Source of the DNA: an uncultured Pirellulaceae bacterium
GTDB lineage: Bacteria > Planctomycetota > Planctomycetia > Pirellulales > Pirellulaceae
DNA length: 44,802 nt
Direction of reading: 5' to 3'
Assembly: GCA_937921995.1 (NCBI GenBank)
Contig: CAKZVF010000270.1
Span: forward strand, 1 to 44,802
Below, one piece after another: positions 1 through 44,802 of this stretch. Both the position numbers and the translations under genes were made by a program. The notes beneath the pieces are model-generated. The model was given only the letters and a program-made list of their open reading frames with translations. It searched no databases and had not been told where the DNA came from. The number at the start of each line of letters is the position of its first letter. Positions within the stretch are counted from its first letter, which is position 1.

Positions 1-1
1 A

Positions 2-127
2 TCTGAATACACCACGATTAAGATTGACGAAGCCTCCAACACCAAGATGCAGATTCGCACCACCTCGATCGTTCGCGTGCTGACCGATGAAGACCAAAAA
101 TCGGGTACAGCTTCTGGCAAGAAGTGA
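2..127 (+). CDS. yajC: YajC, Sec translocase accessory subunit (C-terminal fragment)
   Basis: The reading frame is open from the window edge to a TGA stop and encodes 41 residues. The piece EYTTIKIDEASNTKMQIRT followed by SIVRVL matches the conserved end of YajC, where a short beta-rich domain follows a single membrane helix; the helix would lie before the window. YajC associates with SecDF at the inner membrane during protein export. The next gene downstream on the same strand is secDF, the classic yajC-secD-secF order, with 246 bases between them. The identification rests on this short segment plus context. Confidence 0.8.
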   Translation, partial: SEYTTIKIDEASNTKMQIRTTSIVRVLTDEDQKSGTASGKK

Positions 128-373
128 TCTTTGATCGCCCATCCAACCTTGGCTTGGCTGGGTCTGACTTCCGCGAAATTGATGCCTCCGTCGTTTGATG
201 GATGGCCCCGTTTCTACGTTTGAGGAAGTTTAAGAAGATCAACAAAGGTCGGAACATGATATCCAACTGAACACAATTAAACTCAATTCAGCCGGCAATA
301 TTGCTCGCAACTGTGCGAATCCAATGATTGTCGACACCCCAACACACACTTAACCCTTTCAGGAATCAACCGA

Positions 374-3300
374 ATGTTTGATTCAATGCTCTCCGGATCT
401 CAAATTCTTGCCGCAAGCGCCTACACAGGCTACGTATTGGTGGCCATGTTGGTCGTCGCGGTACTACTGGGATTGGCCTTGGCTCATTTCCTTGGCGGAA
501 GCCTCAATCTGACGGACTATCGTAAACGTATGGCGTGGGTCTTTGTCCCGTTCCTGGTCGCGCTGCTGATGATCGCGACCGGATGGCCGCCCGAATTCGG
601 TGTGGATCTGCGGGGTGGTATCAACATGGTCGGTTCGCTGAACTTGGACAATGAAGACGTTGATGAATTCGATCCCGATTACGTCCGTCCCAAAGCAAAA
701 GACATCATCCCGATCCTGATCGGACGTGTGAATCCGTCGGGTACCAAAGAGATCATGATCCGGGCCCTCGGTGACGAACAAATCGAAGTCACTATCCCGT
801 CGGTTTCGCTGGAAGAGGCCGAAGGCGTTTGGGATTCGATCGTGAAAACGGGGAAACTTGAGTTCCGTATCGTCGCCAACCAACGTTTCAATGAACACAA
901 ACCAGTGCTGGAGCTTGCCCAAAAAGCGGCTCAGAGCGATGACTTCCGAAAGAAGCGATCACGATATGTCGTCGACAGTAACGGCAAACGCGTTGGCGTC
1001 TGGGTGGGATTTGCGAAAGTTCTGCTCAACGCAGAAGAGGAGAAAAAAGGCCGCCCAAAAACGATGCCTTATAAATTCGCTCCCGATGGCGCTCACTTGG
1101 TTCGCAATAAAGCGACCGGCGACCTCCTATCGCTGAACACACTTCAGTATTCCAACGACGCAGACCTCCGAGGAATTGATTTCGCGTACTGGTGTCGTGA
1201 CCAAGGTATTTCTACGCCAGAGATCCTGATGATGTACCCCGATGAAAATCAGGACGTCCAAGGTAAGCACCTGTCATCGGTTACCGCAACGGTCGACGAA
1301 AAAGGATTACCAGCGGTTGCCTTCCGCACCACCGCCGAAGGCATGGGGCGGTTGGGTCTGCTGACGAAGTTGAACGGGCCTGATCCCAACAGCGGCAAAA
1401 AGGAATTGGGCATCGTCATCGACGGACAATTACACTCCGCACCGACGATCAACGGGACGATCCGTGATAACGGTGAAATCTCCGGTAACTTCACACGCCG
1501 CGAAGTCAACGAACTCAAAACAAACCTCAACAGCGGTAAATTGAGCGTCGCGCTGAACAAAAACCCCATCAGCCGTAACTTCGTCGAATCAACGCTCGGA
1601 CAGGAACTGCGCGACAAAGGTATCTGGGCGATCGGTGCGTCACTGATTTTGGTGCTCGTGTTCATGATCATCTATTACGGCTTCGCTGGAATCGTTGCGA
1701 CGATCAGTTTGATTCTCAACCTATTGCTGATTTTGGCTTTGGTGATGATGATCAAACAACCGCTGACGCTGACAGGATTGGCCGGCTTGGTTTTGACCGT
1801 CGGTATGTCGGTCGATGCGAACGTGCTGATTTTTGAACGTATCCGAGAAGAACTTGATCGCGGCTCTGCACTACGGATGGCCATTCGAAACGGTTTTGAC
1901 AAAGCGACCGTTACCATTGTCGATGCGAACTTGACGACGCTGATCACGGCGTTGATTCTCTATGTGTTCGGTACCGAGCAGGTCAAAGGTTTCTCGGTAA
2001 CCCTGATTTTGGGTATCCTGATGAGTATGTACACGGCAATCTATTGCTCGCGATTGATGTTTGACGTCGCCGAGCGTAAGGGTTGGTTGACGAAGCTGAG
2101 CATGCGTCGAATTTTGGACAAAGTGAACATCGACTTCCTGAGCAAGATCTCATTCACCAGTGTTCTTTCGATCGCCCTGATCGGTATCGGTTTGGCCAGT
2201 GCGTTTTTCTTGGGTGCGAAGATCCTTGATCACGATCTGCGTGGCGGTTCGACCGTCCGCATGGTCTTCAAAGACAAACAGGACATCGACGCCATTAAGG
2301 CGAAACTCAACAGCGAAGAAGTGATCGCCAAAGGTGAGAAAGCCGAATTTACCGTTTCTGGATTCTCCGGTGTCGGCACCGATCCCGAGATGGTCGATCG
2401 CGTCTTCAAAGTCGACAGTAACCTCCCGGCTTGGGAAGGCGAAAGCGAAGGAGAACGATGGGAGCAATTGGACGAAGTGATGACCCGGGTCTTCAAAGAT
2501 CAATTGGAAATGCACGGCGCAACCGTCTCCGGCGGTAACAGCCAAAGCAGCAACTCCCAAGACGCCGGTAGTGATCAGTCAAGCTATATCGCGCCTTCGT
2601 TCAACGGCATCCAATCAACGGTGTTGTCTATGATGCTGCCAACGATGTACTTGCAGGACGAAGGAGCCGATGAAACTGCTGATGCGGAAACTCCTGATGC
2701 GGAAACTGCTGCGAACGATAGTCCTGCCGATACGGCAACAACAGAAGAAAAATCGACTGAATCTGATGACGATTCTGCCGAAGGTGAAATGACGGACGAA
2801 CTTCCCGACCCGGCTGAGATCGACCCAAGCGCATTCAACGCTGGCGACGATTCTGGATCCGAAGTTACTGCGGAAGCTGGTCTTTCTTCATCGGTTGTTC
2901 GTAACATCAACTTTGAGCAAGAGATCAGCGGGAAGACGCTGAAGGAATTGCTGATCCAAGCTTCCACATCATTGGAACGCGGCATCGAAGAAGAAAATCT
3001 GAAAGTCGATTCACCGGACACCGAAGCGGGAGAATCTTCTGCCGGAACGATGTCCAAAACCTGGAAGGTTGAATTCAGTAACATTTCGCCCATCGACGTA
3101 GATGACATCGTTGAGAAATGGTCCAGTGACTTCAACAGCCGACCTTACTTTCCCACCTCCAGTAAAGTCGGTGGTCAGATCGCGAAAAAGATGCAAACAC
3201 AAGCTCTTTTTGCGATCATCTTGAGCCTGATGGCGATCATTTTCTACGTCTGGTTCCGATTCCAAAACCTGGCCTTTGGACTGGCGGCGGTGATCGCGTT

Positions 3301-3760
3301 GATCCACGATGTCTTGATCGTGATTGGCGTCATTGCCATCACGCACTATGTCTCGGGTGGTCTATGGTTCATGGGAATCGACAGCTTCAAAATCAGCCTC
3401 GAAGTCGTCGCGGCCCTGCTGACAGTGATCGGTTATTCGCTCAACGATACGATCGTGGTGTTTGACCGAATCCGCGAAGTGCGTGGCAAGCGGAAAGATA
3501 TTACCGCCGAGATCATCAACACGAGTATCTCGCAGACGCTCAGCCGTACCATTTTGACATCGGTGACAACGTTTATCGTTGTGATCATCTTGTTCTGCTT
3601 TGGTGGCGACGCGATTCACGGATTCGCATTCACACTGACCGTCGGCGTGATCGTGGGTACCTACAGTTCGATCTTCATTGCGTCACCGGCGCTGCTGTGG
3701 TTGATGAACACCGTGGGTCTCAACCCCATGGAAGTCGAACCAGAAACCGCTAATCAATAA
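374..3760 (+). CDS. secDF: Fused protein-export membrane protein SecDF
   Basis: This 1128-residue protein joins SecD and SecF, which use the proton gradient to help pull preproteins across the membrane. The SecD half has membrane helices near residues 18-42 and 53-71, a DLRGG motif at 78-82, a large periplasmic domain, and a multi-helix block around 412-571. The SecF half begins near 578 with its own helix and a second DLRGG near 620, and ends with a multi-helix block at about 947-1105. Its periplasmic domain is enlarged by an acidic low-complexity segment (about 762-825, rich in D, E, A and T, with short DAET repeats), not usual for SecF. The ATG start follows a weak AGGA-type site. yajC lies upstream and a strong terminator follows. 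The family call is secure; the function of the insert is unknown. Confidence 0.96.
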   Translation: MFDSMLSGSQILAASAYTGYVLVAMLVVAVLLGLALAHFLGGSLNLTDYRKRMAWVFVPFLVALLMIATGWPPEFGVDLRGGINMVGSLNLDNEDVDEFDPDYVRPKAKDIIPILIGRVNPSGTKEIMIRALGDEQIEVTIPSVSLEEAEGVWDSIVKTGKLEFRIVANQRFNEHKPVLELAQKAAQSDDFRKKRSRYVVDSNGKRVGVWVGFAKVLLNAEEEKKGRPKTMPYKFAPDGAHLVRNKATGDLLSLNTLQYSNDADLRGIDFAYWCRDQGISTPEILMMYPDENQDVQGKHLSSVTATVDEKGLPAVAFRTTAEGMGRLGLLTKLNGPDPNSGKKELGIVIDGQLHSAPTINGTIRDNGEISGNFTRREVNELKTNLNSGKLSVALNKNPISRNFVESTLGQELRDKGIWAIGASLILVLVFMIIYYGFAGIVATISLILNLLLILALVMMIKQPLTLTGLAGLVLTVGMSVDANVLIFERIREELDRGSALRMAIRNGFDKATVTIVDANLTTLITALILYVFGTEQVKGFSVTLILGILMSMYTAIYCSRLMFDVAERKGWLTKLSMRRILDKVNIDFLSKISFTSVLSIALIGIGLASAFFLGAKILDHDLRGGSTVRMVFKDKQDIDAIKAKLNSEEVIAKGEKAEFTVSGFSGVGTDPEMVDRVFKVDSNLPAWEGESEGERWEQLDEVMTRVFKDQLEMHGATVSGGNSQSSNSQDAGSDQSSYIAPSFNGIQSTVLSMMLPTMYLQDEGADETADAETPDAETAANDSPADTATTEEKSTESDDDSAEGEMTDELPDPAEIDPSAFNAGDDSGSEVTAEAGLSSSVVRNINFEQEISGKTLKELLIQASTSLERGIEEENLKVDSPDTEAGESSAGTMSKTWKVEFSNISPIDVDDIVEKWSSDFNSRPYFPTSSKVGGQIAKKMQTQALFAIILSLMAIIFYVWFRFQNLAFGLAAVIALIHDVLIVIGVIAITHYVSGGLWFMGIDSFKISLEVVAALLTVIGYSLNDTIVVFDRIREVRGKRKDITAEIINTSISQTLSRTILTSVTTFIVVIILFCFGGDAIHGFAFTLTVGVIVGTYSSIFIASPALLWLMNTVGLNPMEVEPETANQ

Positions 3761-3770
3761 TGGAATTCAC

Positions 3771-3798
3771 AATGCGTAGTGGAGCTTGTTAAAGCTCC
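3771..3798. repeat. Small intergenic hairpin repeat, copy 1
   Basis: GGAGCTT and AAGCTCC form a 7-bp stem around a four-base GTTA loop, flanked by GCGTAGT. A second copy lies in opposite orientation at 3886-3911. The two differ by a paired change (G-C here, T-A there) that keeps the stem intact. Confidence 0.7.
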
Positions 3799-3827
3799 CT
3801 GCACAGCGGAAGAATTCAGAGTTCAAA

Positions 3828-3863
3828 AAAAAGACGCTCATCATGAGCGTCTTTTTCTTTTGC
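3828..3863. terminator. Bidirectional intrinsic terminator between secDF and the aldo/keto reductase
   Basis: AAAGACGCTCA and TGAGCGTCTTT form a stem of 11-13 base pairs around a TCA loop, with A runs on one side and T runs on the other. It can end transcription of the two convergent genes in both directions. Confidence 0.9.
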
Positions 3864-3885
3864 TATTTCATGGGCCGATGTAGGC

Positions 3886-3911
3886 GGGATCTTTAACAAG
3901 ATCCACTACGC
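3886..3911. repeat. Small intergenic hairpin repeat, copy 2 (inverted)
   Basis: This is the reverse-oriented partner of the element at 3771-3798. GGATCTT and AAGATCC pair around the same GTTA loop when read on the minus strand. Its outer GCGTAG supplies the last alanine codon and the TAG stop of the aldo/keto reductase, so the repeat overlaps coding sequence. Confidence 0.7.
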
Positions 3912-4805
3912 CAATTCCAATTCAGCGGCAGCCGCATTGGAACGAACCTGATCCGCGTTTTTCACTCCGGGGATGACGCAGGAAACTGCCGGATGCTTCA
4001 GACACCAAGCGATCGCCCACTGCGCCATGTCGACGCCGTCGGGAACTTCCTCGGCTTTGATCTTTTCAACCTCTGCCAGCCACCGGTCGCGATCGGCATC
4101 GTCGTGATTTTTGTTCCGCACTTCGTTCTCAGGAAACCGATGCCCCGGTTTGTACTTGCCTGACAGGTAACCCGACGCCAGCGGCACCCGCGCCATGACG
4201 CCCAGATTATCGCGCTGGCAAATGGGAAGCGATTTTTCCTCGGGCTCTCGCGCCAGCCGGTTGTAAACGATTTGAATCGTGTCAATTTGATGATCTACGC
4301 TTTGCGCAACCTGAATCGAAGTATCGCCCTTGGTTCTCACCGAATTCCCCAGGAATCGAATTTTGCCATCGTCCTTTGCCTTTAGCAGCACCGCCTGTAC
4401 ATCGTCCGAGAAAACCTCATCGTCGCCCCACGAATGATATTGGTAGCAGTCGATTCGATCGGTTCGAAGCGCCGTTAAAGAATCTTCCAATTGCTTGAGC
4501 ACCGAATCAGCTGATCGTGGTTCGGTGCGATTAAATTTTGCATGAAAATGATGGCCGAACTTGGTCGCCAAAAACCAATTATTGCGATCGGATTCAATCG
4601 CGCCTCCAATCAAGGACTCCGAAAGGTGATCGCCGTAGCATTCGGCGGTGTCAATCAAATTGATTCCACAATCTCTGGCGGCATTGAAGATGGGGTCCAC
4701 CATCTCCGGCGTAAAATCAACGCCCCACTCACCGCCAAACTGCCACGTGCCCAGCCCGACCACTGAGACTTGCTCTTTCGTTTTTCCAAGCGCTGTAAAC
4801 TTCAT
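3906..4805 (-). CDS. Aldo/keto reductase
   Basis: This 299-residue protein is a complete aldo/keto reductase, a TIM-barrel NAD(P)H-dependent oxidoreductase of the cytoplasm. The catalytic tetrad is visible: Asp and Tyr in LIDTAECYG, Lys in FLATKFG and His in CYQYHSW. Late segments GVMARVPLASGYLSGK and SCVIPGVKNADQV are typical of the family, where they contact the cofactor. No signal peptide is seen. It converges on secDF across a shared terminator, and its TAG stop sits inside a small repeat. The gene after its start runs divergently. The substrate cannot be told from sequence. Confidence 0.93.
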   Translation of the reverse strand: MKFTALGKTKEQVSVVGLGTWQFGGEWGVDFTPEMVDPIFNAARDCGINLIDTAECYGDHLSESLIGGAIESDRNNWFLATKFGHHFHAKFNRTEPRSADSVLKQLEDSLTALRTDRIDCYQYHSWGDDEVFSDDVQAVLLKAKDDGKIRFLGNSVRTKGDTSIQVAQSVDHQIDTIQIVYNRLAREPEEKSLPICQRDNLGVMARVPLASGYLSGKYKPGHRFPENEVRNKNHDDADRDRWLAEVEKIKAEEVPDGVDMAQWAIAWCLKHPAVSCVIPGVKNADQVRSNAAAAELELA

Positions 4806-4891
4806 CGTTTTCCTTGTCTGAAAACTGCTAAACTAAAATTTCGACGATTCGCTGGTTGGCGACGCGTGTGAAAGCCAGCTACAATAGTGGC

Positions 4892-5116
4892 ATGGATCAA
4901 ACTTCGAAAAAACTTGATCGCGACGCCCTAATTAGTCTGGTGCAACACATTATGACCACCAGCGGGTGCGTCGTCGATGTCGACGGATTGATTTCTACGC
5001 TAGAGGCCAATACGCCGCATCCCGATCCCAGCAGCCTTATCTTCAACCCGCCTTCGGGTAAAGCAATGACCGCCACGGAAATTGTGGACATGGCTTTGGC
5101 GGGCAAAAGTCATTAA
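4892..5116 (+). CDS. Colicin/pyocin-type immunity-like small protein
   Basis: This 74-residue protein resembles the Colicin_Pyocin immunity family (Im7/Im9 type), small four-helix proteins that bind and block nuclease bacteriocins. HPDPSSLIFNP followed by a glycine loop and TATEIVDMAL aligns with the Im9 core HPSGSDLIYYP ... SPSGIVNTV, and an early acidic helix precedes it. The two tyrosines that dominate nuclease binding in Im9 are F and N here. A start at 4856 would add 12 residues, but the ATG at 4892 fits the family length better. No nuclease bacteriocin gene lies nearby: neighbours are a divergent aldo/keto reductase and a sugar isomerase-like gene. The family call is made by eye; a role in bacteriocin immunity is not shown. 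Confidence 0.65.
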   Translation: MDQTSKKLDRDALISLVQHIMTTSGCVVDVDGLISTLEANTPHPDPSSLIFNPPSGKAMTATEIVDMALAGKSH

Positions 5117-5158
5117 ATCCCAAACAACTCAACCATCAAATTCGCTCAGGAGCAACTT

Positions 5159-6055
5159 ATGAAACGTCGAACATTTATTCAAACGACTGCCGGGCTGAGC
5201 GTCACCGCATTGGCTGCTCAGTTGGCTCGACCACTTCTGGCCATGCCCCAGCAATCGGGATACCTTGACAGTATCGGTCTTCAGCTATGGACCGTCCGCA
5301 ACCAGATGGATCAGGACAGCAAAAAGACACTGCAGGCCGTAGCCGATGCGGGCTACAAACAAGTCGAACTGATGGACGTTTCCAAAGGCGTCGAAATTAC
5401 CAAACAAGCCAAAGAGATCGGGCTGAAGGTCAACTCGGGTTTCATCAATTGGCAATCGGTTTGTAAACCCGACACAAGCGGCGTGCCTTCGACAGACGAT
5501 ATCATTGCCACAGCCAAAGAGATTGGGCTGGAGCATTTAGTGTTTGGTTATATCGGGAAGGGATCGCGCGAGACGGTGGAACTGATGAAAGCCAACGCTA
5601 AAGGTGCCAACGAATTGGGAAAGAAAGCGGCCGATGCCGGTTTGCAAGTTTGCTACCACAACCACTCGTTCGAATTCGAAAAGATCGACGGGGACACGAC
5701 GGGATTCGACGTGCTGATGCAGGAATTTGATAATGATCTGGTCAAGTTCGAGCTTGATGTTTTTTGGACGAAGGTAGGTGGTTGGGATCCGCTGGAGACG
5801 ATGAAGAAATTGAATGGCCGCATCTCGCAGGTCCATCTCAAGGATCCCAAGGAGGGCACGGCGGTAATCTACGACGAAGGCCAAGTCCCCGCCGAGGCGT
5901 TCCAAGAGTGCGGCGATGGTTCGATTGATATGGGAGAAGTGATGAAGCTGGCCGCCGAAATTGGTGCCATCTACTGTCACGTCGAACAAGACCAATCCCC
6001 CGATCCGATCGCCAGTATTGGGCAGAGCATTGAGCACCTTAAGAGTTTGTCGTAG
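5159..6055 (+). CDS. Exported sugar phosphate isomerase/epimerase-like protein (AP endonuclease 2 fold)
   Basis: This 298-residue protein starts with a twin-arginine signal (KRRTFIQ followed by a hydrophobic Ala/Leu stretch to about residue 29), so it is likely sent folded across the membrane by Tat. The rest is a TIM barrel of the xylose-isomerase-like/AP-endonuclease-2 superfamily: GLQLWTVR near the start, CYHNHSFEF, FELDVFW and QVHLKDP carry His, Glu and Asp residues that usually bind a divalent metal. Planctomycetes encode many such proteins, thought to act on sugars. A good AGGAG site lies about seven bases before the ATG. It sits 42 bases after the immunity-like gene. Substrate unknown. 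Confidence 0.88.
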   Translation: MKRRTFIQTTAGLSVTALAAQLARPLLAMPQQSGYLDSIGLQLWTVRNQMDQDSKKTLQAVADAGYKQVELMDVSKGVEITKQAKEIGLKVNSGFINWQSVCKPDTSGVPSTDDIIATAKEIGLEHLVFGYIGKGSRETVELMKANAKGANELGKKAADAGLQVCYHNHSFEFEKIDGDTTGFDVLMQEFDNDLVKFELDVFWTKVGGWDPLETMKKLNGRISQVHLKDPKEGTAVIYDEGQVPAEAFQECGDGSIDMGEVMKLAAEIGAIYCHVEQDQSPDPIASIGQSIEHLKSLS

Positions 6056-6080
6056 TTTAAGAATCGTTAAGCGATCGAAA

Positions 6081-6152
6081 TACAAGCCCGAAGCGCGAGC
6101 GAGTGAATCGGGAAGCCTGTGAATATCCACTCGCTAGCGCGTCGGGCTCGTA
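6081..6152. repeat. Long imperfect inverted repeat (intergenic hairpin, family with 19289-19355)
   Basis: Arms at 6081-6105 and 6128-6152 match at 22 of 25 positions in inverted orientation and would fold into a GC-rich stem with a loop of about 22 bases. The core CCCGAAGCGCGAGCGAG resembles the element at 19289-19355. It may act as a terminator for the preceding gene, but no T-run follows. Confidence 0.7.
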
Positions 6153-6180
6153 CTAGCGCGACTTCAAAAAGCAACTGACT

Positions 6181-7422
6181 TTGCCAGATCAAACGCCAAA
6201 TCAGCCTTTGCCTAAATCGGAAACTGCTGCTGCAATCTTTGATCGGCGTGCCGACCGTTTTACCGCTGTTTGGACGCTGGGCGTCTTGGTGCTGATCGCG
6301 GTGACATTTCGACTTTGGTTGGGCGTTTCAGATTTCCCGCAGATTCCGCTGCTAGTGTCATTCGTCGGCGTTCCATTGATCGCCGACTGGGTCGCATTAG
6401 CGATTCTCTGCGCGGCCGTGGCGTTTCTGATGGTTGGTTCGTTTGGTCAAATCCTTGGGCTGCAAAAAAATCGCAATCGTGATACGACCAGAATCGCGGC
6501 GGCGATTTGCGCGGTGGCGCTGTTGTCTTTGTTCTTGCTGAACCAGCATCGGCTTCAACCTTGGGCCTGGCAATTCTTCCTCTACGCCGTTTTGCTGACC
6601 TTGGCCACGCGATCGGACGAACTTATCGCGTCAGCGCGTTGGGTAACCGCGTCCATCTACTTTTTTTCCGCGGTCAGCAAATTTGACTACCAGTTCATCT
6701 ATGGACTTGGTGGCACCATGGCTCAAACGCTGGCGGAGGTCGTGGGGTTTGAGGCGTCTGAATGGATGAACCTCATCGCCGTTTTGATGCCGGTGTTCGA
6801 ATTGCTGGTGGCGGTTCTTTTGATCGTTGGGCGCACCCGGAAGACGGGTGTCGTTCTCGCGGCGGTCTTTCACACCGCGCTGATCGCCACATTGGGGCCT
6901 TGGGGACTGGACCACCACTTGGGTGTGCTGGTTTGGAACCTTTTCTTTTTCATGATCGCAGCGGTTCTTTTCTGGCCAGCGACCGCGGAGCACGATGCCC
7001 CCGCGCAATGCCGATCAAATGGGCCACTATTGGCAATGACGATCGCTTTGCTGCTGTACCCAATATTGCCCAATTGCGACCACTGGATCGCTTGGGGGCT
7101 CTACTCTCCCAACAACAGCCGCTGCGCACTGGAGGCCGTCCAGCAGGATGATGAAAGTGAAGCCGTTTTCCAGCGGATAGATTTGGGCAAACGATCGCTG
7201 GAACAGTTGAACGTTCCCATCTACCCCGCGGCTCGGTTTCAATTCGGCGTCGCTCAAGCCGTTCAGAAGAAAGAAAATTTAGTCAATCGCAGCCGAATCG
7301 TCATCAAAAGCAGGTCCGACCGACTAACCGGAGAGCGCGAATCGACCCTCTATAACGCAGACCGGCAGTGGAGTAAGAATAACCGCGTGTTCTTCTTCAA
7401 TTGGAAACCAAGAAAGCGATAG
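6181..7422 (+). CDS. Polytopic membrane protein of unknown function, HTTM/DoxX-like in character
   Basis: This 413-residue protein has many hydrophobic segments, for example around residues 30-50, 60-95, 105-125, 150-165, 190-215 and 225-265, then a soluble tail of about 110 residues. The segment ITASIYFFSAVSKFD-like (ASIYFFSAVSKFDYQF) followed by a long amphipathic stretch recalls HTTM and DoxX/MauE-type membrane domains, but I cannot assign it firmly. The start is a TTG with no convincing ribosome site; no ATG lies nearby in frame. It follows the sugar isomerase-like gene after an inverted repeat. A weaker similarity in layout is seen with the membrane protein at 33599-34522. Function unknown. 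Confidence 0.75.
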   Translation: MPDQTPNQPLPKSETAAAIFDRRADRFTAVWTLGVLVLIAVTFRLWLGVSDFPQIPLLVSFVGVPLIADWVALAILCAAVAFLMVGSFGQILGLQKNRNRDTTRIAAAICAVALLSLFLLNQHRLQPWAWQFFLYAVLLTLATRSDELIASARWVTASIYFFSAVSKFDYQFIYGLGGTMAQTLAEVVGFEASEWMNLIAVLMPVFELLVAVLLIVGRTRKTGVVLAAVFHTALIATLGPWGLDHHLGVLVWNLFFFMIAAVLFWPATAEHDAPAQCRSNGPLLAMTIALLLYPILPNCDHWIAWGLYSPNNSRCALEAVQQDDESEAVFQRIDLGKRSLEQLNVPIYPAARFQFGVAQAVQKKENLVNRSRIVIKSRSDRLTGERESTLYNADRQWSKNNRVFFFNWKPRKR

Positions 7423-7541
7423 TCCGCCTGCAGTCTTACTTTTGGCGAACCTGCTGGCCATTTGTTGGTCAGATACAGTGACGAAGATTTAAAAACTCTC
7501 CCCCGATCCGCAAAAACAATCCCTTACCGGCAGCACCGCGT

Positions 7542-8483
7542 TTGAATCAATCGCCTCAACTTACGTTCCCACAGCGATTGATTGCCAGCGCGATCGTGCT
7601 GTTGGGTGCGATCATGTTCTCAACAAAGGCCATCATGGTGAAGCTGGCGCTTCCCTACGGTGTCGATCCTGTATCGCTGCTGGCACTGCGGATGATATTC
7701 GCTTTGCCCATCTACTTAACGATGTTGCTGGTGATCTTTCGGCAAGAAACTACGGCCAAGCCCGGACGCCGCGAAATGGGTAAGATCATCTTTCTTGGGA
7801 TCATTGGGTATTACTTGGCCAGCTATTTCGATTTCGCCGGGCTTGCGTTCATCGGAGCGAGCCTAGAACGTGTGATTCTATATTTGTATCCCACCATGGT
7901 CTTACTGATTTCCGCCATCGTGTTGAGAGAACGAATCCACGTTCAGCAATGGGTTGCGATCGCGCTTTGCTACTTGGGTGTTGCGGTCGCAGTTTCCATG
8001 GGAGAAACGGAGCTTCACGGGCCCAATCATATCCGAGGCGTTGTCCTAGTTTTCCTTTCGGCGTTTACCTATGCAATCTATTTGGTAGGAAGCGGACGGT
8101 TGATCCCCGTCGTCGGTGTGTGGCGGTTCACCTGTTACGCCATGATCGTTTCTTCGTTGTGCGTGATCGCTCACTTCTTAGTCGCAAATCCCGTAAGCGA
8201 TTGGAAGAATTTGCTGGAACATCCGTGGCAAGTCTACGCGTACGGCGCAGCGATGGCCGTCTGCGCGACGGTGATTCCATCTATATTAATTTCCGAAGGC
8301 ATCAAAAGGATCGGGGCTTCCAACGCTGCGATTCTGGGTGGTATCGGGCCAATTTCCACAATCATCCTCGCCTCGTTTTTCTTAGGCGAATCGCTGACCA
8401 CAGCACAAACCATCGGCACGCTGTTGGTCGTCAGTGGAGTGATTTATATTTCGCTGAACATGAAACGCAACAGCCGGCCATAA
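7542..8483 (+). CDS. EamA-family (DMT superfamily) transporter
   Basis: This 313-residue protein has about ten membrane helices arranged as two EamA repeats. The first runs from IVLLGAIMFSTKAIMVKLA through YYLASYFDFAGLAFIGAS and LERVILYLYPTMVLLIS; the second from VLVFLSAFTYAIYLV to AILGGIGPISTIILA and LGESLTTAQTIGTLLV, both strongly family-like. DMT carriers export or import small metabolites such as amino acids. The start is a TTG without a clear ribosome site. The gene ends inside a block of 16-base repeats that also holds the stop codon of the convergent AsmA-like gene. Substrate not predictable. Confidence 0.92.
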   Translation: MNQSPQLTFPQRLIASAIVLLGAIMFSTKAIMVKLALPYGVDPVSLLALRMIFALPIYLTMLLVIFRQETTAKPGRREMGKIIFLGIIGYYLASYFDFAGLAFIGASLERVILYLYPTMVLLISAIVLRERIHVQQWVAIALCYLGVAVAVSMGETELHGPNHIRGVVLVFLSAFTYAIYLVGSGRLIPVVGVWRFTCYAMIVSSLCVIAHFLVANPVSDWKNLLEHPWQVYAYGAAMAVCATVIPSILISEGIKRIGASNAAILGGIGPISTIILASFFLGESLTTAQTIGTLLVVSGVIYISLNMKRNSRP

Positions 8484-8562
8484 CAATAGCCGGCACCAAA
8501 ACAGCCGACCCTAAAAACAGCCGACCCTAAAAACAGTCGACGTTAAAAATAGTCGACCCTAA
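8468..8562. repeat. Six imperfect 16-base tandem repeats bridging two convergent stop codons
   Basis: Units such as AAACAGCCGACCCTAA recur at 8468, 8484, 8499, 8515, 8531 and 8547. The first copies end the EamA gene (its TAA stop lies in unit one) and the last provides the TAG stop of the AsmA-like gene on the other strand. There is almost no other sequence between the two genes. Confidence 0.85.
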
Positions 8563-11500
8563 CGGCGGTAATCAAATAGCGTATCGAAACCTTGATTCGC
8601 GGTCCGTGAAACGGCATCGCGATCCAATAGCGGCGATCGAGGTTGTGCCGGTTGGAACAATTGCCGAATCGAATCGTTCAATTGCGGCAAAATCTGTCGA
8701 CTTAGTTTCGGATCGTCGATCGAACCGTCAACGCTGAGCCACATGATGCGTTGACTGCCGGCATGATAAAGTTCACTTAGAACAGGAATATGAAATCTGT
8801 TGCGGCCGACAATCGAGTAGAAGTTTAGGGCAAGCTCCTGATCTAAATTCATGCGACCGTTGCCGATCAAGGAGATCGCATCTCCCACCAATTCAATCCG
8901 CTCAAAATCAATCTCGTCGCCGTTAATCAAAAAGTTAACGTTGCTTGAATCGAATGCGGTGGGATCGGTACGTCCAACGCTGATCAGTTTCAACAGCGTC
9001 AGCATTTTGGGCAGTTCATAAATCTTCGCCTCGCGCAGTTGTACCGTTCCGTCACCTTTGTACGATTCTAAATCTGCGTAGTCGCCGCCCATCCGCATCG
9101 CAACAAAACCGCGGCCCTGCAGCTTTTCGACGCCCGTTGCGAAGTCTGCGGCGGCTTCTTGGATGTCGCCATCGGCGATGGTGCTTTGAATGTAGAAACG
9201 GCCCCTTTCGTCGTTTGCCATCTGAGCGTCAAAGCGTGCGATGCCGCCATAAATCTCACCGCTTAGGGAACGTTTATTGGTGGTGTTGGTGGTATTGGTT
9301 AACGGCGAAGTATTCTGAGCCGCAGATGCCGCGTCTGCGGGATCTGCCAAAACCCCCGCCGAGACACGATCATTATCCATCCAAATCGGGCCCCGCACGT
9401 TGGTGATTTGAGCTTCGTAGATGGTCATCGAATCGAGATTGACTTCGCCTCGACATTCGGCGCGTTTGCCATCGTAGGTGCCGATCAAGTTCACTTCACC
9501 GAAGACATTTTCAATCGGCAACCCGACCAGCATCTGCGCGTTGTTCATCGCGAAATTCAGATCCCAAGCCATCGTTGGATCCGATGTCATATAACCCGGC
9601 GTTGTTGCTTGCCCTTCACCTGGGAGTCCTCGATAGCCCAATTGCTGTTGGGCATTGTTAATCAGAGGTCCCGTCGTGCTTTCCAAGAAACCTGCGATGG
9701 TGATTTCACCATGGACGTTCATCAGGCCTTTGTATTTCATCTGGCGAACCGGAGGAGCCAGTTGCGTTGGCAATGCGGTCAGTAAATCATCGTCGACCTT
9801 CACGGACGTCGCCAGCAAATCCTGCAGCTTCACCATCCACGATTGGTCCGAATAATTGCCTTCGCCCTTGCAGGAGAGATTGGTGCGGCCGTGTTTCCCG
9901 GAGACACCCGAAACTTGAATTTGTCCGTTGCCGATCTTGATATTGCCCACCATTTGTCTGATCTCATAGGGAAACCAGGTAGGGAAGATGGAAACGTTGC
10001 TGGCCAGTCGTTGCTGGCGATGCTTGAGATCGGCTTCGACGACCACGTTGGTGCTGGTGTGGCCGATGGGCATCGTCATGCCAACTTTGATTAATCCGAC
10101 CGTACCTTGAGGTCGGAAACCAGCCCAAATTTCCTGCAGGTCGTGCGATAATGCCATCTGTAATTGGTCGTCCATCGCCACGTTTTCGCAGATGAACCGA
10201 CTGTTCAATCCGACGCGCGGATTCCATTTACCGTTACAAATCACGGTCGCGTTGCCATTGTCTCCGGTCAAGTTCTCAAAATCGAAATCGTGGTTTCGTG
10301 CCTTAATCATTCCTTTGATATCACCGATAGGATAGGCAAAACTATCATGGCGAATCGCAACGCCTTTGAGCTCGATGTCGAAGAACTTGTCGACATCGCC
10401 GCGCGGAACGTGTTTGATAATCTTGCCCACACCGCCGACCCGGCCGATGGGATTGAACGGCCGCACGGCGCGGGAAAAAGATGGGGTCGCGTCAATCGCC
10501 ACCAACATTTTTTCGTCGATGGGCAAACTGCCATCGACTCGCAAATTGATGTCGTAGGTCGCGTCGGGGCCCGGATTGATGATCGTGCCATCCATCGTCA
10601 TTGGTTCGGGAGTCGCATCGGATCTGACATTCAACTTCATCGTGTCACCAAACCAATCAACGGTGCCCCAACAGCGGTCAACGCGATAGGGGAACCGGAT
10701 GAATTTAAACGCCATGTCACGCAGATCACCGTGAATCTCGCGCTTCAACTGAGCCCCGTCATGCTGCAGGTTGAAGGTCACATCACATTCGCCCTCGGGG
10801 GAGAAATCGCGGCAAAACCGATTACAGCCTTGGGGAAGGAGTTTGGACATCTTTTCGGCATAGCGGAAATCGAGATGCGTGACTTTTCCAAACGCTCTCC
10901 AATTCGCGCGGTTGAACAGCCCCGTTTGCTGATAGTTGACCTCGAAGTCGCCTTCGCCCATCCGACCACGAAACTGCTTTAGATTTACTTGGTCATTGGA
11001 GATCATAAATTCGGCACTGGCGCGCGTTATCGGCACCGGTGAACGAAGATCATCGACCGCTAATTTGTCGACTGATCCGACCAACATAAATTTCGGCATC
11101 GTTCCGTTGAGACTTCCTTGGATGCGCGCGTCGAGGTCGACTTCTCCGGCGAGTGCGTTGACGGTTTTAAGTTGCCCGGCGATGACTTCTGGCAATAAAG
11201 CGAACAGGGCAGGGGACAGCTGAATGTTTTCAGCCGAAGTGTCGACGTCGAAGGATCTTGATTGAGCGTCATAGAAAATGGCAATGTTGACCAATCCCAT
11301 TTCTGCACCGACGCATCGCAGGGTGACTTTGGTCAACCGGCGGCCTTGGTCTTGCAGCGGCTGGAGCTGAATCTGAACGTCCGTCAGCCGATGGCTGAGC
11401 GGTGGGTTCTTTGTTTTGTCGACGATTCGAATTTCGGAATCGTGGATGCGAACCGGTAGCGGCGGTGAATTAGGGTCGGGGCGGAAAGCATCCAGAAACT

Positions 11501-12029
11501 GTTCTAACTGCCACCGGCCGTCGGGGCCGCGGACGACGTTCAACTTCGCGCGGCGGATGTCCAACGCCAACGGCTGGCAGTCACCCATCACGATGTCAGT
11601 CATTCCAACCGGCACGTGAATAAACGCGTCGTAAAGTTCGGCGATCGGTTCGCCGACGATCCCGCCGTTGGTCAAGGACTCGAAACGCTGGTTGATATGA
11701 TCCAGCAGGCCCGGTGGAGCGTTGGGATCGGGCGCGGGTCTGCGATTGGATGAGACGCCCAATTTCATGTTGTTCAGCAGAATGCCTTCGCCCTCGATCA
11801 ACCGCGCTTGGCCAACGGTGGCATGCAACCCGTGCATTGTTAAATGCTGATTGGCTTTCTCCTGAATTCTGCTGGTGAGTTGACCAGAAAATTCAGTTTG
11901 AAAATAGAACCAAGCCGCTGCGGCGATCAGCGCCAAGAACAGCACCAATTTGATCATCCCACCGAAAAAGCGCATCAGACCGCTCGGTCGAGCCGTGCGA
12001 GTCATTGGTCTGCTTTGGCGGAATTGCAT
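8559..12029 (-). CDS. Large AsmA/TamB-like envelope protein
   Basis: This 1156-residue protein has one N-terminal membrane helix (about residues 24-43, after a basic Arg-rich start) and an otherwise soluble, beta-rich body that would lie in the periplasm. Repeated short strands, motifs such as DLDARIQGSLNG, and a C-terminal block with GRMNLDQELALNFYS and WLSVDGSIDDPKL are typical of AsmA/TamB-type bridge-like proteins, implicated in lipid movement or outer-membrane assembly in other Gram-negative bacteria. A Thr/Asn-rich tract (TNTTNTTNK) lies near residue 920. The start is an ATG at 12029; a hairpin in the leader (12064-12089) precedes it. It converges with the EamA gene. Family assignment is by overall character rather than a single signature. 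Confidence 0.75.
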   Translation of the reverse strand: MQFRQSRPMTRTARPSGLMRFFGGMIKLVLFLALIAAAAWFYFQTEFSGQLTSRIQEKANQHLTMHGLHATVGQARLIEGEGILLNNMKLGVSSNRRPAPDPNAPPGLLDHINQRFESLTNGGIVGEPIAELYDAFIHVPVGMTDIVMGDCQPLALDIRRAKLNVVRGPDGRWQLEQFLDAFRPDPNSPPLPVRIHDSEIRIVDKTKNPPLSHRLTDVQIQLQPLQDQGRRLTKVTLRCVGAEMGLVNIAIFYDAQSRSFDVDTSAENIQLSPALFALLPEVIAGQLKTVNALAGEVDLDARIQGSLNGTMPKFMLVGSVDKLAVDDLRSPVPITRASAEFMISNDQVNLKQFRGRMGEGDFEVNYQQTGLFNRANWRAFGKVTHLDFRYAEKMSKLLPQGCNRFCRDFSPEGECDVTFNLQHDGAQLKREIHGDLRDMAFKFIRFPYRVDRCWGTVDWFGDTMKLNVRSDATPEPMTMDGTIINPGPDATYDINLRVDGSLPIDEKMLVAIDATPSFSRAVRPFNPIGRVGGVGKIIKHVPRGDVDKFFDIELKGVAIRHDSFAYPIGDIKGMIKARNHDFDFENLTGDNGNATVICNGKWNPRVGLNSRFICENVAMDDQLQMALSHDLQEIWAGFRPQGTVGLIKVGMTMPIGHTSTNVVVEADLKHRQQRLASNVSIFPTWFPYEIRQMVGNIKIGNGQIQVSGVSGKHGRTNLSCKGEGNYSDQSWMVKLQDLLATSVKVDDDLLTALPTQLAPPVRQMKYKGLMNVHGEITIAGFLESTTGPLINNAQQQLGYRGLPGEGQATTPGYMTSDPTMAWDLNFAMNNAQMLVGLPIENVFGEVNLIGTYDGKRAECRGEVNLDSMTIYEAQITNVRGPIWMDNDRVSAGVLADPADAASAAQNTSPLTNTTNTTNKRSLSGEIYGGIARFDAQMANDERGRFYIQSTIADGDIQEAAADFATGVEKLQGRGFVAMRMGGDYADLESYKGDGTVQLREAKIYELPKMLTLLKLISVGRTDPTAFDSSNVNFLINGDEIDFERIELVGDAISLIGNGRMNLDQELALNFYSIVGRNRFHIPVLSELYHAGSQRIMWLSVDGSIDDPKLSRQILPQLNDSIRQLFQPAQPRSPLLDRDAVSRTANQGFDTLFDYRR

Positions 12030-12063
12030 TCTTAGAAACGTCAGAAGGGGGAGCTCGAGAAAA

Positions 12064-12089
12064 GGCTCCTGTGCGACTCGCGAGGAGCC
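12064..12089. other. Hairpin in the leader of the AsmA-like gene
   Basis: GGCTCCT and AGGAGCC form a perfect 7-bp inverted repeat, with an inner GCG/CGC pair, about 35 bases upstream of the minus-strand start at 12029. It could form a leader hairpin; no function can be assigned. Confidence 0.4.
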
Positions 12090-12325
12090 GCCCGTGAACA
12101 GGGCATTTATTCACGCGAATACTAGAGATTTGTCGATTTTGTCTAAAGATTGATTTACTTGTTCAGCCGGCTTTTGCAGTACGAAAATTTGAGCGAGGAA
12201 ACGAGATGTAATACCTATTTACCGACCACGTTCTTATTTCATTGCCGCGGTATCAACTTGGGCGGTTTCCGTAAAAGGTGACGCGGGGCAAATCTTCTCT
12301 TTACAGCTCAGCAATGGCGACTCTG

Positions 12326-12353
12326 TTTACATCGAAAGCCCCAATGCTATACT
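12326..12353 (+). promoter_or_regulatory. Candidate sigma-70-type promoter of the MFS gene
   Basis: TTTACA at 12326-12331 and TATACT at 12348-12353 are separated by 16 bases. Transcription would begin near 12360, about 75 bases before the MFS start codon and just before a palindrome. Confidence 0.5.
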
Positions 12354-12370
12354 GAGCTTCAATAACAAAT

Positions 12371-12394
12371 GCATCGCTAGCTAGCTAGCGGTGC
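12371..12394. promoter_or_regulatory. 24-base palindrome, possible operator for the MFS gene
   Basis: The sequence is self-complementary over 24 bases apart from one T-G pair, with a perfect 16-base core CGCTAGCTAGCTAGCG at 12375-12390. It lies 10-35 bases downstream of the predicted transcription start and 40 bases before the ATG, a position suited to a repressor site. Confidence 0.45.
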
Positions 12395-12434
12395 GTTTAC
12401 GTGCCATACCATTTCGTCTCTGCTGTGAAAAATA

Positions 12435-13964
12435 ATGAATACAACCGACCCAAATAGCGTAGGAGCCGATGGCGGTTTCCTCGCAAATCGCAAGCAACTG
12501 TTAATCGTTGGTTTTTTAGCTTTAATCGCGGCCGGCATTGGTTTTGCGGTACGCGGTGGACTGCTGGATGTGTGGTCTGCAAAGTATGGGTTCACGATGA
12601 CTGAGCTAGGTCAAATCACCGGTGGTGGCTTGCTAGGTTTCGGAATCGTAATTTTGATCGCAGGCATGTTGGTCGATACGATTGGTTACAAAAAACTGAT
12701 GCTGATCGCGTTAGCCTGTCATCTGATTTCTGCAGTAATGCTCTTCGCAGCTACGCCGGTGTTCAACGCATCGGGAAAAGATGCGTGTTATTTGTTACTG
12801 TTTTGGTCTGCATTCATCTTTGCTGTCGCCAACGGAATCTGCGAGGGCGTCATTAATCCGCTCACCGCAGCGGTATACCCAGAACAAAAAACGCATTATC
12901 TGAACATTCTTCATGCTGGCTGGCCCGCCGGTTTGGTGATCGGTGGTTTGATTGTGTTTGCCAAAGGAAGCGTTGGCTGGGAGCTCCTTCTTGCAACCTA
13001 CCTGATCCCAACAGCCCTTTATGGGATCATCACGATGAAGGAGGCCTTCCCCAAAACTGACGCCCAGGTCGGAGAAATTTCGTACAGCGGGATGTTTGCT
13101 CGGTTGATTGGACCTTTCTTTTTGATCCTTCTGCTGGCGCAAGCTTTAGTAGGTTACGTCGAGCTAGGAACCGACAGCTGGATCAATAAGATTACTGGCA
13201 GCATTCTAAAAAGTGCAGCATTGGGAACTGCCTTATTCATCTACACTTCCCTGTTGATGACGATGCTTAGGTTTTTCGCAGGTCCGATTGTTCACAAGAT
13301 ATCTTCTTTGGGATTGTTGTTGGCGAGTGCCTGTTTAGGTGCTTTGGGGCTTTATCTTGTAAGCATCGGCACCAACGTTTACTTCATGTTCTTTGCAGCA
13401 ACGGTTTACGCGCTGGGGAAAACTTTCCTTTGGCCCACGATGCTGGGGGTTGTTGGCGAGCGGTTCCCCAAAAGTGCGACCGTTGCGATGGCGTTGATGG
13501 GTTTTGCGGGTATGGTTTCGGCGGGCGCACTTGGCGGTCCGGGGATCGGATACAAACAGGATTACTTCGCATCGCAGTACATTCAAGCCAATGCACCAGA
13601 AACGTTTGAGCGCGTCAAAGCGCCCGGCACCAACAGCTTCCTGATGTTCCCCCAGATTGTCGGAATCGATGGAGCGAAGGCTGCGATGATTGGTGATATG
13701 GGTGCTGCAATCAACAGCGATGTCGAAATCGCAGGCGAACGTATCGCGGACGAAGCCTTTGCCGGTCTACGCGGACAAAAGCAGTGGTGGGATGAGAATA
13801 AGCAGTTTGCCGAAACTGATGGAGCTCCGGTGGGCGAGGCAACTTTGTTCGGCAGTCGAATGGCAATTCGATATACGGCCTTGGTTCCACTGACCATGGC
13901 AGTGCTCTATCTGATCTTGCTCTTTGCTTTCCGAAGTCCGCCGAATCAGCAAGCGGCTCATTAA
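12435..13964 (+). CDS. MFS transporter (sugar-type)
   Basis: This 509-residue protein has the about twelve membrane helices of a major facilitator: for example LIVGFLALIAAGIGFAV, GGLLGFGIVILIAGMLVD and a second half starting near residue 215. Motifs FAVRGGLLDVWS, GMLVDTIGYKK (loop 2-3 motif A-like) and LHAGWPAGLVIGG (helix 5) resemble sugar/fucose-permease-like MFS members found in planctomycetes. A soluble loop of about 90 residues (FERVKAPGTNSFLMFP to DENKQFAE) lies before the last helix, longer than usual. Nearest neighbours are unrelated (AsmA-like, tilS). It ends at a terminator shared with tilS. Substrate not known. Confidence 0.9.
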   Translation: MNTTDPNSVGADGGFLANRKQLLIVGFLALIAAGIGFAVRGGLLDVWSAKYGFTMTELGQITGGGLLGFGIVILIAGMLVDTIGYKKLMLIALACHLISAVMLFAATPVFNASGKDACYLLLFWSAFIFAVANGICEGVINPLTAAVYPEQKTHYLNILHAGWPAGLVIGGLIVFAKGSVGWELLLATYLIPTALYGIITMKEAFPKTDAQVGEISYSGMFARLIGPFFLILLLAQALVGYVELGTDSWINKITGSILKSAALGTALFIYTSLLMTMLRFFAGPIVHKISSLGLLLASACLGALGLYLVSIGTNVYFMFFAATVYALGKTFLWPTMLGVVGERFPKSATVAMALMGFAGMVSAGALGGPGIGYKQDYFASQYIQANAPETFERVKAPGTNSFLMFPQIVGIDGAKAAMIGDMGAAINSDVEIAGERIADEAFAGLRGQKQWWDENKQFAETDGAPVGEATLFGSRMAIRYTALVPLTMAVLYLILLFAFRSPPNQQAAH

Positions 13965-14031
13965 GGGACGACGTTAAACTTTTTCTCTTCTGGCAGGAAA
14001 TTACGTTTCGAACTTCCGCTGGACGAGACAG

Positions 14032-14084
14032 AAAAAAATGAGCAATGGAAAGCCGCGATTGGTCAACCGTTGCTCATTTTTTTG
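14032..14084. terminator. Bidirectional terminator between the MFS gene and tilS
   Basis: A 17-bp stem (14032-14048 with 14067-14083, one T-G pair) has A7 on the left and T7 on the right and an 18-base loop. ATGAGCAA pairs with TTGCTCAT. It serves both convergent genes, and the tilS stop codon (14074-14076) lies in its right arm. Confidence 0.9.
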
Positions 14085-15120
14085 TTTGACAGCTAGACGA
14101 TATTTTCACCCTCTTTGCGTTAGCTTCGAACCGTAAATCGCCTGGCAGATTTTCAACGTATGTTTCTGCAGACGCGTTGCAAATCCTGTCGGCAAGGAAA
14201 TCCCAACGATCAAACGTCATTTGATCCTGAGGCCACATTTGAAGCTGCCAAAGTCTAATCAAAACAGCCCGAACAAGAACGGCGGGTTGTTCGCGCAGCT
14301 TTCGTGGCTCAAAAGAAACAGTTTCTTCTGTCCGTGTTGGCGAAAGTGAGGACAAAAGTTGCTCAACTGACTTAGCCTCCAGCTCCAACGCGCTTTTTGC
14401 GTGATCCGCTAACCGCGCGATCGCCTCGTCAACGTGCGAGCCAAAATAGTCTCTTGTTTTTGTCAGAATTTCGTTGCGGATGAAGTTCCGACTGTAGTCG
14501 TTGGTTTCATTGGTCGCGTCGCTGCAATAAGCCTGATCTAGTGCAGCCAGCGCCTTCAAAATTTCTTCTTTCGAAACTTTGAGCAACGGCCGCACGATCG
14601 TCAGCCAATCGTCACTGCGGATCGACGGGATGCCTTTCAATCCGGCCAGCCCCGTCCCCCGAAAGATCCGAAAAAGAATCGTCTCCGCCTGATCCCCCCG
14701 ATGGTGACCGGTAAACAGATACCGCGCGTTATTTTCTTCGGCGATTTTCTTCAGGCAACCATACCGCGCATCCCGCAGCAGTTCCTCCGAGGCGTTTTCT
14801 CGGCCTTCTAGCAGCTCAGTTAAATCCAACCGCTTCTCAGCGAAAACAACATTGAATTCGTCTGCCAGCCGTTTCACAAAATCTTTATCTGCGGTCGAAT
14901 CTGCACCGCGCAGAGCGTGGTCAACATGCCCCACGATAATCTTGGAGCCATCAAAGGCTTGATTCGCGCGAGCGATTTGCACCAAAGTGCGAAGCAATGC
15001 CACACTGTCACAACCGCCAGAAACGGCCACCACGGCTGGGTGTTGAAACCAGAGCGATACAGGAACGACGGCTTCACAGGCGTCGACCAACGGTTTTAAG
15101 ATTTGATGTTGGGGATTCAT
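14074..15120 (-). CDS. tilS: tRNA(Ile)-lysidine synthase
   Basis: TilS ligates lysine to C34 of tRNA-Ile(CAU) using ATP, changing its decoding from AUG to AUA; it is essential. The PP-loop SGGCDS is at residues 34-39 in AVVAVSGGCDSVALL, followed by VGHVDHALRG, LFTGHHRGDQAETILFR and GIPSIRSDDWLTIVRPLL, all diagnostic. The 348-residue length fits the shorter TilS types. I chose the ATG at 15120 (MNPQHQ); a TTG at 15141 would add seven residues. The final codons run into the bidirectional terminator. It stands alone between convergent MFS and a non-coding stretch. Confidence 0.95.
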   Translation of the reverse strand: MNPQHQILKPLVDACEAVVPVSLWFQHPAVVAVSGGCDSVALLRTLVQIARANQAFDGSKIIVGHVDHALRGADSTADKDFVKRLADEFNVVFAEKRLDLTELLEGRENASEELLRDARYGCLKKIAEENNARYLFTGHHRGDQAETILFRIFRGTGLAGLKGIPSIRSDDWLTIVRPLLKVSKEEILKALAALDQAYCSDATNETNDYSRNFIRNEILTKTRDYFGSHVDEAIARLADHAKSALELEAKSVEQLLSSLSPTRTEETVSFEPRKLREQPAVLVRAVLIRLWQLQMWPQDQMTFDRWDFLADRICNASAETYVENLPGDLRFEANAKRVKISSSCQTKK

Positions 15121-15414
15121 TGAGTAAAACGCCGGGCCCAATTTTGCTGACCGCGAGCCGTTAAATTAGCGACGTCAATTAGCGACATCAACTGTTGCGA
15201 GCCCCAGGACGGCAGCACAGCATAATTCTCAGGCGGAGGTCGTTTGAATTCTTGGCGATATTTTGGTAGCCTTAGGACCAAGGCATCTCTGGTGCCGAAA
15301 TTTGTAAAACAATTGACATGGTGACACAAAACAGTGGCAACCACAGTCCGTTTGCATTAAGACCAAATCGTTTTCAGCTTTTAGATTCTATTGGAATTCG
15401 CTGCCGCTTACATC

Positions 15415-15765
15415 ATGTTGTTCCTTCTAACCTTATTAATCGTCGCTTGTCTGCTGCAGTTTTCTGTGTTGGGCTTACGGGGAGAGATTCGCACGTATTT
15501 TCGCACCGAAGTTGCCGAACTTGCGCGCGGGTTAGAGTTTGCACGCTTGATTGAGCCTGTGATTCCTTGGCTCCGCTGCATTTTGCGGCTCTTTCGGGCA
15601 CGGCAGCAATTGCTGTGCTCGTATCGGGAGGGATATTGCCCGCCCATGATTGTCTTCGATTCCCCGCTGCGATGGGTGCGGGAAATGCGAAGTGTTGAGC
15701 CAGCAAAATTGAAAATTGATTGGTCAGATACCAAACATGATGACTGGGTCCTGCTGAACAAGTAG
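15415..15765 (+). CDS. Small membrane-anchored protein of unknown function
   Basis: I do not recognise this 116-residue protein. It has one strongly hydrophobic N-terminal helix (LFLLTLLIVACLLQFSVLGL), then an Arg-rich soluble part with RARQQLLCSYREGY and a C-terminal tail ending KHDDWVLLNK. A TTG at 15391 would add eight residues; the ATG is preferred. It lies 130 bases before rny on the same strand. Coding is supported by the membrane helix and an uninterrupted frame, but the gene is short, so it could be spurious. Confidence 0.5.
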   Translation: MLFLLTLLIVACLLQFSVLGLRGEIRTYFRTEVAELARGLEFARLIEPVIPWLRCILRLFRARQQLLCSYREGYCPPMIVFDSPLRWVREMRSVEPAKLKIDWSDTKHDDWVLLNK

Positions 15766-15894
15766 AACGCGCGCGTTAGCGAAATTTTGAAAATTATGGC
15801 CTGTAACATTGAGAGAACACGGCTGCCGTTTTTTTCGCTGGCGAGTTGAAGCTTGTAAATTGTCGTCACTCCAACGATAGGGAGCGACCCAATC

Positions 15895-17442
15895 ATGACA
15901 ACAGAATCTATCATCGGATTCGTCGTGGGTATTATATTGGCCGGTGGGAGTAGTATTTTCTACAGCCTCATCTCCGGCGGCGGGGCGAAAACGAAGGCGC
16001 AGGCGATTCTCGACAACGCCCAGCGCGACGCCGAAAACAAAATCAAAGACGCCGACGTTGCGATCAAGGAACTTGAACTCTCACGCCAATCCAAATTCGA
16101 CAAAAAGCAAAACAAGGCGTTAGAGGAAGTTCACCAGCGCGAACGAGCGTTAGATAAACGCGAGAATCAGCTCAACCAGCAGAGCGAAGATCTCAAAAAA
16201 CAAGAGACCTTCATCGAAACGTCTCAGAATCGCTTGCGCGTCAAATTGGAGCAGGTGGCTCAGACCGAACAGGACATCGCGGAGGTGCTCGAGACCAAAC
16301 GCCGTAGACTGCACGAAGTTACCGGGCTGTCCAAGGAAGAAGCGACTTCCCGATTGCTGAAATTGCTCGAAGATGACCTCGCCCATGAAGTGGGTGGACG
16401 CATTCTCGAACATGAAAAGAACCTAAAAGAGATCTGCGATGAAAAAGCACGCGAAATGCTGATGATGACGACGCAACGTTTCGCCGCCAGCCACACATCG
16501 GATTCCACAACATCGACCGTCGACATTCCCAACGACGACATGAAAGGCCGCATCATCGGCCGTGAAGGTCGTAACGTCCGGGCCTTTGAAAAAGCGGCAG
16601 GTGTTGACGTTATTATCGACGACACGCCCGGCGTGGTGATCGTCAGCGGATTCGATCCTGTCCGCCGTGAGGTCGCGCGGATGGCGCTGGATCGGTTGAT
16701 CACTGACGGACGAATTCACCCTTCGCGCATCGAAGAGGTCGTCGAGGAATGCCAAAAAGAGATCGACGCGGTGATCATCAAAAAGGGCAACGAAGCCGTT
16801 CAAGAGGTCAACGTACAGGGCTTAAATAAGCGCGTCATCGCGATGCTGGGCCGTCTGCATTTCCGCACCAGCTACAGCCAGAACGTGCTTCGCCACAGCG
16901 TCGAAGTGGCGTTTTTGTCGGGGATGTTGGCCGAGATGATGGGCTTCGATGGAGATCTGGCGCGGCGAGCGGGACTGCTGCACGATATTGGAAAGGCAGC
17001 CGATCACGATCAAGAAGGCGGGCACCCAAAGATTGGTGCTGAGTTCCTAAAACGCAATGGAGAAAGCAAAGAAGTCGTCCATGCCGCTCGCGGGCACCAC
17101 GATGAGATCTTCGTGGAACATCCTTACACGGTCATCGTCGCAACCGGAGATGCCTGCAGCGCATCGCGTCCCGGAGCGCGAAGGGAATCTCTGGATCGTT
17201 ACATCAAACGCATGGAAGAATTGGAAACGATCGCCAAAGAATTCCAAGGCGTGCGCCAAGCGTTCGCGGTTCAGGCGGGTCGCGAGGTCCGGGTGATTGC
17301 CAGTTCGAAGGATGCCGATGATAAGACGGCCGCCAAGATCTGTCGCGACATCGCGGAAGCTTATCAAGAGCGACTTTCCTATCCCGGCGAAATCAAAGTC
17401 GTCGTGATTCGCGAAACACGCTTTACCGAACTTGCGAAATAA
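15895..17442 (+). CDS. rny: Ribonuclease Y
   Basis: RNase Y is a membrane-anchored endoribonuclease that starts mRNA decay in bacteria lacking RNase E-type decay. This 515-residue protein shows the full domain order: N-terminal membrane helix (about 5-27), long charged coiled coil (about 30-200), KH RNA-binding domain with the GxxG loop in IIGREGRN (220-227), and an HD phosphohydrolase domain with HSVEVAF and LLHDIGK (His363, Asp364) and ARGHHDE near 398-404. A GGGAG site lies ten bases before the ATG. ymdB follows on the same strand, an arrangement conserved in many bacteria. Confidence 0.97.
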
Positions 17443-17458
17443 ATTTCGAATTTCATCG

Positions 17459-17535
17459 TGGGGCCGGTTCCTACCGACCGCGCCCTAACTTTTACCCAAA
17501 TTTACCCAAAACAGCCGGTTGGAACCGGCTCTACC
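17459..17535. repeat. REP-like inverted repeat between rny and ymdB (copy A)
   Basis: Arms GGGGCCGGTTCCTACCG (about 17460) and AGCCGGTTGGAACCGGCT (about 17513) are inverted copies, separated by CGCCCTAAC and a twofold TTTACCCAAA repeat (17491-17510). The same architecture recurs between argC and argJ at 39605-39670. Confidence 0.75.
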
Positions 17536-17595
17536 AACTTTACTTTTTCGAACTGCTTTCAACGCGAAATTAAAAACATCCCCTAGGAAAACAAC

Positions 17596-18408
17596 GTGCG
17601 CATCTTATTCATCGGAGACATTGTCGGCAAACCGGGCGTTGAAATCGTCACACGCGCGATTCCCGCCTATCGCCGTCAAGAGACGATTGACTTGGTGATC
17701 GTTAACGGGGAGAACGCCGAAAGCGGATCCGGAATCACACCTTCAATTCACAAACGGTTGATCCAAGCGGGCGTGGATTGCATTACGCTTGGCGATCATA
17801 TCTATCGCAAAAAAGACATCATCCCGACGCTTGAGAATAAATCCAACATCCTCAAACCGGCGAACTTTCCGGCAGACGCCCCTGGTAAGACTTGGACGGT
17901 TGTGAAATCGGAAACGGGTAAGAAGGTTGCCGTATTTTCTGCGATGGGACGTGTCTACATGCGGCCGGTGGATTGCCCGTTCACGGCGGTGGACAAAGTT
18001 TTGGAGGAAATTCCCGATGACGTCGTGATTCGGTTCTGCGATTTCCACGCCGAAGCCACCAGCGATAAACAGCTGATGGGCCGGCATTTGGACGGTCGCG
18101 TTTCTGCGGTTTGCGGCACTCACACGCATGTACCCACCGCCGACGAACAGATTTTGCCCGGCGGCACAGCCTATATCACCGATGTTGGCATGACGGGACC
18201 GCATGAGAGCATCCTTGGCCGGAAGATTGATCGCGTCTTGCCGGCAACGATTTCATTTCGCCCGCTGCCCTTTGACGTGGCCAAGAAAGATGTGCAGATC
18301 TCTGGCGTTGTCATCGAAGTGGATCCCAAGACGGGCAAATCTTCAAAAATTCAGCGGATCAAGATCAATGAAAAGCAAGCCGACATCCTTGAGATGGATG
18401 ATGAGTAG
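17596..18408 (+). CDS. ymdB: YmdB-family metallophosphodiesterase
   Basis: This 270-residue protein matches YmdB, a metallophosphoesterase; the Bacillus protein hydrolyses 2',3'-cyclic nucleotides and affects biofilm and sporulation genes. Family motifs are MRILFIGDIVGKPG, VNGENAESGSGIT, ITLGDHIYRKKDI, DFHAEATSDK and CGTHTHVPTADEQILPGGTAY ending VGMTGP, together holding the Asp, Glu, Asn and His metal ligands. The protein is cytoplasmic with no signal. The start is GTG with AGGA upstream. It follows rny by 153 bases, across a REP-like element, so co-transcription would include the repeat. Confidence 0.95.
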   Translation: MRILFIGDIVGKPGVEIVTRAIPAYRRQETIDLVIVNGENAESGSGITPSIHKRLIQAGVDCITLGDHIYRKKDIIPTLENKSNILKPANFPADAPGKTWTVVKSETGKKVAVFSAMGRVYMRPVDCPFTAVDKVLEEIPDDVVIRFCDFHAEATSDKQLMGRHLDGRVSAVCGTHTHVPTADEQILPGGTAYITDVGMTGPHESILGRKIDRVLPATISFRPLPFDVAKKDVQISGVVIEVDPKTGKSSKIQRIKINEKQADILEMDDE

Positions 18409-18564
18409 GCGAAGCGCGAGAATTCGATTTTGGATTTCAAATCTCTAGTTTTTAAAATATAGCATGTCGCATTCCATATTGAAAAATCCGCTCTTGCCGC
18501 CAACGGTGAATCTCTCTACGGTGCTCAAGAATATTGTTTTCCTCCCCGGCCAGAGAACCGTCTT

Positions 18565-19221
18565 ATGCGTTCATTTACCGCAAATCGTCTCTTCTTTACG
18601 CTGCTAATTACCCTCGGGTTGCTGACATCGTCCGGGTGTGCAGGTGCTTTGTCGCAATTGCTGTATGTCATCAAAGGCCATACGGTTCCGGCCACCTACG
18701 GTGGTTTGGAGGAGAAAAAAATTGCTGTCGTATGCATTTCTGATGCGTCGGCTTACGGACCCGACACGCTGACCTACACCATTTCGAACGCGCTCAGCAT
18801 CAAGTTGGCTCAGGGCCTAAAGGAAGAGAGCGTCGTTGTTCCGGTATCGCTGGTCGAACAGTGGATCGACACACACGGATGGGATGGACGCGATTTTCTG
18901 GCGTTGGGCGAAGGCCTGGGCGTGGATGCGGTTGTTGCCGTGGACGTAAAGTCTTACACGATCCACGAAGGCTCGACGATGTTCAAAGGAAAATCGGACG
19001 TCACCGCCACGGTCTATAACATTGCCAAAGGAGGCCAAGTCGACTTCAACTACGGGCCTAGGATTTTTGAGTATCCCACTCATGGCCGTCCGGCGATTCA
19101 AACGACCGAACGCGAATTCGAAACCAGGTATCTTGGGCAACTGGTGATCGATCTAGCGAACCAATTCACGCCGCATGATCACTTGGAGTCGTTTGCCAAC
19201 GACGCGATCCTAAATTACTAA
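18565..19221 (+). CDS. Lipoprotein of unknown function
   Basis: This 218-residue protein begins with a lipoprotein signal: Arg near the start, LFFTLLITLGLLTS and lipobox SSGC, so the mature protein would be lipid-anchored at a cysteine near residue 25. The mature part looks alpha/beta: EKKIAVVCISDASAYG, an amphipathic helix, VDAVVAVDVKSYTIHEGSTMFKG and ATVYNIAKGGQVDF. The layout is reminiscent of GNA1162/LptE-like small lipoproteins with an anticodon-binding-like fold, but I would not assign it. It stands alone after ymdB and converges with the vWA gene. Function unknown. Confidence 0.8.
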   Translation: MRSFTANRLFFTLLITLGLLTSSGCAGALSQLLYVIKGHTVPATYGGLEEKKIAVVCISDASAYGPDTLTYTISNALSIKLAQGLKEESVVVPVSLVEQWIDTHGWDGRDFLALGEGLGVDAVVAVDVKSYTIHEGSTMFKGKSDVTATVYNIAKGGQVDFNYGPRIFEYPTHGRPAIQTTEREFETRYLGQLVIDLANQFTPHDHLESFANDAILNY

Positions 19222-19246
19222 TTAGGATTAGGTGGGGATGAAGGAA

Positions 19247-19303
19247 TCCCAACCAGCATTGCGTTTCCCAACCGGCATCGCATTTCCCAACCCGCATGCG
19301 TCA
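19247..19303. repeat. Three 19-base tandem repeats
   Basis: Units beginning TCCCAACC (19247, 19266, 19285) share TCCCAACCRGCATNGC. A partial fourth unit is at 19371-19388. The third unit forms the left arm of the hairpin at 19289-19355. All lie between two convergent genes. Confidence 0.8.
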
Positions 19304-19355
19304 GCAAGGGATTGCGGGACGCGGCGACTGAGTCCCTCGCTCACGCGTTCGGGTT
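19289..19355. repeat. Imperfect inverted repeat related to 6081-6152
   Basis: Arms 19289-19310 and 19334-19355 match at 18 of 22 positions in inverted orientation. The right arm CCCTCGCTCACGCGTTCGGG is close to the reverse complement of the left arm at 6081-6105, showing a dispersed family. Confidence 0.65.
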
Positions 19356-19392
19356 AAGATGTTTGTATATTCCCAACCCGGATACGATATGC

Positions 19393-21408
19393 TTACAATC
19401 GCGGTGGCGGTCTTTTCTTGGGCGGCTGGGCATTCATGGGCGGCTTGGGATTGTTATTATTCGCGCCCGGCATCCGCCGCCTTTCTCCCGGAGGAGGCGT
19501 GTAGGTCTGCTGCCAGCTCCAACCAATCGGCGTCGCCAACTCGCGTTCGGCGATCATCGCCCATGGCGTATCTGGATGGTCGGCGACCACACGTTCTAAA
19601 TAAGCCCGCGCCTTTTCGGCCAACTTCTCGCCTCGGCTGCCGGTTTCGATCGTATTGGCGGGCCGCAACATCCAAGTGTTGTTGGGCTTCTGGTCGCCTT
19701 GGGGAGGGTCGAATTTCAATTTCGTTTTCGCCAACGCCAGCATCATGTTATAGGTCTCAGCCCGGATCTTGGCCGCCAAAGCGCGTCCCATCGCCAAGTC
19801 ATAACCTGCTTGCCAGCGCGGCGAAATTTCGGTGGGCCGATCTTTTTCGCCGGCTTTGAGCATGTCGTACAACTGATTTAGCTTGGGTTCGACAATCGCC
19901 GCGCTGCGTTGAGCGCGAGTGACAAGGTTCACAAATTGAGCTTCATCGAATTTCGGAAAACGTAGCTGCGGCCGCGCCAATGCACCGGTCGACGTGAAGG
20001 CTGCTGATTTCACCAGCGCGTTCCGCATCGCGCTGCTGGATAACAGCTTTTGGTACTCGGCCTGCGTGACATAGTCCGGTCGATAGGGCTTCATCGCATC
20101 GGCGTCGAAGAAGTGACGAAGGTAAGCCGAGTAGTTGGCGACCTCGTCCCAGTTCACCGACCGTTTGCTGCTGTTGGGATGCACGGCGAAATACGTTCCA
20201 CCGGTGAGATAGCAGAGCTTGGTCAAATCGAAAGGCCCAAAGCCGGACGCAATCATCTCAAGATCATCAAAATTGCCAGTGAAATCCAAACGCAACCGCT
20301 CCGGCATCATCGACTCGGGGCCTTGATTCACCAACGCCACTTGCGGCGTTTGATCGTATTCCGGATCAGGGTCAACCCATTTGACTTCGGTTTGCTTGCG
20401 GCCAAACGGAGCGGGCACTCCGATGACCGAAACAGGGATCTGATTCGCGCGACAAACTTGAACGGCCTGATCGGTCAATCTACCATCATCGCCGGCTTCG
20501 TCGGACACCACGATCAAAAGAACATCGCGTTTCCGTTTCCCGGTGTTCGAATCCACCTTGTGTAAGCCTTTGTAACGGTTAGCGGCCATCATCACCGCCG
20601 CCATCACATTTTCAGTCCCCGAATCATCTCTTTCAATCTTCCCGATCGCTTCACGAACCTGGTCGAAATTGGACGCCGGCCGTTTTAGCATCGGATTGAT
20701 AGATTGCCCAAACGCGATGACATCGGTTTGCAAGCGGAATTGCTGAAGCTGGTTGACGGATTCATCGCCTAACACGCCCGCGTCACGTAGATCACTGTAA
20801 ACTTGGTCCAACCGGTTTTCGATGTTTGTGCGTTGCTCCAACAGACTGATGGACTGGTCAAAGATCCAAACGACCAAGGTCTTATTGTTTTCCAGCGAAC
20901 GCATGATCTCGGCGCTGATGCGATCGACGGCACCAGAGGCCTGCGCAACGGAGGTGCCGACAACTCCCTTGGTCGCGATTTCTGCGAATGCTTCGGCCCC
21001 CATTCCTCCGTCTTCGGCCCCGAGCGCCAACATGCCATCGTCGGTAACAATCGAATCAAAATCGTCCAGCGTTTCGTTGTCCAGGCTGAGCACAGGCGAG
21101 GCGAGATCGACTTCCTCGAATTCAAGATCGTTGTCACCAACGTCAACCGGTTCGGCTTCTGCGTCCTCAAACACGACGTCGGGAATGACTTCTTCTAAAT
21201 CGGCCAGTTCGATGACCTCGCCTTGATCAATGCCACTGACAAGATTCAGATCTTCTTTATCGGCTGCAGGCATCAACATTTTTGCGATCACCAAAATCAC
21301 AACCAAATGCAGAATGAGGCTGAGCATCCAAAACGGAACGCCTCCATCAAACGGCGTTTCGTAGCGGCCGGTGCGAATCTGCCAAGTGCGTTTTAGATAC
21401 TTAATCAT
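19393..21408 (-). CDS. Membrane-anchored protein with von Willebrand factor A-like domain
   Basis: This 671-residue protein has one N-terminal helix (FWMLSLILHLVVILVIAKML), an acidic linker (EVIELADLEEVIPDVVFED and following), then a vWA-like domain. The metal-ion site DQSIS begins at Asp184 in VWIFDQSISL, and DVLLIVVSDEAGDD is the matching later strand. A long C-terminal region has helical content and ends in a Pro/Arg/Asn-rich tail (RRMPGANNNNPKPP). vWA domains bind partner proteins through a metal ion; the topology places the domain outside the cytoplasm. A TTG at 21429 would add seven residues; I prefer the ATG at 21408. The partner is unknown. Confidence 0.8.
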   Translation of the reverse strand: MIKYLKRTWQIRTGRYETPFDGGVPFWMLSLILHLVVILVIAKMLMPAADKEDLNLVSGIDQGEVIELADLEEVIPDVVFEDAEAEPVDVGDNDLEFEEVDLASPVLSLDNETLDDFDSIVTDDGMLALGAEDGGMGAEAFAEIATKGVVGTSVAQASGAVDRISAEIMRSLENNKTLVVWIFDQSISLLEQRTNIENRLDQVYSDLRDAGVLGDESVNQLQQFRLQTDVIAFGQSINPMLKRPASNFDQVREAIGKIERDDSGTENVMAAVMMAANRYKGLHKVDSNTGKRKRDVLLIVVSDEAGDDGRLTDQAVQVCRANQIPVSVIGVPAPFGRKQTEVKWVDPDPEYDQTPQVALVNQGPESMMPERLRLDFTGNFDDLEMIASGFGPFDLTKLCYLTGGTYFAVHPNSSKRSVNWDEVANYSAYLRHFFDADAMKPYRPDYVTQAEYQKLLSSSAMRNALVKSAAFTSTGALARPQLRFPKFDEAQFVNLVTRAQRSAAIVEPKLNQLYDMLKAGEKDRPTEISPRWQAGYDLAMGRALAAKIRAETYNMMLALAKTKLKFDPPQGDQKPNNTWMLRPANTIETGSRGEKLAEKARAYLERVVADHPDTPWAMIAERELATPIGWSWQQTYTPPPGERRRMPGANNNNPKPPMNAQPPKKRPPPRL

Positions 21409-21628
21409 GATCGTAAGTTGAAAAGCCAAGTGTCGCGATCGAAGCCATTAACCGCTGGGATTTGCCGGAGCCGAAAGAGCAGGCTTGTTTTGGAGTCAGG
21501 TTTCCCATCACAGTATAGCTTACCCTATTATGATCGGGGTCCACAAACGAGGCACGTCGTTTGTGCGAAACAGTCCGCAACAGTGGCCGAGAGTCAGTTG
21601 ACGGGTTAAAATTGTGGAGACTTTATTG

Positions 21629-22840
21629 ATGAAACAAAATCTGGAATCGCTCATGTCGCAAAAAATCTTTTTCTTGGCCATCGCCATCGTTGCATTTTCG
21701 GTTTTGGATTGCCAAACCAGCGATGCTCAGCGTAAGAAACGTGGCTTGCTCAGCACGCCAGAGGCTGCCGAAGCAACCGCAGACACACCCGCCGCCAAAA
21801 CACCTCCCGCGGCTGCAACTGCCGGCGGAGCAAGCAAGAGTCCGGCGGGAACAACTGCGGCGCCCGCACCCAGCGGACCGATGGATCTCTTTAAGATGGC
21901 ATCCGAGAACACCGCGAAACAGAAAGCAGCGGCCGAAGAGGGCGCAGCGAAAAAAGACAAAGGCAAAGACGGAGAGATTGAAATTCCCCCTCCGGAACTG
22001 CTGACGCTGCAGTCTGATGGCATCAACATCATGGCCGCGCTGTTCAAGTCACCCAATGCCGAAGATCCTGAATTGGCGAAGGTGATCGTTCCAATTATTT
22101 TGATCCACGATTGGGGCGGGTCGATGAATGACATGGGTCCGCTGGCTCAATACCTTCAGTCGGTCGGGCATACCGTGATCGTTCCTGATCTGCGTGGGCA
22201 TGGCCAAAGTATAACCATGGAGAATAATCCGCAAAAACTCGATTATCGCGATTTCAATCGAGCCCAAATTGCGACCGTCACCAAAGACATCGAACAATGT
22301 AAACGGAAACTGATCACTTTCAATAATGAGGGCAAGCTGAACATCAGCATGCTTTCGGTGTTGGCCGTTGGAGACATGTGCCCAATGGCCACCGCGTGGA
22401 CACTGAAAGACTGGTCCTATCAAAACGTCGGCAGCATCAAACAAGGCAAAGACGTTCAATCATTGATTCTGGTTTCACCGCCAAGAAAATTTCAACAGGC
22501 TTCGATGTCAAATTTGGTCAAGCATCCGTTGCTCTCCGGCGGTGCGGCTGTCGAGATTCCAACGCTGGTTATCTACGGACAGAATGGAAGTTCGGCCAAG
22601 GACTCAAGCTCGATTTACAATTTGATGGCAAGGAAACGTCCGCCCTCAGACGCCTCTAACAAGGACGTCAGATGGGCTCAACAGAGCCTTTATGAATTGG
22701 CAGTTCCGGGCAATGGAGACGGTGCGGAGTTGCTGAAACCCAATCCGGGAGTGTTCCGCTTCATCGGCATGTTCAACTTTTACAAAATCTCCAAGAACGC
22801 GGACAATATTCCTTGGGCGTCACGCGAATCAAAAAAGTAG
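21629..22840 (+). CDS. Exported alpha/beta-hydrolase-fold protein, probably not catalytic
   Basis: After a signal peptide (FFLAIAIVAFSVLDCQTSDAQ is too long a core to cleave simply; cleavage near SDA is likely) and an Ala/Pro/Thr-rich linker of about 80 residues, the protein shows an alpha/beta-hydrolase core: IILIHDWGGSMNDM (oxyanion loop), VIVPDLRGHGQS and SMLSVLAVGDMCPMATAW at the nucleophile elbow. The GxSxG serine is replaced (G-D-M-C-P), and the late histidine position reads VPGNGDGAELL with Asp instead of His. So the fold is seen but two of three catalytic residues are missing. Starts at GTG 21614 or ATG 21653 are also possible. It is divergent from the vWA gene. Role unknown. Confidence 0.75.
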   Translation: MKQNLESLMSQKIFFLAIAIVAFSVLDCQTSDAQRKKRGLLSTPEAAEATADTPAAKTPPAAATAGGASKSPAGTTAAPAPSGPMDLFKMASENTAKQKAAAEEGAAKKDKGKDGEIEIPPPELLTLQSDGINIMAALFKSPNAEDPELAKVIVPIILIHDWGGSMNDMGPLAQYLQSVGHTVIVPDLRGHGQSITMENNPQKLDYRDFNRAQIATVTKDIEQCKRKLITFNNEGKLNISMLSVLAVGDMCPMATAWTLKDWSYQNVGSIKQGKDVQSLILVSPPRKFQQASMSNLVKHPLLSGGAAVEIPTLVIYGQNGSSAKDSSSIYNLMARKRPPSDASNKDVRWAQQSLYELAVPGNGDGAELLKPNPGVFRFIGMFNFYKISKNADNIPWASRESKK

Positions 22841-22923
22841 TTGCCTCTGACCGACGATTTCGCAAGCAGATCGTCTTCGGCGATTGAAACGGTGTTTAAG
22901 ATTCTCGGCGCGAAACGCGCGAC

Positions 22924-22962
22924 ATAAAAAAAGCCCCGCCGGCATAAAACCGACGGGGCTTA
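22924..22962 (-). terminator. Terminator of tRNA-Ser
   Basis: AAGCCCCG and CGGGGCTT form the main stem, extended by CGG/CCG after a mismatch, with a seven-base loop. On the minus strand it is followed by a T7 run, fitting termination of the tRNA transcript. Confidence 0.85.
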
Positions 22963-22974
22963 ATTTAAACAAAG

Positions 22975-23063
22975 CGGACAGAGAGGGATTCGAACCCCCG
23001 GTACGCGTTAACGTACGTCGGTTTTCAAAACCGGTGCCTTCGACCAGACTCAGCCATCTGTCC
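22975..23063 (-). tRNA. tRNA-Ser(UGA)
   Basis: Read on the minus strand this is a class II tRNA: acceptor GGACAGA pairs with TCTGTCC, D-arm has GGCTGAGTCTGGTCGAAGG, the anticodon stem CCGGT/ACCGA-type encloses TTTGAAA with anticodon TGA, a long variable arm (CGTACGTTAACGCGTACC) follows, and the T-arm carries GGTTCGAATCC. The long variable arm and discriminator G are typical of serine tRNA. It decodes UCA and, by wobble, other UCN codons. The CCA end is not encoded. Confidence 0.96.
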
Positions 23064-23104
23064 TTTGTTTTTTAACTTTGTTTTCGTCCCAGAGATCAAT
23101 TTTT

Positions 23105-23132
23105 ATATTATTCGCAGAACGGAACAAGTCAA
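23105..23132 (-). promoter_or_regulatory. Promoter of tRNA-Ser
   Basis: On the minus strand TTGACT (23127-23132) and TAATAT (23105-23110) lie 16 bases apart. Transcription would start near 23098, giving a leader of about 35 bases before the tRNA. Confidence 0.7.
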
Positions 23133-23703
23133 ATGAAGTTACGCTAGACCTTTGTGTTGGGATGCATATCCTCACCGCCGTAGGTTACTTCGAAACGGAA
23201 GATTATCAAATTATCGAATCTCAAGGAAGAGGCTTTTAGAGGGTTTGCCCGACTAAAAACCGAAAATCCGTTCCAGAGGAAACCGCCAACTTCAATCGCC
23301 ATGAAAAAGATGGTCGGTGGGACTGCGAAAAACCGCCCGGAAGTGACTTATCGGTTGTGTTGAGCCGATGCTTACTACCGAAAATTGATCCGGCGTCATT
23401 TTTTTCGTAAATTTCCTTTTCTCAGGTGAGCGTACCATCTAATGCTTTGTCACAGCTTTATTTTAGGATCAGCCGTCTTGGCGAAAGCCTCGGTTGAAGC
23501 AGCGAAAACCTTGGCTATCGCCAAACCGGTTTAAATTGCTAACCCTAATTTTTTGATGTGGTACACCACCTGGTTACATTTGCCGCGATTTTTTGGTCAT
23601 CATTAAGACTTTGATTATTCAGCGGCAACCGTTAGAGCACCGGCCTTTCTTGGGGAAGATTAGGTTTCAGTATCGTCGGCTGTCTAATCCACGTTTTTCG
23701 AAG
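23133..23703. other. 571-base gene-free region with a strong hairpin
   Basis: No credible reading frame is present. The region lies between the tRNA-Ser promoter and the end of the sulfatase gene, which points toward it. The only notable structure is the hairpin at 23478-23524 with an adjoining palindrome AAACCGGTTT at 23523-23532. It is AT-richer than the neighbouring genes. Confidence 0.6.
23478..23524. other. Hairpin with symmetric internal loops, possible structured RNA or terminator
   Basis: TTGGCGA pairs with TCGCCAA, AGCC with GGCT and GGTT with AACC, giving 15 base pairs interrupted by a 1x1 and a 2x2 internal loop, closed by an 11-base loop. No T-run follows, so a simple terminator is less likely. 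Symmetric internal loops are common in structured RNAs, but nothing matches a family I know. Confidence 0.4.
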
Positions 23704-25128
23704 CTATCTCGTCCGACGTGAGTTTTCTCCAATGACGTCATGGTAGCCGATGTCTTGTCTAGCAAATTCAATTTGCTTCAACAGCCTGGCTACGATCTCG
23801 GGGTGTTCCTTGGCGACGTTGGTCTTCTCTCGGATGTCATTTTTCAAATTATACAGCGTCAACTCTTCGATGTAGGGTCGGTCTGCTTGGGGAACATGGC
23901 GCTGCCAACTCTCTCCTTCTTTGGTGCGGTCAAGTTTCGAATGCACCAAATGAAGTTTCCAATCACCTTGTCGTACCGCGCGCAGCGATTGGTGTTGGTA
24001 AAAAAAGTAGGGTCGGTCGAGCCGTTTTTGTGTGCCATGAAAGATCTCCGATATGTCGATGCCATCGAGCACACGATCATCGGGAAGTTTGGCTCCCGCC
24101 AGTTTCGCGATCGTCGGCATTAGGTCGATGCCCGCGGTGACTAAATCGCAAGTCGTACCTGCAGGAACTTTTCCGGGAGCTTTGATAATGAACGGCACTC
24201 GCAAACCGCCATCGTAAGTGCTGGTCTTTGCGCTGCGCAGCGGATGACAATGACCGCCGTTATCGCCTTTAATCCACCAAGGCCCGTTGTCGCTGGTGAA
24301 GATGATGTAGGTGTTATCGCCGATCCCAAGTTCTTCAACCGCATCAAGCAGCCGTCCGGTGTGGTAATCCAGTTCTTCGATCACGTCACCGTAGAGCCCG
24401 GCGGCGGATTTGCCTTTGAATTCTTTCGACGCATCCAGTGGTGTATGAGGCATCGGTTGAGGCAAATACACGAAGAACGGACGTTTCTTGTTGTATTCGA
24501 TGAGGTGAGTTTCAATGAATCCTAGCACTTGGTTGGTGAAGAGTTGAGTGACCGAAGCTCTCGGAACCTTATCCATCACGATTTCTGGACCAGCATAAAC
24601 CGTGCTCGATTCACTCCAAGGCAACCAAAACGTACCGTCGAATCCCTGAAGGAATGGATTGAGATGACGGTCAAACGTTTTCTTTCGTTTGGCGTTCCCT
24701 TTTCGTCCAGCCAAATCCCATTTGCCCGCCATATACGTTTTGTAACCAAGCGGCTTGAGAACCTCAGCGATCGTTATCTCGTTCAGGGACAAGGCGGGGT
24801 GCGGCATCAGACCGTCGTCGTGTTTGGCACGTTGCGTACGCATTGGGTAACAACCGGTCATGATGGACGTACGCGCCGGACCGCAAACCGTTTGAGCGTA
24901 GAAGCTGGTAAACCTCATGCCCTCCTTGGCCATTTGGTCGATGCGCGGTGTCTTGATGTCCGGCGAACCATAACATCCGAGATCCTGATAGCCCTGATCG
25001 TCCGTCAAAATGACGATGAAGTTGGGTTTATCCTCAGCCCGCAAGGCTGAACTTCCGGCGACGATGACTAAGAGGGCAACGATCAGCACGCGTAAGATCA
25101 GCACGCGCGAGATTTGAGGCATTCGCAT
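23704..25128 (-). CDS. Secreted type I sulfatase (arylsulfatase A-like)
   Basis: This 474-residue protein has an N-terminal signal helix (VLILRVLIVALLVIVAGSSALRA-type region, residues 8-31) and the alkaline-phosphatase-superfamily sulfatase fold. The key motif CGPAR in TVCGPARTSIMTG (Cys82) is the site converted to formylglycine; metal-binding Asp43/Asp44 lie in LTDDQGYQDLG, and FTSDNGPWW and YMAGKWDLAG hold further active-site residues. It removes sulfate esters, probably from sulfated algal polysaccharides or glycans, outside the cytoplasm. It follows the lactonase gene on the same strand by 60 bases, so they are likely an operon. No formylglycine-generating enzyme gene is in the window. 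Confidence 0.95.
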   Translation of the reverse strand: MRMPQISRVLILRVLIVALLVIVAGSSALRAEDKPNFIVILTDDQGYQDLGCYGSPDIKTPRIDQMAKEGMRFTSFYAQTVCGPARTSIMTGCYPMRTQRAKHDDGLMPHPALSLNEITIAEVLKPLGYKTYMAGKWDLAGRKGNAKRKKTFDRHLNPFLQGFDGTFWLPWSESSTVYAGPEIVMDKVPRASVTQLFTNQVLGFIETHLIEYNKKRPFFVYLPQPMPHTPLDASKEFKGKSAAGLYGDVIEELDYHTGRLLDAVEELGIGDNTYIIFTSDNGPWWIKGDNGGHCHPLRSAKTSTYDGGLRVPFIIKAPGKVPAGTTCDLVTAGIDLMPTIAKLAGAKLPDDRVLDGIDISEIFHGTQKRLDRPYFFYQHQSLRAVRQGDWKLHLVHSKLDRTKEGESWQRHVPQADRPYIEELTLYNLKNDIREKTNVAKEHPEIVARLLKQIEFARQDIGYHDVIGENSRRTR

Positions 25129-25188
25129 TTGGATACCAACTTCGAAAAAACTCAGGGGAAGAAAAGAGAAAAAGGAAGTCCACTTCCC

Positions 25189-26319
25189 TCAATCAAACAT
25201 GACACAGATTGGCCCGGGAACGAACTTACTACTGTGCTGTTGGTATTGCAAATCGCCTGTTTGCGGATCGACTTTAAAAACAGACACGCTGTTGGTGTCT
25301 TTTCCGGCTGCCAACAAAAAATGGCCGTTGGGACTGAGATTGAAATTGCGTGGCCAAGCCCCGCGCATGTGAATGACGTTCTGGCGTTTTAAGTCTCCCG
25401 ACGCCGAATCGAATTGGAAGATCGAAATTGAATCGTGGCCTCGATTCCCGGTGTAGACAAATTTGCCACTGGGGTGAATTCGAATTTCTGACGCGCTGTT
25501 GAAGGTATTCAGGGCCTTCTCCGCGCTGGTTAGGGTTTCGGTTGTTCCGACCATGGTCAGAGCTCCAGAATCTGCATCGAATCGAAACACCGAAACCGAC
25601 AGGGTCAGTTCGTTCAGCACCAACGCAAATTTGCCATCGGGGTGAAACTTCATGTGCCGCGGCCCGCCACCGGCAATCGCAGAGACCTGCGATACTTCTT
25701 TTAACTGTGCCGCATCATGATCAATTTCGTAAACGACAATCTTGTCCATGCCCAAATCACAAACGTACGCAAAGCGATTGTCGGGGCTGATGGCGACGTA
25801 GTGGGGATGCGCCGCCTTTTGATTCTTGTGAACGCGCGATGGTTCGCCATGCTTAATCAATTGGCAGCGCGGGTCCAGCGATCCATCACCGTGGATCGAA
25901 AACACAGAGACTGAACTGCCACCGTACTGGGCGCTGATCAAGATCTTTCCCGTTTGATCGGTGGTAATAAAACACGATCTAGCACCGCCGGTTCCTTGGC
26001 TGTTTAAAAGCTTGCCCGCGCTGCCAGAGACATCGATGGCCAAGACGGACGCATCACCGTTGACGTTACCCGTTGAATAGAGAACGTCAAAAACGGGATG
26101 CTTCGTCACCCACCCCGCGCCTTCGAGTTCCATCGCAAGTTCGGCATTGCCCAGCTTTCCTGATTCTTCGTTCAAATCTGCATGGTAGATTCCCGCAGGC
26201 TGGCCTGCGTTATTTCCGCCGGTGCCAAAGTAAACTTTTTGGGCGATCGTAGGGGAGGTCAACGCCAACAGGGTCACCAGCGCGATCGGCAAAACAACCG
26301 GCCAAGGATAGAGTTTCAT
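25189..26319 (-). CDS. Exported lactonase-family beta-propeller protein (6-phosphogluconolactonase-like)
   Basis: This 376-residue protein has a signal peptide (ALVTLLALTSPTIAQ, cleavage after Ala) and a seven-bladed propeller of the YbhE/Pgl lactonase family. Repeating blade motifs include HPHYVAISPDNRFAYVCDLG, PRHMKFHPDGKFALVLNE, SEIRIHPSGKFVYTGNRG and PRNFNLSPNGHFLLAAG, each with the GK/NRF core. The E. coli enzyme hydrolyses 6-phosphogluconolactone in the cytoplasm; a secreted version more likely acts on another sugar lactone. It is the first gene of a two-gene unit with the sulfatase, suggesting joint action on polysaccharide-derived sugars. A palindrome at 26369-26385 lies just upstream. 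Confidence 0.9.
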   Translation of the reverse strand: MKLYPWPVVLPIALVTLLALTSPTIAQKVYFGTGGNNAGQPAGIYHADLNEESGKLGNAELAMELEGAGWVTKHPVFDVLYSTGNVNGDASVLAIDVSGSAGKLLNSQGTGGARSCFITTDQTGKILISAQYGGSSVSVFSIHGDGSLDPRCQLIKHGEPSRVHKNQKAAHPHYVAISPDNRFAYVCDLGMDKIVVYEIDHDAAQLKEVSQVSAIAGGGPRHMKFHPDGKFALVLNELTLSVSVFRFDADSGALTMVGTTETLTSAEKALNTFNSASEIRIHPSGKFVYTGNRGHDSISIFQFDSASGDLKRQNVIHMRGAWPRNFNLSPNGHFLLAAGKDTNSVSVFKVDPQTGDLQYQQHSSKFVPGPICVMFD

Positions 26320-26672
26320 GTTCGGGGCTTTCGTAATTTGTTACCGATAGAGGTTGATCCGACAGAATTAATTCGAAGCGAATTAGTGACGACATTCCGA
26401 CCTAGCATATCCGGTATGAGAATAACATTCCCTAAGAGCTTACTCTGAATGCCCGGGAGAGACAATTTAGTCAGCAACTGCGGCACTTCGTTGCTTGTTT
26501 TTCAGCCCAGAATGACTAACATTTTGGAAGTAGAAATCACGCAAACCGAGATATAGCCAGCCCCCACAAGTCCGCGATTCGGCGTTGACTTGTTGCCAGC
26601 CAGACTCGTTCGCCTTACTCGCGTTTTGTCGCGTGAGTGAGTTGCTTCTTTCGTTCTGTCCTGGAAATTCTC
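26320..26672. other. 353-base divergent intergenic region
   Basis: This region separates the lactonase gene (minus) from the metal-binding lipoprotein gene (plus). It contains a palindrome at 26369-26385 and a short inverted repeat AGCAAC/GTTGCT at 26473-26495. No coding sequence and no clear metal-regulator box were found. Confidence 0.5.
26369..26385. promoter_or_regulatory. 17-base inverted repeat, possible operator
   Basis: TAATTCG and CGAATTA form a perfect 7-bp inverted repeat with a three-base spacer, 50 bases upstream of the lactonase start. Its symmetry and position fit a dimeric regulator site for the lactonase-sulfatase unit. It does not match a regulator I know. Confidence 0.4.
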
Positions 26673-27623
26673 ATGCGTCATCTGTCTTACGTTTTCGTTT
26701 TCCTCGCGCTGGCATCGCTGACCGTCTCGACCGGTTGCGGCAAATCAAAACGCCATGCCGGAAAAATAACGCGCCCTTTGAATTTGATTGCGACGACCGG
26801 CCAAATTAATTCGGCGCTTTCGGCGATCACCTCAGGCACCGGTGCAACGGTCAAGCTATTTTGCGGACCGGGAGTTGACCCACACTCATTCTCCGCCAGC
26901 ACCAATGACATTCAAGCGATGAAGGACGCCGACGCGATTTTTTATAACGGCTTCCACTTGGAGGCTCGACTGCACGAGCACCTACACGACTTATTCTCAA
27001 GCAAAGCATGGGCAATGTCATCGGCGTTCCCCGAAGATGCAAGACTTGATTGGATCGAAGACGGCCAACAGGATCCTGACGCTCCCTTTGATCCCCACAT
27101 CTGGAACCATCTTCCCGGGTGGTCAGTTTGCGTGCAGGGCCTGACCGAAAAATTGATTGAACTGCAACCCAAGAATGAGGAGATGTTTCGCGCCAACAGC
27201 GAACGCTATATCCAAACTATCGAAGTGACACATCAGTGGGCTACTGAAGCGTTAAACATCATTCCTGAAGAACGCCGGTTCATCGTCAGCGCTCATGACG
27301 CGTTTAACTATTTTGCAAAAGTCTACAATATGCAAACGATGGCCGTGTTGGGAATTGGCAACGAAACCGAAGCCGATATCAAAACGATGCAAGAGGTTGC
27401 GGATATGATTGTTGAAAAAAAAGTCCCCGTCATTTTCTTGGAAGCCATTACCAACCCCAAAATCAGTGTGGCACTAAAAGAAGCGTGTGAAGCCAAAGAC
27501 TGGAAGGTAGAGATTGTCCAGCAACAGCTCTATTCGGACGACCTTGGCGAAAAAGCTCCGCAGAACGATTTCTTGGGAGCATTCCGATCCAACGTTGAAA
27601 TCATTGTGGAGAATCTTAAGTAG
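26673..27623 (+). CDS. Zinc/manganese ABC transporter substrate-binding lipoprotein (ZnuA/TroA-like)
   Basis: This 316-residue protein carries a lipoprotein signal (VFVFLALASLTVSTGC) and the cluster A-I metal-binding fold. Candidate ligands are His in GVDPHSFSAS, His in FDPHIWNHL, His in SAHDAFNYFAKV and the acidic residue in LYSDDLG; the segment FLEAITNPK is also conserved. A histidine rather than glutamate at the third position resembles TroA/ZnuA more than PsaA/MntC, but the metal is not certain. The longer open frame begins with a GTG at 26637; the ATG at 26673 places the lipobox correctly. It is first in a four-gene importer operon. Confidence 0.93.
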   Translation: MRHLSYVFVFLALASLTVSTGCGKSKRHAGKITRPLNLIATTGQINSALSAITSGTGATVKLFCGPGVDPHSFSASTNDIQAMKDADAIFYNGFHLEARLHEHLHDLFSSKAWAMSSAFPEDARLDWIEDGQQDPDAPFDPHIWNHLPGWSVCVQGLTEKLIELQPKNEEMFRANSERYIQTIEVTHQWATEALNIIPEERRFIVSAHDAFNYFAKVYNMQTMAVLGIGNETEADIKTMQEVADMIVEKKVPVIFLEAITNPKISVALKEACEAKDWKVEIVQQQLYSDDLGEKAPQNDFLGAFRSNVEIIVENLK

Positions 27624-27633
27624 GGCCGTTTTT

Positions 27634-27689
27634 CCAAATTCCAAATTCCAAATTCCAAATTCCAAATTCCAAATTCCAAATTCCAAATT
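27634..27689. repeat. Heptanucleotide tandem array (CCAAATT)x8
   Basis: Eight perfect copies of CCAAATT fill most of the gap between the substrate-binding protein gene and the ATPase gene. It directly abuts a second array of different sequence but the same period. Confidence 0.97.
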
Positions 27690-27730
27690 CTGATTTCTGA
27701 TTTCTGATTTCTGATTTCTGATTTCTGATT
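27690..27730. repeat. Heptanucleotide tandem array (CTGATTT)x5.9
   Basis: Five full copies of CTGATTT and a partial sixth follow the CCAAATT array without a gap. The array ends 37 bases before the ATPase start. Read on the minus strand both arrays are open in some frames, which creates false repetitive proteins. Confidence 0.97.
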
Positions 27731-27767
27731 CCCCAACTTCGTCCTCGACGCACATACAAACCAATCC

Positions 27768-28628
27768 ATGTCCGATCCGAATCCTGCCATCGCGATTAAA
27801 GGGCTGACCGTCGCTTACGATTCGGTTCCCGTCCTTTGGAACGTCGATCTCACCATTGAACAGGGTGTGATGATGGGCGTGGTGGGTCCCAACGGTGCAG
27901 GCAAAAGCACACTGCTCAAAGCGGTCTTGGGCGTGGTACCGAAACTGGCGGGCGAAGTCGAAGTCTTGGGCAAACGTTTTCACTCCGATCGGCAGCAAAT
28001 TGGCTACGTTCCTCAGCGGACCAGTGTCGATTGGGATTTTCCAACAACCGTGCTGGATCTGGTGAAGATGGGAACCTACGGACGACTCGGCTGGTTTCGC
28101 CGCCCCGGCGCGAAAGAAAAGTACGATGCCTTGGCGGCGCTGGATCGCTTCGAGATGCGGGAATTCGCCGATCGTCAGATTGGTGAATTATCTGGCGGTC
28201 AACAACAACGCGCTTTTTTGGCCCGCGCCTACGTTCAGGACGCGCCGATCTATTTCCTGGACGAACCCTTCGCCGCGGTCGACGCCACCACCGAAAAAGC
28301 CATCATCCGATTGCTCAAATCCTTGCGAGACGAAGGCAAGACGATTGTCGTCGTTCACCATGACCTGACGACAATCATGGATTACTTTGACGCGATCACT
28401 TTGGTCAATAAGAAGATCATTTCATCGGGACCGGTCGCAACGGCTTTCACCAGTGACCTGTTAAATAAAACTTACGGTGGCCCGATTAAGAACTGTGGCA
28501 TCGACTGCGGGTTTGCCCAACCGCCGGTCCAACTTCGTCATTCCTCAACCCCGACAATTCCGACACCTCCCGCAACATCGTCCACATCAAACGCTCCGGC
28601 TCCCTCTGTCGAGGCCGAAGATGCTTGA
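27768..28628 (+). CDS. Zinc/manganese ABC transporter ATPase (ZnuC/MntB-like)
   Basis: This 286-residue cytoplasmic ATPase powers the metal importer. Walker A is GPNGAGKST (40-48), the signature LSGGQ lies near residue 143, Walker B is IYFLDEP and the switch histidine is in VVVHHD. YVPQRTSVDWDFPTTVLDLV is a Q-loop segment typical of Mn/Zn importers. The last 45 residues are a Pro/Ser/Thr-rich tail (TPTIPTPPATSSTS) not usual for the family. Its TGA stop overlaps the start of the first permease (ATGCTTGA). Expression after the first gene must pass the heptamer arrays. Confidence 0.95.
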   Translation: MSDPNPAIAIKGLTVAYDSVPVLWNVDLTIEQGVMMGVVGPNGAGKSTLLKAVLGVVPKLAGEVEVLGKRFHSDRQQIGYVPQRTSVDWDFPTTVLDLVKMGTYGRLGWFRRPGAKEKYDALAALDRFEMREFADRQIGELSGGQQQRAFLARAYVQDAPIYFLDEPFAAVDATTEKAIIRLLKSLRDEGKTIVVVHHDLTTIMDYFDAITLVNKKIISSGPVATAFTSDLLNKTYGGPIKNCGIDCGFAQPPVQLRHSSTPTIPTPPATSSTSNAPAPSVEAEDA

Positions 28629-29556
28629 GTTCTTTAGCGACCACACGCTGCGGACGGTTTGTCTTGGCACCGCCGGCATCGGAGCGGTCAGCGGTGCGAT
28701 CGGATGTTTTGCTTACCTGCGGAAGCAGAGCCTGATCGGTGATGTGGTGGCCCATTCGTCGTTGCTGGGAATCATGGTCTTTTTTCTGGCAAGCTACCTA
28801 ATCACGGGCGAAGGCAGCAAATCATTAATCGTGTTGATTCCCGGAGCCTTATTGGCGGGGGTGGCCTCTCTGATGTTGACGCGCTGGATTCTGGCTCAGA
28901 CGCGGCTCAAACCAGACAGCGCTTTGGGGGTCATGCTGGCGATCTTTTTTGGAACAGGGATCCTCCTGTTGCGGTGGACTCAGCGCGCCACCCCGAACAT
29001 CCCCGGCAAACGCGGGCTTGAAGACTATCTGTTCGGGATGGCCGCCGCGATGACGCAATCGGATCTCTGGATGATTGGCGTTTTAGGGGTGTCTTCGATT
29101 TTGGTGATGCTGCTGATGTGGAAGGAGTTCAAACTATTTACCTTCGACCCTGTTTTTGCCCAAAGCACAGGTTTAAAAGTACAGTGGATCGACACGCTGA
29201 TGTTGTTGATCCTGGTGGTGGGAATTGTGATCGGCATCCAATCGGTCGGTGTCGTTTTGATGATTGCTTTGTTGGTCACACCCGCCAGCAGCGCTCGTCA
29301 ATGGACGGGGCACTTGGGCACGATGGTTTTGCTGGCCGCAATCTTTGGGGCGATTTGTGGGGGCGCTGGATCCGTATTGAGCGCTAGTTTCTCCAAGGTC
29401 CCTACCGGTCCGGTGATCGTGTTGGTGGCCACGGTGCTGTTTATGGTTTCGCTGACCGCGGCGCCTCGACGAGGACTCATCGCGCGACTGATCAAACGAC
29501 GCAAGCTGGAGAAATCGGCGCAAGTGGTCGCCGAAGGAGGTGAACCATGTCCTTAG
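28621..29556 (+). CDS. Metal ABC transporter permease 1
   Basis: This 311-residue protein is a polytopic permease of the ABC-3 (ZnuB/MntC) family. Typical parts are GAIGCFAYLRKQSLIGDVVAHSSLLG near residues 23-48, LKVQWIDTLMLLILVVGIVIGIQSVGVVLMIALLVTPA-type helices around 180-215, and SARQWTGHLG. The ORF is open further upstream inside the ATPase gene, but the ATG at 28621 overlaps the ATPase stop by eight bases, which is the expected coupled arrangement. It works with the second permease to form the membrane channel. Confidence 0.93.
   Translation: MLEFFSDHTLRTVCLGTAGIGAVSGAIGCFAYLRKQSLIGDVVAHSSLLGIMVFFLASYLITGEGSKSLIVLIPGALLAGVASLMLTRWILAQTRLKPDSALGVMLAIFFGTGILLLRWTQRATPNIPGKRGLEDYLFGMAAAMTQSDLWMIGVLGVSSILVMLLMWKEFKLFTFDPVFAQSTGLKVQWIDTLMLLILVVGIVIGIQSVGVVLMIALLVTPASSARQWTGHLGTMVLLAAIFGAICGGAGSVLSASFSKVPTGPVIVLVATVLFMVSLTAAPRRGLIARLIKRRKLEKSAQVVAEGGEPCP
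29534..29540 (+). promoter_or_regulatory. Strong ribosome binding site for permease 2
   Basis: AAGGAGG is a near-perfect Shine-Dalgarno sequence six bases before the ATG at 29547, within the end of permease 1. It stands out in a window where most genes have weak sites, and supports the chosen start. Confidence 0.85.
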
Positions 29557-30641
29557 TCCTTTGGACGCTAGTGATCGCGGTGCTAACGGCGGTGGTTTGT
29601 TCGCTGTGCGGTGTGTTCCTGGTGGTCAAACACGAATCCATGATCGCCGAAGCGCTCAGCCACGCAGTGCTGCCGGGAATTTTGGTTGCGTTTTTGGTCT
29701 TTCAAGACCGCACGTCACCTTGGTTGATCATCAGCGCCGGTCTATCGGGCCTGCTGATGGTTTGGGTCGTGCAAACCATTCGCAAAACGGGATTGGTTGA
29801 TGGAGACGCGGCGCTGGGGATCGCGTTCTCGGCGCTATTCAGTATAGGTATCATCTGCGCCAACCTCGGACTTCAAAAAGTTCATTTTGATTCGCACTGC
29901 ATCATTGACGGGAATTTGGCGATGGCCGCTTTACGTCCGTTGAAGATCGGCGGAACGGAAATCGCGCCTTATGCGTTCGTCTCGATGGCGACCGTTCTGG
30001 CTTTGTTGGTTGGGTTCATCGCGCTCTTTTATAAAGAGCTGAAGCTGATGATGTTCGATTCGGCGCTGGCTCAAACATTTGGCTTCAGGCCCGCGCTGCT
30101 GCATCTGATTTGGTTAGCCTTGGTTTCCATCACAACTGTCAGCGCCTTCGAAATTGCCGGTTCAATTCTGGTGGTGGCGCTGATGATCGCTCCACCGGCA
30201 ACCGCGTTTTTACTGACCCGCAGGCTAGGTGTGATGCTTACCATTTCCAGCGTCATCGGTGTCATCAGCAGCGTGCTGGGGCTGTATCTTGGGCTGTGGC
30301 TGGATATCGCGCCCACGGGGCCGATTGCATCAGTCGCCGGAATGATTTTCTTGCTGACCGTTCTTCTGGCACCTAAACAAGGAGTCGTTGCCAAGTGGCG
30401 TCGGCGAGGCATTCAGCGCGCGAATCTATTTCAACAGTTGTTGCTGACGAAACTCGATAGCGCTGATAAAAACTGGGTCGACAATGAAACCTTGTCTGGC
30501 GCTGTCGCGTGGACGGACAAGCAGTTCAGCAAAGCACTGGCGGTATGCCGAAACCAAGACTGGATCGACGAATCTTCACTCGGTATCAGCATTACCGACA
30601 AAGGCCGCGACTATCTTGTCGAATCCATGGAGGCGATTTAG
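29547..30641 (+). CDS. Metal ABC transporter permease 2 with C-terminal winged-helix-like domain
   Basis: The first about 285 residues are an ABC-3 family permease: VVKHESMIAEALSHAVLPGI, FKELKLMMFDSALAQTFG-like (FYKELKLMMFDSALAQ) and SILVVALMIAPPATAFLL are diagnostic. The last about 80 residues are soluble and cytoplasmic: QQLLLTKLDSADKNWVDNE, TDKQFSKALAVCRNQDWID and GISITDKGRDYLVESMEAI look like helix-turn-helix with a wing, as in DtxR/MntR-type or PadR-type domains. Extra C-terminal domains occur on some permeases of this family. The gene overlaps permease 1 by ten bases and is last in the importer operon; a fusion gene begins three bases later. Confidence 0.9.
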   Translation: MSLVLWTLVIAVLTAVVCSLCGVFLVVKHESMIAEALSHAVLPGILVAFLVFQDRTSPWLIISAGLSGLLMVWVVQTIRKTGLVDGDAALGIAFSALFSIGIICANLGLQKVHFDSHCIIDGNLAMAALRPLKIGGTEIAPYAFVSMATVLALLVGFIALFYKELKLMMFDSALAQTFGFRPALLHLIWLALVSITTVSAFEIAGSILVVALMIAPPATAFLLTRRLGVMLTISSVIGVISSVLGLYLGLWLDIAPTGPIASVAGMIFLLTVLLAPKQGVVAKWRRRGIQRANLFQQLLLTKLDSADKNWVDNETLSGAVAWTDKQFSKALAVCRNQDWIDESSLGISITDKGRDYLVESMEAI

Positions 30642-30644
30642 CCA

Positions 30645-33512
30645 ATGCAGCGCCAACGGTACTTGATGATCGCCGTCACCGGTTTGGTCGCGATGATCGC
30701 TCAGCTGGTTTGGTACCGCTATGCGTCGCAAATTCTTGGCCAATCGGCACTGACCGTTGCGGCGGTGGTCGCATCGGCGCTTTTTGGATTAGCCGCCGGC
30801 AGCTGGTGGGGTGGGAAACATGCCCGGTTGGCCGCGCCTTGGTACGTTGCGGCCATGGGCCTTGCAGTCTTGCTGGGCCAAGCCTTTTCCTATTGCCTGC
30901 CATCGGTACAGCCATATTTAGCATCGACGCATGCGGGTTGGACCATCGTTGTGGTAGCTCCGTTGTGGGTCATCAACTTCTTTGCCGGAGCCGTGTTTCC
31001 GCGTTTGCTTTCTCAGGAAAATAATTCGCCAGTCGTAGGCGGCCTCAGTGCCGCCGAAACTTTGGGCGGATGTGTCGGAGCCATCTTCACCGGATGCTTT
31101 GCGGTGCAAAACTTTGGCTTAATGCCAACGCTGATCGGTGGCGGGCTATTGGCGCTCGCGACCGGCGTCTTGGGAAGAAAAGAAAAGCGCGATGAAGCGG
31201 TCAGTTCAACGGATCCTCAGATTCAGCAATCCCCTATTGAACTAAGTATCTTGGTCGCCGTCTGCGTGTCGGGAGTTGCGTCTTTAGGCATGGAGGTCGT
31301 TTGGCAGCGGTTACTGATCCTCATCGTTGGAACCGATACGTTCAGTTATGCCATTGTCGTGAACAGTTACCTTTTGGGGATCGCTGTCGGAGCGGCCATC
31401 AGTGGCATTTGGCTTCGCATGCGGCCCGATGTCCTTTCAAAACTGCGGCTGCAATCGGTGGCAATACTACAAGTCTTATCCGCCATCAGCGGCTTAGGTG
31501 TTCTGGTCGTGGTGATCTATTCAGCATCGGGGCCAGGGCAAGCTTGGATCAGCGGGAGTCTTTTCGGATACGATGTTCCGCTGGTGAAGCGGTTGCTGCT
31601 ATGTGGCGGTCTGCTGATTGTGCCGACCGCGCTGCAAGGGGCGCTGTTCCCGTTAATTGTTGACGCAGTGGCAGACAGCCGTTGTGATTTAGCTTCACCC
31701 GGGGGCAAAATTTATGCGACGGTGGCAGTCGGTAATGTTATTGGCGTTTTGATTTGCGGATTCTTTTTGATTCCGCAGTTCGGCCTTCAGGTTTCCGCGG
31801 CGATCCTCGCTGTCGTCGCGACGATCGCTGCTTGGTTGTTGACTCCCAAGAAAATCAGCAACGCATTGTTTGGATTGACGATTCTCGTGTGCGCGTTGTG
31901 TGGTCAGCGTCTACTGTTCAAAGACGCCATCGGCTTGGCGATCAATCCCGAGCAAACGTCCAAATTTTTCTACCGCGAAGGTCCCGCTCACACGGTTTCA
32001 GTTCTGGCCGATAGAACAAACCTCCACCACCGCCGGATGACGGTCGACGGGATCGTGATCGGCCAAAGCGGTAAGAATGCCGAAGAAAAACAATTGATGC
32101 TGGCTCATCTTCCGGCGCTTTTGAACTATCAATCTCATCCGGTTGAAAACGTTGTGGTGATCGGTTTGGGGTCTGGCCTTTTATCGGGAGAGGTGGCTGC
32201 TATTGCGGGTGTGGAATCGGTCAACACGATCGAGCTCTCACCGGCGGTTATCGAGGCCAGCCAATACTTCGCTGATCTGTGGCCCGCGAATCCTGTTGCT
32301 CAAACGAAAATCACGCAAGCCGATGGAATTCACTGGTTAAGCCGCAGCCACGCCGACGCTCAACCGCTGGACGCCATCATCAGCGACGGTAAATCGCGAC
32401 CGGGTCACGTTGGCAACGCGGCTTTCTTTTCCAGCGACTACTATCGCCGGGCCGTGGGTCGGCTGAGCCCCCACGGCAAATTCGTGCAGTGGTTTTCGCT
32501 GGACGCGGCGGTAACAGAGACCCAAACGGTAATGAAAACATTTGCTGAATCATTTCCGCACGCGGCAATTGCCATCGCGGCGCCCGATTCGATCTATCTG
32601 GTAGGCGGTCGGCAGCCGATTGAAATGAAATCAACCAACGCCCAATCCTACCTGAATCTGGCAACGTCAAAGTCACTGAACAAATACCATTGGCGTTCGG
32701 CGGATGACCTGCGTTCGATGGTTTGGCTGAGAATAGACGTTGACGAAGTTTTACTGGGGAGCAGGGGTCCTAATTCACTGAACCGCCCCATCCTTGAGCA
32801 GTTTTCATTTGATACGCGCCCGGAGACATTAACCAACAACAAGATTGAAAATCTCGAGTTGCTCAAGTTATTAGTCAACAATTCCGAAACGGATTCCGGC
32901 CTGTTCACGGATGACTTGCAATCCAATTTAGCATTCACTTCGGCCGCAACTGATTTGATTGAATCCTCCATTTCGGTTTTGAAGCGCGAACAAGGCTGGC
33001 TAGACAAAGCGTCAGCTCAACTGGAACCAGCGCTCAAGACGCTACCGCAACTTCATCGCGGCGTGGTGCTGGCCAATAGCTACCTCGTCGCGGCAGAAAT
33101 GGCATCTGCTAAAAATGACAAACCCGGTGAAATCGCGATGATCAAACGCGCCGCGCAGCTATGTCCCGCCGACGATGAACTTCAATTGAAAATTGGGCAG
33201 CGTCTACTTGTCCTGGGCGACGCTGATTCAGCGCTGCCGCACTTTTTGAACGTCATCGCGTCTCAGCCCAAAAGCCGGTCTGCCAACAAAGGTGCTGCAA
33301 AGGCGCTGGTCAAAATGCAAAAAACCGAATCAGCGCTTCCCTATTTTCAAAAAGCGCTGGCCGCCCCGGAAGCCGCTTTAGATGCCGATTTGATCAGGCT
33401 GAAAAAGGTTTTTGAACTCTCTGAACCAATCGAGCAACCGGTCCCAGGGCAGGATTTGATCGACAGTATGAAGAGGCTGCTCCAAGAGGAAGAATCGTCG
33501 AACGAAAAATAG
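30645..33512 (+). CDS. Membrane-fused spermidine synthase-like protein with TPR tail
   Basis: This 955-residue protein has three parts. Residues 1-430 hold about twelve to fourteen membrane helices (for example GLVAMIAQLVWYRYASQILG, then ASLGMEVVWQRLLILIVG in a repeated half). Residues about 440-660 resemble spermidine synthase: VIGLGSGLLSGEVA is a SAM-binding loop, then VNTIELSPAVIEASQYF, ADGIHWL and DAIISDGKSRPGHVGN. Residues about 790-930 look like tetratricopeptide repeats (ALPHFLNVIASQPKS, ALPYFQKALAAPE). Such fusions are common in planctomycetes; the true substrate is uncertain. The ATG is three bases after the permease stop, so it may be co-transcribed. Confidence 0.85.
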   Translation: MQRQRYLMIAVTGLVAMIAQLVWYRYASQILGQSALTVAAVVASALFGLAAGSWWGGKHARLAAPWYVAAMGLAVLLGQAFSYCLPSVQPYLASTHAGWTIVVVAPLWVINFFAGAVFPRLLSQENNSPVVGGLSAAETLGGCVGAIFTGCFAVQNFGLMPTLIGGGLLALATGVLGRKEKRDEAVSSTDPQIQQSPIELSILVAVCVSGVASLGMEVVWQRLLILIVGTDTFSYAIVVNSYLLGIAVGAAISGIWLRMRPDVLSKLRLQSVAILQVLSAISGLGVLVVVIYSASGPGQAWISGSLFGYDVPLVKRLLLCGGLLIVPTALQGALFPLIVDAVADSRCDLASPGGKIYATVAVGNVIGVLICGFFLIPQFGLQVSAAILAVVATIAAWLLTPKKISNALFGLTILVCALCGQRLLFKDAIGLAINPEQTSKFFYREGPAHTVSVLADRTNLHHRRMTVDGIVIGQSGKNAEEKQLMLAHLPALLNYQSHPVENVVVIGLGSGLLSGEVAAIAGVESVNTIELSPAVIEASQYFADLWPANPVAQTKITQADGIHWLSRSHADAQPLDAIISDGKSRPGHVGNAAFFSSDYYRRAVGRLSPHGKFVQWFSLDAAVTETQTVMKTFAESFPHAAIAIAAPDSIYLVGGRQPIEMKSTNAQSYLNLATSKSLNKYHWRSADDLRSMVWLRIDVDEVLLGSRGPNSLNRPILEQFSFDTRPETLTNNKIENLELLKLLVNNSETDSGLFTDDLQSNLAFTSAATDLIESSISVLKREQGWLDKASAQLEPALKTLPQLHRGVVLANSYLVAAEMASAKNDKPGEIAMIKRAAQLCPADDELQLKIGQRLLVLGDADSALPHFLNVIASQPKSRSANKGAAKALVKMQKTESALPYFQKALAAPEAALDADLIRLKKVFELSEPIEQPVPGQDLIDSMKRLLQEEESSNEK

Positions 33513-33552
33513 AATCGTTATGGACGAAGCAACGAGTCCTGCCATCGGCTCC

Positions 33553-33579
33553 AACGAATGAAACGAATGAAACGAACGC
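33553..33579. repeat. Short 9-base tandem repeat
   Basis: AACGAATGA occurs twice and a third imperfect copy (AACGAACGC) follows, between two convergent genes. It is short and may be chance. Confidence 0.5.
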
Positions 33580-33598
33580 CAAATCAGGATCCGTTTGC

Positions 33599-34522
33599 TC
33601 ACCCATTTCCCAAATCGTCAAACGCTCTTCTTTCTTGAGCCGATTTAGGCTGATGCAGTCCAACGATTGCCAGACCGATCAAACAGGTGACTACCGAGAA
33701 CAAAAGAAAATTGTTCGTCATCGCGATGCCGCATAAAACAATGATCGCAACCACCGAAGCCATCTTGGCGGGCATCAACCACAAAAAGGCACACGCAAGC
33801 TCACTAATAATGACCATCCGTGAATGCCACGTCGCCGCCTCACGCAGTTGCTCCGGCGACAACGAAGCGCGTATCAAATTGTAGAACCAGAAATCGCGGC
33901 TCTCAAAATAGATATCAAACAACACTTGCCCCGACCAATAACCCTGCGTCACTTTGCCCACCGCGCCGCCAAGAAAGATCAGCGACAGAATCACGTGAGA
34001 CAACCAAACAGCGCGCGGGAACAATGATTCAAACGGCTCGTTCAAACGCGTCGCCAGCCACACGCACCACAAAGCGGCCCAGCAGCAACACATAAACGTG
34101 ACATCGTTGAAAGCGGATTGATGAATCGCCAAGATCGCCAGATTCACCAACATCAGCAACGCCGCTAAGACTAAATGCTTTTGTTCTTTGGCAAAAATTG
34201 CCAACAGGCAACCGCTGCATGAGAGTACGTAGGCGACACGTGCTACGGTTTGGCTGCGCAAGAAAGGAGGGAAGAACGAGTCGACGATAGGCAGTGCTTC
34301 GTTCAGGCGGTCAAAGAGAACAAACGCCGAAATCTTCAACGTCAACGAAATCAGAATTCCAACCAGAACCACCTTCAACAGAGACAACGTGTCGCGCCGT
34401 CCCCCCACCTCTGGCAGCAGCTCATTCAAAGCGGCATCAACTTTGGATTCGGGTCGCGTTTTTTCCGAACTGGTTTTGCCGGAATCCGTTTTTCTTAAAT
34501 CCGTTTTGCTGCGATCATTCAT
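33599..34522 (-). CDS. Polytopic membrane protein, HTTM-like
   Basis: This 307-residue protein has a charged Ser/Thr/Lys-rich cytoplasmic start of about 45 residues, then about eight membrane helices. The region LSLIFLGGAVGKVTQGYWSG with DIYFESRDFWFYNLIRASL, followed by HSRMVIISELACAFLWLMPA, resembles HTTM-type (vitamin K-dependent carboxylase-like) membrane domains, though the catalytic lysine is not recognised. I chose the ATG at 34522, which lies in ATGAATGA and overlaps the previous gene's TGA by eight bases; a longer frame to 34600 is possible. The pair is likely translationally coupled. Function unknown. Confidence 0.75.
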   Translation of the reverse strand: MNDRSKTDLRKTDSGKTSSEKTRPESKVDAALNELLPEVGGRRDTLSLLKVVLVGILISLTLKISAFVLFDRLNEALPIVDSFFPPFLRSQTVARVAYVLSCSGCLLAIFAKEQKHLVLAALLMLVNLAILAIHQSAFNDVTFMCCCWAALWCVWLATRLNEPFESLFPRAVWLSHVILSLIFLGGAVGKVTQGYWSGQVLFDIYFESRDFWFYNLIRASLSPEQLREAATWHSRMVIISELACAFLWLMPAKMASVVAIIVLCGIAMTNNFLLFSVVTCLIGLAIVGLHQPKSAQERRAFDDLGNG

Positions 34523-35075
34523 CGCTGCCTCGCCGTTGTGTGCTTGTTTGCTCAACGTCAACTTTCCCCTGACGATCATCTCCCCGATCGCGATACTCAA
34601 ATTGTTGATGGACGCGATTGACCGTCAACTGATCTGGCTGATCGCGGGTGATTTCCCACCGACTGATTAGCGCAGTATCGCCAAAAACAGATTCCATTTC
34701 AAACATGCCAGCGCGGCCTTTTGTAAAAACATAGCGGTAGTCACCGAAGGTTATGAACCGCGCCGGAAAATGGTTCACCGCGAATGAGATGTAGGATGCT
34801 TCGTCGGAATCAAAACGACCCGATTCGTCGATAACATTTGAAAACTTGATTCGATTTTCGAAGTTGTACATCGCCGGAACCGCCTGATGAACGGCCCATT
34901 GCGGGAAAGTGTCCGACGCTAAATGGAATCGTTTTAATGCCGCCTCTTTCATTATCTGAGAAAACAAAATAGAAATCGCCGCGACAGCCACAACGATCAA
35001 AAGTGCGAAAACAGCCACCCCCAACACGTCGCGTTGCCTGACGCTCTGCACCAGAAAACTCCATCCTCTATTCAT
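34515..35075 (-). CDS. Single-pass membrane protein of unknown function, coupled to the HTTM-like gene
   Basis: This 186-residue protein has a short basic start, one membrane helix (VLGVAVFALLIVVAVAAISILFS) and an exported domain of about 130 residues rich in aromatic residues (FAVNHFPARFITFGDYRYVF). A GGAGG site nine bases before the ATG at 35075 decides this start; upstream ATGs at 35096 and 35132 lack one. Its stop overlaps the next gene by eight bases. I recognise no family. The coupling suggests it works with the polytopic protein, perhaps as its exported partner. Confidence 0.7.
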   Translation of the reverse strand: MNRGWSFLVQSVRQRDVLGVAVFALLIVVAVAAISILFSQIMKEAALKRFHLASDTFPQWAVHQAVPAMYNFENRIKFSNVIDESGRFDSDEASYISFAVNHFPARFITFGDYRYVFTKGRAGMFEMESVFGDTALISRWEITRDQPDQLTVNRVHQQFEYRDRGDDRQGKVDVEQTSTQRRGSDE

Positions 35076-35295
35076 CAGATTCAACCTCCGTAGCATTCCA
35101 TCGGCCGCGGGCTTAGAAAATCGCCCCAGCACCGATCACCTATTACGTTCCATCGGGATTTTGCCCTTACGATCCGACCTACTTTTTCAGTCGCACTAAT
35201 TTATCACCAAGCAATGCTTGCAGTTTCTTGCCTAGGCTGCGAAAATAGTTCAAATTACCCTCTCAGGCCCAAATATTGCCCAACGGCTCATCTCC

Positions 35296-38280
35296 ATGTC
35301 AGTCGCCACTCGAAAAGAATTCATCGCCTGCGTAACCAAAAGCAAGGCGATCCCAGAGAAGAAGCTAACCGCTTGGCTAGAAGTCGTCGACGAAGAAGAT
35401 CCCAAAAAACTCGCGACCAAACTGGTGCGCGACAAACTGCTGACGGCTTGGCAAGCCAAATTTTTAATCTCTGGCCGGTCCCGGTTAAGCGTCGGCAATT
35501 ACATTCTGCAATCACGGATTTCACGGGACGAACTGGGCGACAAGTTCGAAGCGATTCATTCTCAACTCAATCGCAAAGTCGTCATTCAGGTTTTTCCCTC
35601 GAGCATCGCCAAGAACGAAGCGTTGCTCAAAAAGCTGATGAAGAAACTACGTCAAATCACCGAACTTGATCACCCCAATCTTGTCCACATCTACGACGTC
35701 GATCAAGAAGGCGATCGCTATTTTTTGGTCGCCGAATACGTTCAAGGACAAACCTTGGATTCCGTTTCGCCAAGTGATCTCACCGAAAGCGAAATCGCGG
35801 GCATTATTGAAGGCGTTGCGTCCGGGTTGTCGTACGCTCATCAAAGCAAGATCCTGCATGGCAACATTACTGCAGAAAATATTTTCGTGACGCCCGAGGG
35901 TAAAGCCGAACTTCAAGGTTTTCCGTCGGCGATCTTAATCAATGAAACTGACGGGCAAGAGAAAAAAGTAAGCACGTCAAAAGATTTTTATCGTTTGGCA
36001 AAAATTGGATCGACATTATTAAAAGAGATGCCCAAGGCTTCTCGTTCTGAAAACTTCGCCGACATTGCAGCGCTGGTGGTCGATCTCAAGGACGACGAAA
36101 AACGTGATGCGAGTATGGCTTCACTGAAAGATTGGGTCACTTCGAATCTTGGGCGCGAGGCGGAATCTTCGGACATCCAACTCCAACCCGAAGAAGACTC
36201 GTTCGTATCGGATACTTCTGTCGCAGGTGCCGGTGACTTCGATGCACCGATGACGACGGTGCCGCAAACGACGTTGAAAAAGAAAAAGAAGAAGGTAGAA
36301 GAAGCGGACCTCAAATCCGACGATCGCGGTTTCTTCAAAAAGATGTGGGAGGACAAACGAGCCGCCTTCATTGCATGTTCGGCAGCGCTTTTCTTATCGG
36401 TCGCTGGCGGACTGGGAGCGATCGGATACGCACTAACCTCCGGAACCAACAACGGTATAAACGCTCAGGTCGCTCTCAACGAAAAGAAAGTCCCCGGCGG
36501 CAAGCTGAATCTTAAAGTTCAAGACAATCTCGCCGCAACCAAAGACGTGCCGCTGGCGACCACCAACGCCGCAGAAGGCGCACTGTCATTGAACGACCGA
36601 AATTTGAAACCCACCGATGAAGTTTTAGACCCCGAAGCCAACCGGAAGAAATTGGCAGAATTCTTCGCCAAACGCGATGGTGCCAAACCAGGCTCCGGAA
36701 ACCCTGCACCAGGAAACCCTGCACCAGGAAAACCAGCACCAGGAAAACCGGCCCCCGGAAAACCAGCATCAGGAGGACCGGCGAAGCTTACTAAAAAACA
36801 GCGCAATCAACAAAGGCGGAAAAAAAATGAGACCGCTGCTCAAGCAAAGAAGGCAGCGGGCACTAACCAAGAAAATCCAGCCCCCGCAATTAGCGCTGAT
36901 GCTCCCGCGAATGCGGAAGAGACTGGCGTTGCTGCCAGCCCTCCTTCTGAACCGGCCGAACAGCCCGACGGTGTCCCGGAGATCACCAACCTCACAATCA
37001 TCAGAGGAATTGCTGACAAGACGCAAGCCTACCTCAATAATGGCGGTGTCGAAACAATGCAACAACTGGCCGCGCTGAGCCCGGCGGATGTTCAAGCCGC
37101 GTTGGTCAAAGGCAACTGGAAGGGCCCCAGCCGAATCAAAGAAGCCGCTGACTGGATCGCTCAAGCCAAAGAAATTACTGGCGACAGTTCCCCGATGAAG
37201 CCGTCGGCCGATTCAACCGCCAGCGTGCCGGCCGCGACGGCGAATACTCCCGACAAGCCTGCGGAGGCAGCAAAGACGCCGGCAAAGATTGGCAACCCGT
37301 TCGAGAAATTTGCGAAAAGAATCGACCTGCCAGCAATAACGGAGACATCTGATCTCAAAATTGGCGATCTTGTTATCGCCAAGAATCACTTGTTGGGACT
37401 AGAGCTGTTAGCCGGCCCCGAAATCGCGCGAAGCAAAATCGAACTAAAGCTCAAACGTACCGAAAATGACAAACAATTGTGGAACGTCGAACTGGGTGTC
37501 AAACGATCCGATCCGGTCGCAATCGCCCAATTTCAAAAGACGCCAACGGAGATGAAGTTTCGCTGGCTGCCATCGGCGGCCGAAAACAAGGGTGTGGATG
37601 CGCTTAGTAATTGTATGCTCAAACTCTCCACGCCCAAAGACTCGCAGTGGTTGGGGCTGCGTAAGCCCGTTGCGATAGAAAACCTTAACTTCACTGAAGA
37701 CCAAGGATTTGTAAAATCCGAAACGGAGATAGGCTTCTTACCCAACCCGTCGGCTTTAAAAGCAGAACTTCAACCCATTCCCTTTAAAGTGGAAACCGAA
37801 GAAGAAAAAGCGATTCAACTCAGCTATAACCCTCGCCAAATCACCAAGCGCGAACCCGGCAGGATTTTCTTTCATCGAGCGGAAACCAGCCGGTACTTCT
37901 ACGTCGAGGTTGCCACGGACATTCGCAAAAAGTCACGTTTTACGGCCCAAATGATGTTGACGTTCCCTAACCGCGGTCCACAGGTCGTACGTTCGATCGG
38001 CGATCTGGTCGATATTGCCAGAGCGATCGAACCTCAGAAAACAGAAGCCATGAACCGCTTCCAACAGTCTCTGAGTGCGAAAAAACCTGGTGGTATGGAA
38101 GTCACGGAATTCAACCGTTTGAAGAAAGAAGCCAAAGACAATGCCAACCAACTCCAAAAGCTGGCCAAAATTTCGAGTCAAAACATAGCCGTCGCTAAAG
38201 AGTTCTCGGGCAAAAAGATTAAGCTTCAAGTCTATTTCGAGATGGGGGGGCACAGGATCATTGTTGCCGAATCGAAGTAG
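35296..38280 (+). CDS. Transmembrane pseudokinase (Ser/Thr kinase-like) with HHH-like and low-complexity regions
   Basis: This 994-residue protein opens with the short helical module seen at the start of planctomycete Ser/Thr kinases (LVRDKLLTAWQAKFLISG, then VGNYIL). A kinase-like domain follows (about 68-285), but its key residues are changed: the VAIK lysine is Gln98 in VVIQVF, HRD is HGN (188-190), the catalytic-loop lysine is Thr192, and DFG is GFP (208-210). Asn195 is kept. A membrane helix lies near 357-380. Outside it are a fivefold GxPAP repeat (468-497), a helix-hairpin-helix-like domain (about 562-632, TIIRGIADKTQAYL and MQQLAALSPADV) and a C-terminal region of unknown fold. It is very likely not an active kinase and may bind protein or nucleotide. 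It stands alone between the membrane pair and argC. Confidence 0.85.
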   Translation: MSVATRKEFIACVTKSKAIPEKKLTAWLEVVDEEDPKKLATKLVRDKLLTAWQAKFLISGRSRLSVGNYILQSRISRDELGDKFEAIHSQLNRKVVIQVFPSSIAKNEALLKKLMKKLRQITELDHPNLVHIYDVDQEGDRYFLVAEYVQGQTLDSVSPSDLTESEIAGIIEGVASGLSYAHQSKILHGNITAENIFVTPEGKAELQGFPSAILINETDGQEKKVSTSKDFYRLAKIGSTLLKEMPKASRSENFADIAALVVDLKDDEKRDASMASLKDWVTSNLGREAESSDIQLQPEEDSFVSDTSVAGAGDFDAPMTTVPQTTLKKKKKKVEEADLKSDDRGFFKKMWEDKRAAFIACSAALFLSVAGGLGAIGYALTSGTNNGINAQVALNEKKVPGGKLNLKVQDNLAATKDVPLATTNAAEGALSLNDRNLKPTDEVLDPEANRKKLAEFFAKRDGAKPGSGNPAPGNPAPGKPAPGKPAPGKPASGGPAKLTKKQRNQQRRKKNETAAQAKKAAGTNQENPAPAISADAPANAEETGVAASPPSEPAEQPDGVPEITNLTIIRGIADKTQAYLNNGGVETMQQLAALSPADVQAALVKGNWKGPSRIKEAADWIAQAKEITGDSSPMKPSADSTASVPAATANTPDKPAEAAKTPAKIGNPFEKFAKRIDLPAITETSDLKIGDLVIAKNHLLGLELLAGPEIARSKIELKLKRTENDKQLWNVELGVKRSDPVAIAQFQKTPTEMKFRWLPSAAENKGVDALSNCMLKLSTPKDSQWLGLRKPVAIENLNFTEDQGFVKSETEIGFLPNPSALKAELQPIPFKVETEEEKAIQLSYNPRQITKREPGRIFFHRAETSRYFYVEVATDIRKKSRFTAQMMLTFPNRGPQVVRSIGDLVDIARAIEPQKTEAMNRFQQSLSAKKPGGMEVTEFNRLKKEAKDNANQLQKLAKISSQNIAVAKEFSGKKIKLQVYFEMGGHRIIVAESK
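36697..36783 (+). repeat. 15-base tandem repeat coding for GxPAP units
   Basis: About six copies of a 15-base unit (GGAAAACCAGCACCA-like) encode GNPAP, GNPAP, GKPAP, GKPAP, GKPAS and GGPA in the linker of the pseudokinase. It probably makes a flexible stalk outside the membrane and could vary in length between strains. Confidence 0.9.
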
Positions 38281-38579
38281 ATACGTATTGCAAAACGGCG
38301 AAGCCCTTCAGCATGAATACCTAACCTTGTTGTATTGGATGAGGCCACGAATCCTGCAGCTGCATTAAACGATCTACTAATTCAACGGTATCATTAAAGG
38401 CTGAATCAGCGTATCTATAAATAGATGAACGGAAAAGCCGGACCTCGTGGCCTTATTACCCTTATCGCCTTAAGAGACGCGCGGGAATCTAGCGGCGTTT
38501 GGCTGGCGACCATCGACTTTCTAACATGCTGCTCACCGACATTTTTTTCCAATCAAAACCTTTTCATTGAAATCCTAAT
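38281..38579. promoter_or_regulatory. Leader region upstream of argC
   Basis: This 299-base non-coding region holds a 14-base inverted repeat ATCTATAAATAGAT (38413-38426) and a distant inverted repeat, GAGGCCACGA at 38341-38350 with TCGTGGCCTT at 38445-38454. Either could matter to arg gene control, but neither fits a standard ArgR box. No gene is seen. Confidence 0.35.
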
Positions 38580-39590
38580 ATGATTCGCGTTGGTATCGTT
38601 GGCGCGACCGGCTACACGGCGGTCGAGCTACTTAAAATCTTACTTCGTCATCCAGAAGTCTCCGTCACCGCGATCACGTCGCGCGATCCCAACACGCCCC
38701 ACCTATCGGAGGTTCATCCCGGCCTGCGCGATCAACTGAATCTGAATTTTTCGCAATTGGACATCCCAAACTTCTGCGAATCGGTGGACGTTGCGTTTTG
38801 CTGCCTGCCCCATGCCGCCTCTGCCGAAATCGTTGGGCAATTGGTCGATGCGGGTGTGCGTGTCATTGATTTCAGCGCCGACTATCGGCTCAACGATGTG
38901 GAGACATTTGAAAAATGGTACGGAGTCCAGCACCCCGACGCGGCGCGTGTTGGAAACGTTGCCTATGGCATTCCTGAATTATTCCGAGCAGCAATTAAAG
39001 AAGCGGACGTCGTTGCAAACCCCGGCTGCTTTCCTAGTTCGGCGCTGCTTCCGCTGGCTCCACTGCTCAAAGCAGACTTAATCCAAGCGGCACCGATCAT
39101 CGTGGACTCAAAGACCGGTATCTCAGGGGCCGGCCGCAAAACAAATCTAAAATTTCACTACCCCGAATGCAACGAATCCATTTCGGCTTACGGGATCGGC
39201 ACACACCGCCACATGCCCGAAATTGATCAGATCATCAAACGATTCTGTGGAACCGATGTAGAAACCGTATTCACCCCGCATCTGACCCCGATGGATCGAG
39301 GCATCTTGTCAACGATCTACGTTCAGCCCAAAAACAAAACCAATGCCTCTGACGTGATGGACTGTTGGAACGATTTTTATAAAGACGAAATTTTTGTACG
39401 GCTCTCTCCAGATTTGGTTGCCACCAAGAACGTTTCGGGGACGAACTTCTGCGACATCGCCGCGCGAGACTCGCGCGGCACCATCGTCATCGTCAGCGCG
39501 CTCGACAACCTGATCAAAGGCGCGTCGGGCGCCGCGGTGCAGAACTTCAATGTGATGCACGGCTTCGACGATACTTTGGGTATGCTTTAG
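38580..39590 (+). CDS. argC: N-acetyl-gamma-glutamyl-phosphate reductase
   Basis: ArgC reduces N-acetyl-glutamyl phosphate to the semialdehyde with NADPH in arginine biosynthesis. The 336-residue protein shows the nucleotide-binding start VGIVGATGYTAVELLKILLRHP, CCLPHAASAEIV, and the catalytic cysteine in VANPGCFPSSALLPL. SKTGISGAGRK and FTPHLTPMDRGI are further family motifs. argJ follows on the same strand after a REP-like element, so both may be one transcript. No ribosome site is evident. Confidence 0.97.
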   Translation: MIRVGIVGATGYTAVELLKILLRHPEVSVTAITSRDPNTPHLSEVHPGLRDQLNLNFSQLDIPNFCESVDVAFCCLPHAASAEIVGQLVDAGVRVIDFSADYRLNDVETFEKWYGVQHPDAARVGNVAYGIPELFRAAIKEADVVANPGCFPSSALLPLAPLLKADLIQAAPIIVDSKTGISGAGRKTNLKFHYPECNESISAYGIGTHRHMPEIDQIIKRFCGTDVETVFTPHLTPMDRGILSTIYVQPKNKTNASDVMDCWNDFYKDEIFVRLSPDLVATKNVSGTNFCDIAARDSRGTIVIVSALDNLIKGASGAAVQNFNVMHGFDDTLGML

Positions 39591-39604
39591 ACTATGACTC
39601 AGTT

Positions 39605-39670
39605 GTAGGGCCGGTACGTACCGGAGACGCCCTACCAATACCAAAAACGGCCGGTCGGAACCGGCCTTAC
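39605..39670. repeat. REP-like inverted repeat between argC and argJ (copy B)
   Basis: Arms GTAGGGCCGGTACGTACCGG (39605-39624) and its inverted partner CGGCCGGTCGGAACCGGCC (39648-39666) flank CGCCCTACC. The arrangement and sequence match copy A at 17459-17535 between rny and ymdB. It does not end in a T-run. Confidence 0.75.
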
Positions 39671-39710
39671 AAACTACCGGCGACCGAAAAAAATATAGGA
39701 AAACGAGCAG

Positions 39711-40895
39711 ATGCAACTACCTTTAGGATTTCGTTATGCGGGCGTGGCGTGTGGCATCAAGCCCTCGGGAAAAGAGGACCTAGCCATCATCAGCACCGAA
39801 GCACCCGCGATCTGTGCAGGTGTGTACACGCAAAACATCGTGCGAGCGGCCAGCATTGATTTCAACCGGCGCATGACTCCCTGCGATCATTTTCGCGCAC
39901 TGGTCATTAATTCGGGCAACGCCAATGCGTGCACCGGATTTGAGGGCATCAAAAACAATCAAGCCATGGCCACGGAGGTCGGCAAGCATCTGGACACCGA
40001 ACCGGCAAACATTGGCGTGCTGTCCACTGGCATCATCGGTGTGCAACTGCCGATGAAAGAAGTCACCAGCGGCATCGCGGCGGCCGTCAAAGCCCTCAGC
40101 CCCGAAGAAGAAAGTTTCACCGCGGCCTCAAAAGCCATCACCACCACGGATCAGTCTCCCAAGACCTCTCACCTAACCTACAACATCGACGGCGATCAAG
40201 TCCGCATTTCTGCGATGGCCAAAGGGGCCGGCATGATTGGTCCTCGGATGGCGACCATGTTGGCGGTTGTGATGACCGACGCTCCCCTGACGCCAACGGT
40301 GGCTCAGTCAATTTTAGCAACAGCCAATGCCAAATCATTCAATCGGATCAGCGTCGAAGGCCACATGAGCACCAACGACGCGGTGATGCTGATCGCCACC
40401 GGACGCTCCCCAGCGCAGCTCGATTCCGCCCCTTTGATCGCTCAGCTGACAGCGTTCATCTCCGACACGTGTATCGACCTTGCCAAAAAAATCCCCTCCG
40501 ACGGCGAAGGCGCGACACATTTGATAGAGATCATCGTCACCGGAGCGAAAACGGATGCCGATGCCGATCGGATCGCTCGCACCGTTGCCAATAGCGCTTT
40601 GGTGAAAACGGCCATCACCGGCGGTGACCCAAACTGGGGACGAATTGTATCGGCCGCCGGATACGCCGGAGCCGACATTGACGCCGACGCCATCAGTCTA
40701 AAGATCAATGGCCACCAATTGTTCAAGCAAGGGCAACCCGTCGAATTTAGCGCGCCCAAAGTCAGCGCTGCCATCGCGGACAACTTCGAAACCACAATCG
40801 AACTTGCCGTCGGCACCGGTTCGGGTCAGTTCAATCACTGGACCAGCGACCTCACCGTTGACTACGTAAAATTCAACTCTGAATACACGACGTAA
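39711..40895 (+). CDS. argJ: Glutamate N-acetyltransferase / ornithine acetyltransferase
   Basis: ArgJ moves the acetyl group from N-acetylornithine back to glutamate; bifunctional versions also make N-acetylglutamate from acetyl-CoA. The 394-residue protein carries AGVYTQNIVRAASI, NSGNANACTGFEG, and the self-cleavage site in KGAGMIGPRMATMLAVVM, where the threonine of ATM becomes the nucleophile of the beta chain. GDPNWGRIVSAAGYAG is also diagnostic. It follows argC by 120 bases. Other arg genes are not present, so the pathway is split in this genome. Confidence 0.97.
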   Translation: MQLPLGFRYAGVACGIKPSGKEDLAIISTEAPAICAGVYTQNIVRAASIDFNRRMTPCDHFRALVINSGNANACTGFEGIKNNQAMATEVGKHLDTEPANIGVLSTGIIGVQLPMKEVTSGIAAAVKALSPEEESFTAASKAITTTDQSPKTSHLTYNIDGDQVRISAMAKGAGMIGPRMATMLAVVMTDAPLTPTVAQSILATANAKSFNRISVEGHMSTNDAVMLIATGRSPAQLDSAPLIAQLTAFISDTCIDLAKKIPSDGEGATHLIEIIVTGAKTDADADRIARTVANSALVKTAITGGDPNWGRIVSAAGYAGADIDADAISLKINGHQLFKQGQPVEFSAPKVSAAIADNFETTIELAVGTGSGQFNHWTSDLTVDYVKFNSEYTT

Positions 40896-40941
40896 AAGAT
40901 ACATTACACAACCACTTACTCAGAAACGCAGGCAAGCTCCC

Positions 40942-41529
40942 ATGAAATCACTCAACAAATTTATCACGTGCGCTCTGGCGCTGATGACATGCACTTTGGC
41001 CTTTCAGACTTCCGCGCTGGGCCAAAGCGATACAAAAATCGCTCAAGCCCCAGATCAAACGGCGCTGTTTAGTAGACCGATGATTGATCTTGGCTGTGTC
41101 GTCAGCGACGCCGACGCGGCGGTGAAATTTTACACCACGGCGATCGGGTTCAAAGAAGTGAAGGGCTTTAACGTGGATGCTGATTTCGCCACCGCCGTCG
41201 GTTTGACCGATCAGAAGAAGTTGGACGTGCGAGTGCTTAAGTTGGGCGACGGTGACGGCGCGACGGCGCTGAAACTGCTTCAGATCCCCGGCGACAGCCA
41301 GAAACCCAAAAACGATTTCATTCATTCTTCGTTGGGCTTTAGTTACCTTTCGATCTACGTCAAAGACATGGACGCAGCGATCGCGCGTTTGGAATCCGCC
41401 GGCGTGAAACCTGTCGCCCAGCCCAATCCCATTCCCGGAACTCCGGTGGCCTTGGTCTTGGTACGCGATCCCGACGGCAATTTGATCGAACTGATCGGAC
41501 CTATGGCCGGCGGCGAAGTCCAAAATTAA
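40942..41529 (+). CDS. Exported VOC-family (glyoxalase-like) protein
   Basis: This 195-residue protein starts with a signal peptide (FITCALALMTCTLAFQTSALGQ) and contains a vicinal-oxygen-chelate domain from about residue 48: IDLGCVVSDADAAVKFYTTAIGF, then LSIYVKDMDAAIARLESAGV and VRDPDGNLIELI, the two beta-alpha-beta halves. The Glu in LIEL is a usual metal ligand. VOC domains include glyoxalases and dioxygenases, often metal-dependent; a periplasmic one is less common. It follows argJ by 46 bases but does not look related to arginine synthesis. Function not assigned. Confidence 0.88.
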   Translation: MKSLNKFITCALALMTCTLAFQTSALGQSDTKIAQAPDQTALFSRPMIDLGCVVSDADAAVKFYTTAIGFKEVKGFNVDADFATAVGLTDQKKLDVRVLKLGDGDGATALKLLQIPGDSQKPKNDFIHSSLGFSYLSIYVKDMDAAIARLESAGVKPVAQPNPIPGTPVALVLVRDPDGNLIELIGPMAGGEVQN

Positions 41530-41877
41530 CGGCCTTGCGGAAATCGTTCGCCTCTGCCACTGCTGTGCCAATTCACTAAAAATGGGCCGTGAAACATGAT
41601 GAATTTCGCAAATTTCGATTTCTTTTGAGAAAACCTTGGCAACATTGACGATGCGGACCTAGGTTTTAACGGCATCAGAAAACGCGGCTTTGAAACAAAT
41701 CATTAAATCGCACTCTGTGTGTGTAGCGGGATCGGCGTTTTATTCGTCGGTTCCGCTTTTTTTATAACGATTTATTTATAAGATTCCTGCTCCGGTGCCT
41801 CTAAGCCTATCGTCTTGCGGGCCATTGTGAGTAAAATTCCGTCTTGAAAATCAGCCACGAGGATACAGGAGCACAGA
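41530..41877. other. 348-base intergenic region
   Basis: This region holds the VOC gene terminator (41725-41763) and the ribosome site of the next gene (AGGAG at 41867-41871). No other structure or reading frame was recognised. Confidence 0.5.
41725..41763 (+). terminator. Terminator of the VOC gene
   Basis: A 13-bp stem (41725-41737 with 41745-41757, including three G-U pairs) is closed by a seven-base loop and followed by a T6-7 run. It is the strongest plus-strand terminator in the window. Confidence 0.9.
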
Positions 41878-42300
41878 ATGGCAAAAGACGAAACTGAGGA
41901 AGCCGACGATGATCTCGTCGACACAACTGAATTGGTCATCGAAGAAGACGACGATTTGGATCCCGAAGTTTTGGACGACGGCTTGGACATCGACGCCGTT
42001 GAAGACTTCAATGAAGACGACTTCGACGAAGACTTCGACGACGATTTTGAAGAAGAGATCGTCGGTGAGTACGATTTGGCGGACGATCAGTACGGCAAAG
42101 AGTTCAACAGCACGTTTGGGCACATCACTAACCCTGAAACTGCCGAAGCAAAAACAGCAGCTCCCGAAAAACCTGCCGCTGAAACCGCCGCAGGCAAAAA
42201 GGCGTCTAAGAAAGCCCCGGCCAAAGCTGAAGCAAAATCTGCAACCAAGACTGCCAAACCCGCCAAAGGTGCCAAAAAACCGCCGGCGCGTAAGAAGTAG
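41878..42300 (+). CDS. Charge-polarised small protein (acidic N-half, Lys/Ala/Pro-rich C-half)
   Basis: I do not recognise a family. The 140-residue protein has an acidic first half (about residues 5-70, many runs of D and E), a short middle part (YGKEFNSTFGHITNPE) and a basic second half (about 85-140) with histone H1-like lysine, alanine and proline repeats (KKASKKAPAKAEAKS). It has no signal or membrane segment. The basic tail could bind DNA or RNA, and the acidic half could bind basic proteins or mimic nucleic acid; both are inference. A good AGGAG site lies six bases before the ATG, and a terminator follows, so it is a single-gene unit before ileS. Confidence 0.8.
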   Translation: MAKDETEEADDDLVDTTELVIEEDDDLDPEVLDDGLDIDAVEDFNEDDFDEDFDDDFEEEIVGEYDLADDQYGKEFNSTFGHITNPETAEAKTAAPEKPAAETAAGKKASKKAPAKAEAKSATKTAKPAKGAKKPPARKK

Positions 42301-42347
42301 CCGCAATCAAGTTGCGATCTTAATCCAACCTCCAACCTCCATTGATC

Positions 42348-42375
42348 AGGCCGCCTTTTTATGGCGGCTTTTTTT
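42348..42375 (+). terminator. Terminator of the charge-polarised gene
   Basis: GCCGCC and GGCGGC form a 6-8-bp stem around a seven-base T-rich loop, followed by seven T residues. It separates this gene from ileS. Confidence 0.85.
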
Positions 42376-42534
42376 GATGGCTTCTTTGGGCCCCGCGCAT
42401 TGGATAGACGACAACTTTTTGTGTTTCGATCGCCGAACAACGGCGCGAACATACCTACACAGAATCGACTCTATCGAGGATATTATGGGATCAAAATATA
42501 TCCCTGACCTACTGATAACCCGTTGAGCGATTAC

Positions 42535-44802
42535 ATGGCCGCCGAGGACAACAATACTTCCTTCGATCCCTGCGAAAACAATGTCAGTTTCCCGAAGATC
42601 GAAGAGTCGATTCTGGAATTTTGGAAGCAAAACGACATTTACCAGCAGTCGCTCGATCAACGCGCCGGCCAAGAGCGTTACGTATTTTACGAAGGCCCGC
42701 CAACGGCCAATGGAAAACCTCACCCCGGCCATTGCCTGACGCGCGCGATCAAGGATCTGTTTCCTCGATACAAAACGATGCGCGGTTATTTCTGCCAGCG
42801 GAAAGCCGGTTGGGACACGCACGGTTTGCCGGTCGAAGTGGAGGTCTGTAAAGAACTGGGGATCCACGCCAAAGAAGAGATCGAAAACTACGGCGTCGAA
42901 CCCTTCATCCAAAAATGCCAAGCCTCGGTCTGGCAGTACATGCAGGAGTGGGAACAACTGACTGAACGGCTCGGTTTTTGGGTCAACTTGGACCAAGCGT
43001 ACGTGACCTATCACCAAAGCTACGTCGAATCGGTCTGGTGGTCACTGAAGACTTTCTTCGACCAAGGCCTTTTATATAAGGGACATAAGATCATCTGGTG
43101 GTGGGCTCAGGGCGGCACCGCGCTCAGCAGCGGTGAAGTCGGCCAGGGCTATAAAACGGTTAAAGACCCCAGCGTCTACGTGAAGTTTCCGTTGCTGGAA
43201 AAAGAGAACACCAGTTTGTTGGTTTGGACGACGACGCCTTGGACGCTGCCCAGTAATCAGTTCGCGGCGGTTAATGAAAAAATTGACTACGCCACCGTTT
43301 ACGATCCCGAGGACGATCATTATTTAATCTTCGCCGCGGATCTCGTTGAGAAGATCGCGACGAAGATGAAACGTGAACTGGAAGTGAAATCGACTTGCAA
43401 GGGTTCGGAACTGGTGGGACAGCGATACCAACCGCCGTTTGACTACTTCTACAAAACCGACGGAGACCAGACAGGAACGCTTAAATCTGGCGGCACCGAG
43501 AGTCGTTCTTGGCGAATCACGTCTGCAGATTTCGTCACCACCGACAGCGGTACCGGCGCGGTTCACGAAGCTCCCGCTTTTGGTGAGGTCGACTATGAAC
43601 TACTGGTCAGCGAGCGCGAGCGGTTCGTCGAAGGCGAAGGACCCAACCTGATCTGCCCGGTCAGCCCCAACGGAAAGTTCACCGCTGAGGTTCCTGATTT
43701 CGAGGGCCAATGGGTCAAGGACGCCGACAAAGCGATCACGCAGAAGCTGAAAGAGACTAAGTCGTTGTATTTGCTGGACCAGTACGAACACGAGTATCCG
43801 TTTTGCTGGCGGGCCGACGATGATCCTTTGATTCAGTATCCGCGCGAAAGCTGGTTTGTTAAAACGACGGACTTCAAAGACAAAATGCTGGCCAACAACC
43901 AAGAAATCAACTGGTTGCCCGATCATATCAAGAACGGACGATTTGGAAACTTTCTTGAAAGCAATGTCGATTGGTCGCTGTCGCGCGAACGCTATTGGGG
44001 GACGCCGCTGCCGATCTGGGTTTGTTCTGAAACCGGAAAAATGGAGGCGATGGATTCTTACGATAGCTTGATCGCCAAACCCGGTGCCACCGGCATGGAA
44101 GTCTGGGCCGCCGCCAAAGCAGCCAATCCAGAACTGGTTGAAGACCTCAAGGTTCACAAGCCCTACATCGACGCCATCACTTATGATTCGCCGTTTTCCG
44201 CAGGCGCGACGATGAATCGCGTGCCTGAGGTAATCGACTGCTGGTACGACAGCGGCGCGATGCCGTTTGCTCAATGGGGTTATCCGCATCAGGGAGAAAA
44301 GGAATTTAAAGAACAGTTCCCGGCGAACTTCATCAGTGAAGCGCTGGACCAAACGCGCGGCTGGTTCTACAGCCAATTGGCGATCAGCACGCTGCTGTTT
44401 GGCGACGATCCCGATGTCAAGTTTCCCCATCCGTTTGAGAACTGTATCGTACTGGGGCTGATGTTGGCCGAGGGCTACGTTTGTGCGAAGTGCAGTCACC
44501 GCCACGCCGACCAGGTGAAGAAGTGCACCGAGTGCGGTGGCAAGGTCAGCCGCAAGACCGAGAAGATGTCGAAGCGATTGCGAAACTACCGAGCTCCCAA
44601 TGAAATTTTCGACCAGCACGGCGCCGACGCGCTGCGTTGGTACTTCTTTGCCAATCAGCCGCCGTGGACGTCGATCATCTACAGCGAACGGGCGATTAAA
44701 GAGAGCATTCCTGAATTTCTGCTGCGGCTGTGGAACGTTTACAGCTTCTTCGTTCTCTATGCGAACATTGACGGATTCAGCCCAAGTTCGATCAGCAACG
44801 CG
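42535..44802 (+). CDS. ileS: Isoleucyl-tRNA synthetase, 5' part (continues past the window)
   Basis: IleRS charges tRNA-Ile and edits valine. The frame is open from the ATG at 42535 through 756 codons to the window edge. The class I HIGH motif appears as HPGH (63-66) in [13 protein letters not shown], the editing-domain start is [13 protein letters not shown], and the KMSKS loop is KMSKR (677-681). [18 protein letters not shown] and [18 protein letters not shown] resemble the eukaryote-like IleS2 type. Directly before the KMSKR loop, four cysteines (C650, C653, C664, C667; CAKC and CTEC) form a zinc-ribbon-like insertion unusual at this position. No T-box was found upstream. The anticodon-binding part lies outside the window. 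Confidence 0.96.

What the first reader, a model, noticed from the sequence alone, without database searches (positions are those of the whole stretch)
35296..38280. Transmembrane pseudokinase with every standard catalytic residue replaced
The protein keeps the planctomycete N-terminal kinase module and the overall kinase fold, but the ATP-binding lysine (to Gln98), the HRD aspartate (to Asn190), the catalytic-loop lysine (to Thr192) and the DFG aspartate (to Gly208) are all changed. The gene is otherwise intact (994 codons) and has extra domains outside the membrane (GxPAP stalk, helix-hairpin-helix-like domain, unknown C-terminus). A conserved but dead kinase suggests a sensor, scaffold or binder.
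Basis: partly seen in the sequence, partly recalled or inferred. Interest (0 to 1): 0.7.

Follow-up and report, generated by a model that had tools for sequence, protein, structure and literature searches.

The report
Conserved dead receptor-like kinase in Mariniblastus
A marine planctomycete carries a membrane protein built like a receptor kinase whose phosphorylating machinery is gone; relatives show that the loss is old and that the dead domain is strongly preserved, so it probably works as a scaffold or switch, not as an enzyme.

Summary
ORF 35296-38280 (+) encodes 994 aa with a kinase domain (PF00069, E 5e-16). Gln98, Asn190, Thr192 and Gly208 occupy the VAIK-Lys, HRD-Asp, catalytic-loop-Lys and DFG-Asp positions. 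"Every" residue is slightly too strong: catalytic-loop Asn195, HRD His and alphaF Asp remain.
It is not recent decay. Orthologues occur in 26 of 27 other genomes of the genus (Mariniblastus, Pirellulaceae). Beta3 is Gln in 27 of 27 rows, DFG Asp absent in 27 of 27, HRD Asp in 25 of 27. The N-terminal part is under purifying selection (dN/dS 0.04-0.15 where computable). Models are confident (pLDDT 91 and 90): a kinase fold, and a family-typical C-terminal domain (Ig-like sandwich plus helical hairpin).
The gene sits in a supported clade without any four-residue member. The wider family shares the C-terminal domain, includes four apparently active kinases of 29 read, and lost catalytic residues several times. 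Dead members often lie directly upstream of argC-argJ.
Best reading: a non-catalytic membrane receptor or scaffold. Partner, ligand and any arginine link are unknown.

The parts
35296..38280 (+). CDS of the transmembrane pseudokinase, 994 aa
   Evidence: orthologues in 26 of 27 other same-genus genomes
35296..35478 (+). N-terminal helical module, residues 1-61 (LTxWQAKxLLxGR signature)
   Evidence: four helices in the model; W52, Q53, A54, K55 and L57 each in 26 of 27 rows, G60 in 27 of 27
35479..36165 (+). pseudokinase domain, residues 62-290
35587..35589 (+). Gln98 at the beta3 (VAIK) lysine position
   Evidence: Gln in 27 of 27 genus rows
35863..35865 (+). Asn190 at the HRD aspartate position
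   Evidence: Asp absent in 25 of 27 genus rows; kept in L072 and L076
35869..35871 (+). Thr192 at the catalytic-loop lysine position
   Evidence: Lys absent in 25 of 27 genus rows
35917..35919 (+). Gly208 at the DFG aspartate position
   Evidence: Asp absent in 27 of 27 genus rows
36232..36294 (+). juxtamembrane GDFDAPM...KKKKKK stretch, residues 313-333
   Evidence: a GxFDxP-like motif followed by basic residues recurs in about half of the 27 rows aligned (by eye)
36367..36423 (+). transmembrane segment, residues 358-376
   Evidence: hydropathy; a comparable segment in the other genus rows except L077, which is too short; L068 and L071 show one further hydrophobic window each
36685..36774 (+). 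GxPAP stalk repeat (15-bp unit, 6 copies), private to this gene
36985..37185 (+). HhH-like domain, residues 564-630, optional in the family
37285..38277 (+). conserved C-terminal domain (CTD), residues 664-994: Ig-like sandwich (664-791), then strands and a long helical hairpin (helices 901-927 and 936-970)
   Evidence: model of residues 555-994 with pLDDT 90.4; fold comparison; match in 50 of 119 family genomes searched
38580..39590 (+). argC, conserved downstream neighbour
   Evidence: Pfam semialdehyde dehydrogenase domains; directly downstream in 22 of 22 genus genomes whose contig reaches it
39711..40895 (+). argJ, second conserved downstream neighbour
   Evidence: Pfam ArgJ E 1.4e-129

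Best explanation
It is a catalytically dead, receptor-type Hanks kinase (a pseudokinase) with one main membrane span. Shown by sequence and models: an N-terminal helical module and a kinase fold without the four residues needed to bind ATP-Mg and transfer phosphate; a TM segment; a long variable linker; a conserved C-terminal domain made of an Ig-like sandwich and a helical hairpin; conservation across Mariniblastus with the kinase part among the more constrained parts. Inferred: the kinase part faces the cytosol and the C-terminal domain the periplasm; the outer domain senses or holds an envelope component or dimerises through its hairpin; and the dead kinase passes this on by binding partner proteins, not by phosphorylation. 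It would thus be a membrane scaffold or allosteric receptor, comparable in layout and logic to EssB/YukC or the MviN pseudokinase.
For: Loss in the orthologues: beta3 Lys to Gln 27 of 27, DFG Asp lost 27 of 27, HRD Asp lost 25 of 27. Structural anchors kept: HRD His188, alphaF Asp230 and Asp134, each 27 of 27. Purifying selection: window against L061 omega 0.07 (N module) and 0.11 (kinase), 0.17-0.18 for stalk, HhH and C-terminus; other computable pairs 0.04-0.15 for N module or kinase. Confident models and kinase-fold matches. A clade without any member that keeps all four residues: 38 rows, SH-aLRT 98; 28 rows, 96/91 in the careful tree; 28 rows, 92 on the C-terminal domain alone. Published precedent: EssB/YukC and MviN act as non-catalytic membrane scaffolds (PMC12599244, sections 4 part 1 and 8 read).
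Against: No partner, ligand, localisation or phenotype is known. TM orientation was not shown: net charge around it is not decisive; the run of Lys before it favours kinase-in. dS is high or saturated in many comparisons, and omega could not be computed for Q/L062 C-terminus, L061/L062 kinase, L064/L067 N-terminal part and C-terminus, and L065/L067 C-terminus. The kinase is not always the most constrained part: window/L061 linker 0.06 (dS 2.8, saturated), and in L071/L074 the C-terminal part equals the N-terminal part (0.065 and 0.064). L072 and L076 still have HGDIK. The Mariniblastus rows are not one clade in the tree of the C-terminal domain alone. In 22 of the 25 genus genomes with a C-terminal-domain match there is a single match, so an active sibling with the same outer domain is usually not there to pair with.
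Confidence: 0.6

Rival explanations
1. Nucleotide-binding switch: the domain still binds ATP or another nucleotide without transfer, and binding changes its shape, as reported for some eukaryotic pseudokinases.
For: Gln in place of the beta3 Lys is invariant (27 of 27), more than simple loss would need; N195 is kept here; the review notes pseudokinases that bind ATP with a changed beta3 Lys (PMC12599244 section 7).
Against: Gly-rich loop reduced, no DFG Asp, no alternative invariant Lys. The review states that pseudokinases of the class lacking all three motifs nearly always lack ATP binding (section 5).
Confidence: 0.17
2. Atypical enzyme on a kinase fold (as SelO AMPylation or SidJ glutamylation).
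For: The fold has been reused so before (PMC12599244 section 4); several polar residues are invariant in 27 of 27 rows (R74, H88, R93, Q98, H131, D134, D136, R141, H182, H188).
Against: Table 1 of that review gives a Lys in the VAIK column and an Asp in the DFG column for both SelO entries and for SidJ; both are lost here.
Confidence: 0.06
3. Regulator of arginine synthesis, tied to ArgC/ArgJ at the membrane or as their co-transcribed controller.
For: Directly upstream of argC-argJ, same strand, in 22 of 22 genus genomes that reach; also in six other genera; gaps 5-407 bp in the 25 loci measured; upstream neighbours vary between subgroups.
Against: The wider block is partly conserved too and mixes functions: 13 loci share three further same-strand genes upstream, and a tRNA synthetase gene lies downstream of argJ. 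In five members of the clade (L090, L092, L097, L232, L234) argC was not found in the 1.2-4.6 kb available downstream. Of 56 argC-upstream stretches from other genera only five have such a protein. In the window the gap is 299 bp. No physical link shown.
Confidence: 0.12
4. Decaying kinase relic.
For: The HRD-Asp position holds varied letters (N, W, S, C, G, E, T); one genome of the genus (G018, 88% complete) lacks the gene.
Against: No internal stop was flagged in the matches listed; low omega; 26 of 27 other genomes keep it.
Confidence: 0.02

Closest known systems
EssB/YukC, transmembrane pseudokinase of type VII secretion (PMC12599244 section 4 part 1 read)
   Same: Pseudokinase with all three motifs lost, degraded Gly-rich loop, shortened activation loop, a TM and a further C-terminal part; EssB has a scaffold role.
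   Different: No YukC/EssB family match at E up to 1; the eight neighbours scanned include argC, argJ and a tRNA synthetase gene and no secretion family; different C-terminal domain; extra N-terminal module.
ActPs3 / MviN pseudokinase of mycobacteria (PMC12599244 section 8 read)
   Same: All catalytic motifs lost, activation-loop deletion, TM after the kinase domain in many members.
   Different: MviN is fused to a large membrane protein (multi-span flippase: recalled). No conserved juxtamembrane Thr was seen here (by eye), so an MviN-like phospho-tail is not supported.
CTD-bearing kinases of other Pirellulaceae that keep all four residues (L225, L226, L233, L237)
   Same: Same N-terminal module, kinase and C-terminal domain; relatives in the tree.
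   Different: Keep K, D, K, D. L233 and L237 have no argC in the 1.1 kb downstream; for L225 and L226 too little sequence was held to tell.
PknA/PknB/StkP-type receptor kinases
   Same: Kinase fold; among the best structural and sequence matches.
   Different: Those are active kinases (recalled); no PASTA domain match here.

Membership tests
Hanks-type protein kinase superfamily | bilobal kinase fold recognised by PF00069 or structure | tested here: met
Active Ser/Thr kinase | beta3 Lys, HRD Asp, DFG Asp | tested here: not met
   Q98, N190, G208
Pseudokinase (general) | kinase fold lacking catalytic residues, conserved over evolution | tested here: met
Pseudokinase (general) | measured lack of phosphotransfer | not testable with these tools
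   needs protein
EssB/YukC | match to a YukC/EssB family model | tested here: not met
   none listed at E up to 1 in Pfam or NCBIfam; that these libraries hold such a model is recalled
EssB/YukC | type VII secretion genes nearby | tested here: not met
   eight window neighbours scanned with Pfam, none
EssB/YukC | kinase inside, one TM, C-terminal part outside | tested here: inconclusive
   TM found, orientation not shown
ActPs2 | beta3 Arg and a long activation-loop insertion (PMC12599244 section 7) | tested here: not met
   Gln98; short segment
GLW | GLW in place of HRD (PMC12599244 section 8) | tested here: not met
   HGN
ActPs3 / MviN | loss of all motifs with activation-loop deletion | tested here: met
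ActPs3 / MviN | common ancestry with actinobacterial ActPs3 | not tested
   no ActPs3 sequence was fetched; the clade found here nests among Pirellulaceae kinases with the same C-terminal domain
PASTA kinase | PASTA repeats | tested here: not met
   no PASTA family; NF033483 only 89.6 bits against cut-off 450
DUF4332 / HhH | score above the curated cut-off | tested here: inconclusive

The most novel reading that the evidence does not exclude
In Pirellulaceae a whole receptor-kinase family with its own outer domain signals mainly without phosphorylation: catalysis was dispensable, was lost several times independently, and one fully dead lineage became fixed beside argC-argJ, usually as the only protein of its genome with that outer domain, with an invariant beta3 Gln that marks a new ligand-sensing or docking pocket.
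Probability: 0.3. Interest if true: 0.7.

Novelty: new variant of a known kind. Interest (0 to 1): 0.45.

Why it matters
Bacterial pseudokinases are little studied: the 2025 review that I read in parts speaks of seven annotated families, and 'planctomycet' does not occur in its text. Here a pseudokinase lineage, apparently active relatives with the same outer domain, and intermediates that lost one to three of the four residues all exist in one bacterial family. That makes a natural series for asking when and why a receptor kinase can do without catalysis. One one-contig genome of the genus (G025, 6.57 Mb) carries the gene, so a cultured host may exist (the tools show no name).

Tried and rejected

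Literature: searches listed no paper on a planctomycete pseudokinase family; only listings with abstract starts were seen, of open-licence PMC papers. One listed paper (PMC3281104, on SelO) holds 'planctomycetes' once; it was not opened. PMC12599244: abstract, outline, found passages, and sections 4 (part 1 of 2), 5, 6, 7, 8 and 14.

Rows left out: the careful tree left out 11 of 62 rows (L145, L095, act_L207 as long branches; L072, L077, L085, L086 as partial; L074, L070, L073, L078 as near-copies). The tree of the C-terminal domain left out L145, L095 and the same four near-copies. CTD-bearing proteins without a usable N-terminal match (L096, L229, L230, L231, L239, the second genes of L236 and L242) and the 5'-truncated L106 were in no tree. 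Family rows were taken from C-terminal-domain matches, best first, and some genera are present more than once, so the share of dead kinases is not an unbiased census.

Full report
WHAT IS THERE. The ORF 35296-38280 on the + strand codes for 994 aa without an internal stop. Pfam gives a protein kinase domain (E 5e-16, residues 80-227) and a sub-threshold DUF4332 match at 563-626. Q98, N190, T192 and G208 stand where the VAIK Lys, HRD Asp, catalytic-loop Lys and DFG Asp should be, both in an alignment with 38 relatives and in one with 30 other kinase loci of the same genome. The catalytic-loop Asn (N195), the HRD His and the alphaF Asp are kept, so not literally every residue is replaced. In its own genome (77% complete, 5% contaminated) it is the only one of 31 kinase-like genes that reads as lacking Lys, HRD Asp and DFG Asp together; two loci were not fully readable.

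CONSERVATION. Of 27 other same-genus genomes searched, 26 have an orthologue of the kinase part; G018 (88% complete) has neither that (13 of 27 candidates scored) nor the C-terminal domain. Over 27 rows (window plus one per genome) beta3 is Gln in 27, DFG Asp is absent in 27, HRD Asp in 25 and the catalytic-loop Lys in 25; L072 and L076 keep HGDIK. The HRD and DFG replacements vary, whereas Gln98 does not. Window against its closest orthologue L061: omega 0.07 for the N-terminal module, 0.11 for the kinase, 0.06 for the linker (dS saturated), 0.17-0.18 for stalk, HhH and C-terminus. Other computable pairs give 0.04-0.15 for the N-terminal module or kinase; dS is high in several and omega not computable in five stretches.

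FAMILY. The C-terminal domain was found in 50 of 119 family genomes, three of them of this genus, and by profile at E 1e-8 in 2 of 199 genomes drawn over the phylum, one of them the window's own, so it is centred on this family. In 28 genus genomes the profile matches in 25; 22 of these have a single match. I read 29 CTD-bearing kinase-like proteins from other genera, some genera more than once. Four keep K, D, K, D (L225, L226, L233, L237) and 25 have lost at least one (L095 could be read at beta3 only). A tree without the catalytic columns puts the window in a clade with no four-residue member: 38 rows, SH-aLRT 98; 28 rows, 96/91 in the careful tree; 28 rows, 92 on the C-terminal domain alone, where the Mariniblastus rows are not one clade. 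Fewest changes of state in the careful tree: beta3 Lys 6, HRD Asp 6, catalytic Lys 5, DFG Asp 8; the quick tree gives 4, 6, 5, 8. Losses thus happened more than once.

NEIGHBOURHOOD. argC follows on the same strand in 22 of 22 genus genomes whose contig reaches, and argJ in those that reach further (for G005 and G008 seen from the contig with the second half of the gene); four others end too soon. Of 56 argC-upstream stretches fetched from other genera (three under 400 bp), five have a CTD protein of this kind directly upstream (L106, L109, L115, L145, L148; L145 is a weak, long-branch match); L098 (same genus as L115) and L241 add to this: six further genera. The gap is 5 to 407 bp in the 25 loci measured, 299 bp in the window. 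The upstream side differs between subgroups: three same-strand genes are shared by 13 loci (by eye two 2-oxoacid oxidoreductase subunits and a glycosyltransferase), other genes in the window and four relatives. As the block mixes functions, an arginine role is only a lead.

READING. The most economical account is a membrane receptor or scaffold that signals by binding. Precedents with the same logic are EssB/YukC and MviN, described in the review PMC12599244 (sections 4 part 1 and 8); membership in those families is not supported here. 'planctomycet' does not occur in the review's text, so this looks like an uncatalogued pseudokinase lineage, within the limits of the open library searched.

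Noticed in passing
L218 and L224 (own genome G000, C235 and C190): Two more kinase-like genes lack HRD Asp and DFG Asp but keep the beta3 Lys: further likely pseudokinases.
   Followed up: no
window 36232-36294 and orthologues: A short juxtamembrane GxFDxP-like motif followed by basic residues recurs in about half of the rows aligned (by eye); possible docking motif.
   Followed up: partly
window 36685-36774: GxPAP stalk: six copies of a 15-bp repeat, its pattern found in none of the 26 other genus rows.
   Followed up: yes
L239 1663-4230 and L230 793-4053: The C-terminal domain profile also matches a protein with GAP1-N2/GAP1-M domains and one with a Laminin_G_3 domain, so the domain is not confined to kinases.
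   Followed up: no
L072 and L076 (G023, G027): These two Mariniblastus proteins keep HGDIK while beta3 is Gln and DFG Asp is lost: retention or reversal is unresolved.
   Followed up: partly
G021 contigs C87, C194, C271: One genus genome has three further C-terminal-domain proteins beside the orthologue; extra paralogues or contamination.
   Followed up: no
L080, L098: Pseudokinase stop and argC start are only 5 bp apart, the best places to test co-transcription.
   Followed up: no
window 30645-33512: A 955-aa protein with a spermine/spermidine synthase domain and TPR-like repeats.
   Followed up: no
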